This document shows, piece by piece, positions 1-64,000 of a DNA stretch of 64,000 bases. The notes below the pieces were generated by a model. That model ran no database searches, was not told where the DNA came from, and was given only the letters and a program-made list of their open reading frames with translations. Location of the stretch: contig NZ_QRHA01000006.1 in assembly GCF_003367475.1 (NCBI RefSeq), positions 248,001 to 312,000 on the forward strand, read 5' to 3'. Origin of the DNA: Alteromonas aestuariivivens. Its GTDB lineage: Bacteria > Pseudomonadota > Gammaproteobacteria > Enterobacterales > Alteromonadaceae. How positions within the stretch are numbered: position 1 is the stretch's first letter; every line of letters begins with the position of its first letter. A program made the translations under genes and the position numbers.

Positions 1-173
1 CCCCCCTCTACCCACATTTTATTCGCTGGGCAAATGAAGCGATAACCGTCCTGGCCTAAACGAATCTGCCAGCCGTGAAGTGTGGCCCCAATGTGGGGCA
101 GACAACCCAAGAACATCTGACGCTGCAGCTTAGCGTTCAGCAAGGTGCCATAGGCGAATAACCATTCACGCAT
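1..173 (-). CDS. Gamma-glutamylcyclotransferase-like (GGCT/AIG2 fold) protein, C-terminus cut by window edge
   Basis: Only the first 57 codons lie in the window, read on the minus strand from the ATG at 173. The start reads MREWLFAYGTLL, and the LFAYGTLL segment is the hallmark substrate-binding loop of the GGCT/AIG2-like fold; an ..ATLHGWQI.. strand follows, as in that family. Such proteins act on gamma-glutamyl amines or peptides, but the subfamily cannot be decided from a fragment. Its start overlaps the end of the MOSC gene by 8 bases, so the two are probably translated from one message. The catalytic glutamate would lie beyond the edge, so activity cannot be judged. Confidence 0.6.
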   Translation of the reverse strand, partial: MREWLFAYGTLLNAKLQRQMFLGCLPHIGATLHGWQIRLGQDGYRFICPANKMWVEG

Positions 174-813
174 CTTTGCTGCGGCGTTGCTTTTCAAGCT
201 TATGCAGGCATTTATGACGCCATTCATCATCCAGGGTGGGCAACTGCGAGTAATAGTCGAGCTGACCGCAGGGGCTGTCATCATAGACAGCGCGCATAAG
301 GTCCCCGATGCAGATGGATTCTTCAGGCCTGGACAGAATTGCTACCGGGTCGTCAACCCGAATCACACCAGGCTCAAGCACGCGGTAATACCAGCCAGTG
401 ATTCCCCGTGCCCCGACGAAGCGATCAAGATTCTTAATGTCAAAGCGAAGGGAAATTTTGTTGCACGGTGCTCGTGGAGCACTTACCTGAAGGATCACAT
501 CGCCGAACTGGTATACATCGCCTACCTGCACGTTACTGTCGTCCATGGTATCAACGGTGAGATTCTCTCCGATTGTTCCCGGACCAAAAAGGCCTTCGGG
601 AAAATGGCTCTGAAGTAAACCGTATGCGGCCAAACTGAACTGGTGCAACACTTTTTCAGGGCCACCATGCAGTTTCCTGTTTGCCTGTTCATCTTCAAGG
701 GTGCGCTCTTGCAGAACGGTGATTGATTCAACGGGTTGCTTGATAATGCTGCTTTTGGCCCCTCTGGGTCCAAAGGCCGTTGGCCTGCCGGCAAATAACG
801 CGGTTACGTGCAT
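166..813 (-). CDS. MOSC domain-containing protein (YiiM-like)
   Basis: This is a 215-residue protein of the MOSC family (molybdenum cofactor sulfurase C-terminal-like domain). Visible marks are the GGPEKVLHQF segment near residue 50, the GTIGENLTV segment near residue 80, and APRAPCNKI near residue 115, where the conserved cysteine of MOSC domains sits. E. coli YiiM, of similar size, is a molybdenum-cofactor-dependent reductase of N-hydroxylated compounds; that specific role is inferred from the family. The ATG at 813 gives the usual YiiM length. The downstream GGCT-like gene overlaps it by 8 bases. Confidence 0.8.
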   Translation of the reverse strand: MHVTALFAGRPTAFGPRGAKSSIIKQPVESITVLQERTLEDEQANRKLHGGPEKVLHQFSLAAYGLLQSHFPEGLFGPGTIGENLTVDTMDDSNVQVGDVYQFGDVILQVSAPRAPCNKISLRFDIKNLDRFVGARGITGWYYRVLEPGVIRVDDPVAILSRPEESICIGDLMRAVYDDSPCGQLDYYSQLPTLDDEWRHKCLHKLEKQRRSKDA

Positions 814-988
814 CCCTGGTTCCTGTTTACTGTTGATGATCCATCATGCCACCGCTGCTCTTTGGTTGCCATGCCTACTCAAAGCCGCCACTAAAAAATG
901 CAGAAAAAGATTTCGTTTCTGTTTAAACCTTTCTCAAGTAGGCTACGACTAACCTTCCAGACAATCAGAAACAAGTTGCAGAATCTCC

Positions 989-1561
989 ATGGAAAAATCG
1001 CAAGGCACAGTGGTGAATGCGCAGGATGCCTTTTGCCATGCTCGCGAAATGGCCGTGATCCAGGCTGCCAGCCAGGGTGATAAGTACGCTTATCATCAGC
1101 TTTATGAACAGCACGTTGGGCGGGTATATGCGCTTTGCTACCGGCTTACCGGTGAACGTGCAATGGCAGAAGACGCCACCCAGGAAGTGTTTATACAGTT
1201 ATGGCGCAAGCTGTCCAATTACAACGGGCAAAGCAAGTTTTCTACCTGGCTGCACAGTGTCACCGCGAATGTGACCGTTAGCTATATTCGTAAGCAACGG
1301 GGTTGGCTGAAGCGTATGTTTCAGGTTGATGAAAGCCTGGCTGAACAGCCAGCGGAGTTATCAGCAGATACGGTAGACCTGGAAAGTTACATTGTCCGAC
1401 TGCCGGAAAGGGCGCGTATGGTATTCGTGTTACACGCCATAGAAGGTTACCGGCATGAGGATATTGCCGTAATGCTGGGCATGGCAACGGGTTCCAGTAA
1501 GGCGCAGTTTCACCGGGCCAAGCAGTTATTGAAAGAGTGGATGGGTTATGAAGACAACTAA
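989..1561 (+). CDS. ECF-type RNA polymerase sigma factor (sigma-70 family)
   Basis: The 190-residue protein has the two-domain ECF layout. Region 2 (about residues 35-100) includes HVGRVYALCYRLTG, an AEDATQEVFIQLW core-binding segment and a FSTWLHSVTANV promoter-melting segment. Region 4 (about residues 130-185) includes LPERARMVFVLHAIEGYRHEDIAVMLG and a helix-turn-helix ending SSKAQFHRAK. No strong ribosome-binding site marks the start; an internal ATG at 1049 is an alternative. The last 14 bases overlap the next gene, a membrane protein that is probably its anti-sigma factor. The likely job is switching on this small operon in response to an envelope signal. Confidence 0.85.
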   Translation: MEKSQGTVVNAQDAFCHAREMAVIQAASQGDKYAYHQLYEQHVGRVYALCYRLTGERAMAEDATQEVFIQLWRKLSNYNGQSKFSTWLHSVTANVTVSYIRKQRGWLKRMFQVDESLAEQPAELSADTVDLESYIVRLPERARMVFVLHAIEGYRHEDIAVMLGMATGSSKAQFHRAKQLLKEWMGYEDN

Positions 1562-2060
1562 GCAAAACGTGTCATTTGAACAGCATTTGCAACAACAAAT
1601 ACACAAGCTGCCAAATGAGCGAATGCCAGAGCGGGACCTCTGGAGAGGTGTTGAGCTTGGTCTGGAGGCCAGTGAGTCAGGCTCGAAGCCGGTTGGCACA
1701 GTTCGCTCAAGCTGGTTTGCGATAGCTGCCAGTATAGCCTTTCTGGTCAGTGTTAGCTGGCTTGGCGTAAATCAACTGGCAACGGAAAAGGGGCTGGATG
1801 GCAATGCGCTGGTTCAGTCGCTCAGCAGCCAGCATGAAGCCCAAAAGCAGGCCCTGTTGGTGCAATACGATGGGCAGGCAGCGCTGACAGAAAACTGGCA
1901 ACAGCAACTGAGTGAACTTGATGCCGCCGCCGAAGCGATCAAATCCGCCTTGGCACAGGACCCGAATAACACCGCACTATTGCGTATGTTACAGAATGTC
2001 TACCAACAACAAATTACGCTGATTGAGCGCGTTCATGCGCCTAAATGGCAACAAATCTAA
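1548..2060 (+). CDS. Single-pass membrane protein, probable anti-sigma factor of the upstream ECF sigma
   Basis: The 170-residue protein has a cytoplasmic N-terminal half of about 54 residues, one membrane helix at about 56-74 (WFAIAASIAFLVSVSWLGV), and a glutamine-rich, probably coiled-coil periplasmic part. It starts inside the sigma gene (14-base overlap), the standard arrangement for a sigma/anti-sigma pair. No zinc-binding ZAS motif (HxxxCxxC) is visible, so it is not a classical zinc anti-sigma. The anti-sigma role is inferred from position and topology, not from recognised sequence motifs. Confidence 0.6.
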   Translation: MKTTKQNVSFEQHLQQQIHKLPNERMPERDLWRGVELGLEASESGSKPVGTVRSSWFAIAASIAFLVSVSWLGVNQLATEKGLDGNALVQSLSSQHEAQKQALLVQYDGQAALTENWQQQLSELDAAAEAIKSALAQDPNNTALLRMLQNVYQQQITLIERVHAPKWQQI

Positions 2061-2076
2061 GCAGGAAGGTTACATT

Positions 2077-3066
2077 ATGAATTATTCAATGCAAATCAGG
2101 AAACGGGCTTCATATACACCTGCGTGGCTGCTGGGGTTGGGGCTCCTGGCAGTAACCTCGACTGTGCTTGCGCAGCAGGCGGTCAACGAGACCCGGGAAA
2201 CCGGTGAAGCGCCGCATGTGGATATTGAGCATATGAATGGCAAGGCTGTCATCAAGGGGTGGGAGCAGCAGCAGGTTCGTGTGGTCGGTGAATTGGGCAA
2301 GCGTACCGAGGAGTTCATTTTTACCAGTGAGGGCAACCGGGTGTCTATCAGGGTCGAAGTGGCCCGCAAGCGCAATGACTGGGGCTTCGGTGGAGACAGT
2401 GATGGTGATGACCTTACGATTTACGTCCCGCAAAAAAGCCGCCTGAGTTATAACTCAATTAACGCCAGTGTTGCGATCAGTGATGTGTTGAATGACACCC
2501 AGATTGAAGTGGTCAATGGTGATGTGGATGCCAGGGGGCTCGCAGGAAGGATAAGTCTCGAATCGGTAAATGGTGATATAGATATCGACGGCATTTCAGG
2601 TGATTTAAGCATTGAAACCGTCAATGGTCACATCCGCGGTAGCCATCGAGCAGAGGGAGAAGGGCGCTTTGAGAGTGTTAATGGTGATATTGAAATATCC
2701 AGCGACAGTCCTGAAATGCAGGTAGAGACAGTGAATGGCGATATTGAACTGGCATTGCAGAACGTCAATGAGTTGGACCTGAATACCGTAAACGGGCGGG
2801 TTGAGGCAGCAATGTCGCTGATGGACAGCGGTGATGTCCGCGCATCTTCGGTAGGAGGTAGTATTGAGCTGAGCTTCCAAGAGTCCGTTTCCGCACGGTT
2901 TGATATTGAAGCTCATGCAGGGGGCCGAATCATCAACAATATCAGTAATGAACAGATGATGAAGGCCAAATATGGCCCGCGCCGGTGGCTTGAATTCAGC
3001 CATAATGGTGGGAATGCCAGGGTGGAAATTTCCACTGTAAGTGGGCGTGTTACGGTGAATAACTAG
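2077..3066 (+). CDS. Exported DUF4097-type beta-strand repeat protein
   Basis: The ATG at 2077 is preceded by a good ribosome-binding site (AGGAAGG) and gives a signal peptide ending near ..TSTVLAQQ, for a 329-residue precursor. From about residue 145 onward the chain holds six short beta repeats centred on VNGD or VNG, spaced about 20 residues apart, as in DUF4097 right-handed beta-solenoid proteins. The family has no firm biochemical function; members often sit beside ECF sigma factors or anti-sigma factors. It follows the putative anti-sigma gene by 16 bases and probably shares its transcript. It is likely periplasmic or surface-exposed. Confidence 0.75.
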   Translation: MNYSMQIRKRASYTPAWLLGLGLLAVTSTVLAQQAVNETRETGEAPHVDIEHMNGKAVIKGWEQQQVRVVGELGKRTEEFIFTSEGNRVSIRVEVARKRNDWGFGGDSDGDDLTIYVPQKSRLSYNSINASVAISDVLNDTQIEVVNGDVDARGLAGRISLESVNGDIDIDGISGDLSIETVNGHIRGSHRAEGEGRFESVNGDIEISSDSPEMQVETVNGDIELALQNVNELDLNTVNGRVEAAMSLMDSGDVRASSVGGSIELSFQESVSARFDIEAHAGGRIINNISNEQMMKAKYGPRRWLEFSHNGGNARVEISTVSGRVTVNN

Positions 3067-3095
3067 CTTCGCCGGTTTGCTTCTAACCTGGATAA

Positions 3096-3117
3096 GAAAG
3101 GCCTCGAGGGGCCTTTC
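3096..3117. terminator. Hairpin between convergent genes, possible bidirectional terminator
   Basis: An 8-base-pair stem (GAAAGGCC/GGCCTTTC) with a 6-base loop lies between the DUF4097 gene and the convergent diguanylate cyclase gene. There is no clear T-run on either side, so intrinsic termination would be weak. Confidence 0.4.
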
Positions 3118-3173
3118 AGAGTGTTGATAAAGCCCCGCTTTTTACGCGAAACACTCTTGGTCATTGGCCCCTG

Positions 3174-5018
3174 TCAGGCAGGTTCGGCTGCACAGTGGTC
3201 ATAACGACCGCCGACAGAACGGTTTCTGCCCCGGCTTTTGGCCCGGTACAGTAATGTGTCGCACTGTGCAATTAAATGGGTCAGGTCCGCTTGGGATTTA
3301 ACTTCTATGATTCCGGCGGAAAATCGCAGTGGAACTTCACTGCTATTGATACTTAAGGGGCGCTTTTCCAGCAGAAACTGGAGCTTGGCCAGTTTCTTTT
3401 CTGCATCGGCCAAGGCCACATCGCTCAGGTATAAAATAAACTCTTCACCACCATAACGGCCAAAAACGTCCTCCTCACGAATTTGATACTTAAACAGTTT
3501 GGCCAGATGGATCAGCGCCGCGTCTCCGACATCATGGCCGTAGCTATCATTAATGCTTTTAAAATGATCAACGTCGATAAGGGCCAGACAGAACGGATCG
3601 TTGCGTCTGTGCATTGAGTTCAGTTTCTGTTCAATTAACTCGGTAGCGTGCCAGCGATTGGGAACTCCTGTTAGCTGGTCCATACGGGAGAAACTTTCCA
3701 TCCTGCGCTTTTGTTGCCACAGGCGGCCAACCAGCAACAACCCAACCAGGCTGAAAGTGGAAGTGACGATTGCAAGAAGGGTCATATTGTTGGATTGGGT
3801 GCGGTCAAGCTGGGATTTTACCCGCAGTAGTGACAATTGCTTTTCATCCAGTCTGTCCGTAATAGTAGAGAATTCCTTCCAGGCCAATTCCTGGTCTTGC
3901 ATTCGTTCCCTGTTGTCCAGCAGGCGCTTGTAGAGGGCGATAATTTCATCCTTGTTGTTCCTCAATTCGGCCAGCTGCAGCTCCACGGTCATGACCATCT
4001 TATCGCTGGGTAAATCGTGTTCCAGGGGGCCGCGGGCTTCCAACATTTTGTGGTAATAGTCCTGCGCCTTTTGCGGATCTCCTTTAAGCGCATACACGGA
4101 AGCCAATACATAGTAGAAGTAAAAATATTCGCCATGGATTTTGTGGTTTACCTGCTGGGCATAATCCAGGCCTTCGAGCGCATAGGACTTGGCCAAATCC
4201 AGCTGACCTTGATCCAGATGGATGCGTGCGGCAAAGGTATAGCTGTTGGTCAGAACGTAAGTGTAATTGTGTTCACGAGCTTCATTCATTACCTGGGCCA
4301 CCAACACCAGTGCGTTATCGGAGTTTTTGAGTCTGAATTCTGCTCGCGCTTTACACAGTTTCGATTCCAGACGGGTAAAGCGATCGTTCGGCAGGTAGTC
4401 TCCGTATTTCTGGCAGTACAGATAGGACTTTACGTAGTCCCCTGCGTGATACAGCGCATTTGCCATATCCCGGTAAATAACCACCAGAGGGTAGTCGTAA
4501 GTGGTTTCGGTTTTTTCAAAATGTGGTGCGTGTGAGACAACACTTTGCATATTGATAATGGCCGAATAGTAGCGCCCGGCACCAATTTGTACGTCTACCA
4601 ATGCAGAAGTGGCCCAGCGCTCGATTCTTTGCCAGTGCTTTTGCTGCGCGAACAGCTTGATTTCCTCCAGCTCGGAGATGATCTGCTGCGCTTCCATATC
4701 ACTGAATCTGAGAGTAAATACCTGATGCTCGTAATAAATCTGAGGGTACGTCTGTTTGAGTTGGCTCAGTTCATCAGCACTGAATGTATAGAGGGGGTCA
4801 TACTGGCTGGTGTTAATGTATACCGTGTTATAGAAGTATCTCCCCAGCAGGGTTTTTACGTCAAAGGCACTGGATTGCTGCAGAGCAGCATAGCGTTCGG
4901 CATAGGGCTGGCTGAGAATTCGTGAGCGTTCTGCCATATAGGTGTCCACCATACTGGCATGGGAACAGGTGGTGAACAGCAGGGCTAGCATCGCAACGAC
5001 AATAATACGGCTTGGCAT
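3174..5018 (-). CDS. Membrane-bound diguanylate cyclase with periplasmic TPR-like sensor
   Basis: The 614-residue protein probably makes cyclic di-GMP from two GTP. A signal peptide (about residues 1-22) leads into a long helical TPR-like region (to about 400). One membrane helix at about 409-431 follows, then a cytoplasmic GGDEF domain (about 445-605). The active-site loop is GGEEF (near residue 521), an active variant. An RxxD inhibitory site (REED) lies five residues upstream, so product inhibition is expected. The gene stands alone, convergent with the DUF4097 gene and divergent from dnaB. The signal sensed by the TPR part is unknown. Confidence 0.85.
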   Translation of the reverse strand: MPSRIIVVAMLALLFTTCSHASMVDTYMAERSRILSQPYAERYAALQQSSAFDVKTLLGRYFYNTVYINTSQYDPLYTFSADELSQLKQTYPQIYYEHQVFTLRFSDMEAQQIISELEEIKLFAQQKHWQRIERWATSALVDVQIGAGRYYSAIINMQSVVSHAPHFEKTETTYDYPLVVIYRDMANALYHAGDYVKSYLYCQKYGDYLPNDRFTRLESKLCKARAEFRLKNSDNALVLVAQVMNEAREHNYTYVLTNSYTFAARIHLDQGQLDLAKSYALEGLDYAQQVNHKIHGEYFYFYYVLASVYALKGDPQKAQDYYHKMLEARGPLEHDLPSDKMVMTVELQLAELRNNKDEIIALYKRLLDNRERMQDQELAWKEFSTITDRLDEKQLSLLRVKSQLDRTQSNNMTLLAIVTSTFSLVGLLLVGRLWQQKRRMESFSRMDQLTGVPNRWHATELIEQKLNSMHRRNDPFCLALIDVDHFKSINDSYGHDVGDAALIHLAKLFKYQIREEDVFGRYGGEEFILYLSDVALADAEKKLAKLQFLLEKRPLSINSSEVPLRFSAGIIEVKSQADLTHLIAQCDTLLYRAKSRGRNRSVGGRYDHCAAEPA

Positions 5019-5206
5019 ATAACAACTTTAACATCTGTTGCATCCCTGCAAATGTGCAACATGATTTGGGCTCACAACCTCGGGCCCGTATGGGCACAAT
5101 ATACCTCGAAACTTTTGGATGGCAAAACGAATTGTCTGTCGCTCATGAACCTCATGGAGATGAAATGTAACTTCGTTACCGGCAGCCAGCCGGGTTGCCT
5201 GTGGGA

Positions 5207-5235
5207 TTGGTATTAATCTTCAAATAGCGCATAAT
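5207..5235 (+). promoter_or_regulatory. Candidate sigma-70 promoter of dnaB
   Basis: TTGGTA (5207-5212) and CATAAT (5230-5235) are separated by 17 bases and lie 34 bases upstream of the dnaB start. The 250-base gap between the divergent diguanylate cyclase gene and dnaB shows no other clear element. Confidence 0.45.
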
Positions 5236-5268
5236 AAGCATTCTATAGGTACGGCGGTCTAACCCATT

Positions 5269-6660
5269 GTGAAAGTTGTTTCTCAAGCCTCTGGCGACAA
5301 AAATGTAGAAAAGCTCAAAATTCCACCGCACAGCATCGAAGCTGAGCAGTCAGTATTGGGCAGTATGCTGATCGATCCGGAAAGCTGGGACAAGGTTGCT
5401 GAACTGGTGACCGACGACGACTTTTATAACCGTTCCCATCAAATCATATTCCGTGCCGTGCTCAGACTGCTGAGTCAAAATCTTCCGGTAGACATCATTA
5501 CTGTTTCCGAAGAACTGGAAAAGCATAATGAGCTAGATGACGCTGGTGGATTTGCCTATTTGGGTGAACTTGCAAAGAACACTCCCAGTTCAGCAAACGT
5601 TACTGCGTATGCAAAAATCATCGCAGAGCGGGCAATTACCCGTGAACTGATTGGTGTTGCCCATGAGATTGCAGAGGCCGGATACAACCCGGAGGGCCGG
5701 GAAAGTGCCGATATCCTCGATCTGGCTGAGAGTAAAGTTTTTGAAATTGCCGAAAAACGCACTGGCGAAAACGAGGGGCCAAGGAATGTTGAAGCGGTGC
5801 TGGGTAAAACCATTGATCGCCTTGAAGCACTGATCAAAACCAACAAGGAAGTCACCGGTGTTACCACAGGCTTTACTGATCTTGATAAGAAAACCAGTGG
5901 ATTACAACCGTCAGACCTGATTATTGTTGCGGCCCGGCCGTCAATGGGTAAAACCACTTTTGCCATGAACCTGTGCGAAAACGCCATGATGGCGGAAGAA
6001 AAGCCAGTGCTGGTGTTCAGCCTGGAGATGCCTTCTGAACAGATTATGATGCGTATGCTGGCTTCATTAAGTCGGGTCGATCAAACTAAAATCCGTACCG
6101 CCCAACTGGACGATGAAGACTGGGCCAGGATATCCAATACAATGGCAATGCTGAAAGACAAAGATAACCTCTTTGTTGATGATTCATCCGGGCTGACGCC
6201 AATGGATGTTCGAAGCCGCGCACGTAAACTGGCTCGTGAGCGTGGAGGCATCAGCCTGATCATGGTCGATTACCTTCAGCTGATGCGAGTACCGTCTCTT
6301 AGTGATAACCGGACATTGGAGATAGCGGAAATTTCCCGTTCACTTAAAGCGCTGGCTAAGGAGCTCGAAGTGCCGGTGGTCGCTCTGTCACAGCTTAACC
6401 GTAGTCTGGAACAGCGTGCAGACAAACGCCCGGTTAACTCCGACCTTCGGGAGTCGGGCTCCATTGAGCAGGACGCCGACCTCATCATGTTTATTTATCG
6501 TGATGAGGTTTATCACGAGAACAGTGAAGACAAAGGTATTGCCGAGATCATTATAGGTAAACAGCGGAACGGTCCAATTGGAACCTGCCGTTTGACTTTC
6601 CAGGGGCAATTCTCCCGCTTTGATAATTACGCAGGCCCTGCAATCGCCGACGAATACTAG
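5269..6660 (+). CDS. dnaB: Replicative DNA helicase DnaB
   Basis: The 463-residue protein is the hexameric 5'-3' helicase that unwinds DNA at the replication fork and recruits DnaG primase. The N-terminal domain (about 20-125, starting PPHSIEAEQSVLGSML) is followed by a linker and the RecA-like motor. Walker A is ARPSMGKT (222-229), and the MVDYLQLM Walker B and an R-finger region near RESGSIEQDADLI are intact. The start is a GTG at 5269, which gives the family's normal length. It is a single gene bounded downstream by a strong bidirectional terminator. Confidence 0.97.
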   Translation: MKVVSQASGDKNVEKLKIPPHSIEAEQSVLGSMLIDPESWDKVAELVTDDDFYNRSHQIIFRAVLRLLSQNLPVDIITVSEELEKHNELDDAGGFAYLGELAKNTPSSANVTAYAKIIAERAITRELIGVAHEIAEAGYNPEGRESADILDLAESKVFEIAEKRTGENEGPRNVEAVLGKTIDRLEALIKTNKEVTGVTTGFTDLDKKTSGLQPSDLIIVAARPSMGKTTFAMNLCENAMMAEEKPVLVFSLEMPSEQIMMRMLASLSRVDQTKIRTAQLDDEDWARISNTMAMLKDKDNLFVDDSSGLTPMDVRSRARKLARERGGISLIMVDYLQLMRVPSLSDNRTLEIAEISRSLKALAKELEVPVVALSQLNRSLEQRADKRPVNSDLRESGSIEQDADLIMFIYRDEVYHENSEDKGIAEIIIGKQRNGPIGTCRLTFQGQFSRFDNYAGPAIADEY

Positions 6661-6697
6661 GGTGTGTTGTGACCTGTTTGGTGTAGGTTCTACAAAT

Positions 6698-6736
6698 AAA
6701 AAAGCGCCTGACTTTTCAGCAAGGCGCTTTTTTGTT
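6698..6736. terminator. Bidirectional intrinsic terminator between dnaB and the OmpA-like gene
   Basis: The stem AAAGCGCCT/AGGCGCTTT is flanked by an A-run on the left and a T-run on the right, so it can end transcription from both convergent genes. Confidence 0.85.
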
Positions 6737-6750
6737 TTGCATCAAAATGC

Positions 6751-7941
6751 TTATTTCTCTTCTGGTACTTTAAGCTTCTCGGTTACTGTTACTTCGATGC
6801 GACGGTTAACCCGGTGAGCTTCCGAAGTACTGGACGTATCCAGTAATTGCGTTTCACCGTAGCCAACGGTTTCAATCCGCGATGCTTCAAGACCATACAT
6901 ATTCACCAGCACATCCTTAAAGGCCGCAGCCCGTTTCTTCGACAGCCACATGTTGTACTCTTCCGTGCCCGGAGAGGAAGTATGGCCTTCGATTACGGCT
7001 GTGGTGTCCGGGTAGGACTTCATGAAGCCGGCAAATTCAGCAATTTCAGGGTCGTCAGGGTGTTTGACTACAGAGCTTTCGTTGTCGAACAGCACCCGAA
7101 CGGTAATCGACACTTCTTCTTCGTCAAAGACCGTACAGCCACGTTCATCGACAACATGACCCATTGGTGTGTCAGGGCACATATCCTGCACGTCTACCAC
7201 GCCGTCACCGTCAGCGTCGGGCAACGCACAGCCGCGTGAATCAACAGGAGTACCGTACGGGGTATTCGGGCACTGATCCACGCCATTCATGACGCCATCG
7301 CCATCAAGGTCGTTGTTACAGCCGACGGCATCTACACTCACACCGGCCGGTGTCATTGGGCATTGATCCTTATAGTCGCCTACGCCATCGCCATCACTGT
7401 CGCTAGACCGATCAACATTACCAAACGTGTAGGCAATACCGACTTTGAAACTGTAGTCGTTGTAACTGTCGTCGAAGTCCTGATAGGCGGCGACTTCAGT
7501 AATGAATTTAAGACGGTCACCGGCGGGCCAGTGTTTACCAATACCGAGACTGGCCTGGGTATAACTGTCGTCCATATCCAGTTGGCGTATACCGGCAAAC
7601 AGATACAGTACATCGTTAGGGAGAAAATACACCAGGTCCGCGCCGTACATTACGCCGGCATCATCGTCGCTGGTTGAGTTGGCAGGATTATAATCAATGT
7701 CTAATCCGGCCACTTCTGCTCTGATTGCCCAGGATGGTGAAAACCGGTATCCGTACTCGACGCCGAAACCTGTTCCGTTATCGTAGTCACCCTCGTCGGA
7801 GACCTTTTCGCCGTCGGTGTTGTAAAGCATGCCAAAACCACCAAACCAGCTTGTATACGCGGGTCCTTCAGTGGTTTGCGCAAATGATTGGGCTGACATT
7901 ATCGCTAAGCTGAGTGCCGCGAGTTTAAATTTTTTATTCAT
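6751..7941 (-). CDS. OmpA/OprF-type outer-membrane porin with thrombospondin type-3 repeats
   Basis: The ATG at 7941 has an AGGA ribosome site and gives a signal peptide ending ..SAQSFAQ, for a 396-residue precursor. An N-terminal eight-stranded barrel domain (about 25-185) is followed by three calcium-binding type-3 repeats, each with a DxDGDGV core and a CP..TP..C pair (about 190-275). A C-terminal OmpA domain (about 285-385) binds peptidoglycan through the segment IEGHTSSPGTEEYN..LSKKRA. The product anchors the outer membrane to the cell wall and may form a small pore. It is transcribed away from yjbQ, 97 bases downstream of it. Confidence 0.92.
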   Translation of the reverse strand: MNKKFKLAALSLAIMSAQSFAQTTEGPAYTSWFGGFGMLYNTDGEKVSDEGDYDNGTGFGVEYGYRFSPSWAIRAEVAGLDIDYNPANSTSDDDAGVMYGADLVYFLPNDVLYLFAGIRQLDMDDSYTQASLGIGKHWPAGDRLKFITEVAAYQDFDDSYNDYSFKVGIAYTFGNVDRSSDSDGDGVGDYKDQCPMTPAGVSVDAVGCNNDLDGDGVMNGVDQCPNTPYGTPVDSRGCALPDADGDGVVDVQDMCPDTPMGHVVDERGCTVFDEEEVSITVRVLFDNESSVVKHPDDPEIAEFAGFMKSYPDTTAVIEGHTSSPGTEEYNMWLSKKRAAAFKDVLVNMYGLEASRIETVGYGETQLLDTSSTSEAHRVNRRIEVTVTEKLKVPEEK

Positions 7942-8038
7942 AGTCACATCCTGTATTACGTTGAGTGAACAACCAACTACTTGAAAGTTAAGGTTAAGCA
8001 CACACCGTGCCAGTCCTCTGGCGTGCTGGACTACTACT

Positions 8039-8476
8039 CTAACCTGTTTTTCCTTGGATTGTAGCAATAATTGAGCGATTTCCCGCATGATTGCGATGTT
8101 CGCCCAGTACGATACCCTGCCAGGTGCCCAGCTGTAGCCGCCCTTGTGCAATGGGCAAACACAACTGACAACCCAGTATGCTGGCTTTTATATGCGCCGG
8201 CATATCATCGCTGCCTTCGTAAGTATGGGTGAAGTATGGCGAATTTTCCTTAACAACATGATTAAAATACGCTTCTAAGTCAACCCGAACCGAAGGATCC
8301 GCGTTTTCGTTCATCGTCAGGCTGGCACTTGTGTGCTGTAAATGCAGATGCAACAGCCCAACTTCCATCTCACGAATTATAGGCAAAGCTGAGAGAATTT
8401 TGTCAGTAATTAGATGAAAGCCGCGTGAAAAGGGCGGCAAGGTTATTCTCTCTGACTGCCAGTAATTATTGGTCAA
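8039..8476 (-). CDS. yjbQ: YjbQ family protein (UPF0047; secondary thiamine-phosphate synthase type)
   Basis: Family landmarks are [41 protein letters not shown] and [12 protein letters not shown]. These match the compact trimeric YjbQ family, which contains a histidine/glutamate metal-like site. E. coli YjbQ complements loss of thiamine-phosphate synthase only weakly, so the true role is unsettled. The best start is a TTG at 8476, giving 145 residues. It lies inside the end of the cheX-like gene (11-base overlap), with a GGAAA ribosome site upstream. An upstream extension would run deep into cheX and match nothing in the family. Confidence 0.82.
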
Positions 8477-8930
8477 AGCAAATTTCCAGGTGCGCTTGCC
8501 CCGCATCGCAGATAAAAGGGAGTATGATTTTCGGACCATCGACCTGGTGGCTGATGGTATGTTGCTTCCCGGAGACAACAACTGGTGTTGCCATTCCAAA
8601 TTCATAGCCTTTTTCAGCGAGATCCCGTTTTGCATTGCCGCAGATCATGTTGGTAATTTCTCCAACCATATCCGCGACTTCTGCGTCCAGGGAGGTGGGA
8701 CGCTCACCAACCATGCGCTCCATAATGGTAAGTGCAAGAGATTCGTCGAAGGTAATAGAGAGCGAACCCCGTACTTCTGGCCCAACCATTCCAATCAACC
8801 CGGATACATCGCCCTTGGCTACATCCGACTGCTTCTTCTTTGGTTTTCCCGGAGTCAGTGTTGTTTGCGCCATGGTTTCCAGTACATTGAGTAAGCCGGA
8901 AATAAACGGATTCACAAAATCAGCCTTCAT
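8466..8930 (-). CDS. CheX-like chemotaxis phosphatase family protein
   Basis: The 154-residue protein has the CheX/CheC-like fold with the single phosphatase motif [11 protein letters not shown] near residues 91-101. The glutamate and asparagine there (E-x2-N) are the residues that dephosphorylate CheY-P in CheX. The start ATG at 8930 follows an AGGG ribosome site and lies 11 bases inside the end of zur. Such stand-alone CheX proteins often serve response regulators other than flagellar CheY; no chemotaxis gene is in this window. Translation is probably coupled to zur and yjbQ on either side. Confidence 0.8.
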
Positions 8931-9393
8931 GTGACCCTTCCTTTATTGGTTCTGCTTCTGCGAGCTGACAATCGGCACACAGACCATGAGCTTCGATGGT
9001 TTGCTTGGATACCCGAAACCCTTTCTCTTTGGCTTGTCTGTCCAAGGTTTCTTTCAGACCTTCAGACTGTATTTCAGCCACATCACCACAACTGTCGCAA
9101 ATCAGAAACTGAACCGGATGATGGCATCCAAAGTGATAACAGGCTACAAACGCGTTGGTTGATTCAAGACGATGAATCAATCCAAAATCGAGCAAAAAAT
9201 CCAGTGCCCGATAAACCGTCGCAGGTTTCGCACTGGTTTCTGTCTCCTTGAGCTGATCAAGCAGTTCATAAGCCCCCATTGGGCCGTGTTTACTCAATAA
9301 CAGCTGATAAACTTTTTCTCTCAGCGGGGTAAAACGTACTCCCCGTTGTTCGCAGTAGGCTCTTGCTTTACTGATTAATGTCGTATTATTCAT
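8920..9393 (-). CDS. zur: Zinc uptake regulator Zur (Fur family repressor)
   Basis: The protein from the ATG at 9393 is 157 residues. An N-terminal winged helix (about 10-80: RFTPLREKVYQLL, KPATVYRALDFL) precedes the dimerisation domain. Metal-site residues include YHFGCHHPVQF, CDSC and the C-terminal CADC pair. The two CxxC pairs form the structural zinc site of Zur and Fur proteins, and the KPATVYRALDFL helix resembles Zur more than Fur. A TTG at 9441 could extend the N-terminus by 16 residues. It represses zinc-uptake genes when zinc is plentiful. The end overlaps the cheX-like gene by 11 bases. Confidence 0.85.
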   Translation of the reverse strand: MNNTTLISKARAYCEQRGVRFTPLREKVYQLLLSKHGPMGAYELLDQLKETETSAKPATVYRALDFLLDFGLIHRLESTNAFVACYHFGCHHPVQFLICDSCGDVAEIQSEGLKETLDRQAKEKGFRVSKQTIEAHGLCADCQLAEAEPIKEGSHEG

Positions 9394-9481
9394 ATTTGTA
9401 CTACCAATACGTTTTTTTGGTTTTTTGGACGTATTGTTCAATACTTCTCGGGTAATTGATGCTGCCGCCTGACAACACCGC

Positions 9482-9961
9482 CTAGTCCACCGAAATTACC
9501 GGTGACGACGTCTCTTGTTGTGAATGATACATATGATTAATCAGTTCGTCTTCCAGTTCGAACCTTTCTTCGAGCGTTTCTCCCAATGCCGCCAGATCCT
9601 TGTCGAACGAACTGGCCTGTTCTGCACTGTTCGCCTCAGCGTATTTGTCATTAAACGCCAGAGCTTTGTCGGTTGTGTTAGCCAGCAGAGGGTAAACAGA
9701 CTTTTTCAGTCTTTCACCTTCTTCGTCGTTACTTACCAGAATTTCGTATACTTCAAAATGCCCAGCGGACAAATAATCCATTAACAGTGAACAAAATTCG
9801 TCGATGGTACCGGCATCCGGCAGCGCATTGGAAGCTTGGGAGCCCAGGCCAGCTAACTGACAAAACTGAATCAGCAGATCCTGTCTTTCCTGCAACCAGT
9901 TGTCTATGGTTGAAGATTTGCCGCCCCATCTGCCTTTGACTTTTTCCAGCTGGTTTAACAT
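9482..9961 (-). CDS. rsd: Regulator of sigma D, Rsd/AlgQ family
   Basis: The 159-residue all-helical protein begins MLNQLEKVKGRWGG, and the WLQERQDLLIQFCQL segment typical of Rsd follows. Rsd binds the housekeeping sigma factor in stationary phase; its Pseudomonas relative AlgQ modulates transcription. The ATG at 9961 has an ideal AGGAGG ribosome site 9 bases away, which fixes the start although the frame is open further upstream. It is divergent from nudC, as in E. coli, where rsd, nudC and hemE are neighbours. Confidence 0.88.
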   Translation of the reverse strand: MLNQLEKVKGRWGGKSSTIDNWLQERQDLLIQFCQLAGLGSQASNALPDAGTIDEFCSLLMDYLSAGHFEVYEILVSNDEEGERLKKSVYPLLANTTDKALAFNDKYAEANSAEQASSFDKDLAALGETLEERFELEDELINHMYHSQQETSSPVISVD

Positions 9962-10286
9962 GCTATTTGCCTCCTGCCCTGTAAGCAGAGTATTGCGGTT
10001 GTAATTGTCGTCACAGTGCATCTTTCATGAAAAAAATGTACCTTGCAATTTGCGTATTCAGTGAACGCGCGACGGTTGACCCGATAACTGGCTTTTATAT
10101 CATGCAGTTCGAAGTGGTGAATGCCGGGCACCAAGCAACGAGTATTACAAAACCGTTTACCTTGAACCGTCAGTATAACACTGCGTGAAAGCTGAACAAA
10201 TCAACTCTTTGGGTGAGATGGCTAGGAATTCAGGCTTCAGGCACCGGGCATGCTTTTGGTTTTTAGAGTTGCCTTCTTTTTAACAT
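9962..10286. other. Intergenic region between divergent rsd and nudC
   Basis: The 325 bases must hold promoters for both genes. No reading frame, RNA gene or strong palindrome stands out; there are only AT-rich patches near 10080-10170. Confidence 0.5.
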
Positions 10287-11132
10287 ATGAAGACGGGCAC
10301 AGGTAGATTATTAATGAACATAGTGCATGAAAGTGAATTGGCAGCCGGTGCAGGCGTCTGGTTAATATTTTCGCAGGGACAACTGCTGCTCGAATCCGGT
10401 ACCACCAACCTGCCGAAAAAGCACTGGCATGAATTGCCATTTCTGCATCACTATCGCTCGGATGTGCGGTTACTGAAACCGTTGGTTCAGCAGTCTTCAC
10501 TGCCGCCCTGTTACGTTGTTGATATGGGGCTGGAGACACCCCGGGCTCAAGGCTGGGAGGAAGTTTCACTTCGCACTGCCATTTCAACAGCCGATTCGGA
10601 GCAATTCGAAACCATTGCCAGAGCCTGGCAATACGTTCATTTCCTGCGAACTCATCGGTTTTGCGGCAAGTGCGGCGCTGCTACAACACAGGTGGACTGG
10701 GAAATGGCAGTCCAGTGCCACCAGTGTCAGCATCGTTGTTACCCCAGAATTTCGCCCTGCATTATTGTAGCGATTGTTCGCGGTAACACCATTTTGCTGG
10801 CCAAAGGGGTTCGGCATCAAAGTACAAATATGTATTCCACCCTGGCGGGTTTTGTCGAAAGTGGTGAAAGTCTGGAGCAGGCGGTGCATCGTGAGGTATT
10901 TGAAGAGGTGGGCATTCGCGTCGAAAATCTGCGTTATTTTTCCAGTCAGCCGTGGCCGTTTCCCCATTCATTGATGATGGGGTTCATCGCCGACTATAAG
11001 AGTGGTGAATTGCGTCTGGAAGAAAATGAAATTCTTGATGCCGATTGGTTTGAGTTCGGGGACTTGCCCAATACCCCTCCTAAAGTGTCCATAGCGGGGC
11101 AACTCATAGATGCGGTGATCAACAGGCAATAA
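10287..11132 (+). CDS. nudC: NADH pyrophosphatase NudC (Nudix hydrolase, RNA decapping)
   Basis: The 281-residue enzyme hydrolyses NADH to NMNH and AMP and removes NAD caps from RNA. It has a zinc ribbon with Cys126, Cys129, Cys144 and Cys147, and a complete Nudix box starting at Gly188 (GFVESGESLEQAVHREVFEEVGI pattern with Arg202, Glu203, Glu206 and Glu207). The NudC-specific SQPWPFPHSLMMGF motif follows, all intact. The ATG at 10287 is used here; an ATG at 10314 would shorten it by nine residues. It is divergent from rsd and followed by hemE with a 266-base gap that may encode an antisense RNA. Confidence 0.95.
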   Translation: MKTGTGRLLMNIVHESELAAGAGVWLIFSQGQLLLESGTTNLPKKHWHELPFLHHYRSDVRLLKPLVQQSSLPPCYVVDMGLETPRAQGWEEVSLRTAISTADSEQFETIARAWQYVHFLRTHRFCGKCGAATTQVDWEMAVQCHQCQHRCYPRISPCIIVAIVRGNTILLAKGVRHQSTNMYSTLAGFVESGESLEQAVHREVFEEVGIRVENLRYFSSQPWPFPHSLMMGFIADYKSGELRLEENEILDADWFEFGDLPNTPPKVSIAGQLIDAVINRQ

Positions 11133-11240
11133 AAAACCCTGCAAAAGCAGGGTTCGGAATGGTTAGCGTACGGTCCCATTTGGCGGGCTTCTTATTCGTT
11201 TCGTATCTATTATTAACAAAGCCCGGTAAATTGTGCAAGT
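11131..11240 (-). ncRNA. Candidate small RNA, antisense strand of the nudC-hemE gap
   Basis: On the minus strand a perfect intrinsic terminator (stem AACCCTGC/GCAGGGTT, loop TTTT, then a six-T run at 11136-11131) lies where no minus-strand protein gene exists. Upstream on the same strand is an extended -10 (TGG-TATGAT, 11247-11252), and transcription would start near 11240. The predicted RNA of about 110 nucleotides has a 7-bp stem (11225-11219 with 11190-11184). That stem closes an A/U-rich 28-base loop, followed by the terminator, a layout typical of Hfq-binding RNAs. No -35 is evident and no known family is recognised. Confidence 0.4.
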
Positions 11241-11350
11241 ATAAATATCATACCATAGTATTAAATTTAAGACGGAATATCGCTCAGGGTCAGCACCAAT
11301 GTATTGTCGCTGTAGGGAGAGTATTGTTCATCAACACGTCAGCGCTTTCC

Positions 11351-11359
11351 TGCTATACT
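11351..11359 (+). promoter_or_regulatory. Extended -10 promoter element of hemE
   Basis: TGC-TATACT is an extended -10 element 40 bases before the hemE ATG. The same nonamer precedes the phnA gene at 37091. Confidence 0.45.
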
Positions 11360-11398
11360 CGCGGCCAATTTCTGGAATTGTGATTTTAAGAGGAATTT

Positions 11399-12490
11399 AT
11401 GTCCGAAAAGCCTGACAGCGCTCAACGACCGGCGCTGAAGAATGACCGCTATCTGAGAGCCTTGTTAAAGCAGCCAGTGGATGTTACCCCTGTGTGGATG
11501 ATGCGTCAGGCCGGGCGTTATTTGCCGGAGTACAAAGCAACCCGCGCCGAGGCGGGTGACTTTATGTCGCTGTGTAAGAATGCAGAACTGGCATGTGAGG
11601 TGACATTACAACCGTTGCGTCGTTTTCCGCTAGACGCCGCCATTCTGTTTTCTGACATTTTGACCATACCAGACGCCATGGGGCTCGGGCTCTATTTTGA
11701 GACCGGAGAAGGCCCCCGCTTTGAGCGTCCGATTCAGTCTGCTGCAGACGTTGCCAAAATTGGGCTTCCCGATCCGGAAGGGGAGTTGCAGTATGTGATG
11801 AATGCAGTTCGCACCATTCGCCGCGAATTAAAAGGTGAAGTTCCGCTAATCGGATTTTCTGGTAGCCCCTGGACCCTGGCAACCTACATGGTGGAAGGTG
11901 GTTCGAGCAAGGCATTCACCAAAATCAAGAAAATGGCATTTTCTGAACCGCAGATATTGCACGCTCTGCTGGCTAAGCTGGCTGATTCGGTTACCGAGTA
12001 TCTTAATGCGCAGATTGACGCCGGTGCCCAGTCGGTAATGGTGTTCGATACCTGGGGTGGTGTGTTGTCACCCAGAGACTATCGCGAGTTTTCGCTTCAA
12101 TACATGGCGCGAATTGTTGATGGGCTAAAACGTGAAAGCGAAGGGCGTAAAGTGCCAGTCACGCTGTTTACCAAAAATGGTGGCATGTGGCTGGAATCTA
12201 TCGCCGCCACCGGTTGCGATGCGGTTGGGCTGGACTGGACCATAGACATTGCTGACGCGAGAGCAAGAATAGGTGACAAAGTTGCATTACAGGGTAATAT
12301 GGATCCGTCCATGCTGTATGCTCCTCCGGCCAGAATTGAAAAGGAAGTGGCCGATATTCTCGCCGGCTTCGGTTCCGGGAGCGGACATGTGTTTAATCTG
12401 GGGCATGGTATACATCTGGATGTTCCCCCGGAGCACGCTGGCGTCTTTGTAGACGCAGTTCATCGACTCAGCCAGCCTTATCATCAATAA
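11399..12490 (+). CDS. hemE: Uroporphyrinogen decarboxylase HemE
   Basis: The 363-residue enzyme removes four carboxyls from uroporphyrinogen III to give coproporphyrinogen III in haem synthesis. The N-terminal signature [15 protein letters not shown] with its active-site arginine is present, as are the [10 protein letters not shown] loop containing the key aspartate and the FNLGHGI segment near the end. The start ATG has a GAGGAA ribosome site. A small membrane-anchored unknown follows within 20 bases and may be cotranscribed. A second haem gene, hemH, lies about 14 kb away. Confidence 0.97.
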
Positions 12491-12511
12491 AACAACAAGA
12501 GAGTACTTGTG

Positions 12512-13153
12512 ATGAAAACGTGGACCCTGCTTCCGCTGGTGGTCTTCATTGCCATCGCGGGGTACCAGTATGGCTACTACCACGCCAAACTGGAACTCAG
12601 TGAAGCAGACAAGAAAAGGATTTCCATCGTCGTCGATGATTCCTCCCTTTCGGGCATGACTTCCCAAAGGAAGGAGTTTGGTGTTCAGGCAGCCGAATTA
12701 CCCGCACAACTGAGTGCCTTGGAAGTTGATGGCAGGGTTGAGGCGTCTGCATCATCGGCAAGCCCCACTGAAGCTGGGATAGTATCAGAACGGGCTTTGC
12801 AAATTGCCGGCGAACGATCGGCGGAACCCGTATCCGACAGTGAGAACTCCGATGGCACGGAAACCGGCACGAATGACAATGAGCAGGATTTGGCGGCAGC
12901 CACTCAGCTTTTAGATTTCCTGCAGCTGCACCCCGAAGCGGAGCACTGGAATTTACACTCTGTGAAGTGTGAGGCCGGTGAATGTCAGCTTATCGGGGAG
13001 TTTCAGGGGCCTCCTGAGACGTTTATGTCAGTGCTCAGGGAAATGCAGTTACAATCGTGGTGGAGATATGCGGGAGCTTCTAGCAACACCACGGCTTCGG
13101 GTGCAACTACTCATTTCGTGCTGAGTCTGACTCAGTCGCGAGTTCACTCCTGA
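12512..13153 (+). CDS. Uncharacterised membrane-anchored protein
   Basis: The function is not recognised. The 213-residue protein has an N-terminal hydrophobic segment (LLPLVVFIAIAGYQYGYY) that could be an uncleaved anchor. A low-complexity serine/glutamate/threonine-rich stretch (about 60-125) follows, then a small C-terminal domain (about 130-210) with a CEAGEC cysteine pair and several tryptophans. The layout suggests a periplasmic domain on a flexible stalk. It follows hemE by about 20 bases and is convergent with queG, whose end is 11 bases away. A GTG three bases upstream is an alternative start. Confidence 0.6.
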   Translation: MKTWTLLPLVVFIAIAGYQYGYYHAKLELSEADKKRISIVVDDSSLSGMTSQRKEFGVQAAELPAQLSALEVDGRVEASASSASPTEAGIVSERALQIAGERSAEPVSDSENSDGTETGTNDNEQDLAAATQLLDFLQLHPEAEHWNLHSVKCEAGECQLIGEFQGPPETFMSVLREMQLQSWWRYAGASSNTTASGATTHFVLSLTQSRVHS

Positions 13154-13164
13154 GTAGCTACCGT

Positions 13165-14310
13165 TTATGCATCGCGGGGCAGCCCTTTTTGAACTGCTCG
13201 CACCAGCCTTTGGGTCTGTCGGTTTGGCACAGGTGACCGATTTTCATATTTCTTCATTTGTTGCGCTATCGCCCAGTCGATGTGTGTTTGCACCAACTCA
13301 GGGGCCTCACTTCGGCGCTCTTTGAGCAGGAAAATAATTTCTTCGCTGTATTCGGCGTTGCCCATTGCCACAGTCAGGTTGCGCTGCCATTTTACAAAGC
13401 CAATTCGGCGGATGGGGGAGCCTTGCGTGTTGTGCAGAAAATCCTCTTCAGTCCAACGGAACAGGTCTGTAAGTGATTGACCATGAAGGGCCTTTCGAGG
13501 ATGAAAATCCGGTTCTTCCGACAAATTGGCGTAGCGGTTCCAGGGGCATATCAACTGGCAATCGTCACACCCATAGATGCGGTTTCCCATCGCGGACCGC
13601 AATTCTTCTGGTATCACACCGTCGTATTCAATGGTCAGGTAGGAAATGCACCTCCTTGCATCGACTTTGTATGGCGCAACAATTGCCTGGGTCGGGCAGA
13701 TAGTCAGGCAGGCAGTGCAACTTCCGCACCCTTCCTCAACCGGGTTGTCGACCGGTAAAGGCAAATTGACAAACAGTTCGCCGAGAAAAAACCAGGATCC
13801 GGCTTGCCGGTTTATCGTCAGGGTATGCTTGCCTGTCCAGCCGAGCCCGGCCTTTTGTGCAATAGCGTGTTCCAGGACCGGAGCAGAATCTACAAACGGG
13901 CGGTATTGGGTTTGCTGCAGGGATTGGGTGATTTTCTCTCCCAGTTGCTTGAGCCTGTTGCGAAGCACCTTGTGATAATCCCTTCCCAGGGCGTATCGGG
14001 AAATGTAAGCCGTTTGCGCGCTGCTCAGATGCTTCGCGAAAGAGGCATCCGGCGGTAGGTAGTCCATTCGCACGCTGATCACTCTGACGGTGCCAGGTAC
14101 CAATTCTGCCGGGCGGGCCCGCTTGCTGCCATGCGAAGCCATGTAATGCATTTGGCCGTGATAGCCTTCAGCTAGCCAGTTATTGAGGTGGTGCTCATGT
14201 TGGCTCAGGTCAATGTCGCTGATACCAACCTGCTGAAAACCTAGCGCCTGCCCCCAAGCCTTGATATCTTTTACCAGCCGGTTTAAATCAATGGAATCAA
14301 TCGTGGACAT
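13165..14310 (-). CDS. queG: Epoxyqueuosine reductase QueG
   Basis: This 381-residue enzyme performs the last step of queuosine tRNA modification, reducing epoxyqueuosine with cobalamin and two 4Fe-4S clusters. A ferredoxin-like CGSCTACLTICP motif is followed by CDDCQLICPWN, together supplying the cysteines for both clusters. The N-terminal GISDIDLSQHE region and the SAPVLEHAIAQKAGLGW cobalamin-domain segment are intact. The ATG at 14310 is chosen; a TTG at 14331 would overlap the divergent nnr start. The divergent start codons lie only six bases apart, so the two promoters must lie inside each other's coding sequence. Confidence 0.94.
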   Translation of the reverse strand: MSTIDSIDLNRLVKDIKAWGQALGFQQVGISDIDLSQHEHHLNNWLAEGYHGQMHYMASHGSKRARPAELVPGTVRVISVRMDYLPPDASFAKHLSSAQTAYISRYALGRDYHKVLRNRLKQLGEKITQSLQQTQYRPFVDSAPVLEHAIAQKAGLGWTGKHTLTINRQAGSWFFLGELFVNLPLPVDNPVEEGCGSCTACLTICPTQAIVAPYKVDARRCISYLTIEYDGVIPEELRSAMGNRIYGCDDCQLICPWNRYANLSEEPDFHPRKALHGQSLTDLFRWTEEDFLHNTQGSPIRRIGFVKWQRNLTVAMGNAEYSEEIIFLLKERRSEAPELVQTHIDWAIAQQMKKYENRSPVPNRQTQRLVRAVQKGLPRDA

Positions 14311-14316
14311 GCGCTT

Positions 14317-15816
14317 ATGCTGAAAACTCAAATCACCACAAGCTTACCATACAAACTCTACCGCGCCGATCAGGTTCGAGAAAATGAAGCCCCTGCGGCC
14401 AGCCAGCACGATTGTGGCATGTTCACCCTGATGCAACGCGCAGGCCAGGCGGTGTTTCATCAGTGCCAGTTACTGTTGCCTAATTCCGATGTTTATCTGA
14501 TCCTCGTGGGTCAGGGGAATAACGCCGGTGACGGTTACATTACGGCATTGCAGGCAAAATCTGCCGGCAAGCAGGTGTTTGTTTGCGCAGTGCAGCCGGA
14601 ACGTGACTTGCTGGGCGATGCCGGGCGTGCCCAGCAACTTTGGATCAATGCAGGAGGCAAAGTTGAAGCTTTCAGCACAGAAATATTGAATCGGGCTGAT
14701 TTGGTGGTCGATGCCCTGCTTGGAACCGGCATCAACAGTTATATACGCAACGAATTTGCGTCTGTAATAGACGCTGTGAACGCCAGTAACGTTCCTGTTG
14801 TCAGTGTGGATGTTCCCTCTGGCCTCGATGCCAATACCGGCCAGTCAATGGGGCGGTGTATTGAAGCGGATGTCACGGTGACGTTTGTCGGCATTAAACC
14901 CGGTCTCACCACCGGAGCGGGCAAGCAGTCCTGCGGCACACTGGTGTTTGATGACTTGGGAATTGGAAAAGCATTCATGAACCTGGCCCGACCCTGCGGC
15001 ACATTGCTGGACATCAGTCAGTTTAAGGGGCTTGGGCCAAGAGAAGTACACAGTCATAAAGGCACCTATGGCCGGTTACTGTGTGTTGGCGGAAACCGTG
15101 GCACCGCAGGCGCAATCCGGCTGGCCGGTGAGGCCGCATTGCGCAGTGGCGCGGGTATGGTCAAAATATATGCGCACGAATTATCTTTAATCCAGGTGAG
15201 TGCAGGTCGGCCCGAACTGATGGTGACCAACTCCGGCCTTGAGGACGCGCTGAAATGGGCGACTTGTGTGGTGATAGGCCCTGGACTGGGACAGGACGAG
15301 TGGGCGGAAGAGGCATTCTCTACCACGCTTAAGCATTGCCAGGCTCATTCCAAACCGGTGGTTATCGATGCTGACGCGTTAAACCTGCTCAATAAACAGT
15401 CGGTAGCCTACACGATATCTGATTGCATATTGACCCCTCATGCCGGAGAAGCGTCCAGGCTGCTTGGCGTTACCGTTGATGATGTGGAGGCGGAACGATT
15501 TAATTATGCCAGGCAATGTGCACAAAGATACCATGCAACCTGTATTCTGAAAGGTGCCGGAACCATCATAGACAACGAAACCCATACATGGGTTTGTCGC
15601 CATGGTAACCCCGGCATGGCGACGGCCGGCAGCGGTGACGTGCTTAGTGGTATTTTAGGAGCATTGCTGGCACAGGGCCTGAGTATTGATATGGCTGCCA
15701 AATATGGAGTAACCCTGCACGGCAAGGCAGGTGACAATATTGCAGAGAAATTTGGTCAGCGTGGTATGATCGCCAGCGATTTATTCGATGCTGTAAGAGC
15801 GTTGATAAATCAGTGA
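14317..15816 (+). CDS. nnr: Bifunctional NAD(P)H-hydrate epimerase / ADP-dependent dehydratase
   Basis: The 499-residue fusion enzyme repairs hydrated NAD(P)H. The N-terminal YjeF epimerase domain (about 1-225) shows [10 protein letters not shown] and DALLGTGI. The C-terminal dehydratase domain (about 235-495) shows [50 protein letters not shown] and the nucleotide loop [16 protein letters not shown]. Both active regions are complete. It is divergent from queG and leads into tsaE-amiB-mutL-miaA-hfq, the order known from E. coli. Confidence 0.95.
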
Positions 15817-15856
15817 GCAGGCGTTTAGCCATCGTGTTTTGAGAATCAGGTTGACT

Positions 15857-16339
15857 ATGTCTTTGTTGCAAAAACAGTTTGAGGCAGCCAGCACCGAGGA
15901 TACCCGGGCTCTGGCTGAAGCGCTTGGCGCCGCAGTACAGAAGATGCTGCCGACATCGCTGGTGTTTTTTCTGGAAGGGGACCTTGGGGCCGGAAAAACC
16001 ACTTTCAGCCGCTACTTTATTCAGTCCCTAGGCCATGCGGGGAGTGTGAAAAGTCCTACCTACACACTGGTTGAACCGTATGAGTTGGGCCACATTTCGG
16101 TGTACCATTTTGACTTGTACCGATTGTCTGATCCTGAGGAGTTGGAATTCATGGGAGTGAGGGATTACTTTCGGGAAAACGCCCTGTGTCTGGTGGAATG
16201 GCCGCAAAAGGGCTTTGAAAACTTGGAATCTGCCGATTTAGTGATTAGTATAAGTTCAATAGGTGAAGGACGTCATTTTGAGCTGCAGGCCCGTAGCACG
16301 CAAGGTGAGCGTTTACTGGAGCTATGCAAGCAGGTGTAA
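15857..16339 (+). CDS. tsaE: tRNA threonylcarbamoyladenosine biosynthesis ATPase TsaE
   Basis: The 160-residue P-loop ATPase works with TsaB, TsaC and TsaD to make the t6A modification next to tRNA anticodons. Walker A is [15 protein letters not shown] (near residue 40), followed by the [10 protein letters not shown] switch-like region, HFDLYRL and LVEWPQKG. The ATG at 15857 sits 4 bases after an AGGTTG stretch and gives the family's length; a TTG at 15839 is less likely. It lies 40 bases downstream of nnr and 45 upstream of amiB. Confidence 0.94.
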
Positions 16340-16384
16340 CTTTACCCTCTCAGCCTGCAACACCCAAACAATGAAAGGCGAAGT

Positions 16385-17704
16385 ATGCTGCGCTTAATTC
16401 CATTCATAATGTCTCTGTGGTTACTGGCAGGCTATGCGCTGGCCAGTCAGAACACCATTGAAGGTCTGCGTATCTGGCCCTCTCCAAACAATACCCGGGT
16501 GGTACTGGACCTCGCACAGGCACCAGAATTCAGCTATTTCACACTGACCAATCCCTATCGCTTGGTGATCGACCTTGCTGCTACCGATGACAGCCGGGAT
16601 TTGAGTTCGGTGGAAACTGCCGGGGATTTGATTCGTACCGTGCGTTATTCCACTCCAAAGAACTCAAATTCCGCGCGGGTTGTCATTGATTTGGCCCGCA
16701 ATGCTAAACCCAATTTGTTTGCCATGACGCCTACGGCGCCCTATGGACACCGGCTGGTTATTGATTTGGCGGATTCACAATCCAGTGCATCGCCGGTGGT
16801 TATTGACAGTGCCAGTAACAACCGCGATCGCGATATTATTATCGCTATTGACGCCGGCCATGGTGGGGAGGACCCAGGTTCAATTGGACCGGCTGGTACC
16901 TACGAAAAACACATCACGCTGAGTATTGCCAAAAAACTGGAATCCATGATCAATGGGGAACGGGGAATGCGTGCGGTGATGACCCGTACCGGTGATTATT
17001 ACATTTCACCGAACAAGCGTCCGGAACTGGCCCGGCAGAAGAAAGCGGACTTACTGGTTTCGCTGCATGCCGACGCGTTTACCCAGCCAGAACCCCGAGG
17101 TGCGTCTGTATGGGTACTGTCAATGCGACGGGCTGACAACGAATTGGGGCGCTGGATGGAACGTTCAGAACGTCATTCCGAATTGCTGGGCGGAGCCGCA
17201 GAAGTGATCACCGATAAAGCCAGTGAGCGTTACCTGACAGAGACCATTCTCGGATTGTCTATGGATCACTCAATGGCGACCAGCTACGATTTGAGTAACA
17301 AAGTGATTCAGGAAATGAAAAAGGTCACCCGTATGCACAAGCGTACACCGCAGGCTGCCAGTCTGGCGGTGCTGACTTCGCCGGATATCCCTTCTATTCT
17401 TGTTGAAGTGGGATTCATTTCCAACCCTCAGGAAGAGAAAAACCTTAATTGGGCCGAATACCGCGATCGCCTGGCGAAATCGGTATTTGTTGCGACCAAG
17501 CGATATTTCCAGGACGTTCCTCCGGATGGCACTTTATGGGCATCACTCAAAGAGCGAAACCGTACTCACCGGGTTCGCAGTGGTGAATCACTGTCATTGC
17601 TGGCACAGCGGTATAATGTGAAGGTCAGCAGCATCAAGGAAGCCAACAACCTGAACAGCGATGTGGTAAGGATTGGACAGGTCCTGACCATCCCCAGTAC
17701 CTGA
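16385..17704 (+). CDS. amiB: N-acetylmuramoyl-L-alanine amidase, AmiB/AmiC type with AMIN and LysM domains
   Basis: The 439-residue periplasmic amidase cuts septal peptidoglycan for daughter-cell separation. A signal peptide (about 1-20, ..GYALA) is followed by an AMIN targeting domain (about 25-125). The zinc amidase_3 domain (about 152-375) has DAGHGGEDPG, a SLHADAF histidine and a late EVGFISN glutamate. One C-terminal LysM domain (about 395-438) begins HRVRSGESLSLLA. Position between tsaE and mutL is the amiB position in enteric bacteria. Activation by an EnvC/NlpD-type partner is expected from the family. Confidence 0.93.
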   Translation: MLRLIPFIMSLWLLAGYALASQNTIEGLRIWPSPNNTRVVLDLAQAPEFSYFTLTNPYRLVIDLAATDDSRDLSSVETAGDLIRTVRYSTPKNSNSARVVIDLARNAKPNLFAMTPTAPYGHRLVIDLADSQSSASPVVIDSASNNRDRDIIIAIDAGHGGEDPGSIGPAGTYEKHITLSIAKKLESMINGERGMRAVMTRTGDYYISPNKRPELARQKKADLLVSLHADAFTQPEPRGASVWVLSMRRADNELGRWMERSERHSELLGGAAEVITDKASERYLTETILGLSMDHSMATSYDLSNKVIQEMKKVTRMHKRTPQAASLAVLTSPDIPSILVEVGFISNPQEEKNLNWAEYRDRLAKSVFVATKRYFQDVPPDGTLWASLKERNRTHRVRSGESLSLLAQRYNVKVSSIKEANNLNSDVVRIGQVLTIPST

Positions 17705-17734
17705 CGTCATCCCCGAAAAGAGCGGAATAATTCA

Positions 17735-19507
17735 TTGCCAATACATTTATTGCCACCACAACTGGCGAATCAGATTGCTGCCGGAGAAGTGGTGGAAAGG
17801 CCGGCTTCGGTTGTAAAGGAACTGGTCGAGAACAGTCTGGATGCTGGGGCAACCCGCATTGAGCTGGACATTGAGCGAGGCGGACATAAGAGGATTCGTC
17901 TGAAGGACGACGGCTGCGGCATTGCAAAAGATGAACTGGAACTTGCCCTGAGCAGGCATGCAACCAGTAAAATCAGCAGTTTAAGTGATTTGGAACAGAT
18001 CCTTTCGCTGGGATTTCGCGGAGAAGCGCTGGCCAGTATCAGTTCGGTAAGCCGTCTGACCCTGACTTCACGGCCCGAAAACCAGCAGCAGGCCTGGCAG
18101 GCATACTGTGAGGGGAGCCAGATGGCGGTGCGGGTGCAACCGGCAGCGCACCCGAAAGGTACCACAATCGATGTGGCGGATTTGTTTTACAATACCCCGG
18201 CACGTCGAAAATTTCTTCGAACTGAAAAAACCGAATTTCAGCATATTGAAGAAACCGTCAAGCGAATTGCGCTCAGCCATCCGTCTGCTGCATTTGTATT
18301 GCGGCACAATGGCAAAACGGTCAAGCGTTACCCTGGTGGAGAAAGCGGAAACCATGAGCCGCGAATTGCCAGTGTGCTGGGCAAAAAATTTATCCAGAAT
18401 GCCATATACCTCGATTCAGAGTACGACGGCTTGCAGATTACCGCGTGGCTTGGAAACCAGGCCATGATTCGCAGCAGTACCGATCATCAGTTCAGTTTTG
18501 TAAATGGCAGAGGCATGCGGGATAAACTGATACTGCATGCTATCCGTCAGGCTTACGAGAGCGTTTGGGGGGTAGTGGAGCAACCGGCATTCGTGGTTTA
18601 TCTGAAGGTTGATCCAAGAGATGTGGATGTGAATGTACATCCGGCAAAGAACGAAGTGCGATTTCAGCGTTCCAGGCTGGTACACGACTTTATTTGTAAA
18701 GCGGTATGTGAAGCGCTGGATTCCGAGCCACAACAGGCTGAATTGGGCTCATCTTCTGCTGTTGAAGCAGGCTCACAAAAAACCGCCGTGCATCACGGCT
18801 ATATTCGCCCGCTGCAAAGTGTGGCGGTAACTGAAAGCGGGCAGCAATACTCCTTCGGGTCTGCCATTAAAAGCTCTGGCTGGCAGGGGGCGAGAACAGC
18901 CGTGGGGGCTGGCAGTAAGGTGTCCAGTGTCGAGCTGAATGCCCAGCAGAATGCCCACTACACCCGATTGATGACGCCGGGACTGGTTGATCCTGGCCAC
19001 GCAGAGGGCTTACCCTCCTTCATCCACCTTGGTGAAAATTTTCGTATTTATCAGAAAAATAGCACTTACTGGTTATTGTCCATTCATCCGGTGCTTGCTC
19101 AAATGCTATTGGAGCAGATACGTCAGGCCAGCACACGTCAGCCTTTGCTGATGCCGGTTGCCATACCGGCAAATGGTGTTGAAGAAACTAATCTGGACTT
19201 ATTGCGATCATCAGGGTTTGAGATTGACAAGGCGGCAGGAAAATTGCGGCTGCTGCAGGTGCCGGCAGGTTGTCGCCATTTTCCCTGGATAACAATGTTT
19301 CCAGCAATGCTGGAAAAGCCGGTGGCGGATTTTGAGGCGTTGGTCAACATCGCCGTTGAAGGAATGGATGAGTGGCCCCAGGATATCCAGGTTTTATCCT
19401 GGCAGTGGCTGGAGTCCTTGCCGGTCACAAAGCAATGGGAATGGATCCGGGAGTTTGGTAAAGTTCGTCAGGCAACAGAACTGCTCGATTGGTGGCAACA
19501 ACAGTGA
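17735..19507 (+). CDS. mutL: DNA mismatch repair protein MutL
   Basis: The 590-residue GHKL ATPase couples MutS mismatch recognition to downstream repair. The start is a TTG at 17735, fixed by the family's N-terminus ([23 protein letters not shown]). ATPase motifs [14 protein letters not shown] and [10 protein letters not shown] are intact, as is [13 protein letters not shown]. The C-terminal domain lacks the DQHAxxER endonuclease motif, so this is the non-nicking type that relies on MutH, as in enteric bacteria. The last 4 bases overlap the miaA start. Confidence 0.96.
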
Positions 19508-20442
19508 CAACTGATGGCATAAATGCTGCAAAGCCAGTAATAGCCATAATGGGCCCAACGGCTTCGGGAAAGACCGGTCTGGCTCTGGAACTGGCCGAGC
19601 AAATACCCATTGAAGTGATTAGTGTGGATTCTGCACTGGTTTACAGGGGAATGGATATTGGAACAGCGAAGCCCACAGAGCAGGAGATGGGTTCGGTTCC
19701 TCACTGGCTTATCGATATTCTGGATCCGTCGCAAGCGTATTCGGTCGCAGAATTTCGGTCAGATGCACTGCGTTTGATCGGGCAAATACACCAGCGAAAC
19801 CGGTTGCCAGTGCTGGTGGGTGGTACGATGATGTATTTTAATGCCTTGATAAATGGCATTTCGCCACTACCTAAGTCTGACCAGGTAATCCGGGATGCCA
19901 TTAGCCATGAAGCTGAGCAGAGCGGATGGGCGGCATTACACCAGGAACTGACCAGGGTTGACCCGGTGAGTGCAAAGCGCATTCACCCCAATGACCCGCA
20001 ACGATTGACCCGGGCGCTGGAAGTGTTCCGAAGCACCGGGCGCACGCTTACACAGTGGCAGGAAGATAAAGGCGAAGTGTGCCCTTTTGAGATTTCTCAG
20101 TTTGCTATCGCGCCAAGAGATCGACCGGTTCTGCATCAGCGTATTGAGCAAAGGTTCGATATTATGTTGAACAACGGCTTTATCGACGAAGTGCAGGCTT
20201 TGTATGGCCGCGGCGATTTGCACGACACCATGCCGTCCATTCGCTCGGTGGGGTATCGTCAGGCGTGGCAGTATTTGTCCGGAGAACTGGACTATGACGA
20301 AATGCGGGAGCGCGGTATTATTGCAACAAGGCAACTCGCGAAACGGCAAATGACATGGCTGCGAGGGTGGCCGGCTGTGACCTGGCTGGATACCTTGGCA
20401 AAAGATAATTTGACTAAAATTATGGCAAAAGTCACACTTTAA
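19504..20442 (+). CDS. miaA: tRNA dimethylallyltransferase MiaA
   Basis: The 312-residue enzyme adds dimethylallyl to A37 of tRNAs that read UNN codons. P-loop [41 protein letters not shown] and the [11 protein letters not shown] tRNA-binding segment are present. The GTG at 19504 overlaps the mutL stop (GTGA) and gives the family's length; an upstream TTG at 19489 is possible but has no ribosome site. hfq follows, with its own likely promoter inside the gap. Confidence 0.95.
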
Positions 20443-20453
20443 GCACTCGAGTG

Positions 20454-20462
20454 TGGTATACA
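20454..20462 (+). promoter_or_regulatory. Candidate extended -10 promoter of hfq
   Basis: TGG-TATACA is an extended -10 in the miaA-hfq gap, 88 bases before the hfq start. No clear -35 is seen. Internal hfq promoters are known in enterics. Confidence 0.4.
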
Positions 20463-20540
20463 TTAGCGCGGTGGCAATGGGGTTAATCCGGATACTTGGA
20501 TTGGAGTAATCTTTATTGTCATGGAAATAATAAAAACTAA

Positions 20541-20804
<264 letters not shown>

Positions 20805-20821
20805 TGTAAAAGGTAACCCGC

Positions 20822-22111
20822 TTGTTTGACCGTTACGAAGCCGGTGAACAGGCTGTTCTTGTTCATGTTAATTTTGCCGACGAAAATAATCGTGAGGATC
20901 TTGCCGAGCTGGAATTGCTGGTGAGTTCAGCCGGTGTGAATACGGTGGATGTTCTTACTACCTCACGCGGCGCCCCTCATGCAAAATATTTCGTCGGTTC
21001 TGGAAAAGCGGAAGAAATCGCCGCTGCAGTAAAGGCTCATGAGGCGAACGTGGTGATATTCAATCATGCGTTGTCGCCGTCCCAGGAGCGAAATCTGGAA
21101 TCCATTTGTAAGTGCCGGGTGCTGGACAGAACCGGTCTAATCCTGGACATTTTTGCCCAGCGAGCCAGAACACACGAGGGTAAGCTTCAGGTTGAGCTGG
21201 CTCAGTTGCGCCACATTTCCACTCGTCTGATTCGGGGCTGGACACACCTTGAGAGACAGAAAGGCGGAATTGGTTTGCGTGGGCCCGGTGAAACCCAGCT
21301 GGAAACCGATAGGCGTTTGTTGCGGGGGCGAATCAAAACCATTTTGCGTCGTCTGGAAAAAGTTCAGAAACAGCGGGAACAGGGGCGCCGTTCGAGAAAA
21401 CGGGCCGAGATCCCTACGGTCTCGTTGGTCGGTTACACCAATGCTGGCAAATCAACCTTATTCAATACCATTACCGATGCGCATGTGTACGCTGCTGATC
21501 AACTGTTTGCAACGTTGGATCCGACGCTCAGGAAGGTTGAACTGAAGGATGCCGGGCCAGCGATTCTCGCTGATACAGTAGGTTTTATCCGTCATCTTCC
21601 TCATGATCTTGTTGCCGCATTCAAGGCCACACTTCAGGAAACCCAGGAAGCGGATTTGTTGTTGCATGTTGTGGACGTTGCCGATGCTCAGTACCGCGAA
21701 ACCATGGATGAAGTGAATGCTGTGCTGGATGAAATCGATGCCGGTGAAATTCAGCAGCTCATCGTTTGTAACAAAATTGATAAACTCGATGAAGTTGGCC
21801 CACGTATAGACCGGGACGAGCAGGGTATTCCTCAACGAGTCTGGCTGTCTGCCCGCACGGGCGAAGGGGTTGAGCTGTTAAGCCAGGCTCTGACTGAGTG
21901 CCTGGGGCAAAGTATGGTCAGCTATACATTGAAGATTCCACCTGCACAAAGTCGTTTGCGCGGTGTGTTATACGAACTAAACTGTATCGCCAGTGAGGCA
22001 TACAATGCCGAAGGTGACTGGCTGGTAGACGTAAGGATGCCCAGTGCTGACTGGAATCGTCTTGAAAAGCGATTGGATGAAGGTCTTTCCGGATACGTGG
22101 TTCATCACTGA
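20822..22111 (+). CDS. hflX: Ribosome-associated GTPase HflX
   Basis: The 429-residue GTPase splits stalled or heat-damaged ribosomes. The TTG start at 20822 is supported by the family N-terminus (FDRYEAGEQAVLVHV). The N-terminal domain carries the GLRGPGETQLETDRR motif, and the G domain begins VSLVGYTNAGKSTLFN, followed by ADTVGFIRHLPHDL and NKID. It lies 18 bases after hfq and is followed after 83 bases by hflK-hflC, as in E. coli. Confidence 0.95.
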   Translation: MFDRYEAGEQAVLVHVNFADENNREDLAELELLVSSAGVNTVDVLTTSRGAPHAKYFVGSGKAEEIAAAVKAHEANVVIFNHALSPSQERNLESICKCRVLDRTGLILDIFAQRARTHEGKLQVELAQLRHISTRLIRGWTHLERQKGGIGLRGPGETQLETDRRLLRGRIKTILRRLEKVQKQREQGRRSRKRAEIPTVSLVGYTNAGKSTLFNTITDAHVYAADQLFATLDPTLRKVELKDAGPAILADTVGFIRHLPHDLVAAFKATLQETQEADLLLHVVDVADAQYRETMDEVNAVLDEIDAGEIQQLIVCNKIDKLDEVGPRIDRDEQGIPQRVWLSARTGEGVELLSQALTECLGQSMVSYTLKIPPAQSRLRGVLYELNCIASEAYNAEGDWLVDVRMPSADWNRLEKRLDEGLSGYVVHH

Positions 22112-22194
22112 GCACCTGGCCTTAGTAACGGTTGGGCTGGTGGACAGTGATTAAGTTGATTGATTTATACTTATTTTAATTATGGAGTATCAGC

Positions 22195-23334
22195 ATGGCT
22201 TGGAATGAGCCGGGTGGCAAAAATAACGACCCGTGGAAGAATCGTGGTGGTCGCGATCAAGGGCCCCCGGATTTGGACGATGTGTTCAAAAACCTGTTTG
22301 GCAAATTTGGCAAAATGGGCGGTGGAAAAAACAGTTCTGGCATGGGCAAGATGGGTATCGGCCTGTTAGCGGGGTTGCTGATCGCCATCTGGTTTGTCAG
22401 TGGATTTTATACCATTCGCGAAGCTGAGCGTGGAGTGGTGTTGCGCTTTGGCGAATACTACAAACAGGTAGAGCCGGGCTTGCGCTGGAAGCCTACTTTC
22501 ATTGACCGGGTGATTCCGGTTGATGTGCAGTCCATTCGTGATCAGGCCTCGTCAGGCTCCATGCTGACAGAAGATGAGAACGTGGTTCGCGTTCAGATGG
22601 AGATGCAATACCGGGTCGTCGACCCCTACCGCTGGGAGTTTGCGGTGGTAAGCGCAGAAAAAAGTCTGAGCCAGGCTTTGGACAGTGCCATTCGTTATGT
22701 TGTTGGTCACTCGAAAATGGATGATGTGCTGACCGACGGCCGTGAAGTAACCCGTCAGCGCGTGTGGGAAGAGCTGCAGGCTATTATTGAACCCTACAAT
22801 ATGGGCGTTGCCATTGTTGATATGAACTTCCGTGATGCCCGCCCACCCGAAGAAGTGAAAGATGCGTTTGATGACGCCATTTCCGCTCAGGAAGACGAGC
22901 AGCGTTTTATTCGTGAAGCTGAGGCCTATGCCCGTGAGATTGAACCTCGTGCACGTGGCCAGGTGAATCGCATGAATGAAGAAGCGCAGGCCTATAAAGA
23001 GCGGGTGATTCTTGAGGCCCAGGGTGAGGTTGCCCGTTTTGAGGAATTGTTACCCCAATACGAAAACGCGCCGGAAGTGACCCGTGAACGCATTTACTTA
23101 GAGACCATGGAAGAGGTCTTCAGCCGCACCAGCAAGATCATGGTCGACAGTAAAAACGGCAACAGCATGATGTATTTGCCGCTAGACAAAATTATGGAGC
23201 GCCAGAATGCTCCGGCCCCCCGAGGCAGAACCAGTGTCCAGGACCTGCAAAATGCGCCTGGCAATGACAGCGTGCGCGACAGCAATAACTCAACCGGGTT
23301 ACGCAATGACCGGTTTCGCGATGGGAGGAACTAA
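22195..23334 (+). CDS. hflK: FtsH protease modulator HflK
   Basis: The 379-residue SPFH (band 7) protein forms with HflC the membrane cage around FtsH. A glycine- and asparagine-rich N-terminus with a DPWK segment is followed by one membrane helix (about 57-75: GIGLLAGLLIAIWFVSGFY). Then come the SPFH domain (about 80-290), a long helix rich in AEAYAREIEPRARG, and a flexible tail. The ATG at 22195 has a GGAG ribosome site. hflC starts 3 bases after its stop, so the two are translated together. Confidence 0.95.
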   Translation: MAWNEPGGKNNDPWKNRGGRDQGPPDLDDVFKNLFGKFGKMGGGKNSSGMGKMGIGLLAGLLIAIWFVSGFYTIREAERGVVLRFGEYYKQVEPGLRWKPTFIDRVIPVDVQSIRDQASSGSMLTEDENVVRVQMEMQYRVVDPYRWEFAVVSAEKSLSQALDSAIRYVVGHSKMDDVLTDGREVTRQRVWEELQAIIEPYNMGVAIVDMNFRDARPPEEVKDAFDDAISAQEDEQRFIREAEAYAREIEPRARGQVNRMNEEAQAYKERVILEAQGEVARFEELLPQYENAPEVTRERIYLETMEEVFSRTSKIMVDSKNGNSMMYLPLDKIMERQNAPAPRGRTSVQDLQNAPGNDSVRDSNNSTGLRNDRFRDGRN

Positions 23335-23337
23335 CGG

Positions 23338-24228
23338 ATGAAAAACTTATTGATTGCCGTTGTTGTGGTATTGGGAATTCTGGCATCCGGCTCCCTGTTC
23401 ATTGTAAATGAAGGCGAGAAGGCCATTGTCATTCAGTTTGGTAAGGTACAGCGTGATGCTGAGACCGGAGATACCAACGTCTTTGAACCTGGATTGCATT
23501 TTAAGCTTCCTTTTATAGACTCGGTTAAGCATTTGGATTCCCGGGTTCAGACACTGGATGATGTGCCGGATCGATTTGTAACGTCGGAGAAAAAGGATCT
23601 TATTGTTGACTCCTACGTGAAATGGCGAATTGCCGATTTTGCGCGTTACTATCTGTCTACCGGTGCCAACAAATTGCAGGCAGAAGCACTGTTAAAACAA
23701 AAGGTGAATAATGGTCTGCGCTCTGAATTCGGTGCCAGGACTATTTCACAAATTGTTTCCGGAGAGCGCTCGGCGCTGATGAGTCAGGCGATGGAACAGG
23801 CCGCAACCTCAACAGATGAGCTTGGCATTGAAATTGTGGACGTGCGGGTAAAGCAGATTAACCTGCCTACCGAAGTGAGCAACTCCATATTCCAGCGTAT
23901 GCGCGCCGAGCGCGCTGCGGTGGCGCGTGAGCATCGCTCTGAAGGTCAGGAGCAAGCCGAGGTTATTCGTGCTGATATTGATGCCAAGGTTACTGTAATG
24001 CTGGCTGATGCAGAACGAAATGCCCGTCAGGTTCGTGGTGAAGGTGACGCAATGGCTGCGCAAATCTATGCTGAAACCTATTCCAAAAATGCGGAATTTT
24101 ACAGTTTTCTGCGCAGTATGGATGCCTACCGTGCAAGCTTTAACAGTAAGCAGGACATTTTGGTGATTGAGCCAGAGAGTGAATTTTTCCGGTTTATGAA
24201 TGCCAAAAGCGGGAATGAAAAGCGCTAA
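23338..24228 (+). CDS. hflC: FtsH protease modulator HflC
   Basis: The 296-residue partner of HflK has one N-terminal membrane helix (about 3-22), an SPFH domain with FIVNEGEKAIVIQFGKV, and a C-terminal helix carrying AERNARQVRGEGDA. It helps restrict access of membrane substrates to FtsH. The gene ends the hfq-hflX-hflK-hflC run and is followed by a strong intrinsic terminator. Confidence 0.95.
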   Translation: MKNLLIAVVVVLGILASGSLFIVNEGEKAIVIQFGKVQRDAETGDTNVFEPGLHFKLPFIDSVKHLDSRVQTLDDVPDRFVTSEKKDLIVDSYVKWRIADFARYYLSTGANKLQAEALLKQKVNNGLRSEFGARTISQIVSGERSALMSQAMEQAATSTDELGIEIVDVRVKQINLPTEVSNSIFQRMRAERAAVAREHRSEGQEQAEVIRADIDAKVTVMLADAERNARQVRGEGDAMAAQIYAETYSKNAEFYSFLRSMDAYRASFNSKQDILVIEPESEFFRFMNAKSGNEKR

Positions 24229-24260
24229 TAGCGTTTTTTCGAAAACCCGGTTTCTGAGAA

Positions 24261-24290
24261 AAAGGCCCTGACTGCGTCAGGGCCTTTTTA
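24261..24290 (+). terminator. Intrinsic terminator after hflC
   Basis: A 12-bp stem (AAAGGCCCTGAC/GTCAGGGCCTTT) with a 3-base loop is followed by a T-run. It closes the long nnr-hflC gene series. Confidence 0.9.
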
Positions 24291-24699
24291 TTTGATTTTA
24301 GCGGGGTTGGTCAGACGACTGCAGACGAGGTTAAAAGTTTTTACCCAATGGGTTTAAAACTCCGTTCTTAATCAAAATGCCACTCGTTCGCGGTAAAAAT
24401 GTAAGTCGGTTTATGTACAAATGGCTCTGTAAGCCACTATTTTAAAGCTTCTTGAAGAGAAAATGTCAGTTTGCTTACGGCTCATAAATATCTGTTAGAT
24501 AGTGCATTATTGGCCCTGTTCAGTTGTTTATACATATCAAAACAGCGCAAAATTGCAGCAGTTGCCTGCAAACTGTACATGATTACTGTATAATTCGCGC
24601 CAGACAAATCGAAGAGCCTGAACAACCAGCCTTACTGGTCGAGAAAAATAACATTAATAACACGGGCCGCAAGACAACAACAGACGACAGAGGTATCCA
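24291..24699. other. Intergenic region upstream of the AbgT transporter
   Basis: The roughly 400-base gap is AT-rich. It contains a TATAAT at 24589-24594 that could be the -10 of the transporter promoter, although no -35 at proper spacing is visible. No reading frame or structured RNA is convincing. Confidence 0.4.
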
Positions 24700-26301
24700 T
24701 TGAGTTCTGAACAATCTCGTACCCAAACCCTGCCCTCAGAGCAGCAGTCAGGAGGCCTGTTTTCAAGGTTTCTGGCTACCGTTGAATGGCTGGGGAATTT
24801 GCTGCCCCATCCGATTACCCTTTTTGCCATGCTGTCAGTATTTATTGTGCTGGTCAGTGGTGTGCTGGGCTATTTTGACGTTGCAGTAGCAGACCCCCGT
24901 CCGGAAGGTGCCAGTGGCCGGGAAGCGGACGGTATGATTGAAGTTATCTCGTTGATGTCGGCAGAAGGCCTGCAGCGCATCGTTACCGGGCTTGTAACCA
25001 ATTTCACCGGTTTTGCACCGCTTGGTACTGTGCTGGTTGCCTTGCTGGGGGTGAGTGTGGCGGAACACTCTGGGTTGCTGTCTGCAGCTATGCGTGCATT
25101 GGTGATGAACGCTTCTAAACGTGCGGTGACCTTTGCGATCGTTTTTGCCGGTATCATTTCCAATACTGCATCGGAATTGGGCTATGTGGTGCTGATTCCG
25201 CTGGCAGCGATGATCTTTCATTCACTCGGTCGTCACCCACTCGCCGGGCTGGCTGCAGCGTTTGCCGGGGTTTCAGCGGGCTACAGCGCTAATTTGCTGC
25301 TGGGGACTGTTGATCCTTTGCTTTCCGGTATTACCGAGGCTGCCGCCCATATGATCGATCCGGACTATTCGGTGGGTCCGGAAGTCAACTGGTACTTCAT
25401 GTTTATCAGTACTTTCGTCATTGCCATTATGGGGGCGTTGGTTACCGAGAAGATCGTTGAGCCCCGTTTAGGTAAATTTGACGAAAAGGACGCTTCCGTT
25501 GCATTGGAAAAGCAATCAATGGAACCACCTACTGCGGTTGAAAAGCGTGCGCTTAAGTGGGCTGGAGTTGCTTTTGTCACCGTGTGTGCGGTGCTGGCTC
25601 TGACCATTGTGCCCGAAAATGGCATTTTGCGTCACCCTGAAACTGGTGACGTGGCTGGCTCACCCTTTTTGAAAGGCATTGTGGCGTTTATCTTTATCAG
25701 CTTTGCGGTACCTGGTTTTGTATATGGCAGAGTTGCCGGAACCATGAAGAACGATCGCGATATTATAGATGCGATGTCAAAGAGTATGGGAGCGATGGGG
25801 CTGTATATCACCCTGGTGTTCTTTGCTGCCCAGTTTGTTGCGTTTTTCAAATGGACCAATCTTGGAACTGTGCTGGCGGTTAAGGGCGCGGCTTTGCTAC
25901 AGTCCGTAGGGCTGGATGGGCCTTCCGTGTTTGTTCTGTTTATCCTCATGTGTGGCATTGTTAACCTGTCACTTGGCAGTGCTTCTGCCCAGTGGGCTGT
26001 GACGGCTCCGATTTTTGTGCCTATGCTAATGTTGCTGGGCTATGCTCCGGAAGTCATCCAGGCAGCCTACCGTATCGGTGATTCAGTGACTAATGTTATA
26101 TCTCCCATGATGAGTTATTTCGGCCTGATACTCGCCATGGCGGCGCGCTATCGCAAGGATGTAGGTATGGGAACGCTGATTGCGATGATGTTGCCTTATT
26201 CCATGGTGTTTATGCTCGGCTGGTCATTGCTGTTCTTTATCTGGGTGTTTGCTTTGGGGATGCCGGTAGGACCAGGTGCTGCGACTTTTTATCAGCCCTG
26301 A
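24700..26301 (+). CDS. AbgT family transporter (aminobenzoyl-glutamate type or antimetabolite exporter)
   Basis: The 533-residue inner-membrane protein has about a dozen hydrophobic helices and AbgT landmarks: LPHPITLFAMLSVFIV near the start, GVSVAEHSGLLSAAMRALV, and NLSLGSASAQWAVTAPIFVPM late in the chain. Family members either import p-aminobenzoyl-glutamate or, as in MtrF and YdaH, export sulfonamides and p-aminobenzoate. No abgA/abgB hydrolase genes are adjacent, so the direction is open. The start is a TTG at 24700 after a GAGG ribosome site. It is a single gene with its own terminator. Confidence 0.88.
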   Translation: MSSEQSRTQTLPSEQQSGGLFSRFLATVEWLGNLLPHPITLFAMLSVFIVLVSGVLGYFDVAVADPRPEGASGREADGMIEVISLMSAEGLQRIVTGLVTNFTGFAPLGTVLVALLGVSVAEHSGLLSAAMRALVMNASKRAVTFAIVFAGIISNTASELGYVVLIPLAAMIFHSLGRHPLAGLAAAFAGVSAGYSANLLLGTVDPLLSGITEAAAHMIDPDYSVGPEVNWYFMFISTFVIAIMGALVTEKIVEPRLGKFDEKDASVALEKQSMEPPTAVEKRALKWAGVAFVTVCAVLALTIVPENGILRHPETGDVAGSPFLKGIVAFIFISFAVPGFVYGRVAGTMKNDRDIIDAMSKSMGAMGLYITLVFFAAQFVAFFKWTNLGTVLAVKGAALLQSVGLDGPSVFVLFILMCGIVNLSLGSASAQWAVTAPIFVPMLMLLGYAPEVIQAAYRIGDSVTNVISPMMSYFGLILAMAARYRKDVGMGTLIAMMLPYSMVFMLGWSLLFFIWVFALGMPVGPGAATFYQP

Positions 26302-26323
26302 AAAACTAATATCTGAACTGAGC

Positions 26324-26352
26324 TAAAAGGCGGTTGATGAACCGCCTTTTTC
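26324..26352 (+). terminator. Intrinsic terminator after the AbgT gene
   Basis: The stem AAAAGGCGGTT/AACCGCCTTTT with a short loop is followed by a T-run. Confidence 0.88.
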
Positions 26353-26428
26353 ATTTCCAAGCATATCTTAAAAGGTAAATATCTGCTCATTTAGCTATTT
26401 TTACGTTTCTGAGATCATTTGCTGTTTG

Positions 26429-26458
26429 GGATCAGTATAATAAGTTCAATCCTGATCC
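26429..26458 (+). promoter_or_regulatory. hemH promoter -10 flanked by an inverted repeat
   Basis: A perfect TATAAT (26436-26441) lies 44 bases before the hemH ATG. It is embedded between the inverted arms GGATCAG (26429-26435) and CTGATCC (26452-26458), 16 bases apart, which could be an operator. The -35 is poor, suggesting activator or repressor control. Confidence 0.4.
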
Positions 26459-26485
26459 AGACACCGGCAGAGGCAAGTCATCCTG

Positions 26486-27562
26486 ATGTATCGTAACAGT
26501 GAGCAATTTTCCCACCATCAAAGTGACAAAATTGGTGTACTGATCACCAATCTGGGTACGCCTGAAAGTCCCACAAAGCCGGCACTGCGGCGCTATCTTA
26601 AAGAATTCCTGTCTGATCCCAGAGTAGTGGAAGTGCCTCGGTTTATCTGGTGGTTCATTTTGAATCTTGTGATCCTGAATATTCGGCCAAAGCGCTCTGC
26701 ACGCGCCTATTCAACAGTTTGGACCGAACAAGGCTCCCCGTTAATGACCATTACCCGACAACAAAGGGATGCCTTGCAGCAACGGCTCACAAAATTATAC
26801 GGTGAGAATGTGCTGGTGGAGTTTGCAATGCGCTACGGTCAGCCCGCTATCAAGGACGTGGTCCATAGCATGCTAGGCAAAGGCGTTCGAAAGCTGCTGG
26901 TGTTGCCTTTGTATCCCCAGTACTGCGCCTCGACCACCGCGTCAACTTTCGATGCGCTGGCACAGGATTTCACTCAGCGCCGCTGGTTGCCAGAACTGCG
27001 TTTTGTCACCCAGTACCACGATAATCCCGACTACATCAGCGCATTGGCGAACAAAATTTCTGCTCACTGGCAGTCCCATGGTAAAGCACAGAAACTGATA
27101 TTTTCATATCATGGTATTCCAAAGCGCTATCTGACCAACGGCGATCCATATCACTGTCAGTGCCTGAAAACCACCCGCCTGGTGGCAGAGCGGCTTGGAT
27201 TGACACAAGATGAATACCTTACAACATTCCAGTCACGTTTTGGCCGTGAAGAGTGGCTGCAACCCTACACGGATGAAACTCTGAAAGGGCTGCCCGCAAA
27301 GGGTGCTAAATCGGTGCAGGTGATATGCCCGGGGTTCTCAGCAGATTGCCTGGAAACCATAGAAGAGATTGGTGAAGAAAACAGGGAAGTATTTTTGGCC
27401 GCGGGCGGTGAAAGCTATCAGTATATTGCGGCTCTCAACAGTGACGATGATCACATGGCCGCACTGACCCGCATCATTGAAACCAATCTTTATGGCTGGA
27501 CCATAGGCGGAGACAATGAAGCCCGTTCGAAGCTGGCTCTTGCGGCGGGGGCAGAAAAATGA
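26486..27562 (+). CDS. hemH: Ferrochelatase HemH
   Basis: The 358-residue enzyme inserts ferrous iron into protoporphyrin IX, the last step of haem synthesis. KIGVLITNLGTPESP opens the fold. The metal-site SYHGIPKRYLTNGDPYHCQC histidine region and the CPGFSADCLETIEEI glutamate region are intact. The last four bases overlap the start of the DUF4112 gene (ATGA), so that protein is made from the same message. Confidence 0.96.
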   Translation: MYRNSEQFSHHQSDKIGVLITNLGTPESPTKPALRRYLKEFLSDPRVVEVPRFIWWFILNLVILNIRPKRSARAYSTVWTEQGSPLMTITRQQRDALQQRLTKLYGENVLVEFAMRYGQPAIKDVVHSMLGKGVRKLLVLPLYPQYCASTTASTFDALAQDFTQRRWLPELRFVTQYHDNPDYISALANKISAHWQSHGKAQKLIFSYHGIPKRYLTNGDPYHCQCLKTTRLVAERLGLTQDEYLTTFQSRFGREEWLQPYTDETLKGLPAKGAKSVQVICPGFSADCLETIEEIGEENREVFLAAGGESYQYIAALNSDDDHMAALTRIIETNLYGWTIGGDNEARSKLALAAGAEK

Positions 27563-27990
27563 GTCTACAACAGCATCCGACAAAGGCCCCTGAAGCTTTG
27601 CTCAAAGCACAGAAAATGGCTAACCTGATGGATACCGCCGTAAAAATCCCGTTTGTTCCGGTGCGTATTGGTATAGACCCCATCGTTGGTCTGATCCCGG
27701 GAGGAGGCGATGTTCTGATGTTGCTGGTTGCACTCAGGATCATCTGGCTGGGTAAACAATTGGGTCTGCCAAAAAGACTTATTGCGAGAATGGTGCGTAA
27801 TTCACTGATCGACTTCGGCCTGGGTTTTTTCCCCATCGTTGGCGATATTATTGATGTATTTTACAAAGCCAACCGAGCCAACGTACGCATTATGGAAAAG
27901 TGGTGGCTGGCTCAGAATAAACTGGCTCTGGATGGGCATACCCATGAACAACTCCGGCATTGGGAGCAGGTTACAGAGAACCGCGACTGA
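27559..27990 (+). CDS. DUF4112 domain-containing small membrane protein
   Basis: The 143-residue protein has the DUF4112 signature: LMDTAVKIPFVPVRIGIDPIVGLIPGGGD, a hydrophobic VLMLLVALRIIWLG, and DFGLGFFPIVGDIIDVFYKANRAN. Two hydrophobic hairpins suggest a membrane association. The family function is unknown. Translational coupling to ferrochelatase (4-base overlap) hints at a link with haem or iron handling, but this is only positional. Confidence 0.78.
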   Translation: MSLQQHPTKAPEALLKAQKMANLMDTAVKIPFVPVRIGIDPIVGLIPGGGDVLMLLVALRIIWLGKQLGLPKRLIARMVRNSLIDFGLGFFPIVGDIIDVFYKANRANVRIMEKWWLAQNKLALDGHTHEQLRHWEQVTENRD

Positions 27991-28113
27991 TCAGGAATTG
28001 GAGGTTGGGCGGGTAACCTTTACGGGTGGTTGTTTGGGAGTCATGGCTAAAGCCTGAACCTGCATCCGGTGTGTAAACATTGTGGTGCACCAACTGTGAG
28101 GAGTGACCGCAGA

Positions 28114-29757
28114 ATGAAAGCCTCCGACCTTTTCGTTAAAGCCCTGGAAGCCGAAGGCGTTAAATATATATTCGGAATTCCCGGGGAAGAAAACCTCGAT
28201 CTTCTCGAGTCCATCCGAGAGTCCTCCATTCGCCTTATTATTACCCGCCATGAACAGGGTGCCGGATTTATGGCTGCAACCTACGGGCGCCTCACTGGTG
28301 CGGTAGGCGTTTGTTTATCCACTCTTGGGCCGGGAGCCACCAACCTGGTTACGCCAGCCGCCTATGCTCAACTCGGTGCAATGCCAATGCTGATGATCAC
28401 AGGCCAGAAACCGATCAAGACCAGCAAGCAGGGGCGTTTCCAGGTTATTGATGTCATTGACATGATGCGCCCTATCACTAAGTCAACTGTACAGGTTGTA
28501 AGTGGTGACAGAATCCCCTCGGTGGTGCGGGAGGCTTTTCGTATTGCCCATGAAGAGCGTCCGGGCGCGGTGCATATCGAACTGCCAGAGGATATTGCCT
28601 CTGAGTCGACACAAATGCCGCTTTTGAAACCCAGCGTGACACGGCGGCCGATTGCCGAGTACAAGGCCATAAAGTGTGCCGTTGAGATGATTGAACAGGC
28701 TACGTCTCCTCTGTTGTTGATTGGTGCTGGGGCCAACCGGAAACTCACCGCAAAAATGCTGCGGGAGTTTGTCGACAAAACCGCCATACCCTTCGTGACC
28801 ACCCAGATGGGCAAGGGAGTGCTGGACGAACGTGACCCGCTGTTTGCAGGCAATACTGCCCTGTCTGACGGGGATTTTGTTCACCGGGCAATACGGCGCG
28901 CCGATCTCATCATCAATGTCGGTCATGATGTGGTTGAGAAGCCCCCATTCTTTATGCATAACGACAACGGCCAGAAGGTGATCCACGTAAACTTTGGTTC
29001 CGCTGCAGTTGATCCGGTGTATTTCCCCCAACTGGAAGTGGTGGGGGATATTGCCAACAGCATTTGGCAAATCAATGAGCGTATCACTCCTCAGTCAGGC
29101 TGGAAGCTGGATTTTTACAAAGACGTTCACGACGCTTACGCGCAACACCGGGCATCGGCTGAATGTGATGAACGTTATCCGGTACTGCCGGAAAGAGTAG
29201 TTCGGGATATTCGTCAGGTTATGCCTGAGGATGGGATTGTGACACTCGACAATGGCGTATACAAAATCTGGTTCGCGCGAAATTATCTTGCCTACGGCCC
29301 CAACACGCTGCTGCTCGACAACGCACTGGCCACCATGGGGGCCGGTTTGCCTTCGGCGATTGCTGCGAAACTGGTGCACCCTGAAAAGGCGGTGCTCAGT
29401 GTGTGCGGAGATGGCGGTTTCATGATGAACAGCCAGGAATTGGAAACGGCGGTCAGGCTCAAGCTGGATTTGGTTGTGGTGGTGTTGCGTGATGATGCGT
29501 ATGGCATGATCAAATGGAAGCAGGCCAACATGCATTTTACTGATTTTGGCCTCGACTATGGGAATCCGGATCTGGTCCTGTACGCACAAAGCTATGGCGC
29601 CCAGGGCTGGCGAATTGAAAATACCGGCCATTTAGCGCAGACACTGACAGACTGCCTGAGAGCAAAAGGGGTGCATGTGGTTGACTGCCCGGTAGACTAC
29701 AGCCTGAATGATGAAACCCTGAACCATACCATTCGGCAATTAAGCGAAAAATTGTAA
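28114..29757 (+). CDS. Thiamine-diphosphate enzyme, catabolic acetolactate synthase (AlsS) type
   Basis: From the ATG at 28114 (GAGGAG ribosome site upstream) the protein is 547 residues with the three-domain ThDP layout. An N-terminal FGIPGEENLD and the catalytic glutamate in TRHEQGAGFMAATYGR precede a central domain. The ThDP/Mg motif GDGGFMMNSQELETA with DDAYGM is near residues 430-465. Similarity in motifs is strongest to AlsS acetolactate synthases (two pyruvate to acetolactate). No regulatory small subunit and no acetolactate decarboxylase are next to it. An aldehyde dehydrogenase follows nine bases later, so a decarboxylase or carboligase feeding an aldehyde pathway is also possible. 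Confidence 0.78.
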   Translation: MKASDLFVKALEAEGVKYIFGIPGEENLDLLESIRESSIRLIITRHEQGAGFMAATYGRLTGAVGVCLSTLGPGATNLVTPAAYAQLGAMPMLMITGQKPIKTSKQGRFQVIDVIDMMRPITKSTVQVVSGDRIPSVVREAFRIAHEERPGAVHIELPEDIASESTQMPLLKPSVTRRPIAEYKAIKCAVEMIEQATSPLLLIGAGANRKLTAKMLREFVDKTAIPFVTTQMGKGVLDERDPLFAGNTALSDGDFVHRAIRRADLIINVGHDVVEKPPFFMHNDNGQKVIHVNFGSAAVDPVYFPQLEVVGDIANSIWQINERITPQSGWKLDFYKDVHDAYAQHRASAECDERYPVLPERVVRDIRQVMPEDGIVTLDNGVYKIWFARNYLAYGPNTLLLDNALATMGAGLPSAIAAKLVHPEKAVLSVCGDGGFMMNSQELETAVRLKLDLVVVVLRDDAYGMIKWKQANMHFTDFGLDYGNPDLVLYAQSYGAQGWRIENTGHLAQTLTDCLRAKGVHVVDCPVDYSLNDETLNHTIRQLSEKL

Positions 29758-29766
29758 GGAGGTATC

Positions 29767-31203
29767 ATGCTGAACTCCCATTATCCTTATTATCTGGCCA
29801 GCGAAGCGGTATACGCCAACCAGGATCTGGAGGTTACCAACAAGTTTACCCAAGAGGTCGCAACCCGTGTTGCACTGGCGGATGCAGAGGCCATTGACCG
29901 TGCCATTGCGGCTGCGCATCAGGCTCAACCGGCGATGGCTGCATTGGCTCCCTACGAGCGCCAGGCGGTACTTGACCATTGCGTGAAGCGTTTTTCAGAG
30001 CGGGCGGATGAACTTGCCAGGGCATTGTGTATCGAAGCGGGTAAGCCGATTAAGGACGCCAGAGGCGAAGTCAGCCGCTTGATTGATACATTCAGGATCG
30101 CATCGGAAGAATCAGTTCGCATTAACGGCGAAGTGATAAATTTGCAGATATCAGCCCGGGCCCGTGGCTATCAGGGCATGACCAAAAAGGTTCCGATTGG
30201 CCCTTGTTCGTTTATCTCACCGTTCAATTTTCCGCTCAATCTGGCGGCACATAAGGTGGCGCCGGCCATTGCTGCAGGATGTACTTTTGTGCTTAAGCCT
30301 GCTTCCCGCACGCCAGTCGGGGCGTTGATCATTGGTGAAGTGCTGGCTGAGACCGGCTTACCCAAGGGGGCATTTTCAATTTTGCCATGCAGTCGCGACG
30401 GGGCGGATCTTTTCACCACCGACGAGAGGTTAAAGCTGCTGAGTTTTACCGGTTCGCCGGATGTGGGTTGGGCTTTAAAAGCCAAAGCAGGCAAAAAGCC
30501 CGTGGTACTCGAACTGGGTGGAAACGCGGCTTGTATTGTTGATGCTGACGCGGATATTGATGATGCTACCGACAGAATAATAGTGGGTGCTTACTATCAG
30601 TCTGGGCAGAGTTGCATTAGCGTCCAAAGGTTGCTTGTGCATCAAAGCATCTATGCAGAATTCAAAGCCACCTATGTGAAAAAGGTTGCTGCGCTGGTGG
30701 CTGGCGACCCTGCCGATGAGAACACGTTTATCGGGCCGATGATTTCTGAGTCGGAGGCTAAGCGGTTACAGGGCTGGATAGAGGATGCGGTGGCTGCAGG
30801 GGCTAACCTGTTGTGCGGAGGCCAGCGTGAAGGTGCCATGCTGCAGGCAGCGGTACTGGAGAATGTGCCCGTCAGCTGTGATGTTAATGCCGAGGAAGCG
30901 TTCGGGCCTGTTTCTGTGCTGTCGGGGTTTGACAGCTTTGAGCAGGCGCTGGATGAAGTGAACAACAGTCGGTATGGATTGCAGGCCGGCATCTTTACCC
31001 GGGATATTTATAAAGCGCATATGGCCTGGGACAAGCTGGAAGTGGGGGGCGTGGTGATTGGTGATGTTCCCAGCTGGCGGGTGGACAACATGCCTTACGG
31101 AGGGGTGAAAGATTCGGGCCTTGGGCGTGAAGGGATCCGCTATGCCATTGAAGATATGACCGAAACCCGGTTAATGGTGCTGCGCACGCCTGAGCGCGGC
31201 TAG
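29767..31203 (+). CDS. NAD(P)-dependent aldehyde dehydrogenase
   Basis: The 478-residue protein has the full ALDH layout. Asn154 sits in SPFNFPL, Lys177 in LKPAS, Glu249 in VLELGGNA and the nucleophile Cys283 in SGQSCISVQR. The substrate cannot be assigned; the SCISVQR form and the FNFPLNLAAHKVAPAIAAGC region resemble phosphonoacetaldehyde- and lactaldehyde-type members. An AGGAGG ribosome site precedes the ATG. It forms a two-gene unit with the upstream ThDP enzyme and its end overlaps the convergent DUF2237 gene by four bases. Confidence 0.85.
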   Translation: MLNSHYPYYLASEAVYANQDLEVTNKFTQEVATRVALADAEAIDRAIAAAHQAQPAMAALAPYERQAVLDHCVKRFSERADELARALCIEAGKPIKDARGEVSRLIDTFRIASEESVRINGEVINLQISARARGYQGMTKKVPIGPCSFISPFNFPLNLAAHKVAPAIAAGCTFVLKPASRTPVGALIIGEVLAETGLPKGAFSILPCSRDGADLFTTDERLKLLSFTGSPDVGWALKAKAGKKPVVLELGGNAACIVDADADIDDATDRIIVGAYYQSGQSCISVQRLLVHQSIYAEFKATYVKKVAALVAGDPADENTFIGPMISESEAKRLQGWIEDAVAAGANLLCGGQREGAMLQAAVLENVPVSCDVNAEEAFGPVSVLSGFDSFEQALDEVNNSRYGLQAGIFTRDIYKAHMAWDKLEVGGVVIGDVPSWRVDNMPYGGVKDSGLGREGIRYAIEDMTETRLMVLRTPERG

Positions 31204-31562
31204 CTGGGAACAGCATATTGCTCAAGCAGGGCCAATGGGATCACATCCAGGGCCTTTTCGTGGGTGGCAGCCAGACGTACTCTGGGCGCCACTCCGGCCT
31301 CATAGGCCTGCAACCAGCGGCGGGCACACAAACACCAGCGGTCTCCGGGTTTTAAGCCGGGAAACTGAAACTGCGGATTTGGCGTGACCAAATCATTTCC
31401 GGAGGAGTATGAAAATTGCAGAAAAGCTGCATCGACAACGGCGCATACGCTGTGGTTACCGTAGTCGCTGTCCGGCACGTAGCAAAAGCCTTCCCGGGTG
31501 AACCCGGTATTGCCGCAGCACAGTTGTAACGGCTCGCCATACACATTTTTTGCATTCGCCAT
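31200..31562 (-). CDS. DUF2237 family protein
   Basis: The 120-residue protein matches the DUF2237 pattern: NVYGEPLQLCCGNTGFTREGFC, GNHSVCAVVDAAFLQF, GNDLVTPNPQFQFPGLKPGD, WCLCARRW and ATHEKALDVIPL. Several conserved cysteines suggest metal or redox chemistry, but no function is known. It lies downstream of aguB on the same strand, separated by a gap with a branched inverted-repeat structure, and ends four bases into the convergent aldehyde dehydrogenase. Confidence 0.82.
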   Translation of the reverse strand: MANAKNVYGEPLQLCCGNTGFTREGFCYVPDSDYGNHSVCAVVDAAFLQFSYSSGNDLVTPNPQFQFPGLKPGDRWCLCARRWLQAYEAGVAPRVRLAATHEKALDVIPLALLEQYAVPS

Positions 31563-31622
31563 TTGGTGTCATCACATTTGAGAGTATGCACCAAGCATAG
31601 CGAATGGCGGTACAATCGAAAA

Positions 31623-31685
31623 GCTCAGAGGGTGTGCGCGAATGAAGCGCACTGAAGAGGTGAAGGGGCAAAGCCCCTTCTGAGC
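31623..31685 (-). other. Three-way-junction inverted-repeat element after aguB, possible terminator or attenuator
   Basis: An outer 7-bp stem (GCTCAGA 31623-31629 with TCTGAGC 31679-31685) encloses two perfect hairpins. These are GTGCGC/GCGCAC (31634-31652, 7-base loop) and GAAGGGGC/GCCCCTTC (31662-31680, 3-base loop); the outer stem and the second hairpin share a base pair or two at the junction. On the minus strand the structure starts 13 bases after the aguB stop and is followed by TTTTC, so it could end or attenuate aguAB transcription before DUF2237. Confidence 0.45.
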
Positions 31686-31697
31686 ATTAGGGCGTGA

Positions 31698-32591
31698 CTA
31701 ATCCCGCCAGCGGCGGGTTAGATCCTCATAGGCGTCAATTCTGCGGTCGCGGAAATAGGGCCAGATACGTTTGACCTGTTCGGTGCGGGTCATGTCCAGT
31801 TCAACCGCCAGCACCTGTTCTTCGTCGGCACTGGCCTGAGCCAGAATTTCGCCCTGCGGGCCGGTAATGAAGCTTTGCCCCCAGAACTGAATGCCGGGGT
31901 CGCCATCAATCGGAGAGGCTTCAAATCCGGTACGGTTGGCCACGATCACCGGTACTGAGTTGGCAACGGCGTGGGCACGCTGGATGGTTTGCCAGGCATT
32001 GAACTGACGATCCCGTTCGTCGTCGGTGTCGGTCATGTCCCAGCCAATGGCTGTGGGGTAGAACAACAAATCGGCACCTGCCATGGCCATCAGTCTTGCT
32101 GCCTCTGGATACCACTGGTCCCAGCACACCAGTACCCCAAGTTTACCTACACTGGTCTGGATGGGAGTAAAGCCCATGTCGCCAGGAGTAAAGTAAAACT
32201 TCTCGTAAAAGCCCGGATCGTCAGGAATGTGCATTTTGCGGTACTTGCCGGCAATTTCCTTTGAGCGATCAAACACCACCGCGGTGTTGTGATAAAGGCC
32301 CGAACCACGCTTTTCAAACAGTGAGGTCACCAGCACAATATTATGTTTTTCTGCCAGTTCGCCAAAAAATTCGGTCGCTGGCCCCGGAATGGGTTCGGCC
32401 AGATCAAAGGCGTTTGTATCTTCCTGCTGGCAGAAGTACAGCGTACTGTGCAATTCCTGTAACAGGATGCATTCGCATCCATTTTCGGCCAGTTCAGCGA
32501 TACGGTCGGCACTTTTTTGCCAGTTGATCATTTTATCGTTGTTCGCGACCGACTGTTGAACCAGCCCGACTTTGAGTGTTTTAGAAGTCAT
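31698..32591 (-). CDS. aguB: N-carbamoylputrescine amidase AguB
   Basis: The 297-residue nitrilase-superfamily enzyme converts N-carbamoylputrescine to putrescine, ammonia and CO2. The Glu-Lys-Cys triad is visible: Glu46 in LLQELHS, Lys119 in KYRKMHIPDDPGFYEK and Cys156 in VLVCWDQWYPE. It overlaps the end of aguA by 11 bases, so the two steps from agmatine to putrescine are translated together. Confidence 0.93.
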   Translation of the reverse strand: MTSKTLKVGLVQQSVANNDKMINWQKSADRIAELAENGCECILLQELHSTLYFCQQEDTNAFDLAEPIPGPATEFFGELAEKHNIVLVTSLFEKRGSGLYHNTAVVFDRSKEIAGKYRKMHIPDDPGFYEKFYFTPGDMGFTPIQTSVGKLGVLVCWDQWYPEAARLMAMAGADLLFYPTAIGWDMTDTDDERDRQFNAWQTIQRAHAVANSVPVIVANRTGFEASPIDGDPGIQFWGQSFITGPQGEILAQASADEEQVLAVELDMTRTEQVKRIWPYFRDRRIDAYEDLTRRWRD

Positions 32592-33651
32592 AAATACTTA
32601 CTCCTTGATTCAGTTGCGCAAGGACTTCAGCCCGCAAAGTGTATTGCGGGACCTGCATTGAAACACAGTGCAGGCTACCAAATTGCTGTACCAGTGGCGC
32701 ACAGTTGATCGGCACTATGCTGTGGTGTGGAAAGGCTCGCTGCATAACTGCGATGGCTTCGCCGTCCTCAGGCTGCTGGTACACTGGTAACAGTACCGCA
32801 CGATTGCAAATTAAAAAGTTGGCGTAAGAGGCTGGCAAGCGTTCGCCTTCCTGGTTGTGGATGCATGGCAGAGGCAACCTGTATTGCTGATGTTCTGGGA
32901 ATGCATTTTGGCATTCGATACACAATGCGTTCAAGCCAGCAAAATGGCTGTCATCCGGGCGGTTATCTGCAGCCTGGATCACAAGGCCATGGTCCGGGGT
33001 AAAACGCACCAGAGTGTCAATATGACCGTCCGTATCGTCGCCTTCAAGATGGCCCTGATGGAAAATGGTTACCGATTCGCAGCCCAGAAACGCGCAAAAC
33101 TCTTGTTCATATTCATCCAGTGACAGGTTGCCGTTGCGCTTTGGGTTCAACAGACACTGGGCAGTAGAAAGCAGTTGTCCGTGCTGATCAATTTCCAGCG
33201 CGCCCCCCTCTGCTATCAGCGGGTTGCTGCGCAGTGGAGCATTACACATTCCGGCCAGATAACGTCGGTTCACTTGGTTATCGAGAGTGGCATCAAATTT
33301 TTTGCCCCAGCCGTTGAACTGAAATTCCACCGGTTCACCGGTTGGCTTGCCATGGTCGTCTCCCCGGCATGTCAGAAAGGCGTAGTCCCGCACCCAGGTA
33401 TCGTTGTATTCGGCGGGAACAATCAGAACGTTGCTGCTTTTAGGCAAACGGGCCTGCAGGTCGGCTACATCCTGCTGTGCACAGAGCATGATAACACCGG
33501 CTTGGGCAGCATTGATCGCTGTTACCAGTTCAAGGTAGACCGAGCGCACTTCTTCGAGCCATGGAGCCCAGTCGGTCTCCGGGTGTGGCCAGGCTAAAAT
33601 GACCGCATCAAGGCTTTCCCATTCCGGGATTAACGGGCGGTTGTAATTCAT
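32581..33651 (-). CDS. aguA: Agmatine deiminase AguA
   Basis: The 356-residue guanidine-modifying enzyme converts agmatine to N-carbamoylputrescine. PLIPEWESLDAVILAWPH starts the fold. NDTWVRDYAF, an HLEGDDTDGHIDT active-site segment with the catalytic histidine, and the nucleophile Cys329 in FGSLHCVSMQVP are all present. The ATG at 33651 has an AAGGAT ribosome site. A longer frame upstream lacks family similarity. It is divergent from folE. Confidence 0.94.
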   Translation of the reverse strand: MNYNRPLIPEWESLDAVILAWPHPETDWAPWLEEVRSVYLELVTAINAAQAGVIMLCAQQDVADLQARLPKSSNVLIVPAEYNDTWVRDYAFLTCRGDDHGKPTGEPVEFQFNGWGKKFDATLDNQVNRRYLAGMCNAPLRSNPLIAEGGALEIDQHGQLLSTAQCLLNPKRNGNLSLDEYEQEFCAFLGCESVTIFHQGHLEGDDTDGHIDTLVRFTPDHGLVIQAADNRPDDSHFAGLNALCIECQNAFPEHQQYRLPLPCIHNQEGERLPASYANFLICNRAVLLPVYQQPEDGEAIAVMQRAFPHHSIVPINCAPLVQQFGSLHCVSMQVPQYTLRAEVLAQLNQGVSIYDF

Positions 33652-33895
33652 CAATGTATCCTTTTCTAAGTCTGCGGCCAATTATAGCTGGCTTGCGAGC
33701 GTGCACCAATGGTAAGTGCCCGAGAGAGAACGGCGCAGGCGCACGAAATCTAAACAAAAAATCGGGATTTGCAAGCGATTATGCTATTATTCAGGGTTCA
33801 TGTCAGAGGCTCTGCCAGTTGTGCGCCAATCTTAACCCAAAGTGGGGTATGGCGCGTATAAGGGCCTAATTGGTTAGTAGTGACGGAAAGTATCC

Positions 33896-34582
33896 ATGTT
33901 ATCAAATGAAGCAGTCATAGTGCGTGATGCACTGGAACCTGCCTACAGCAGAGAAGCGCTGTTAGTAAGAAACGCTCTTGAAGCAAAGGGGCTGGAAACC
34001 CCTATGGTAGACAACCCTTTGTCTGATGATGAAAAGCGTGGCCGAATTGAAGCGGCCATGCACGATATTATGGGGGCTTTGGGGCTGGATCTGTCTGATG
34101 ACAGCCTGGCCGATACGCCTAAACGTATTGCGAAGATGTATGTCGACGAAATTTTTTCAGGTTTGGATTATCGGAAATTCCCCAAAATCACCCAAATTGA
34201 AAACAAAATGGCGTTGAATCAGCCCGTACAGGTATCGGACATCAGTCTTACCAGTACCTGCGAGCATCATTTCGTTACTATCGATGGGACCGCCAGTGTC
34301 GCTTATATTCCCAAAGATACGGTTATTGGGTTATCGAAAATTAACCGCCTGGTGGGTTTCTTTGCCCAGAGACCCCAGGTTCAGGAGCGCCTGACGCAAC
34401 AGGTTCTGGTGGCACTTCAGGCTCTGACAGGGACCGACGATGTCGCCGTGTCGATTAATGCCACGCACTATTGTGTGAAAGCCAGGGGGATCCGCGACAC
34501 CAATTCTTACACCCGTACTTCTGCTGTCGGCGGGCAGTTTGAGGTAAACAGCGATCTCCGGCGGGAGTTTTTCGCACTCTGA
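33896..34582 (+). CDS. folE: GTP cyclohydrolase I, FolE
   Basis: The 228-residue enzyme converts GTP to dihydroneopterin triphosphate, the first step of folate synthesis. Zinc and active-site residues are intact in [14 protein letters not shown] and [11 protein letters not shown], with [19 protein letters not shown] between them. The start ATG at 33896 has a GGAAAG ribosome site. The N-terminus has about 12 extra residues compared with E. coli, with an apparent repeat (..[17 protein letters not shown] after ..[13 protein letters not shown]). Near 33781-33790 an extended -10-like TGC-TATTAT may be its promoter. Confidence 0.96.
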
Positions 34583-34609
34583 GGCGAAATTCTCCGCAGC
34601 CCGCTGAGC

Positions 34610-34819
34610 CTATCGTTTAGGCAGGTCCGGCTGGGCGACAGATACCACCAGGTTCACCTGCTCTCCAATCCCAAGTGCGGGAACGATTTCCAATACCGCA
34701 CCGCATTGCTCACAGGTGGCGGTTTGTTCCTTGTACATATTGCGAATTTCATTATGTTCAAGGGCATTAATGTGGCTGCATTGCGGGCAAAGATACTCAT
34801 GCAGTTGTGAAGCACTCAT
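34610..34819 (-). CDS. Small zinc-ribbon protein of unknown function
   Basis: The 69-residue protein from the ATG at 34819 (or 73 residues from 34831) has two cysteine pairs, CPQC and CEQC, about 26 residues apart, forming a likely zinc ribbon, then a hydrophobic beta-rich tail. It is convergent with folE, ending 27 bases after it. No function can be given. Confidence 0.55.
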   Translation of the reverse strand: MSASQLHEYLCPQCSHINALEHNEIRNMYKEQTATCEQCGAVLEIVPALGIGEQVNLVVSVAQPDLPKR

Positions 34820-34844
34820 GATTTGGGTCATCCATTCTGGTCCA

Positions 34845-34995
34845 CGGGGCAGTAATCACCTTCCATATTGATTACCGGTAAACTTGCTGGTCTGCTGCCC
34901 CGCAGGTATGTCAACAATATCGGGGCCGGATGTGTTTAAGGTTGTGAGCCGGGGGTGAGGGGCGCGGGCACAGAACCCTGCCCCAAGCCTTAAAC
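34845..34995. repeat. Two GC-rich palindromic structures in an intergenic region
   Basis: The first lies at 34845-34902: outer arms CGGGGCAG/CTGCCCCG with inner arms GTAATC/GATTAC. The second lies at 34934-34995: outer arms GTTTAAGG/CCTTAAAC around an inner GGGGC..GGG/CCC..GCCCC stem. They occupy the gap of about 300 bases between the zinc-ribbon gene and the VOC gene, both on the minus strand. The remaining bases to 35116 hold nothing recognised. Confidence 0.5.
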
Positions 34996-35116
34996 TTTCC
35001 TAAGCGGATTAGTTTATATATAGCCCATCAGCAGGGATTTTGCCGGGCAGCAGGTTTAACCTAACTGCACAGAGCCGAAGCCCCGTGCTGATTAGTACTT
35101 CCTTTTCGCCGGGAAT

Positions 35117-35509
35117 TCAGTTGGCAGGGAGCTCGTAGAGCTCCAGTGGCAGGCCGTCCGGGTCGGCAAAAAACGTGAATCGCTTTTGCGTGTAGGGGTC
35201 GATACGAACCTCTTCACATTCTACCCCTTGGGCAGACAGGTGTTCGATTGCGTTGGCAATGTCCTGAACCCGGAACGCCAGGTGCCGCAAACCCTGGGCT
35301 TCAGGTCTTGAAGGCCGGGTTGGCGCATTTTCAAATGAGAACAACTCAATTTGCGAACCGTCTGGCAGGGCCAGATCACATTTGTACGACCGGCGTTCCT
35401 TGCGGTAGTTTTCATCAATGATTTTCAAACCCAGAATCTCGCTGTAAAACTGCCTGGATCTCGGGTAATCACTGCAGATGATCGCAACGTGGTGGATACC
35501 TTCAAGCAT
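35117..35509 (-). CDS. VOC superfamily protein, YaeR-like (glyoxalase/bleomycin-resistance fold)
   Basis: The 130-residue protein has one vicinal-oxygen-chelate module pair: IHHVAIICSDYPRSRQFYSEILG at the start, an IELFSF strand in the middle, LRHLAFRVQDI and FFADPDGLPLELYEL at the end. Metal ligands by position are the first His, Glu in IELFSF, His in LRHLAF and Glu in LELYEL. The pattern matches E. coli YaeR, whose substrate is unknown. The ATG at 35509 was chosen over an upstream frame extension. An aldo/keto reductase gene ends 20 bases upstream on the same strand. Confidence 0.85.
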   Translation of the reverse strand: MLEGIHHVAIICSDYPRSRQFYSEILGLKIIDENYRKERRSYKCDLALPDGSQIELFSFENAPTRPSRPEAQGLRHLAFRVQDIANAIEHLSAQGVECEEVRIDPYTQKRFTFFADPDGLPLELYELPAN

Positions 35510-35529
35510 TGTGCGGTTTCCTTCTTTAT

Positions 35530-36483
35530 TCAGGGAACTTCCCGTCCCCAAACAGTTTCCAGCAGATGGTACCAGTGCTCACGGCTCAAACGCAGCTCCG
35601 ATACCCCAGTGCAGGCTCGTATGCGTTCCGGCTTGGTTGACCCAATGATGGGTTGAATATTGGCCGGATGACGTGTCAGCCAACCCAGAACTATGGCCTC
35701 CGGGGTCACCTGATAAAGTGCGGCCAGCTCTGCAACCGCCTGTCGGGTGGCTTCGTCGGTAGTGCCGGAAGTTGTTCCGCCGGTGAAACGCCCCTGGGCC
35801 AGGCTGCCCCAGGCCTGCAACTGCACATTATGAGTCATGCAGTATTCCAGAGTGCCAGGTGCAAAACCGGAATTGCGGTTGGCAGTGCTGCCAGTAGTAA
35901 TGCCATCCTCCATCCAGTCGCGAAAGGCCAGGCTCATCTCCAGCTGGTTGGCTACAATGGGTTTATCCAGCGCAGACTGCAGGTACTGAATTTGGTGCCA
36001 GTGCATATTTGAAACACCAACATGGGCAATTTTACCCTCCTGAATCAATTGTGTAAGGCACTCGGCAACTTCAGCCAGTTCCATCAGCGGATCCGGGCGG
36101 TGTAACAGCAGTATTTCGAGATGGTCAAGCCCCAGTCTTGTCAGGCTTTGTTCGACAGACTGTCTGATCCAGTCCGCAGAGATTTCGTAACGCTTGGGGC
36201 CAAGCTCGTCCTCGAAGCGGATAGCGCATTTTGACTGTATAATCATGTCATTACGCAAAGAAGGAGTGTCCTTGAGTACCTGCCCGAATACGGTTTCCGC
36301 TTTGCCCATGGTATAAATGTCCGCGTGGTCAAAAACGGTTATCCCCTCTTCAAGCGCAGTTTCGACGGCAGTTCGGGCTTGAAGATAGTGTTCCCGGGTG
36401 ATTGGGCTGTGATCCCAGTCTCCGCCCAGCCCCATACAACCATAAATAAGCTGACTGGCGTTGGGATAGAAATTTTGAAGCAT
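35530..36483 (-). CDS. Aldo/keto reductase family oxidoreductase (YdhF-like)
   Basis: The 317-residue NADPH-dependent reductase has the AKR barrel. Catalytic tetrad residues are Asp in VFDHADIY, Tyr in ADIYTMG, Lys in IIQSKCAIR and His in ILLLHRPDPLM. The cofactor segment PIIGSTKPERIRA is near the end. The order and wording of motifs resemble E. coli YdhF; the substrate is unknown. It is divergent from the lipocalin gene, with a 73-base gap, and probably cotranscribed with the VOC gene. Confidence 0.9.
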   Translation of the reverse strand: MLQNFYPNASQLIYGCMGLGGDWDHSPITREHYLQARTAVETALEEGITVFDHADIYTMGKAETVFGQVLKDTPSLRNDMIIQSKCAIRFEDELGPKRYEISADWIRQSVEQSLTRLGLDHLEILLLHRPDPLMELAEVAECLTQLIQEGKIAHVGVSNMHWHQIQYLQSALDKPIVANQLEMSLAFRDWMEDGITTGSTANRNSGFAPGTLEYCMTHNVQLQAWGSLAQGRFTGGTTSGTTDEATRQAVAELAALYQVTPEAIVLGWLTRHPANIQPIIGSTKPERIRACTGVSELRLSREHWYHLLETVWGREVP

Positions 36484-36556
36484 TTTTTAACCTGAATCGA
36501 TGTTATCTGATAGTTATAGGATAACACGAGTGGCAAGCAGATTGGATGGAGTGTAT

Positions 36557-37084
36557 ATGAGAATTGTCGGCTGGATGTTGGGTTTATTCGCATTGACTGC
36601 GTGTACTACAGTGCCCGAAAACGTTGACCCCATAAAGGAGTTTGAGTTGTCCAGATATCTTGGGACCTGGTATGAAATCGCCCGATTTGAGCACAGTTTT
36701 GAAGCCGGACTGACCGATGTGACTGCAAAGTACCAAATGCGGGAAGACGGAGGTGTGCGGGTCATAAATCGTGGCTATTCACCTGAAAAAAAACAATGGG
36801 AAGAGGCCATCGGAAAGGCCTACTTCGTTGGTGACCCGACAATTGGGCATCTGAAAGTCTCCTTTTTCGGCCCGTTTTACGCCAGTTATGTGATCATAGC
36901 ACTGGATAAAACCAACTATCAGTATGCGCTGGTAACCGGGCCAAACCGGGACTATCTGTGGGTTTTGGCCAGAACGCCTCAGCTACCGGAATCAACCGTA
37001 ATGAGCTTGTTGGATAAGGCAAGTGCTCTGGGGTACAACACCGATAGTCTGATCTTCGTATCGCATTCCCGCAACGATGGATAA
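36557..37084 (+). CDS. blc: Outer-membrane lipoprotein lipocalin, Blc type
   Basis: The ATG at 36557 has a GGAG ribosome site and gives a 175-residue lipoprotein whose lipobox is LTAC near residue 15. The lipocalin barrel shows YLGTWYEIARFEHSFE (the GxW motif), YVIIALDKTNYQYALVTGP and LWVLARTP. Bacterial lipocalins bind lipids such as lysophospholipids at the outer membrane. No operon partner is clear; PhnA follows 46 bases later with its own -10 element. Confidence 0.9.
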   Translation: MRIVGWMLGLFALTACTTVPENVDPIKEFELSRYLGTWYEIARFEHSFEAGLTDVTAKYQMREDGGVRVINRGYSPEKKQWEEAIGKAYFVGDPTIGHLKVSFFGPFYASYVIIALDKTNYQYALVTGPNRDYLWVLARTPQLPESTVMSLLDKASALGYNTDSLIFVSHSRNDG

Positions 37085-37090
37085 GGGGCG

Positions 37091-37099
37091 TGCTATACT
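37091..37099 (+). promoter_or_regulatory. Extended -10 element before phnA
   Basis: TGC-TATACT lies 31 bases upstream of the phnA start. It is the same nonamer as at hemE (11351-11359). Confidence 0.4.
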
Positions 37100-37130
37100 C
37101 TGCGCATTTCCCAGCAGTTGAGAATAGATT

Positions 37131-37694
37131 GTGTTAGAAGAGCGCGTAGCGGCGAGAGCCAATGGAGTATGTGAGTTGTGTGGCAGTAGCGAGGAGTTGG
37201 CCGTTTATCCGGTACCTGCTTCCCCCAGCGAGGATTCGGACACCGCAGTACTGGCCTGTGAGCGTTGCCGGGCCCAGTTGGATGACGAACAGACGCTGGA
37301 TACCAATCACTGGCGCTGCCTGAACGATGCCATGTGGTCGCCGGTTGCGGCAGTGCAGGTTTTGGCCTGGCGAATGCTAAACCGCCTGAGCAGCGAAACC
37401 TGGGCGCAGGATCTGCTCGACATGATGTACATTGACGATGCTACACGACAGTGGGCAGAGGCCGGGCTGGTGGATCACAGTCGTGAGCCCACACTGGATG
37501 CAAACGGCACAGTACTGGCAGCCGGTGACACCGTTCATCTTACCAAAGACCTGGATGTGAAAGGCACCAGTTTTACTGCCAAACGCGGAACCGCGGTGCG
37601 CAATATCAGTCTGAGTGACAATCCCGCACATATAGAGGGCCGGGTTAACGGCACCCGAATCGTCATTATTGCGGAATACACCAAGAAGGCCTGA
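37131..37694 (+). CDS. phnA: PhnA family protein
   Basis: The 187-residue protein starts at a GTG (LEERVAARANGVCELCGSS). It has an N-terminal zinc-ribbon with CELC and CERC pairs (residues 14-46) and a C-terminal SH3-like PhnA domain (about 115-185) containing LDANGTVLAAGDTVHLTKDL and GTRIVIIAEYTKK. Despite the name, E. coli PhnA is not needed for phosphonate use, and the function is unsettled. It sits between the lipocalin and pyrC on the same strand. Confidence 0.85.
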   Translation: MLEERVAARANGVCELCGSSEELAVYPVPASPSEDSDTAVLACERCRAQLDDEQTLDTNHWRCLNDAMWSPVAAVQVLAWRMLNRLSSETWAQDLLDMMYIDDATRQWAEAGLVDHSREPTLDANGTVLAAGDTVHLTKDLDVKGTSFTAKRGTAVRNISLSDNPAHIEGRVNGTRIVIIAEYTKKA

Positions 37695-37734
37695 GCGGTT
37701 TAAGGCTGCCAAATTCGGCGGATTCAGGCATAAT

Positions 37735-37759
37735 AGGTGGGATGTAATTCTTCCCACCT
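37735..37759 (+). promoter_or_regulatory. Hairpin in the pyrC leader, just after a -10 element
   Basis: AGGTGGGA (37735-37742) can pair with TCCCACCT (37752-37759). A CATAAT -10 at 37729-37734 would place the transcription start inside the left arm. A CCC-ATTTTT tail makes it also a weak terminator candidate for phnA. Confidence 0.4.
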
Positions 37760-37783
37760 CCCATTTTTACAAGGCTGAAGTTC

Positions 37784-38827
37784 ATGCAAAAAATCACATT
37801 GCGTACCCCGGATGACTGGCATTTGCATTTTCGCGATGAGGACATGCTTCGGGAAACCGTACCCGCCACCGCCCGCTGTTTTGCGCGTGCCATCGTGATG
37901 CCCAATCTGGTGCCTCCGGTGACCACAGCGTCAATGGCTGTGGAATACCGGCAGCGTATTCTGGCGGCTCGTCCTGACGGCAGTAACTTTGAACCTCTAA
38001 TGACCTTGTACCTGACCAACCAGACCAGTGTTCAGGATATTGCCGATGCCAAGGCGGCAGGTGTTGTTGCGTGTAAGCTTTATCCGGCTGGCGCAACTAC
38101 AAATTCCGATGCGGCAGTTACCGGTATCGAGGCGCTTTACCCGGTGTTTGAGGCGATGCAGCAGCATGGACTGTTGTTGTTAATACATGGAGAAGTGACT
38201 CAGTCCCACGTCGATATCTTTGACCGTGAAAAAGTGTTTATCGACACACATTTGCAACCAATTGTGGCGGCATTCCCTGAATTGAAGGTGGTGTTTGAAC
38301 ACATTACTACCGCAGATGCAGCCCAATTTGTGTTTGCAGCTTCCAGTTACGTTGCAGCGACTATTACGCCACAACATTTGCTGCTGAACCGCAATGATTT
38401 GCTGGTTGGTGGTGTACGCCCCCACAATTATTGTCTGCCGGTACTGAAGCGAAACACGCACCAGCAGGCACTGCGTGAAGCCGTTAAAAGTGGTTCGGAA
38501 AAATTCTTCCTGGGTACGGATTCCGCGCCCCACGCCCGCCACAGAAAAGAGAATGCCTGTGGATGTGCAGGTTGTTATAGTGCCTGGAGCGCCATAGAAC
38601 TGTACGCTCAGGTGTTCGAAGACCTGGGTGTATTGGATAAACTGGAGGGCTTTGCCAGCAACTATGGGGCAGATTTTTACGGTTTGCCACGAAATACCGG
38701 CACTATTACTCTGGTGAAAGATGCCTGGCAGGTGCCGGAAATCGTCACCCTGGCGGACGGAAACGAAATGGTTCCATTTTATGCAGGGCAAACCTTGAAC
38801 TGGAAACTGGAAGCGCCCCTGGCCTGA
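37784..38827 (+). CDS. pyrC: Dihydroorotase PyrC
   Basis: The 347-residue zinc enzyme closes carbamoyl-aspartate to dihydroorotate in pyrimidine synthesis. Metal residues are in DDWHLHFRD, the carboxylated lysine is in [13 protein letters not shown], and further metal ligands are in LLIHGE and VFEHITT. The DSAPH segment holds the catalytic aspartate. Length and motifs fit the short class found in enterics. The 5' leader has a hairpin at the predicted transcription start, reminiscent of E. coli pyrC start-site control. Confidence 0.96.
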
Positions 38828-38853
38828 ACATTCGGAATATCTGCGGAAGTAGC

Positions 38854-40407
38854 ATGCAGTTGAAAGTGGTGGTGTTTACAAGCTGGTTGCTGGCCACATT
38901 CTGGTCTTTGGCAGGGTATGCAGCGCCGCTGCGGATGCTGGTTACCGACATGCCACTGTTTGTTGACCCACAGCCAAATGGTGAAGTGTCAGGTTATGCC
39001 GTTGAAATGGCGGCGGAAATAGCAAGGGAAGCAGGTTTTGAGCTTCAGCCCTATCCAATGCCATTGGCCAGAAAGCTGGCAGAGCTGAACAATCACCCTC
39101 CGCAGACTCTGGCTATTGTGAATCGTACAGAAGATCGCGAGGCTGATTATTTCTGGATAACTCCGATAGTCGCTGTGCCGGTAACCCTGTTTGTGCGTTC
39201 AGATTCTGAACTGGTTAACGCCGGGTCTGTTTCGATAGCCGACATCAAATCCGTCAGCGCGGTGCGCAATGAATACCGCCATCGTGAGCTGAAGGCCCGC
39301 GGTGCCAAAAACATTATGGCGGTTAAGGGTTGGGAGCACGCGGTGGAAGCAGTGCTCAAAGGGCGTGTAGAGAGTATTCTGTTCTCGCCATTAGGCTTGA
39401 GGCTGATTTGCATAAAGCAGCACTTGAATTGTTCCGATCTCCAACCGGTACTTACTCTGCAAACGCGCTATACCTACCTTGCATTGCCGCGCATTTCAGG
39501 CAACCAGGCGCTGGCGGAGAGGCTCACTTTCGCTGCCTCGCGCTACAAGAATCAACGTGCCTTTGAAGAGCAGGCCAGAGCACTGCTCAGTAAATTAATG
39601 TCTGTTGGCCATGAGCTCGAATTACGTGACGGCATTTTATTTGAAAAAAACTACTATCCTGACATAGAGGAGCGAAAGCTTTGGGTTATTGCGGACAAAA
39701 TTCCGTTTTTTGTTGAACAGGATGAACGCGGCCGCATTCATGGCTACGGGGCTTCACTGGTTACCGGCATTCTTGCGCAAGCGGGTATTACCCAGCAGCG
39801 TTTTCTTGTTGCACCGTGGGAACGCATTTTTCGCGAATCTCTGACCAAGTCGAATGTACTGGCCTTTGCGATTACCCGCACCCCGCAAAGGGAGTCGCTA
39901 TTTCACTGGATAACTCCACTAACCCGAGCTAGACAAGGTGTATACGGGTTGAATGCGGTAAAATATGCCAGTCTGGCACAGTTGCCCCCAGATACACGAG
40001 TGGCGGTATTGAGTGGTGATTTTAGAGTAGAGCGGGCAAGGCAACTTGGTCTGGACCCCATTGAATACGACAGTTTACCGGTGGCAATAGAAGCGGTGTA
40101 TGGCCATGATGCTGAGCTGGTTTTTACCTCCAGTGCGGGGCTGACTCTGGCATGCCAGAAACTTGCGCATAAATGTAATGGCCTTGCACTGGCTGCCGAG
40201 GACGATGTATCTACTACTTATTTGGTGCTTTCAAAGCAGGGTACCACCCTGGCGCTGGTGGAGCGGTTGAAGTTGGCCGCCGTGCGAGAGAAAGAATCTG
40301 ACACTTACATTCAGTGGTCGCGGGAATGGAGTGATGACTTGAACCGTCAAGGGTTGCTTCAACACATTTCTGAAGGTGTTGTGAACGTCTGGCCGAAAGG
40401 ACAATAG
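38854..40407 (+). CDS. Periplasmic protein with two tandem SBP_bac_3-type solute-binding domains
   Basis: The 517-residue precursor has a signal peptide (..SLAGYAAP). Two solute-binding modules of the family-3 type follow (about 25-250 and 270-500). Each shows a similar opening (LRMLVTDMPLFVDPQPNGEVSGYAVEM and LWVIADKIPFFVEQDERGRIHGYGASL), then RxxE-like and ITP segments. No ABC permease or ATPase is adjacent, so transport is not supported. Such free binding proteins may be sensors or polar-amino-acid chelators. The next gene, dbpA, starts 2 bases after the stop. Confidence 0.75.
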   Translation: MQLKVVVFTSWLLATFWSLAGYAAPLRMLVTDMPLFVDPQPNGEVSGYAVEMAAEIAREAGFELQPYPMPLARKLAELNNHPPQTLAIVNRTEDREADYFWITPIVAVPVTLFVRSDSELVNAGSVSIADIKSVSAVRNEYRHRELKARGAKNIMAVKGWEHAVEAVLKGRVESILFSPLGLRLICIKQHLNCSDLQPVLTLQTRYTYLALPRISGNQALAERLTFAASRYKNQRAFEEQARALLSKLMSVGHELELRDGILFEKNYYPDIEERKLWVIADKIPFFVEQDERGRIHGYGASLVTGILAQAGITQQRFLVAPWERIFRESLTKSNVLAFAITRTPQRESLFHWITPLTRARQGVYGLNAVKYASLAQLPPDTRVAVLSGDFRVERARQLGLDPIEYDSLPVAIEAVYGHDAELVFTSSAGLTLACQKLAHKCNGLALAAEDDVSTTYLVLSKQGTTLALVERLKLAAVREKESDTYIQWSREWSDDLNRQGLLQHISEGVVNVWPKGQ

Positions 40408-40409
40408 TG

Positions 40410-41789
40410 ATGACAAGTTTTGGTGAACTGCCGATACGAACCGAGCTCAGCAGGGCTTTGAAGCAACTGGGTTTCGAGTCCCAAACCCCCATTCAGCAGC
40501 AGGCGTTACCGGTCATACTTGATGGCAAGGATGTGATTGCCCAGGCCCAAACTGGCAGTGGTAAAACACTGGCGTTTGCACTGGGGGGATTACAGCAGGT
40601 TGACGTAACCGTACCTGAGGTACAGCTGTTGATTTTGTGCCCCACCCGAGAGCTTGCTGAGCAAGTGGCAGAGCAATGTCGCAAAGTTGGTGCAGCTCTG
40701 GCGAACCTGAAAGTGCTGACTTTGTGTGGCGGAACGCCAATGGGGCCGCAGATACAGTCCCTCAAGCATGGCTGTCATGTCGCTGTTGGTACCCCTGGTC
40801 GGGTTTTGGATCATGTGAATAAACGCCGGCTTGATTTGAGTCACGTGCGAATTCGGGTACTGGACGAAGCTGACCGAATGCTTGAACTGGGTTTTGCTGA
40901 AGATCTGGCCAGTATTTTTGCTGCCACACCTGCTAAGGTGCAAACGCTGATGTTTTCAGCCACTTATTCGCCCGCAGTGGTGCAGATAACAGGGGCCTAC
41001 CTGACTGATCCCGTTACAATTAAAGTGGCCGCTGAGGACACTGTGAATCAGGATATCGTGCAACTGGTTTATCGTGTGGAAGAGCAAGGCAGGCTAAATG
41101 CCCTGATGGCGGTGCTTTCCCACTACCAGCCAGCTACAGCCATTGTGTTTTGTAATACCAAACAGCAGACCCGCGATGTTTCTGATGTACTGACGGAAGC
41201 TGGCTTCAGTGCAGGGGCAATTGAAGGTGACATGACCCAGGAAGCCAGAAACGAAGTTCTGGTGCGGTTCGCCAGTGATGCATTGCGTGTGCTGGTGGCA
41301 ACGGATGTGGCCGCCAGGGGGCTGGACATTGCGGATGTGGCCTGTGTGATTAACTATACGGTCAGCGAAGAACCCGAAACTCATGTGCATCGCATTGGAC
41401 GCACCGGAAGGGCAGGAGCTGAAGGTCTTGCGATTACGCTATGCAGTGAGAAGGAGCAGATATTTCTGGCTCGAATCGAGGAACTCATGGACACGTCAAT
41501 TCCTTCAAAGGGAGCCCAGAGTTTGCGTTTTCATGCCAACCGCATCCTGGAGCCGGTTTATGTATGCATTGGGCTTTCGGCCGGGAAAAAGCAAAAGATT
41601 CGGGCCGGCGACATACTCGGTGCCCTGACCAAGGATGCCAGCCTGCCGGGTGAGGATATCGGGAAAATCACTGTGCGTCAGCAAATCAGCTACGTGGCCG
41701 TGAAATTACGCAGTGTCAAAAGGGCGCTTAAACAATTTCGTGAAGGGCAGATCAAGGGAAAGCGGGTGCGGGCGAGGAAGCTGGGCTGA
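40410..41789 (+). CDS. dbpA: ATP-dependent RNA helicase DbpA
   Basis: The 459-residue DEAD-box helicase acts on helix 92 of 23S rRNA during large-subunit assembly. AQTGSGKT, PTRELAEQ, VLDEADRM, SAT, TDVAARGLDI and HRIGRTGRAG are all present. The C-terminal domain (about 385-455) has the DbpA RNA-binding fold (LRFHANRILEPVYVCIGLSAGKKQKIRAGDILG). The ATG at 40410 has an AAGGA site; a GTG at 40407 would overlap the upstream stop. It is followed at 50 bases by the ACT gene. Confidence 0.93.
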   Translation: MTSFGELPIRTELSRALKQLGFESQTPIQQQALPVILDGKDVIAQAQTGSGKTLAFALGGLQQVDVTVPEVQLLILCPTRELAEQVAEQCRKVGAALANLKVLTLCGGTPMGPQIQSLKHGCHVAVGTPGRVLDHVNKRRLDLSHVRIRVLDEADRMLELGFAEDLASIFAATPAKVQTLMFSATYSPAVVQITGAYLTDPVTIKVAAEDTVNQDIVQLVYRVEEQGRLNALMAVLSHYQPATAIVFCNTKQQTRDVSDVLTEAGFSAGAIEGDMTQEARNEVLVRFASDALRVLVATDVAARGLDIADVACVINYTVSEEPETHVHRIGRTGRAGAEGLAITLCSEKEQIFLARIEELMDTSIPSKGAQSLRFHANRILEPVYVCIGLSAGKKQKIRAGDILGALTKDASLPGEDIGKITVRQQISYVAVKLRSVKRALKQFREGQIKGKRVRARKLG

Positions 41790-41839
41790 ATGTAGCATTC
41801 CAGTCTAAGTTTACAGTAACCCCGCAGGTGGAAGTGGTT

Positions 41840-42238
41840 ATGAGTGGCGAACGTGACACAGACAGTCTGATTAAAAACCTCAGTCCTGAGCTGGATGATG
41901 CCAGCTATGTGTTTGTGTGTGTACCCGAACGGGACGTTGCAAAGCTTGCGCATATTCCGCTAAAGGGGTTATTTTACGAAAAAGAAGCTACAACGCTGAT
42001 TTGCCAGCGTAACGCGGCGGAATCTCTAAAGTTGGTCTATAACGGTGTGTTTCGCTGTATTACCTGCCAGGTTCATTCTAGCCTGGAAGCGGTAGGGCTG
42101 ACGGCCCGGCTTTCTTCCGCACTGGCACAAGCAGGAATAAGCGCCAATGTGGTGGCAGCTTTTTATCATGACCATATCTTTGTCCCCGAATCACGAGCGC
42201 AGGAAGCGCTGAAGATACTGCAAAGGCTTGCTTGTTGA
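41840..42238 (+). CDS. ACT domain-containing protein (COG3602-like)
   Basis: The 132-residue protein matches an uncharacterised ACT-type family. SPELDDASYVFVCVPE opens it; it ends with VHSSLEAVGLTARLSSALAQAGISANVVAAFYHDHIFVP, in which GISANV and DHIF are the family marks. ACT domains usually bind small ligands such as amino acids, but no ligand is known here. The ATG at 41840 was chosen. The gene is downstream of dbpA, possibly cotranscribed. Confidence 0.72.
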   Translation: MSGERDTDSLIKNLSPELDDASYVFVCVPERDVAKLAHIPLKGLFYEKEATTLICQRNAAESLKLVYNGVFRCITCQVHSSLEAVGLTARLSSALAQAGISANVVAAFYHDHIFVPESRAQEALKILQRLAC

Positions 42239-42400
42239 GTGGGGGACCTGGTTCAGTTCAAATTACTGTCTCATGTTTGACGTCATAGAATCCCCTTATA
42301 CCCTGTAAAAAATAATGAGAGTTTATCCTTACAGCTGATGCAATCGCAATCTGTAGCTTGTGGGCAATTTTTTCTCAGCCCCAGCCTTCCTTAAGCCGAA

Positions 42401-42430
42401 AAAAAGCGGGACCAACTGGCCCCGCTTTTG
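42401..42430. terminator. Bidirectional terminator between the ACT gene and the M13 peptidase gene
   Basis: The stem AAAAGCGGG/CCCGCTTTT has an interrupted 10-base loop with A and T flanks, and serves the convergent genes. The rest of the 230-base gap is unremarkable. Confidence 0.8.
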
Positions 42431-42468
42431 TTGTCGCTACCATTCAGCAGCTGATTTGTGTTTACCTG

Positions 42469-44541
42469 CTACCAGATTTTTACCCGGTTCTCCGGTGCCA
42501 GGTACAGGGTGTCGTCTTCGCTGACGCTGAAAGCCTCATAAAACTCAGGCACGTTACGCACAGCACCGTTGGCGCGGAAATGTGCCGGTGAGTGGGTATC
42601 GGTCTGAATCAGTGTGCGCAGGGATTCATCGCGGTATTTATTGGCCCAAACCTGGCCGTAACCGATGAATACGCGCTGGTCACCCGTGAATCCGTCCAGT
42701 ACCGGAGCCGGTTTGCCGTCGAGTGACAAATGGTACGCTTTCAGTGCGATACTGATACCGCCCAGGTCGCCGATGTTTTCACCCAGGGTGTATTCACCAT
42801 TGACGTTCAGGTCCGGAAGCGCCTGGAAATCGCTGTACTGCTCAATCAGCTTGGCGGTGCGTGCTTCAAATTCTGCTCGATCAACATCTGACCACCAGTT
42901 ACGCAACACACCATCACCGTCGAACGTGCTGCCAGAGTCGTCAAAACCGTGTCCGATTTCATGGCCGATAACCGCACCAATACCACCATAGTTCACCGCA
43001 TCTTCTGCGTTCATGTCGAAAAACGGCGGTTGCAGGATAGCTGCCGGGAATACGATTTCGTTTTGTGGCGGGCTGTAATAGGCATTTACCGTTTGCGGCG
43101 TCATGCCCCACTCATGTTTCCACACGGGGCCGCCTTGTTTTTTGAGCATCTCCTCATACGCCACATCGGCGCTGCGCTTAAGGTTGCCGAACAAATCCCC
43201 GTCATCGACGGTCAGTGCTGAATAGTCTTTCCAGATATCCGGATAACCGATTTTAACCTTGAACTTGGACAGCTTGTCGAGAGCCTGGGCTCGGGTTTCG
43301 TCGGTCATCCAGTCGAGGTTTTCAATACTGTCCTTGTAGGCCAGCAACAGATTGTTGACCATTTCCAGCATGCGGGCTTTGGCTTCCGGCGGGAAATGCT
43401 TCTTGACGTAAACCTTACCAATGATTTCTCCGACGTGGCCATTGAGCAGAGATACGGCTCTGCGCCATTGTGGGCGCTGTTCTTTTACACCACTGAGTAC
43501 TTTGCTGTAAAAATCAAAATTGGCGTCGTCGAACTCAGCACTGAGTCGGGTCGCAGACGCATTCAGCAGGTTCCATTTCAGGAAAGTTTTCCAGTCATCG
43601 AGTGAGGTGTCTGCAATCAGGTCGTCGAGCTGCTTCATAAAGTCGGTTTGCATGACAACCAGACCGTCCAGATCGGTAAGCTGGGCCTGGGTCAGGAATG
43701 CATTCCAGTCAAATTGTGGCATCAGGGCAGACAGCTCTGCCAAAGGCACCTTGTTGTAATTTGCAGCCCAGTCGCGGGTATCTTCTTTCTTCATGTGCAG
43801 GGTTGCGATGGCCGATTCCAGCGCCATCAGCATTTCAGCGCTTTCAGACGGCTTATCAAATCCGGCCAGAGTAAACATTCTTTCAATGTGTTTGACGTAT
43901 TTGTCGCGAATTTCCTGTGACGTTTCGTCATCTTTAAAGTAGTAGTCTTTTTCCGGTAAGCCCAAGCCCGCCTGCCAGGCGTAGATCATGTAACTTTCGG
44001 GAGACTTGAAGTCCACATACTGGCCAATGGAAAACGGAGCGCCGTAGCCGTAGCGGTTTGCATAGGCAAAATATTTGGCCAGTTCAGAGTAGTCTGCGAT
44101 GGCATCGATTTTTGCCAATTCGGGTTTCAGAGGGGCCATACCCAGCGCGTTGCGAGTTTCCATGTCCATATAGGCCTGATAGAAGTCACCGACCTTTTGC
44201 TCGTCACTGCCCTGCTTAAAATCGCCTTCGGCAGAGCTTTTGATTATCTCCATTACATCTTCTTGCGCTTCGTCACGCAAAATCGAAAAACTGCCGTAGC
44301 TGGATTTGTCAGCGGGAATTTCGATGGTATTTATCCAACTGCCATTCACGTAGTTGAAAAAGTCATCGCCCGGATCAACCGTAAGATCCATGTTCTCCTT
44401 GATAACACCCGAACTCAGTTGCTGCTGTTCGCTCTGGGTCTGTTCTGCGGTGGTATTGCCGTCGCTGACCGATTGGGTTGCAGCAGGGCTGCAAGCGGTA
44501 AGCGCCATTAGGACGCTGAGGCTGATTAATGTTTTTTGCAT
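42469..44541 (-). CDS. pepO: M13 family metallopeptidase lipoprotein (PepO-like)
   Basis: The 690-residue neprilysin-type zinc endopeptidase has an N-terminal lipobox (SVLMALTACSP). The long helical lid domain carries the MDLTVDPGDDFFNYVNGSW opening. The catalytic VIGHEIGHGFDD zinc motif (HExxH) and the third-ligand motif GENIGDLGG are intact. Near the C-terminus is RVFIGYGQVWANKYRDE. It is probably anchored in the periplasm and degrades small peptides. The ATG at 44541 has an AGGAA ribosome site. It is divergent from an ABC exporter; the shared region contains a perfect palindrome. Confidence 0.94.
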   Translation of the reverse strand: MQKTLISLSVLMALTACSPAATQSVSDGNTTAEQTQSEQQQLSSGVIKENMDLTVDPGDDFFNYVNGSWINTIEIPADKSSYGSFSILRDEAQEDVMEIIKSSAEGDFKQGSDEQKVGDFYQAYMDMETRNALGMAPLKPELAKIDAIADYSELAKYFAYANRYGYGAPFSIGQYVDFKSPESYMIYAWQAGLGLPEKDYYFKDDETSQEIRDKYVKHIERMFTLAGFDKPSESAEMLMALESAIATLHMKKEDTRDWAANYNKVPLAELSALMPQFDWNAFLTQAQLTDLDGLVVMQTDFMKQLDDLIADTSLDDWKTFLKWNLLNASATRLSAEFDDANFDFYSKVLSGVKEQRPQWRRAVSLLNGHVGEIIGKVYVKKHFPPEAKARMLEMVNNLLLAYKDSIENLDWMTDETRAQALDKLSKFKVKIGYPDIWKDYSALTVDDGDLFGNLKRSADVAYEEMLKKQGGPVWKHEWGMTPQTVNAYYSPPQNEIVFPAAILQPPFFDMNAEDAVNYGGIGAVIGHEIGHGFDDSGSTFDGDGVLRNWWSDVDRAEFEARTAKLIEQYSDFQALPDLNVNGEYTLGENIGDLGGISIALKAYHLSLDGKPAPVLDGFTGDQRVFIGYGQVWANKYRDESLRTLIQTDTHSPAHFRANGAVRNVPEFYEAFSVSEDDTLYLAPENRVKIW

Positions 44542-44885
44542 GAGTATTCCTGTCCTGTGCGCTTCAGTAAGCTGGCGCATCTGTGATTATTTCCATTGCC
44601 GACCCGGTGCACCTGTTGCGGTAAACGAACTCGTTACCTAGATGCTGGCCGATGTGAGGCGTAGGCGCTCACAATTTACACCAAATTTTTTTACCATGAT
44701 GAGGGCCATAACAAAACCGTTTCTCTCAAAAATACATAAGTTGTAACAACTTATTCTTTACTGCCTGTAAGGTTCCTGAATAACCCAGGATCGGGAGGTT
44801 GTTAGGCAATGACGCTGGCAGTATCTTGAAAAAGCGTAATCTATCCTCACTAAGCAAAGGTTAAGCACACAACACCGAGCCTGAT
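44542..44885. other. Intergenic region between divergent pepO and ABC exporter
   Basis: The 344 bases hold a perfect 19-bp palindrome (listed separately) and otherwise no frame or RNA gene that I can support. Confidence 0.5.
44736..44754. promoter_or_regulatory. Perfect 19-bp palindrome, candidate repressor operator
   Basis: ATAAGTTGT and ACAACTTAT flank a central A, a 9+1+9 perfect inverted repeat. It lies between divergent pepO and the ABC exporter gene, a typical operator site for a dimeric regulator. Confidence 0.5.
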
Positions 44886-46727
44886 ATGTTTTCATTGTTT
44901 GAAAGGCTGACACAGCCTTTCCCCAAGGACGCGCCGACCCAGCCCCCCCAGGGACTGGTGGCGTTTTGTCGTTACTATACCCGGGGAATGTGGGGGGTGA
45001 TCGCCGTTGTTTCGCTGCTGAGTGCGATGGTTGCGGTTATGGAAGTTGCGTTGTTCGGCTTTCTTGGGAAGCTGGTAGACTGGTTTGCCGAGGTTGACAG
45101 AAGTACCTTTCTGGCTGACCAGCAATGGACGCTGGTTGGCATGGGGCTGGTTGTGGTAGTGCTGATACCGGGCACCATTCTGTTGCGTTCACTGTTCAGT
45201 CGCCAGTCGTTAATGGGCAACTATCCCATGCGGATCCGCTGGCAGGCTCATCGATACCTGCTTGGCCAGAGCCTGAGTTTTTTCCACAACGAGTTTGCCG
45301 GCCGGGTTGCGACCAAAGTGATGCAAACGGCGTTGTCTGTGCGAGAAACGGTGACCAAAGTGCTCGATTTGATGGTTTACATCAGCGTGTATTTTGTCTC
45401 CATGGTTGTGTTGATTTTCAGTACTGACTGGCGTCTGGCGGTACCATTGCTGGTCTGGTTTGTGGTTTATCTGGGCATTCTTCGTATGCTGGTGCCCAAA
45501 CTCAAAGCAGTGTCGCAGCGCCAGGCTGACGCGCGTTCCGTGATGACAGGCCGCATTGTTGACAGCTATACCAACATCACCACTGTGAAATTGTTTTCAC
45601 ACAGCCGGCGCGAAGCCGACTATGCACGTGAAAGCATGGACGGGTTTCTTCAAACCGTTTATCCGCAGATGCGTCTGGTAACCATTCTGGAATTTTGTGT
45701 TGAGTTGTCAAACGCGCTGCTGATTTTTTCCATTGGTGCGTTGTCGGTTTATCTTTGGCTCAACAGTATCGTCGGGCCCGGTGACATTGCGGTCGCAATC
45801 AGCCTTTGTCTCCGTTTGAATGGCATGTCGCACTGGATCATGTGGGAAGTGGCGTCGCTGTTTGAAAATCTGGGTACGGTTCAGGATGGCATCAACACCC
45901 TGTCGCAGCCGGTGGAAGTGAAAGATAAAGCCAATTCGACAGCGCTGACTGTCGCGGGTGGTGGAATAGAATTCGATGCCGTTCGCTTTGCCTATCTGGG
46001 CAACGACAGTCACCCCATTGACGTGTTCAATAATCTTAATTTAACCATTAAACCGGGTGAAAAGGTCGGGCTGGTTGGTCGCTCGGGAGCGGGTAAGTCA
46101 ACGCTGGTGAATTTGCTGCTCAGGTTTTACAACACCAACAGCGGGACCATCCGAATCGATGGGCAGGACATCAGCCAGGTGCCCCAGGAGCAATTACGTT
46201 CGTTAATCAGTATGGTGACCCAGGACACATCCCTGATGCATCGCTCAGTGCGGGACAATATTATTTACGGTCGCACAGATGCTACCGATGAGGAAATGAT
46301 TGCTGCGGCAAAGCAAGCAGAAGCGCACGAGTTTATTCTCAGCTTATCTGACAGTGCAGGCCGCACAGGATACGACGCCCATGTAGGGGAAAGAGGCGTA
46401 AAGCTCTCCGGTGGTCAGCGTCAGCGCATTGCCATCGCTCGGGTACTACTGAAAGATGCGCCGATTCTGGTGCTTGATGAGGCCACTTCAGCGCTGGATT
46501 CGGAAGTTGAAGCAGCTATCCAGGATTGCCTGAATACGGTGATGGAGAACAAGACTGTACTGGCCATCGCGCATCGGCTGTCCACGATAGCGCAAATGGA
46601 CAGGCTTTTGGTGCTGGATAAAGGGCGTATTGTGGAAGCGGGAACCCACGCTGAGCTGGTGGCTAAAAATGGCATTTATGCCAAGCTTTGGGCTCATCAG
46701 ACCGGGGGCTTTATCGGCGTTGAATGA
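44886..46727 (+). CDS. ABC exporter half-transporter (membrane and ATPase domains fused)
   Basis: The 613-residue protein has six membrane helices (about 40-320) and an ATPase domain (about 350-600) with GRSGAGKST, a Q-loop in SMVTQDTSL, LSGGQRQR and ILVLDEATS. The fused order is that of MsbA/multidrug-type homodimeric exporters. The substrate is unknown; a nearby palindrome suggests regulated expression. It precedes the tRNA-Trp promoter by 26 bases, so read-through into the tRNA operon is possible. Confidence 0.88.
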   Translation: MFSLFERLTQPFPKDAPTQPPQGLVAFCRYYTRGMWGVIAVVSLLSAMVAVMEVALFGFLGKLVDWFAEVDRSTFLADQQWTLVGMGLVVVVLIPGTILLRSLFSRQSLMGNYPMRIRWQAHRYLLGQSLSFFHNEFAGRVATKVMQTALSVRETVTKVLDLMVYISVYFVSMVVLIFSTDWRLAVPLLVWFVVYLGILRMLVPKLKAVSQRQADARSVMTGRIVDSYTNITTVKLFSHSRREADYARESMDGFLQTVYPQMRLVTILEFCVELSNALLIFSIGALSVYLWLNSIVGPGDIAVAISLCLRLNGMSHWIMWEVASLFENLGTVQDGINTLSQPVEVKDKANSTALTVAGGGIEFDAVRFAYLGNDSHPIDVFNNLNLTIKPGEKVGLVGRSGAGKSTLVNLLLRFYNTNSGTIRIDGQDISQVPQEQLRSLISMVTQDTSLMHRSVRDNIIYGRTDATDEEMIAAAKQAEAHEFILSLSDSAGRTGYDAHVGERGVKLSGGQRQRIAIARVLLKDAPILVLDEATSALDSEVEAAIQDCLNTVMENKTVLAIAHRLSTIAQMDRLLVLDKGRIVEAGTHAELVAKNGIYAKLWAHQTGGFIGVE

Positions 46728-46753
46728 GGTCTGTAGGCTTGTGGATAAATCGC

Positions 46754-46781
46754 TTGTAACTGAGGGTTGGTTGAGTATAAT
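46754..46781 (+). promoter_or_regulatory. Promoter of tRNA-Trp-secE-nusG
   Basis: TTGTAA (46754-46759) and TATAAT (46776-46781) are 16 bases apart with a GC-rich discriminator. A leader of about 130 bases precedes the tRNA and contains a CGGCAAT/ATTGCCG hairpin (46856-46872). Confidence 0.6.
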
Positions 46782-46920
46782 ACGCGTCCCTCCCTTGCGA
46801 TACCGCACTTTCCTGACAAAGACGCTGAATTCACAAGGGCAGTGTAAGCTAATTTCGGCAATATGATTGCCGGCTTGGATACTCGTTCTTCAGGCGTTAA
46901 GGCCAGAACGAAAATACCAC

Positions 46921-46997
46921 AGGGGTGTAGTTCGAATTGGTAGAACAGCGGTCTCCAAAACCGATGGTTGGGGGTTCGAGTCCCTCCACCCCTGCCA
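46921..46997 (+). tRNA. tRNA-Trp (anticodon CCA)
   Basis: The cloverleaf is complete. The acceptor stem AGGGGTG/CACCCCT, anticodon loop CTCCAAA (anticodon at 46955-46957), T-arm GGGGGTTCGAGTCCCTC and an encoded CCA end at 46997 are all present. The D-loop has one base more than in E. coli. It is directly upstream of secE, as in many gammaproteobacteria, but without tufB in front. Confidence 0.97.
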
Positions 46998-47058
46998 AAA
47001 TATCGTCTTGCGACCATGCGCGTGAGGCAAATAGTTGCAGTAATGCTAGGATCGTGAC

Positions 47059-47436
47059 ATGAGCGAAAAAACGGAAAATACGTCCAATCCGTTGGACATG
47101 TTGAAATGGTTGATTGTGTTTGCCCTGCTGGCGGGCCTGATCTCCGCAAATTATATGTTCGGTGAAGTTTCGGTACTGTATCGAGCCCTGGCTGCCGTTG
47201 CCGTTGTGGTGATTGCTGGTTTTATCGCCGCCACTACTGAGAAGGGTAGTGCTTTTCTGACGTTCGCCAAAGAATCCCGTCTGGAAGTGCGCAAGGTCAT
47301 TTGGCCAACCCGCCAGGAAGCCAATCAGACTACCTTGATTGTTATGGTTGCAACCGTCTTCATGGCACTGGTCCTTTGGGGGCTGGATGGCATTATCGTG
47401 CGTTTGGTCGGCTTTATTACCGGAATAGGAGCATAA
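47059..47436 (+). CDS. secE: Preprotein translocase subunit SecE
   Basis: The 125-residue protein of the SecYEG channel has three membrane helices: two in the N-terminal half and the conserved one (TTLIVMVATVFMALVLWGLDGIIV) after the amphipathic ESRLEVRKVIWPTRQE helix. The three-helix form is typical of gammaproteobacteria. An AGGAT site precedes the ATG, and nusG begins 3 bases after its stop. Confidence 0.96.
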   Translation: MSEKTENTSNPLDMLKWLIVFALLAGLISANYMFGEVSVLYRALAAVAVVVIAGFIAATTEKGSAFLTFAKESRLEVRKVIWPTRQEANQTTLIVMVATVFMALVLWGLDGIIVRLVGFITGIGA

Positions 47437-47439
47437 GCG

Positions 47440-47994
47440 ATGTCTGAAGAAACCAAGCAAGCCAAGAAAAGATGGTATGTGGTTCAGGCCTATTCACAGT
47501 ATGAGTCGCGGGTTAAGAAAACCCTGCTTGAATACATCAAAATGCATGGCATGGAAGATTACTTTGGTCAGGTTCTGGTACCTACCGAAGAAGTGGTTGA
47601 GATGCGTGCCGGCCAGAAGCGTAAATCTGAGCGTAAGTTTTACCCAGGCTACGTACTGGTTGAAATGGAAATGAATGAAGATTCGTGGCATTTGGTGAAA
47701 AGCGTACCTCGTGTACTGGGCTTCATTGGTGGTACTTCAGATCGCCCAATGCCTATCTCCCAGCGTGAGGCAGATGCGATCCTCAACCGTCTGGAAGAGT
47801 CGGTTGACAAACCGAAGCCAAAAACCTTGTTCGAACCAGGCGAAGTGGTTCGGGTTATCGATGGCCCGTTTGCCGATTTCAATGGTGTAGTTGAAGAAGT
47901 TGACTACGAAAAGAGCCGCGTAAAGGTATCGGTACTCATTTTCGGACGTTCTACTCCGGTAGATCTGGAATTCGGTCAGGTCGAGAAAGGCTAA
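47440..47994 (+). CDS. nusG: Transcription elongation and termination factor NusG
   Basis: The 184-residue protein has the NGN domain ([36 protein letters not shown]) and the KOW domain ([35 protein letters not shown]). It binds RNA polymerase and links to Rho and the ribosome. It is coupled to secE and ends at a strong intrinsic terminator. In most relatives rplK follows at once; here a ten-kilobase insert follows. Confidence 0.97.
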
Positions 47995-48016
47995 CCGATT
48001 TCCTGGTTATCATTTC

Positions 48017-48047
48017 AAAAAAAAAGCGGCTCAATGCCGCTTTTTTT
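48017..48047 (+). terminator. Strong intrinsic terminator after nusG
   Basis: An AAAAAGCGGC/GCCGCTTTTT stem is flanked by long A- and T-runs. It isolates the secE-nusG message from the insert. Confidence 0.92.
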
Positions 48048-48200
48048 GTGCCTGCGAAGCCAGAACAACGATGTGTTAGTTTACCGAGAAACCAGACATC
48101 ATAACGATCACGGTACATTTTCATAATCTTCCGAATTTGTAGTGCGGCGGTATATCACATTTAATGCAGAGTAACGTTAGATCATCAGAGTGAGGATTGT

Positions 48201-49898
48201 ATGACTTTGCGCTATCTCGGCTTGTTGGTGGCTGGATTGTCATTGTGCGGATGCTCGCAGAATATTCAGAGCACCGATAATTCTGACCTAGTGGCGATTC
48301 AGCTCAATCAGGTGGGCTTTTCCCCTGAACTGCCTAAACTGGCAGTAATCGAAAATTACCATTCGGTTGATTACTCTGTTGTTGATTTGGAGAATGGCGT
48401 GCAGGTATTGTCCGGTAGCGTTCCGAGCGGAACTATTTGGTCACCTGCCGGGGTTCCCGCCAATGTTGTTGATCTCAGCAGCATTACAAGGGCAGGAAAA
48501 TATCGAATATCTGTGGCTAATGGCAAAGCTTTCAGAGACTTCGATGTTTCAGGTACCGCATTTGCTACCCTGCATGATGCCGCAATCAAAGCGTATTATT
48601 ACAATCGTGCCGGTTCAGCCCTGCTTCAAGAGTACGCCGGTATATGGGCGCGTGAGTCTGGCCATAAGGATGAGCATGTACTTGTGCACAGATCGGCTGC
48701 ATCGGATTTTCGTCCGTCAGGAACCGTATTGTCGGCGCCTAAGGGCTGGTACGATGCCGGTGATTACAACAAGTACGTAGTGAATTCGGGGATCAGTACC
48801 TATACGCTGATGCGGACCTACTTGGACTTTCAGCCGTTTTATCAGAATCGGCAGTGGAATATCCCGGAATCCGGCAATGGGCGTGCAGACATTCTTGATG
48901 AGATAGCCTGGAACCTGGACTGGATGCATTCCATGCAGGACGCTGACGGCGGGGTTTATCATAAACTGACGACATTACAATTCTCGGGTGCTGAGATGCC
49001 CGCGCAGGCGACGGAAGCCCGTTATGTAGTGCAAAAAAGTACCGCGGCGACGCTCAACTTTGCCGCGGTGTTTGCGATGGCGAGTCGCTTGTACCCGGAA
49101 CATGCCCAGGCTTATCTGGCATCTGCACAAATGGCGTGGCAGTGGGCCAATCGCTTCCCGGATACAGAGTTTCGAAACCCTGAAGACGTTGCCACCGGGG
49201 AGTACGGTGATCAGACATTTTCCGATGAATTTGGCTGGGCGGCTGCCGAATTGTATCTTGCAACTCAGGACATCCGCTATCTGAACCGGTTTTTGAGTTA
49301 TAACCTCACCCTGTCAACGCCTTCCTGGTTCGATACAGCCTCGCTTGCCTACATTTCATTGTTGAGTGACGGGCATGAACTGTTATCCACCACGATATAT
49401 GATCAACTTTCCCGTGCTCTGATGGAGTACGCAGCAGACGCAGCGCGTGAGTCAGATTCGTCATCTTTTGCCGTTGCCATGCAGGAGCGAGATTTTGTCT
49501 GGGGCAGTAATAGTGTGGCGCTCAACAAAGCGATGCTGGTCTGGAAGGCCTGGCAACTAAGTGGAATCGGGCAATACAGGCAGGTCTCTCTTGGTCTGCT
49601 CGATTACATACTGGGCCGCAACCCGCTAGGCATGAGCTTTGTCACTGGGTTTGGTCAGATCTCACCTATGAAAATACACCACCGCCCGTCAGAGGCTGAC
49701 GGAATCCTGGCACCGGTACCCGGTTTTGTTGTTGGTGGCCCCCAAAACGGACATCAGGACGGATGTCATTACCGCAGTGATTTGCCAGCGGTTTCCTATC
49801 TGGACGACTGGTGTTCCTACTCAACCAACGAAGTCACAATTAACTGGAATGCTCCGCTGGTGTACATGCTCGCTGCGGTGATGGCTGGATCAGACTGA
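48201..49898 (+). CDS. GH9 family glycoside hydrolase, cellulase-like lipoprotein
   Basis: The 565-residue protein probably cuts beta-1,4-glucans. The lipobox LCGC (Cys18) predicts a lipoprotein facing the periplasm or cell surface. An N-terminal Ig-like domain (about 30-118, starting IQLNQVGFSPELPKLAVI) leads to the GH9 (alpha/alpha)6 barrel. Asp185 and Asp188 in GWYDAGDYNKYV are the base pair, KIHHRPS lies late in the chain, and Glu544 in TNEVTINWNAPLVY is the catalytic acid. All key residues are present. No cellulose-binding module is seen. The substrate could be cellulose, mixed-linkage glucan or oligosaccharides. Confidence 0.9.
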   Translation: MTLRYLGLLVAGLSLCGCSQNIQSTDNSDLVAIQLNQVGFSPELPKLAVIENYHSVDYSVVDLENGVQVLSGSVPSGTIWSPAGVPANVVDLSSITRAGKYRISVANGKAFRDFDVSGTAFATLHDAAIKAYYYNRAGSALLQEYAGIWARESGHKDEHVLVHRSAASDFRPSGTVLSAPKGWYDAGDYNKYVVNSGISTYTLMRTYLDFQPFYQNRQWNIPESGNGRADILDEIAWNLDWMHSMQDADGGVYHKLTTLQFSGAEMPAQATEARYVVQKSTAATLNFAAVFAMASRLYPEHAQAYLASAQMAWQWANRFPDTEFRNPEDVATGEYGDQTFSDEFGWAAAELYLATQDIRYLNRFLSYNLTLSTPSWFDTASLAYISLLSDGHELLSTTIYDQLSRALMEYAADAARESDSSSFAVAMQERDFVWGSNSVALNKAMLVWKAWQLSGIGQYRQVSLGLLDYILGRNPLGMSFVTGFGQISPMKIHHRPSEADGILAPVPGFVVGGPQNGHQDGCHYRSDLPAVSYLDDWCSYSTNEVTINWNAPLVYMLAAVMAGSD

Positions 49899-49903
49899 TC
49901 CAG
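49885..49903. promoter_or_regulatory. Perfect inverted repeat overlapping the GH9 stop codon
   Basis: CTGGATCAG and CTGATCCAG flank a central A (9+1+9). It may fold as a 7-bp hairpin in RNA or act as a DNA operator; no T-run follows, so termination would be weak. Its CTGATCC half also occurs at the hemH promoter. Confidence 0.4.
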
Positions 49904-50324
49904 GGATCGGTCCCAAATATCGGATGACGTTTTTACACTGGGTGGATGAATGCTTTGTGCACATAACCGGTGGGTAGCATGGCGCATGACAGGGGGATCT
50001 CGCAGCGGGATGGAGCGCGGTTATGAAATTTAAGCCTCGCGTGACGATTTGTTAAGTCTATGTATTTATTTAATTTTTTTCTTTTCAAAGGCGATGGTAA
50101 TAATATTGTTAATTAAATGTTTCGTATTATCGTTTCTCTGTTGTGATATTTACTGAGTGAATTGATAGTCCATTCATTCTCTTACAAACTTAAGAAAAAC
50201 AAGCAAGTAAACGCGCATGTCAGGTGGTGTGTCAGTCGTTCCCGAATGATGTGCAATCACTCAACCAGCAGAAAGGTTCATAGTCCATGATGGATAGGGG
50301 CCTCTGCTCATTGGAGTCGTGATG
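49904..50324. other. Intergenic region upstream of the TonB-dependent receptor
   Basis: The gap of about 420 bases contains an AT-rich core (about 50060-50180) with T-runs and TTAATTAA, likely the promoter region of the receptor-halogenase genes. A 10-codon frame at 50023-50055 has a ribosome-site-like GGAG but no other support. Confidence 0.45.
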
Positions 50325-53300
50325 ATGGTGTATCGGAAACCGGTGTCTAAGCCAAGCTGCCTTATTAATTTCAGGAAATCGCTTACTGCGATTGCGATGA
50401 TGTCAGCGTTTGGCAGCGTGCATGCTCAACAGGCCGATTCAACAACAGATAATGCAGCGCAGGACGATGAATCTCAGCTTGAGGTTATTGAGGTAAGTGG
50501 TACGCGGGGCAATTTGTTAAATGCTCAAAATCTCAAACGAAATTCCGATACGGTGCTGGATAGCATTACCGCTTCTGATATTGGTGTTTTGCCTGATCGC
50601 AGTGTGCTAGAGGCCATTCAGCGGCTTCCAGGGATATCAATAGAGCGTTTTGCTGGTCCTGACGATCCGGACCACTTTAGTGTTGAGGGCAGCGGTGCCA
50701 TTATCCGGGGTATGACTCAGACCCGCAGTGAATTTAATGGGCGTGACTCGTTTACCGCCAACAGTGGCCGGGGATTGTCGTTTCAGGATGTTTCTCCGGA
50801 ATTGATGGGTGGAGTGGACGTATACAAAAACCAGACTGCCGATATGATCGAGGGGGGAATTGGTGGTACGGTGAGTTTGCGTACCCGCAAGCCCTTCGAC
50901 TCTCAAGGCCGGGTGATAGCCATTGGCGGGGACTATTCTTATGGTGATGTTGCCGAAAAGGGCAGCCCCACATTTTCGGCCCTGTACAGTGATCGTTGGG
51001 ATCTCGACTCCGCAGGTGAGTTTGGATTGCTGGTTAATTATGCCGATTCACAGCTGTATGGCGAATCTCACGGTATTCAATCCGATGCATTTGTAACCAT
51101 GTACGCAAGAGATTTGGCCGGTGCAGAGTCTTTCGTTGGTGAAAATGGTGAAGGCATTGTGTGGATGCCGAATGCGTCCAACCTGCTGAAAAAGTTCGAC
51201 GATCGGGAGCGCAAGGGCTTTGCGTCTGCGTTGCAGTGGGAAAGTGAAGACGAAACCCTGCTTGGTACGCTGCAATACATTCGTTCTGATGCCAAGCTGT
51301 CATGGCATGAACAGGCGGTGAAGTATCAGGGCGGTTATTACAACATTAATGAAAGGCGCACCCGGCCGCTGGATGGTACATCATTTACGTTTGATGACCG
51401 TGGCCTGTTTGAGTCCGGAACTCTGACTCAGGGAGTGGATGGGTGGCGGGCCGGTGATGGCAACGCAGATCGCGTAATCCGTTCTTGGGAGACGGGTGGC
51501 CGGCCCCAGTTTGGTTACCCCACACAATTTGACAGCCGGGTTAAGGACACCGAAAGCCTGGTGGAAGACCTGTCGTTCAATTTGCGCTGGCTTGCTTCGG
51601 AAAATCTCGAACTGACTGCGGATTTTCAGTATATCGACGCAGAAACTTCCGATGATGATGTGGTGGTGCACACCGCAGCTTTTGCAGGGCAGACTTATGA
51701 CGTAACGGGTTCAACACCGGACATGATGCTGCTCGAACCCTATTTCGGCTACCGGGACGCCAACCCTGAAGTGTACGCAGGCGGAGTATATCCTGGCTTT
51801 ACGGATGATCCGGCCGGAGACAGCAACTACTTTCAGGACCGTACATCGTATTTTCTCAGAAGTGCAATGGATCATTACGAGCGTTCTGAAGGAGAGTCGA
51901 AGGCATTTCGTCTGGATGGCAAATACTTCCTCGGGGATGACAGTCTGTTTACGTCCCTGCAAACAGGTGTGCGCTATGCCAAGCGGGAACAGACGGTGCG
52001 ATCCACTGACTGGAACTGGGGTTCACTGGGGCCGGAATTTTCCGGTTCAACCCCTGCTGCCTGGCTCGACACCTTGCCTGATGACTACCAGAGCAACTTT
52101 GAGATGGTGGACTGGTCAGATTTCCACGGTGGTGGAGTGGCACACATTCCGGGCGATCAAACCATACATGCAACGGAAGCGTTTGTCCGTTCAGTTATTA
52201 ATGGAAATATGCCCTACAAAACCGATGCGGGTGACTGGGTACCCTATCCGAATCGAACAAACGTAACGCTGGACTCGCAGTACGGGATCTTCGCACCGGG
52301 GGAAATCAATGACACGACTGAAGTTAATAAAGCCATTTATCTGCGCCTGAATTTTGAAGGGGGCGAGGATCTGTTCTTCTCGGGTAATGTTGGGTTGCGT
52401 TACGTAAAACTGACCCGCGAAGCCAATGGCTTTATAAACTACCCTGACCTTGTGCCCGCGCCTGAGTTTGCTGCGCCCGGTGATCTTGCCAATCAGCAAC
52501 TGAATCCGGAAATTGTTACGGCTTGGGTAAATGATCAGGTAGCGCAGGGTAACTACGCCAGTTTTGAAGATGCCTTGCAGGCAGAAGAAAACCGCTGGAT
52601 AGGTGAGCCGCTGAATTATTTGCCTGTAGAGGACAGGGCATTCGGAGATGAAACCGCCGAGCGCCAGGAAGCGAAAACGGATTTCAGTATGCTGTTGCCC
52701 AGCTTTAACATCAAAGTGGAGTTGACCGACGAGCTCATTGGTCGATTTGCTTTTTCCAAAGCGGTGGCCATGCCGGACATTGGGGATGTGCGCAACAGGG
52801 TAATGCTGGGTAATGATGACGTACAGGCCATCAGGCCGACCAACCCCGACCCTGGTACACAGCCAGATCCGGAAGACACATTGATTCAGGGCGCCTATGT
52901 TCCTGCATGGACAGGGGAAGGTGGCAACCCTTACCTGGAGCCAATGGAATCCTGGCAATATGACGTGGCCCTGGAATGGTATTTTGCGGAGGTGGGGCAA
53001 CTGAGTGTGACACTGTTCCATAAAGACCTGAGAAACTACTTTATTCAGGGGGCTACGCCGCAAAGCTTTACCAATCCAACCACAGGCCAGACACAAACGG
53101 CATTGGTGAACACTACAACCAATGGTGGAAAGGGTAAAATGGATGGCGTGGAGTTTGCTTACCAGCAATTTTTCGATACGTTACCCGCGCCCTGGGATGG
53201 CTTGGGGGTGCAGGCGACATTTACCTATATTGATGCCAGTGGGGTCCCTAACAACCAGATTGATGCCGAGGATGAATCCTGGGCAGGAGATTCCGCCACC

Positions 53301-53672
53301 GACCCTGGCATCCGGGTCAGTTTGGACTCAATACCCCTGGAAGGTCAGTCCAAGCGGACGTTTAACCTTGTCGGTATGTACGAAAAAAATGGCTGGAGTG
53401 CCAGGCTGGCTTATAATTGGCGCTCCCGTTACCTGCTCACCACCCGTGACGTGATATCCAAGGCGCCGCTTTGGTATGATGATCACGGCCAGTTAGACGG
53501 TTCCTTGTTCTACAACATAAACGACAACTTTACTGTTGGATTACAGGGAACAAACCTGACCAATTCCCAGTCGGAGACCATCATGATGCTGAACAATGAC
53601 GGGTTGGAAGCGGGCCGCTCCTGGTTTGTCTCAGATCGGCGGATAGCGTTGGTGGCGCGGGCCAATTTTTAG
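50325..53672 (+). CDS. TonB-dependent outer-membrane receptor
   Basis: The protein of about 1115 residues starts at one of three adjacent start codons (GTG 50319, ATG 50322, ATG 50325); the last is 8 bases from a GGAG site. A signal peptide ends ..GSVHAQQ. A TonB-box-like LEVIEVSGTRGN is followed by the plug domain (about 55-190: SDIGVLPDRSVLEAIQRLPGISIERF). The 22-strand barrel ends in an aromatic ..ALVARANF. The form is that of large Alteromonadales/Xanthomonadales receptors linked with carbohydrate uptake. Position between a GH9 enzyme and halogenases suggests uptake of a glucan oligomer or an aromatic compound. Confidence 0.93.
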   Translation: MVYRKPVSKPSCLINFRKSLTAIAMMSAFGSVHAQQADSTTDNAAQDDESQLEVIEVSGTRGNLLNAQNLKRNSDTVLDSITASDIGVLPDRSVLEAIQRLPGISIERFAGPDDPDHFSVEGSGAIIRGMTQTRSEFNGRDSFTANSGRGLSFQDVSPELMGGVDVYKNQTADMIEGGIGGTVSLRTRKPFDSQGRVIAIGGDYSYGDVAEKGSPTFSALYSDRWDLDSAGEFGLLVNYADSQLYGESHGIQSDAFVTMYARDLAGAESFVGENGEGIVWMPNASNLLKKFDDRERKGFASALQWESEDETLLGTLQYIRSDAKLSWHEQAVKYQGGYYNINERRTRPLDGTSFTFDDRGLFESGTLTQGVDGWRAGDGNADRVIRSWETGGRPQFGYPTQFDSRVKDTESLVEDLSFNLRWLASENLELTADFQYIDAETSDDDVVVHTAAFAGQTYDVTGSTPDMMLLEPYFGYRDANPEVYAGGVYPGFTDDPAGDSNYFQDRTSYFLRSAMDHYERSEGESKAFRLDGKYFLGDDSLFTSLQTGVRYAKREQTVRSTDWNWGSLGPEFSGSTPAAWLDTLPDDYQSNFEMVDWSDFHGGGVAHIPGDQTIHATEAFVRSVINGNMPYKTDAGDWVPYPNRTNVTLDSQYGIFAPGEINDTTEVNKAIYLRLNFEGGEDLFFSGNVGLRYVKLTREANGFINYPDLVPAPEFAAPGDLANQQLNPEIVTAWVNDQVAQGNYASFEDALQAEENRWIGEPLNYLPVEDRAFGDETAERQEAKTDFSMLLPSFNIKVELTDELIGRFAFSKAVAMPDIGDVRNRVMLGNDDVQAIRPTNPDPGTQPDPEDTLIQGAYVPAWTGEGGNPYLEPMESWQYDVALEWYFAEVGQLSVTLFHKDLRNYFIQGATPQSFTNPTTGQTQTALVNTTTNGGKGKMDGVEFAYQQFFDTLPAPWDGLGVQATFTYIDASGVPNNQIDAEDESWAGDSATDPGIRVSLDSIPLEGQSKRTFNLVGMYEKNGWSARLAYNWRSRYLLTTRDVISKAPLWYDDHGQLDGSLFYNINDNFTVGLQGTNLTNSQSETIMMLNNDGLEAGRSWFVSDRRIALVARANF

Positions 53673-53711
53673 ATCGCTGAAGTACCTTGGCGCGTATCCC
53701 CAGGTTTCTGC

Positions 53712-55250
53712 ATGGTGAAGCCGGTTGATATAGTGATTTTAGGTGGCGGCACTGCCGGTTGGATGAGTGCCGCTGCACTGTCGCGTCTGTTGCCGGCAAG
53801 CCGCTACCGGATCACGCTGGTGAGTGCACCTGAACTTCAAACCGTGGGCGTCGGAGAAGCCACCATTCCTCACATTCGATATTTCAACCAAACGTTAGGA
53901 ATTGATGAAAATGAGTTTATCCGTTCCGTCGGTGCGACATACAAACTCGCCATTCGGTTCAAAGGTTGGGGGTACGAGGCGAGCGACTATTGTCACGGCT
54001 TTGGGTATAGCGGTGAACGGATAAACGATATTGAATTCCACCACTATTTTTTGCGGGCTTTTGGCCGTTCATCCGAAGTGGACTACGATCGTTTTTGTCT
54101 GGCATCTCTCGCTGCCAGGGCGCATCGGTTTGAATATCCAAAACAGGGTGATTCAATGGCAGGGCGATACGGCTACGCCTTCCATCTGGACGCTACCCGT
54201 TATGCTGATTATCTGCGTGAGTTCAGCCTGGCCAACGGTGTAAAGCATATCCTGGGCAAGGTAGAAAGCGTGCAGTTGTCACTGTCAGGGGACATTTGCA
54301 GTCTGCGGTTATTGAACGGTGAAATTATTGAGGGTGACTGGTTTCTCGATTGCAGCGGGTTTAGTGCACGGCTCATAGAACAGGAACTCAACAGCGGTTA
54401 TGAAAGCTGGCAGCAATGGTTACCGTGTGATCGGGCCGTTGCCGGCGCTTCAGGAGCGATGGATTCACCTCCAACTTACACCCTGTCACAAACCCATTGT
54501 GCGGGGTGGCGTTGGCAGATCCCGCTGCAGCACCGCACGGGTAACGGTGTGGTCTATGCGAGTCATGAAATGTCCGATGATGAGGCGGCGGTGTTATTGA
54601 ACCGCTCTGTTGAGGGTATTGATGAATCCCGGCTTAAGGTACTGAGTTTCCTGCCGGGGAAACGTCGCAAAAGCTGGCAGCGAAATTGTGTTGCCATCGG
54701 CCTTTCGAGTGGGTTTCTGGAGCCACTGGAGTCGACTAGCTTGTATCTGGTGCAGGTTGCGATTGAGAAATTTATTGAATATTTGCCGGCAGATAGGAAT
54801 TGTCACGCAGAGCGGCAGGCATTTAACCAGTTTATCGATATCGAATACGAGCGCATTCGCGATTTCCTGATCCTGCATTACCATCAAAACGGGCTCAATT
54901 CTTCGTTTTGGCGTTATTGCGCGACTATGGCTCTGCCCGATTCGCTAAACCTGCGATTGCAGCTTTATGACGAAACCGGTCATTTCAGTGGCTATCGGCA
55001 GGGTTTATTTATGCCGGTTTCCTGGGTTACGGTTGCTCTGGGGCAGGGGCGTTATCCGCAGGGTATTGACGGCAGGATGCAAAAGTGGCCCAAGCACCAG
55101 ATTGCGCAGGAACTGACGAGTTACCAGGCAAAACTCGTCAGCCTGGTCGGCCAAATGTCTGCCCATAAGTATGCCCTAGGGCGCGCTGGAGAAGAGGGGC
55201 TCAGATATCCTGAGGCATCCCCAAGTCTGTATGGATTTGTATCCGGATGA
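53712..55250 (+). CDS. Flavin-dependent tryptophan halogenase family protein, copy 1
   Basis: The 512-residue protein has every residue expected for an active halogenase. The FAD glycines are GGGTAG (11-16) and the catalytic lysine is Lys78 in ATYKLAIRF. The WxWxIP signature is WRWQIP (266-271), and the catalytic glutamate is Glu340 in LEPLESTS. Halogenases of this class use FADH2, oxygen and chloride or bromide to form hypohalous acid that the lysine delivers to an indole or other aromatic. The true substrate is unknown. A flavin reductase is not adjacent. Its last four bases overlap the next gene's start. Confidence 0.92.
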   Translation: MVKPVDIVILGGGTAGWMSAAALSRLLPASRYRITLVSAPELQTVGVGEATIPHIRYFNQTLGIDENEFIRSVGATYKLAIRFKGWGYEASDYCHGFGYSGERINDIEFHHYFLRAFGRSSEVDYDRFCLASLAARAHRFEYPKQGDSMAGRYGYAFHLDATRYADYLREFSLANGVKHILGKVESVQLSLSGDICSLRLLNGEIIEGDWFLDCSGFSARLIEQELNSGYESWQQWLPCDRAVAGASGAMDSPPTYTLSQTHCAGWRWQIPLQHRTGNGVVYASHEMSDDEAAVLLNRSVEGIDESRLKVLSFLPGKRRKSWQRNCVAIGLSSGFLEPLESTSLYLVQVAIEKFIEYLPADRNCHAERQAFNQFIDIEYERIRDFLILHYHQNGLNSSFWRYCATMALPDSLNLRLQLYDETGHFSGYRQGLFMPVSWVTVALGQGRYPQGIDGRMQKWPKHQIAQELTSYQAKLVSLVGQMSAHKYALGRAGEEGLRYPEASPSLYGFVSG

Positions 55251-56563
55251 ATCATAGGGTTATTGGTGTGGTAGGGCAGGGATTGATGTTCCAGATTGCG
55301 AGCAGTTGGCTTAGCCGGACACTGTCACCCTTTGGCGCTAAAATTATTGGCTTTGAAACCCCCGTTAAAGATGGCCCGGTGGTCGCGGAATGGGGGCCGG
55401 GTCTTCACGATTTTTGCGCTGTTACAGGATTATCATTGGCTGGGCTAATGCGGGAATGTCAGGGAAACTTCTGCTGGGGACTGCGATGTAACTGGTTCAA
55501 ACGCGGCGCTCTGCTGCCCTATGGTAGTTATGGATTGAAAAGCCGGCAAAAGGAATTTGAACACGGCATGTTGCGAATGTTTTCCCGGTTTCCAGAGCGC
55601 AATCCGGACGAATTCAGTCTGGCGGGCAGTGCCGCTTGTTTGGGGCGCTTTGCATTACCAATGGCGCAGTGGTCCGGATGGGCGCACGCTATGCGCAGTG
55701 GTGTAACCCTCGAAGCCGCTCAACTGGCAAGCCTGCTGCACACATTTAATCAGCAACTGGGTGTGGTGTACCTGCCTGTGTCCGATGATTCGATCCCGGC
55801 GGAAGCACATCCGCAGGTGGACTTTTGGCTTCATATTGCGTCTGTCGCCGGTGGCAGCAAAAGTGCTGAAAGCATCGAGGAAACGCTGCTCCCAGAAAGC
55901 TGTTGTGGTTATTCAGAGCTTCATTCTCAGGCCGGTAAAACCCTGAAGCTGGCTCATACCCGCCGGCAAACGTTGCAGTATGGCTTGCGCCAGGGGGCGC
56001 AACATCAGTCGGGCCAGGGGCGTTACTTCAGGCAGTTTAAACGCTTTTCGGCCAGCTGGACCGGTAATCAATTGCGACTGGAATTACCGTTATTGACGAG
56101 TTTAACCTCACCTTTTGATACTTTAATAGACTGGCTGCAGAAATTGCTGGAATTGTGGCCTGCACAATTTGCAAGCCATGCTCTGGCAATGAGTTATCGA
56201 CAATACGCAGATACATACATTGCAGAAGCTGAGGATTTTGAGCAGACACTGTTCGGAAAACAATCGTTGCAGCGACAACTCTTTTTGCGTTGCGGTCGGT
56301 TGCTGCAGCGAGAAACCGGAGCCGTCAGTGATGCCCAGTGGTTTGCACTGCTGATGGGGATGGGGGATTTGCCGCAGCGCAGCAGTGTGGTACTGGAAGC
56401 GACTGATGATGAATCCCTGTTTCCAGTAATGGAAGAAATTGCCAGGCGAATCAGGTGCGTGGTTTCAGGAATGCCTGAACACAGGGAATTTGTATCCCGG
56501 TTTTGCAACGCTGGCGTACCGTTGAACATTCACGCTTTAGGTAACGCGAGTCAGGGGGCCTGA
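55247..56563 (+). CDS. Degenerate halogenase-like protein, probable pseudoenzyme
   Basis: The 438-residue protein aligns by eye with the flanking halogenases: RVIGVVGQGLMFQIASSWLSR matches their Rossmann start, and VVAEWGPGLHDF their GVGEATIP. But the FAD GGGxxG is VGQGLM, the catalytic Lys is replaced by Cys76 (GNFCWGLR against ATYKLAIR), and WxWxIP and EPLES are not found. The reading frame is open and in perfect coupling (ATGA overlap upstream, TGATG overlap downstream). So it is kept as a protein rather than being a decaying pseudogene. A role as partner or scaffold for the active copies is inferred. Confidence 0.6.
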   Translation: MNHRVIGVVGQGLMFQIASSWLSRTLSPFGAKIIGFETPVKDGPVVAEWGPGLHDFCAVTGLSLAGLMRECQGNFCWGLRCNWFKRGALLPYGSYGLKSRQKEFEHGMLRMFSRFPERNPDEFSLAGSAACLGRFALPMAQWSGWAHAMRSGVTLEAAQLASLLHTFNQQLGVVYLPVSDDSIPAEAHPQVDFWLHIASVAGGSKSAESIEETLLPESCCGYSELHSQAGKTLKLAHTRRQTLQYGLRQGAQHQSGQGRYFRQFKRFSASWTGNQLRLELPLLTSLTSPFDTLIDWLQKLLELWPAQFASHALAMSYRQYADTYIAEAEDFEQTLFGKQSLQRQLFLRCGRLLQRETGAVSDAQWFALLMGMGDLPQRSSVVLEATDDESLFPVMEEIARRIRCVVSGMPEHREFVSRFCNAGVPLNIHALGNASQGA

Positions 56564-58068
56564 TGACACAGCAACTTCGCAAAATTATTATCCTTGGGGG
56601 CGGCTCGGCGGGTTGGATGACCGCAGCAGCCCTCGGCAAAATTCTGAAAAATCAATTCTGTGAAATACAGCTTATTGAGTCGCAGGACATTGGAACCGTT
56701 GGAGTAGGTGAAGCCACTATTCCACAAATCCTGCTTTACAACGACCTTATTGGCCTGGATGAAAATGAATTTTTACGCCGAACCCAGGGCACCTTCAAGC
56801 TCGGCATTCAGTTTACCGACTGGGACGAAATTGGCAGCCGCTACTACCACGCATTTGGCGAAGTAGGAAAAAACATGGAAGGTGTGCAGTTTTACCATTA
56901 CTGGATGAAAATGCGCGCCCAGGGTAAGGCTGCTCCGCTGGACGAATACACGCTTTCTTCGCTTGCGTGCAATGAAAAGCGCTTTATGCGCTCAGTCGAT
57001 GCCGGCAATTCACCGCTGTCGAACATTGCCTATGCCTTTCATTTTGACGCAGGCCTGTATGCCCTCTATCTGAGGGAATTGTCGGAAAAGTGCGGCGTGG
57101 TCCGAACTGAAGGAAAAGTGACCGAAGTTCAACAGCATCCCGACGGTTCAATCAAGTCGCTGCGGCTGGCCGATGGCAGTGTGCACGAGGCGGACTTCTT
57201 TATTGATTGCAGCGGGTTTCGGGCAGTGCTGATAGAGCAGACGCTGCAAACGGGGTTTGATGACTGGCGCCACTGGTTACCTTGTGACCGGGCTTTAACC
57301 GTTGCCAGCACCCTGAACGAAGAGCCCTGGCCATTTACCCGCGCAGCTGCGCAAAAGGCAGGGTGGCAGTGGCGAATTCCTTTACAACACCGCATTGGAA
57401 ATGGCCACGTTTATTGCAGCGAGTTTATGGATGAGGCCGAAGCCAGACAAATCTTGCTGTCAAACCTTGACGGAAAACCGCTCAACGAACCCCGTTTGAT
57501 CCGGTTTGTAACTGGCAAGCGAAAAAAGTTCTGGAATAAAAACTGCCTGGCTATCGGTCTGTCCAGCGGTTTTATGGAACCGCTGGAATCAACCAGTCTA
57601 CACCTGGTTCAGATGGCCATTTCCAAGTTCTTCTCGTTCTTTCCAACCCGCCAACCGGTGGGGGCCGACATTGACGAGTTTAACCGTCAGATGACGTTTG
57701 AATTCGAGCGCATCCGGGATTTTCTGATCCTTCACTACCATGTTACCCAGCGCAGTGATGCACCATTCTGGGAATACTGCCGAACCATGCCGGTACCCGA
57801 CTCTCTGACTCAGAAGATTGAACAGTTTAAGGCGAGCGGCCGGGTATTCCGCTTCAACAACGAAATGTTTAGCGATTTAAGCTGGTTTGAAGTTATGTAC
57901 GGTCAGGGCCTCAGGCCTGAGAGTTTTCATGGTCTGACCGGCTTGTTTGGGGAAGACGAATTGGCACGGCGGCTGGACGGAATCCGGAATGTAGTGCGTC
58001 GTTCAGCTGATTATATGCCTTCCCATCAGGCCTTTATCAATGAGTATTGCAAAGCCCCTGTCGGCTAG
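56563..58068 (+). CDS. Flavin-dependent tryptophan halogenase family protein, copy 2
   Basis: The 501-residue protein has GGGSAG (12-17), Lys79 in GTFKLGIQF, WQWRIP (268-273) and Glu342 in MEPLESTS. By eye it is clearly related to the 53712 gene yet well diverged. An ERIRDFLILHYH segment is shared by both copies. Its ATG overlaps the previous stop by one base, so the trio is one translational unit. The next gene is rplK, 206 bases on, and no intrinsic terminator is seen in between. It could halogenate a different substrate or position than copy 1. Confidence 0.92.
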   Translation: MTQQLRKIIILGGGSAGWMTAAALGKILKNQFCEIQLIESQDIGTVGVGEATIPQILLYNDLIGLDENEFLRRTQGTFKLGIQFTDWDEIGSRYYHAFGEVGKNMEGVQFYHYWMKMRAQGKAAPLDEYTLSSLACNEKRFMRSVDAGNSPLSNIAYAFHFDAGLYALYLRELSEKCGVVRTEGKVTEVQQHPDGSIKSLRLADGSVHEADFFIDCSGFRAVLIEQTLQTGFDDWRHWLPCDRALTVASTLNEEPWPFTRAAAQKAGWQWRIPLQHRIGNGHVYCSEFMDEAEARQILLSNLDGKPLNEPRLIRFVTGKRKKFWNKNCLAIGLSSGFMEPLESTSLHLVQMAISKFFSFFPTRQPVGADIDEFNRQMTFEFERIRDFLILHYHVTQRSDAPFWEYCRTMPVPDSLTQKIEQFKASGRVFRFNNEMFSDLSWFEVMYGQGLRPESFHGLTGLFGEDELARRLDGIRNVVRRSADYMPSHQAFINEYCKAPVG

Positions 58069-58156
58069 CCGGGGGGAAAACGGTAGGCACAGAAGTACAC
58101 TTCCGGCTTTTAAGGTATTTTAATAAATTCCGCATAGTAAAATTCCACTCAGGGGC

Positions 58157-58185
58157 TTGCTTCATGTGGTGAATTGTTGTACATT
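58157..58185 (+). promoter_or_regulatory. Promoter of rplK (L11 operon)
   Basis: TTGCTT (58157-58162) and TACATT (58180-58185) are 17 bases apart with a GCGCCC discriminator typical of stringently controlled ribosomal promoters. Confidence 0.6.
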
Positions 58186-58206
58186 ACGCGCCCTTTTTAA
58201 CGGAAC

Positions 58207-58255
58207 GGGGAGCCGTTTGAGCAAGTATTCTCAGTACTTGCGAGGCGTTAGACCC
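58207..58255 (+). promoter_or_regulatory. L1 operator-like structure in the rplK leader
   Basis: GGGG-A-GCC (58207-58214) faces GGC-GTTAGA-CCC (58244-58255), an asymmetric internal loop like the L1 binding site of 23S rRNA and the E. coli L11 leader. A GCAAGTA/TACTTGC hairpin (58221-58241) caps it. Repression by L1 is known for the E. coli operon; here it is inferred. Confidence 0.6.
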
Positions 58256-58274
58256 AAACAAGAGAGCATTAAAA

Positions 58275-58703
58275 ATGGCTAAAAAAGTAATTGGCTTGAT
58301 TAAGCTTCAGGTTGCAGCGGGTGCTGCTAACCCAAGTCCACCGGTTGGTCCTGCATTGGGTCAAAAAGGTGTGAACATCATGGAATTCTGTAAGGCTTTC
58401 AACGCAAAAACCGAAAGTCTTGAGAAAGGCGCTCCAGTACCAGTAGAAATTACTGTTTACGAAGACCGTTCTTTTACCTTCGAAACCAAAACGCCTCCTG
58501 CTTCTTACCTGCTGAAAAAAGCTGCGGGTATCAAGAGTGGTTCAGGCCGTCCTAACACTGAAAAAGTGGGTAAAGTGACCCGTGCTCAGTTGGAAGAAAT
58601 TGCCAAGACCAAAGAGCCGGATCTGACTGCTGCTGATCTGGATGCAGCTGTACGCACTATTGCGGGCTCTGCTCGCAGCATGGGCTTGAACGTAGAGGAC
58701 TAA
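58275..58703 (+). CDS. rplK: 50S ribosomal protein L11
   Basis: The 142-residue protein binds the GTPase-associated region of 23S r[38 protein letters not shown] is near-invariant, and [17 protein letters not shown] and GSARSMGL(N/E) follow. It is the first gene of the ribosomal block, with its own promoter, L1-type leader and rplA four bases downstream. Confidence 0.98.
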
Positions 58704-58707
58704 TCGA

Positions 58708-59403
58708 ATGGCTAAATTAACTAAACGCGCTCGCCTGATCCGCGAAAAAGTGGATGCGACCAAGGAATACGAAATCAATGAAGCGGTTGCGCTGCTGAAA
58801 GAACTGGCGACTGCCAAGTTCGCAGAGAGCGTTGACGTTGCCATCAATCTGGGTATTGATGCCAAGAAATCTGACCAAAACGTTCGTGGTGCAACTGTAC
58901 TGCCTAACGGTACTGGTAAAGATGTTCGCGTTGCTGTGTTCACCCAGGGTGCAAATGCAGAAGCTGCGAAAGAAGCTGGTGCTGACATCGTAGGTATGGA
59001 CGATCTGGCTGAACAGGTCAAAAAAGGCGAAATGAACTTTGACGTAGTGGTTGCCAGCCCGGACGCGATGCGTGTAGTTGGTCAACTGGGTCAAATCCTC
59101 GGTCCTCGCGGCCTGATGCCTAACCCTAAGACTGGCACAGTAACTCCTGATGTTGCGACTGCGGTTAAAAACGCAAAAGCCGGTCAGGTAAGATACCGTA
59201 ACGACAAGAACGGTATCATCCACGCCAGCATTGGTAAGATTGCTTTCGAAGCAAACCAAATTCAGGAAAACCTGGAGGCGTTGCTGGATGCCCTGAAGAA
59301 AGCCAAGCCTTCTTCAGCTAAAGGCACCTATATCAAGAAAGTTAGCCTGAGCACCACTATGGGCGCAGGTGTAACGCTTGATAAAGCCAGCGTAGGCCAG
59401 TAA
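58708..59403 (+). CDS. rplA: 50S ribosomal protein L1
   Basis: The 231-residue protein of the L1 stalk also represses its own message. [35 protein letters not shown] [18 protein letters not shown] and [12 protein letters not shown] are present. It follows rplK by four bases; the L10 leader begins after it. Confidence 0.98.
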
Positions 59404-59718
59404 TTCCCTGCCGGTACACAGTGCCGGTTTCTCTGAAAAGGTTATGGGTTGGAGCTGAATGCAGCATAGCTGACACGCAGCTCCCGTCCAAGACCGCAGG
59501 TGCGACGCAGTAAAAGAGGTAAGAGAACTTTTACATTCAATGTGTTGCTTAATGGCAAAAGCCTGCGCAGACGGTGGTTTGACTCAGACTCTCTGGGGTA
59601 ACAAACACCGTAGAGCGGTACGACCGGTAACCGAAAGGTACCGGACGTATCAATCTGTGAACCCTGATGAACTTAACGGCAAACCGTGCAAGTCATCAGA
59701 TACAAAGAGGTGAACTCA
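59404..59718 (+). ncRNA. L10 leader of the rplJL-rpoBC transcript
   Basis: A long structured gap of 315 bases precedes rplJ, the position of the L10 leader that binds the L10-L7/L12 complex and represses translation. A stem CCGGTA-a-CC/GG-TACCGG capped by a GAAA tetraloop (59624-59644) is clear, and other complementary runs surround it. The exact kink-turn was not worked out. Confidence 0.65.
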
Positions 59719-60237
59719 GTGGCACTAGGTTTAGCAGCAAAGAAAGAGATCGTAGCAGAAGTTTCTGATGTTGCGTCTCGCGCTCTATCCGTTGCCGTCG
59801 CTGAATACCGTGGGATGGAAGTTGCAGAACTGACCGACCTGCGTGTTAAAGCCCGTGAGCAAGGCGTCTACCTGAAGGTAGTACGTAACACTCTGGCTAA
59901 ACGCGCTCTGGCTGACAGTAAATTTGCAGACTTGGAAAGCGCCTTAACTGGTCCGCTTATCTACGGCTTCTCTATCGATGCACCTGGTGGTGCAGCGCGT
60001 CTTTTCAAAGACTACGGGAAGAAGAACGATAAGCTGAAAGTGACTGCACTTTCTATTGGTAGTGGTCTGTTGGGTCCAGAAAAACTGGATGCAGTAGCTT
60101 CACTTCCGACTCGCGACGAAGCGCTTGCAAAACTGCTTGCGACCTTCAAAGCACCGGTTGGCAAATTCGTTCAGACTATCAACGAAGTGCCTGCCAAATT
60201 TGTGCGCGTATTGGCGGCGGTCAAAGACACCAAGTAA
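59719..60237 (+). CDS. rplJ: 50S ribosomal protein L10
   Basis: The 172-residue protein anchors L7/L12 dimers. The GTG at 59719 follows an AGAGGTG site and gives [18 protein letters not shown] at the start, as in other L10 proteins; the frame is open further upstream but that part belongs to the leader. [15 protein letters not shown] and the C-terminal L12-binding helix are present. Confidence 0.97.
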
Positions 60238-60293
60238 TTGGTGTTTTTGGCATATTGATTTTTTTAACATTTTAAACCCAGGAGTTTAGAGAA

Positions 60294-60668
60294 ATGGCTC
60301 TAACCAAAGAAGATATCTTGAACGCGATTGCTGAAATGCCAGTTATGGAACTGGTTGAGCTGATCGAAGCAGCTGAAGAGAAATTCGGCGTTTCTGCTGC
60401 TGTTGCAGTTGCAGCTGGTCCTGTTGCTGGTGGCGAAGCTGCTGCAGCTGAAGAAAAGACTGAATTTGACGTTGTAATGACTTCATTCGGCGCAAACAAA
60501 GTTGCAGTTATCAAAGCAGTTCGCGGCGCAACTGGTCTTGGCCTGAAAGAAGCGAAAGAAGTAGTTGAAGCTGCTCCTAAAGCTATCAAAGAAGGCGTAA
60601 GCAAAGATGACGCTGAAGCACTGAAGAAAGAGCTTGAAGAAGCTGGTGCAACAGTTGAAATCAAGTAA
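60294..60668 (+). CDS. rplL: 50S ribosomal protein L7/L12
   Basis: The 124-residue stalk protein has an N-terminal dimer domain ([32 protein letters not shown]), an alanine-rich hinge and a C-terminal factor-binding domain ([39 protein letters not shown]). It is present as several copies per ribosome. An intrinsic-type attenuator follows. Confidence 0.98.
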
Positions 60669-60701
60669 TCTGAATTGATCAGATTATTTGCCTGAGACGG
60701 C

Positions 60702-60736
60702 AAGGCTGGTGGTTGTAGTTGACCACCAGCCTTTTT
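60702..60736 (+). terminator. rplL-rpoB attenuator
   Basis: A 12-bp stem (AAGGCTGGTGGT/ACCACCAGCCTT) is followed by five T. The same place in E. coli holds a partial terminator that lowers rpoBC relative to ribosomal genes; rpoB starts about 220 bases on. Confidence 0.85.
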
Positions 60737-60957
60737 GCGCTGTAGGGTGTACAGTTTATAACCCTTGACTGTCCCTCGTAAGGCGCAACTCGGAAAATTC
60801 AAAAAAAGCATAAAACCAACAAGTTAGCTAATCATTGGCGAATTTTTGGTGTATGCTGGTTGAATTGCCCGAAAAAGGGTCGTGGAAGTTTGTTGTTTGA
60901 TACCCGAATCGGGATCAGGCAGCAGGTTGGGTCAAAAATCAGCAGGCTGAGGAACCC

Positions 60958-63900
60958 ATGGTTTACTCTTATAGCGAAAAGAAACGTATCCGTAAGGATT
61001 TTGGCAAACGCCCACAGGTATTGGAAATTCCATACCTCCTTTCAATTCAGCTAGATTCTTTCAAAAAATTTATTGAAATCGATACTGACGGTCAATATGG
61101 TTTGGAAGCAGCTTTTCGTTCCGTATTTCCGATCAAAAGCTATTCTGGCAACTCAGAGTTACAGTACGTCAGTTACCGTCTGGGTGAACCTGTATTTGAT
61201 GTCAAAGAATGTCAGATCCGTGGCGTCACCTTCTCCGCTCCACTAAGAGTAAAACTGCGGTTGGTGCTGTTCGATAAAGAAGCCGCCCCAGGTACCGTAA
61301 AAGATATTAAAGAACAAGAAGTGTACATGGGTGAGATCCCGTTGATGACCGAGAACGGTACGTTCGTCATCAATGGAACTGAGCGTGTTATCGTGTCACA
61401 GTTGCACCGTTCTCCTGGCGTGTTCTTTGATCACGACAAAGGCAAAACCCACTCTTCCGGTAAAGTGCTGTATAACGCGCGGGTAATTCCTTACCGTGGT
61501 TCCTGGTTGGATTTCGAGTTCGACCCGAAAGATAACCTGTTTGTGCGTATTGACCGTCGCCGCAAGTTGCCTGCAACGATTATCTTGCGCGCGTTGGAAA
61601 TGAGCACGGAAGAAGTTCTAGATACTTTCTTTGAAAAAGTACAGATCCGCATTGCCGACAACCGTCTGATGATGGAAGTGGTTCCTGATCGTCTGCGTGG
61701 TGAAACTGCCCAGTTCGACATTCTCGATGCGGAAGGTAACGTACTGGTTGAAACCAGCCGTCGTATTTCAGCCCGTCATACCCGCGCTTTGGAAAAAGCC
61801 GGTATCACCGAGTTGGAAGTACCTGCCGAGTATCTGATTGGCCGCGTATACGCTGCAACCTATGTCAATGAAGACACTGGTGAAGTGATCGTTAATGCGA
61901 ACGATGAGCTTACCCTCGAATCACTGGCAGAACTGAGCCAAGCAGGTATCAAAGAATTTGAAACCTTGTACATTAACGAGCTGGATCACGGTTCTTATAT
62001 TTCCGATACCCTGCGTATCGACAGCAGCACAAACCGTCTGGAAGCGCTGGTAGAAATTTACCGTATGATGCGTCCTGGTGAGCCGCCAACAAAAGACGCC
62101 GCAGAGACCCTGTTCGACAACCTGTTCTTCTCTGAAGAGCGCTACGACCTGTCTTCTGTTGGTCGTATGAAGTTCAATCGCCGCTTGGGCCGTGAAGAAC
62201 TGACAGGTTCCGGTACACTGGATAAAGAAGACATCATTGCTGTTATGAAACAGCTGATTCAAATCCGTGACGGTAAAGATGAAGTAGACGATATCGACCA
62301 CCTGGGTAACCGTCGTATCCGTTCTGTGGGCGAGATGGCCGAAAACCAGTTCCGTGTAGGTCTGGTGCGTGTTGAGCGTGCGGTGAAAGAGCGTTTGTCC
62401 CTGGGTGACCTGGACAACGTGATGCCTCAGGACTTGATCAACGCCAAGCCTATCTCTGCGGCAGTGAAAGAGTTCTTTGGCTCTTCCCAGCTGTCTCAGT
62501 TTATGGATCAGAACAACCCGCTGTCAGAAGTTACGCACAAGCGTCGTATTTCTGCCCTTGGTCCGGGTGGTCTTACCCGTGAACGTGCGGGCTTCGAAGT
62601 TCGAGACGTACACCCTACTCACTATGGTCGTCTGTGTCCGATTGAGACCCCTGAAGGTCCGAACATCGGTCTGATTAACTCATTGGCGAGTTTTGCCCGT
62701 ACCAATGACTTCGGTTTCCTGGAAACCCCATTCCGTCGCATCGTTGACGGTGTGGTCACTGAAGAAATCGATTACCTGTCTGCCATTGAAGAAGGCCAGT
62801 TTGCTATCGCCCAGGCGAACATCCTGCTTGACGAAAATGGCGCACTGGTTGATGACCTGATTCCGTGTCGTCACCGCGGTGAGACTACCTTGATGCCTAA
62901 AGAAGACATCAAGTACATGGACGTCTCCCCGCAGCAAATCGTTTCAATCGCTGCCAGCATCATTCCGTTCCTGGAACACGATGACGCCAACCGTGCCTTG
63001 ATGGGTGCGAACATGCAACGTCAGGCGGTTCCTACCCTGCGTGCTGATAAGCCGCTGGTTGGTACCGGTATGGAAAAAACCATCGCCGTTGACTCCGGTG
63101 TAACCGTGGTCGCGAAGCGTGGTGGTGTGGTTGATTACGTTGACGCGGGTCGTATCGTAATCAAGGTTGATGAAGATGAAATGCTGCCAGGCGAAGCCGG
63201 TATCGACATCTACAACCTGACCAAATACACCCGTTCTAACCAGAACACCTGTATTAACCAGCGCCCTACCTGTAACGTGGGTGACCCCATCGTTGCTGGT
63301 GACGTACTGGCTGACGGTCCATCGACCGATTTGGGTGAACTGGCTCTGGGCCAGAACATGCGTATCGCGTTCATGCCCTGGAACGGTTACAACTTTGAGG
63401 ATTCCATCCTCATCTCTGAGCGTGTGGTACAGGAAGATCGTTTCACTACTATCCACATTCAGGAACTGAGCTGTATTGCTCGTGACACCAAGCTTGGGCC
63501 AGAAGAAATCAGTGCTGATATCCCTAACGTGGGTGAAGCTGCGCTGAGCAAACTGGACGAATCCGGTGTTGTGTACATTGGTGCCGAAGTGAAGGGCGGT
63601 GACATTCTGGTTGGTAAGGTAACACCTAAGGGTGAAACCCAGCTGACGCCGGAAGAAAAGCTGCTGCGCGCCATCTTCGGTGAAAAAGCCTCTGACGTTA
63701 AAGACACTTCTTTGCGCGTTCCTAACTCTGTTCACGGCACTGTGATTGACGTTCAGGTCTTCACCCGCGATGGCGTGGAAAAAGACAAGCGCGCTTTGGA
63801 AATCGAAGACATGCAGTTGCGTCAGGTCAAGAAAGACCTGTCAGATGAATTCAACATTCTGGCTGACGGTACCTTCGCCCGTGCGAGAAACGTACTGACC

Positions 63901-64000
63901 AAAGCCGGCGTTGATGAAGCGAAACTGGATGGCATGCCACGCGAGAAGTGGTTCGACATTCCGTTAAGCGACGAAGATGCTCAGAACGATCTTGATCAGA
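60958..64000 (+). CDS. rpoB: DNA-directed RNA polymerase beta subunit RpoB, C-terminus beyond window
   Basis: The ATG at 60958 has a GAGGAA ribosome site and the frame is open to the right edge, giving the first 1014 residues. The start [18 protein letters not shown], the [16 protein letters not shown] segment and the [22 protein letters not shown] region are family hallmarks. The rifampicin pocket (from about residue 504, [25 protein letters not shown]) keeps the Asp, His and Ser residues of sensitive enzymes. The C-terminal third is not in the window. Confidence 0.98.

Follow-up and report, generated by a model that had tools for sequence, protein, structure and literature searches.

TonB-dependent xylan loci of Gammaproteobacteria, represented here by the related loci L087-L093 and L099-L117, are the closest described systems to the gene cluster reported below and have in common with it a receptor with a linked glycoside hydrolase. 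The cluster lies in a 64,000-nucleotide stretch of the Alteromonas aestuariivivens genome (the window), in which, flanked by the terminator of nusG and the promoter of rplK, lie genes for a GH9 lipoprotein, a TonB receptor, a halogenase (HalA), a halogenase-like protein (HalLike), and a further halogenase (HalB). Orthologues of its receptor, GH9, and HalB, together with the receptor promoter element, are shared with these xylan loci, but the cluster differs from them in comprising the core only, without an XylR-type gene, GH10, GH43, GH115, or DUF6445, and in being placed inside nusG-rplK.

Among proteins of known structure, HalA and HalB come closest to Xcc4156 (6y1w), BrvH (6frl), and the Pseudoalteromonas enzyme 9luq. 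Unlike these proteins, the window set contains a third, motif-less copy between two predicted halogenases. The gene for BrvH is adjoined by a second halogenase gene, 42.7% identical, according to the report on that enzyme (PMC5945002). The best solved relative of the GH9 protein is BoGH9A (6dht, 395.9 bits), a named xyloglucan-specific endoglucanase bearing an N-terminal Ig-like domain as does the window enzyme, whose own relatives, in contrast, sit in xylan-type loci.

The gene order secE-nusG-rplK-rplA is often taken as fixed, and a review describes this locus as conserved in distant phyla (PMC7819879). Hotspots without mobile elements, as presented by Oliveira et al. 2017 (PMC5635113), resemble the junction considered here in their fixed core flanks, the turnover of their cargo, and the lack of a detected integrase; the present comparison differs in running across genera at one junction.

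Gene content and boundaries of the insert

All features given here lie on the forward strand. The left flank consists of secE (47059-47436), an open reading frame (ORF) named from its position before nusG and from BLAST matches to the secE-position ORFs of related loci, and of nusG (47440-47994; Pfam NusG and KOW), the final core gene ahead of the insert; rplK (58275-58703; Pfam L11 domains) forms the right flank. The initial annotation had placed five same-strand genes between them, and all five ORFs were found there: the GH9 glycoside hydrolase, a predicted lipoprotein (48201-49898; PF00759 288 bits, CelD_N 47.9 bits), the TonB-dependent receptor (50319-53672; a Pfam match and TIGR01782 at 620 bits against a cut-off of 310), HalA (53712-55250; PF04820 513.5 bits), HalLike (55247-56563; a weak PF04820 match of 31.8 bits against a cut-off of 21), and HalB (56563-58068; PF04820 629 bits). 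A correction concerns their spacing: only the receptor, HalA, HalLike, and HalB are packed operon-like, with a 39-nt gap followed by overlaps, and GH9 stands apart, 420 nt separating its end from the receptor start, with the conserved promoter element inside that gap. The receptor is of the TIGR01782 type expected in a TonB-dependent carbohydrate utilisation locus, and GH9, adjoining it upstream, corresponds to the linked glycoside hydrolase of such a locus. Pfam detected no regulator gene, and so no linked sugar-responsive regulator, among the five cluster proteins, and no integrase or insertion sequence family either.

The terminator that had been placed after nusG was substantiated as an intrinsic one with a 12-pair stem (48019-48047). 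The region 48005-48060 has a minimum free energy of -17.8 kcal/mol (z -3.0), with 2 of 200 shuffles equally good; it was not among the results of a simple pattern scan for terminators, and most of the related loci shown likewise carry a hairpin with a T-run 3' of nusG. Ahead of rplK, promoter-like hexamers, TTGCTT at 58157 and, after 17 nt, TACATT at 58180, are followed by a leader (58157-58270 in all), and both align with the equivalent stretch of 13 related loci. This conservation fits the annotated promoter and leader; the epithet "L1-like" was left unconfirmed by Rfam, which at the gathering score gave no leader match and tRNA-Trp only. Neither mark of an integrative island, an integrase or end repeats, was seen; no direct repeat occurs at both insert ends, and inverted-repeat and tandem readings of these ends yielded nothing useful. 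Foreign composition was sought in the cluster genes and none was seen, their codon use and GC3 being those of 29 upstream window genes.

The nusG-rplK junction across the family

A search of 147 genomes with nusG and with rplK gave matches in 138 and 139, respectively, with both genes on one contig in 137 and on two contigs in G003. The gap between them has a median of 230 bp across the 137 genomes, reaching at least 1 kb in 23 of these (13 of 50 genera), at least 2 kb in 16, and 22.3 kb at its maximum. The five gaps within the genus of the window measure 10283, 4770, 902, 512, and 237 bp, that of 4770 bp holding an ABC-transporter set on the opposite strand. Among the 23 genomes with at least 1 kb, only A. 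aestuariivivens carries the five-gene cluster at the junction. The family-wide gaps and conserved flanks support the claim that the insertion falls past the terminator of nusG and ahead of the promoter of rplK. Insertion is probably tolerated here because the upstream essential operon ends in a terminator and the downstream one starts from a promoter of its own.

As the one neighbouring control, compared across the family rather than within species, the 10.8-kb span rplK-rpsL, which itself includes several seams, was measured in 127 genomes, after exclusion of 10 that lacked rpsL or had it on a different contig. Spans at least 900 bases above the median were found in 9/127 genomes for rplK-rpsL, with a largest excess of about 4.1 kb, versus 20/127 of the same genomes for nusG-rplK, so the latter seam stands out even though the control is not empty. 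In one respect the junction resembles a horizontal-transfer hotspot: a single interval between core genes contains differing cargo in numerous genomes (23 of 137, in 13 of 50 genera).

In the remaining 22 genomes whose gap reaches 1 kb, the cargo amounts to 85 ORFs of at least 125 aa, a few of which are antisense or double-counted where fetched pieces overlap. It is mostly genome-specific: 25 of the 85 ORFs belong to families present in two or more genomes, and 4 of these families occur in different genera, the aldo/keto reductase described below being one of them. A Pfam scan of 70 insert proteins from 20 of the 22 genomes returned kinases, transporters, sigma factors, a sulfatase, MdoG, CHAT, and TauE proteins, and others; no integrase was present among them, and a single IS4-type transposase was seen, in the nusG-rplK seam of G012 (L028:1116-2510). 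The sole BLAST match of these inserts to the window cluster was to GH9, in G038 and at 22.7%. Taken together, the nusG-rplK junction is a variable spot in the Alteromonas family and likely a tolerated landing site.

Two recurrent residents were also noted. An aldo/keto reductase occurs in the inserts of four genomes from three genera (L014:1140-1937, L017:12823-13626, L018:2063-2968, and L029:1153-1956) and may have resided in the seam for a long time. Three inserts of the g12 genus (L014, L016, and L023), of 3.3, 14.7, and 22.3 kb, share a UPRT-type gene and an MFS gene, which suggests an older insert around which further cargo accumulated.

Related loci, the promoter element, and the likely substrate

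The initial annotation had raised the question of whether most close relatives carry the cluster at nusG-rplK, which would make it ancestral; 0 of 4 congeners did so. At strict cut-offs (receptor E<=1e-200, HalA 1e-130, GH9 1e-100, HalLike 1e-20), none of the four proteins was found in any of the four congeners, and matches among the 147 genomes came from other genomes outside the genus (receptor 10, HalA 20, GH9 20, and HalLike 2). An insert ancestral to the genus was therefore rejected for the four congeners sampled, of a genus which may hold more species.

Six relatives (G053, G114, G145, G067, G004, and G111) encode a receptor that is 62-77% identical, followed by HalA, a HalLike, HalB, and then DUF6445, away from nusG-rplK. 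Most of the stretches fetched from these six also contain GH10, GH43, GH115, and GH67, plus MFS and mandelate-racemase-type genes. With the exception of L093, the final halogenase of these related loci shares 68-79% identity with HalB. Nineteen further receptor loci were fetched (L099-L117), two of which are again the contigs of G053 (an uncultured Glaciecola) and G111 (Rheinheimera sp. YQF-1). GH9 lies directly upstream of the receptor in 12 of the 19 and beyond GH115 in one; as it does not adjoin the receptor in every locus, GH9 alone is a weak guide to the substrate. HalB stands alone in 11, the trio is complete in 7, and one contig ends after the receptor. DUF6445 follows HalB in 17 of the 19 (L109 and 16 others; also at L087:3154-3858) and is missing from the window cluster. 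The order in Alteromonas-type genomes runs XylR, an FGGY kinase, a xylose-isomerase-like gene, a SASA esterase, GH9, receptor, HalB, and DUF6445; L100 shows this order, continued by GH10 and GH3, its xylose-isomerase-like protein scoring 29.2 bits and thus falling short of the cut-off of 31.1.

Alignment of the receptor upstream regions, the window included, yielded the pattern TGTTKCGN7KTTTN5TTGTGATATTT, which is matched exactly at 50118-50151, upstream of the receptor, with a chance expectation of 0.01 per window. Read from the alignment, a -10-like hexamer, GATAGT (50164-50169), lies 17 nt after TTGTGA (50141-50146) and marks an inferred promoter. The spacing of TTGCG and TTGTG, 21 bp apart, would presumably suit an AraC-type activator. 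The match at 50118-50151 is the sole one of the full pattern in the A. aestuariivivens genome at up to 3 mismatches, and at the same tolerance nine genomes gave one match each in G000, G053, G067, and G114, always upstream of the receptor, and none in the four congeners or in G111. The reversed control pattern gave 5 matches in the same nine genomes versus 4 true ones, so weak genome-wide matches alone prove nothing. Among the 19 related loci, 12 have the element upstream of the receptor with 0-1 mismatch, 7 of these 12 not having been used for the pattern, and two further loci match there with 4-5 mismatches; it is absent from the Rheinheimera-type and Catenovulum loci.

Backbone and side-chain enzymes in one locus, which define a xylan utilisation locus, are present in the relatives and missing here. 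GH10 was found in all seven locus-bearing relatives searched and in neither the A. aestuariivivens genome nor the four congeners, and a relative's GH115 gave no match in the A. aestuariivivens genome. GH43, with 9 matches in A. aestuariivivens as opposed to none in three congeners and a single weak match under the cut-off in the fourth, marks this species as a carbohydrate specialist within its genus by GH43 count. The GH43 matches of its own genome were recorded at L127-L131 (C1, C12, and C31). With no GH10 or GH115 match in the genome, the cluster is to be described as derived from a full xylan locus rather than as one; it forms a core, and its substrate is read from its orthologues. As relatives keep the module among GH10, GH43, GH115/GH67, and XylR-type genes, this gene context points to xylan oligosaccharides as the likely substrate, rather than a glucan or a free aromatic.

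The halogenase trio and the origin of the cluster

The four motifs which we take to characterize these halogenases, GxGxxGW, the active-site Lys, WxWxIP, and EPLEST, are all present in HalA and HalB and, with one-residue variants allowed, in 15 of 15 canonical alignment rows. None of the four is intact in any of 8 HalLike rows (the window protein and 7/7 counterparts), and HalLike was therefore not filed as a halogenase; judged by eye, four further HalLikes, of G114, G145, G067, and G004, and that of G138 show the same picture. With HalLike rows as its only input, a first structural model of HalLike came out poor (pLDDT 50.5), and a second, whose input included 15 canonical halogenases, reached pLDDT 76.0 and matched Xcc4156 (6y1w) with E 1.0e-19, a TM of 0.71 by query length, and 19% identity. 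As the canonical sequences pull the model towards their own fold, this match is supportive rather than independent. Comparison with a set of 5.8 billion proteins returned only HalLike itself, which is uninformative, as scoring covered only 7998 candidates with shared words and HalLike does have relatives at 25-30%. The best reading of HalLike from its sequence is that of a halogenase copy which has degenerated but stayed in place beside the two canonical ones flanking it, putatively as their partner. At four more places in the same genome (L095, L096, L097, and L098), a TonB receptor adjoins a PF04820 halogenase.

The most probable account of these data is that the GH9-receptor-halogenase core of the relatives' xylan-locus module, together with its receptor promoter element, came to lie in nusG-rplK, likely by horizontal transfer, and that it has the predicted role of trimming and importing oligosaccharides derived from xylan. 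The genome-like composition of the cluster speaks against a foreign origin, and the lack of GH10 and GH115, as well as the xyloglucanase name of the GH9 relative, against xylan. The same composition, the promoter element that moved along with the core, and the 9 GH43 and seven further PF04820 matches of the genome (five outside the cluster) would also suit a relocation within one lineage, in which an ancestral full xylan locus elsewhere lost its remainder after its core had moved to nusG-rplK, with no transfer between species. We regard this as rather unlikely, given that the cluster and GH10 are absent from 4/4 congeners and GH43 is wholly absent from three and a weak sub-cut-off match in one, so that much would need to have been lost from the ancestral state, repeatedly. 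Improbable, in turn, is the reading closest to the initial annotation, which had proposed a glucan-linked or aromatic compound: GH9 would cleave beta-glucan and the halogenases would modify an aromatic compound imported by the receptor. Although GH9 is related to a xyloglucan-specific enzyme and PF04820 enzymes with an established substrate act, by name, on indoles or tryptophan, the receptor orthologues at 62-77% identity sit among xylan-type enzymes and GH9 is not invariably beside the receptor; the relatives' gene context, being of xylan type, lends this proposal no support.

An assembly error joining unrelated pieces at nusG-rplK might be suspected in a draft of 35 contigs, yet it is scarcely credible for a locus of uniform composition inside a 321 kb contig of a genome that is 99.83% complete and 0.02% contaminated, all the more as the junction is occupied in many relatives too. 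Equally far-fetched is a tRNA-targeted integrative island that entered via the tRNA-Trp upstream of secE (46921-46997), which was rejected: the insert starts after nusG, two genes off, the five genes and the 70 scanned insert proteins include no integrase, and the window shows neither flanking repeats nor a second tRNA. As integrase and repeats were not seen, recombination between flanking homologous sequences appears the likeliest route, in line with PMC5635113.

The cluster is thus best seen as the core of a xylan-type uptake module, acquired or relocated, that occupies a seam often filled in this family, and its arrival was likely horizontal. GH9 would act on the cell surface or periplasmically, while the receptor would import the oligosaccharide, and a regulator encoded elsewhere would act on the receptor promoter. 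HalA and HalB may be working flavoenzymes whose target is linked to what the receptor imports, for instance an aromatic substituent, and HalLike may be their non-catalytic partner. That the genes form one system, as had been proposed, is suggested indirectly by the synteny of the GH9-receptor-halogenase core in relatives.

Neither the variability of the junction across the family nor the middle protein without an intact halogenase motif had been part of the initial annotation. A speculative and doubtful extension is that HalA-HalLike-HalB form one heteromeric flavoenzyme, the dead copy supporting the two live ones as a partner or scaffold, and that this enzyme alters aromatic side groups on receptor-imported xylan fragments and is carried as a unit via a landing site in the ribosomal-RNA-polymerase gene block; flavin-dependent halogenases would then serve polysaccharide feeding instead of antibiotic making. 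Found in no fewer than seven of the genera-level lineages examined, the motif-less protein flanked by two canonical halogenases next to a sugar receptor offers a handle on the role of receptor-linked "tryptophan halogenases". Should the nusG-rplK seam prove to be a tolerated landing site in this family, comparing the seams of essential operons would reveal what makes sites safe for new genes.
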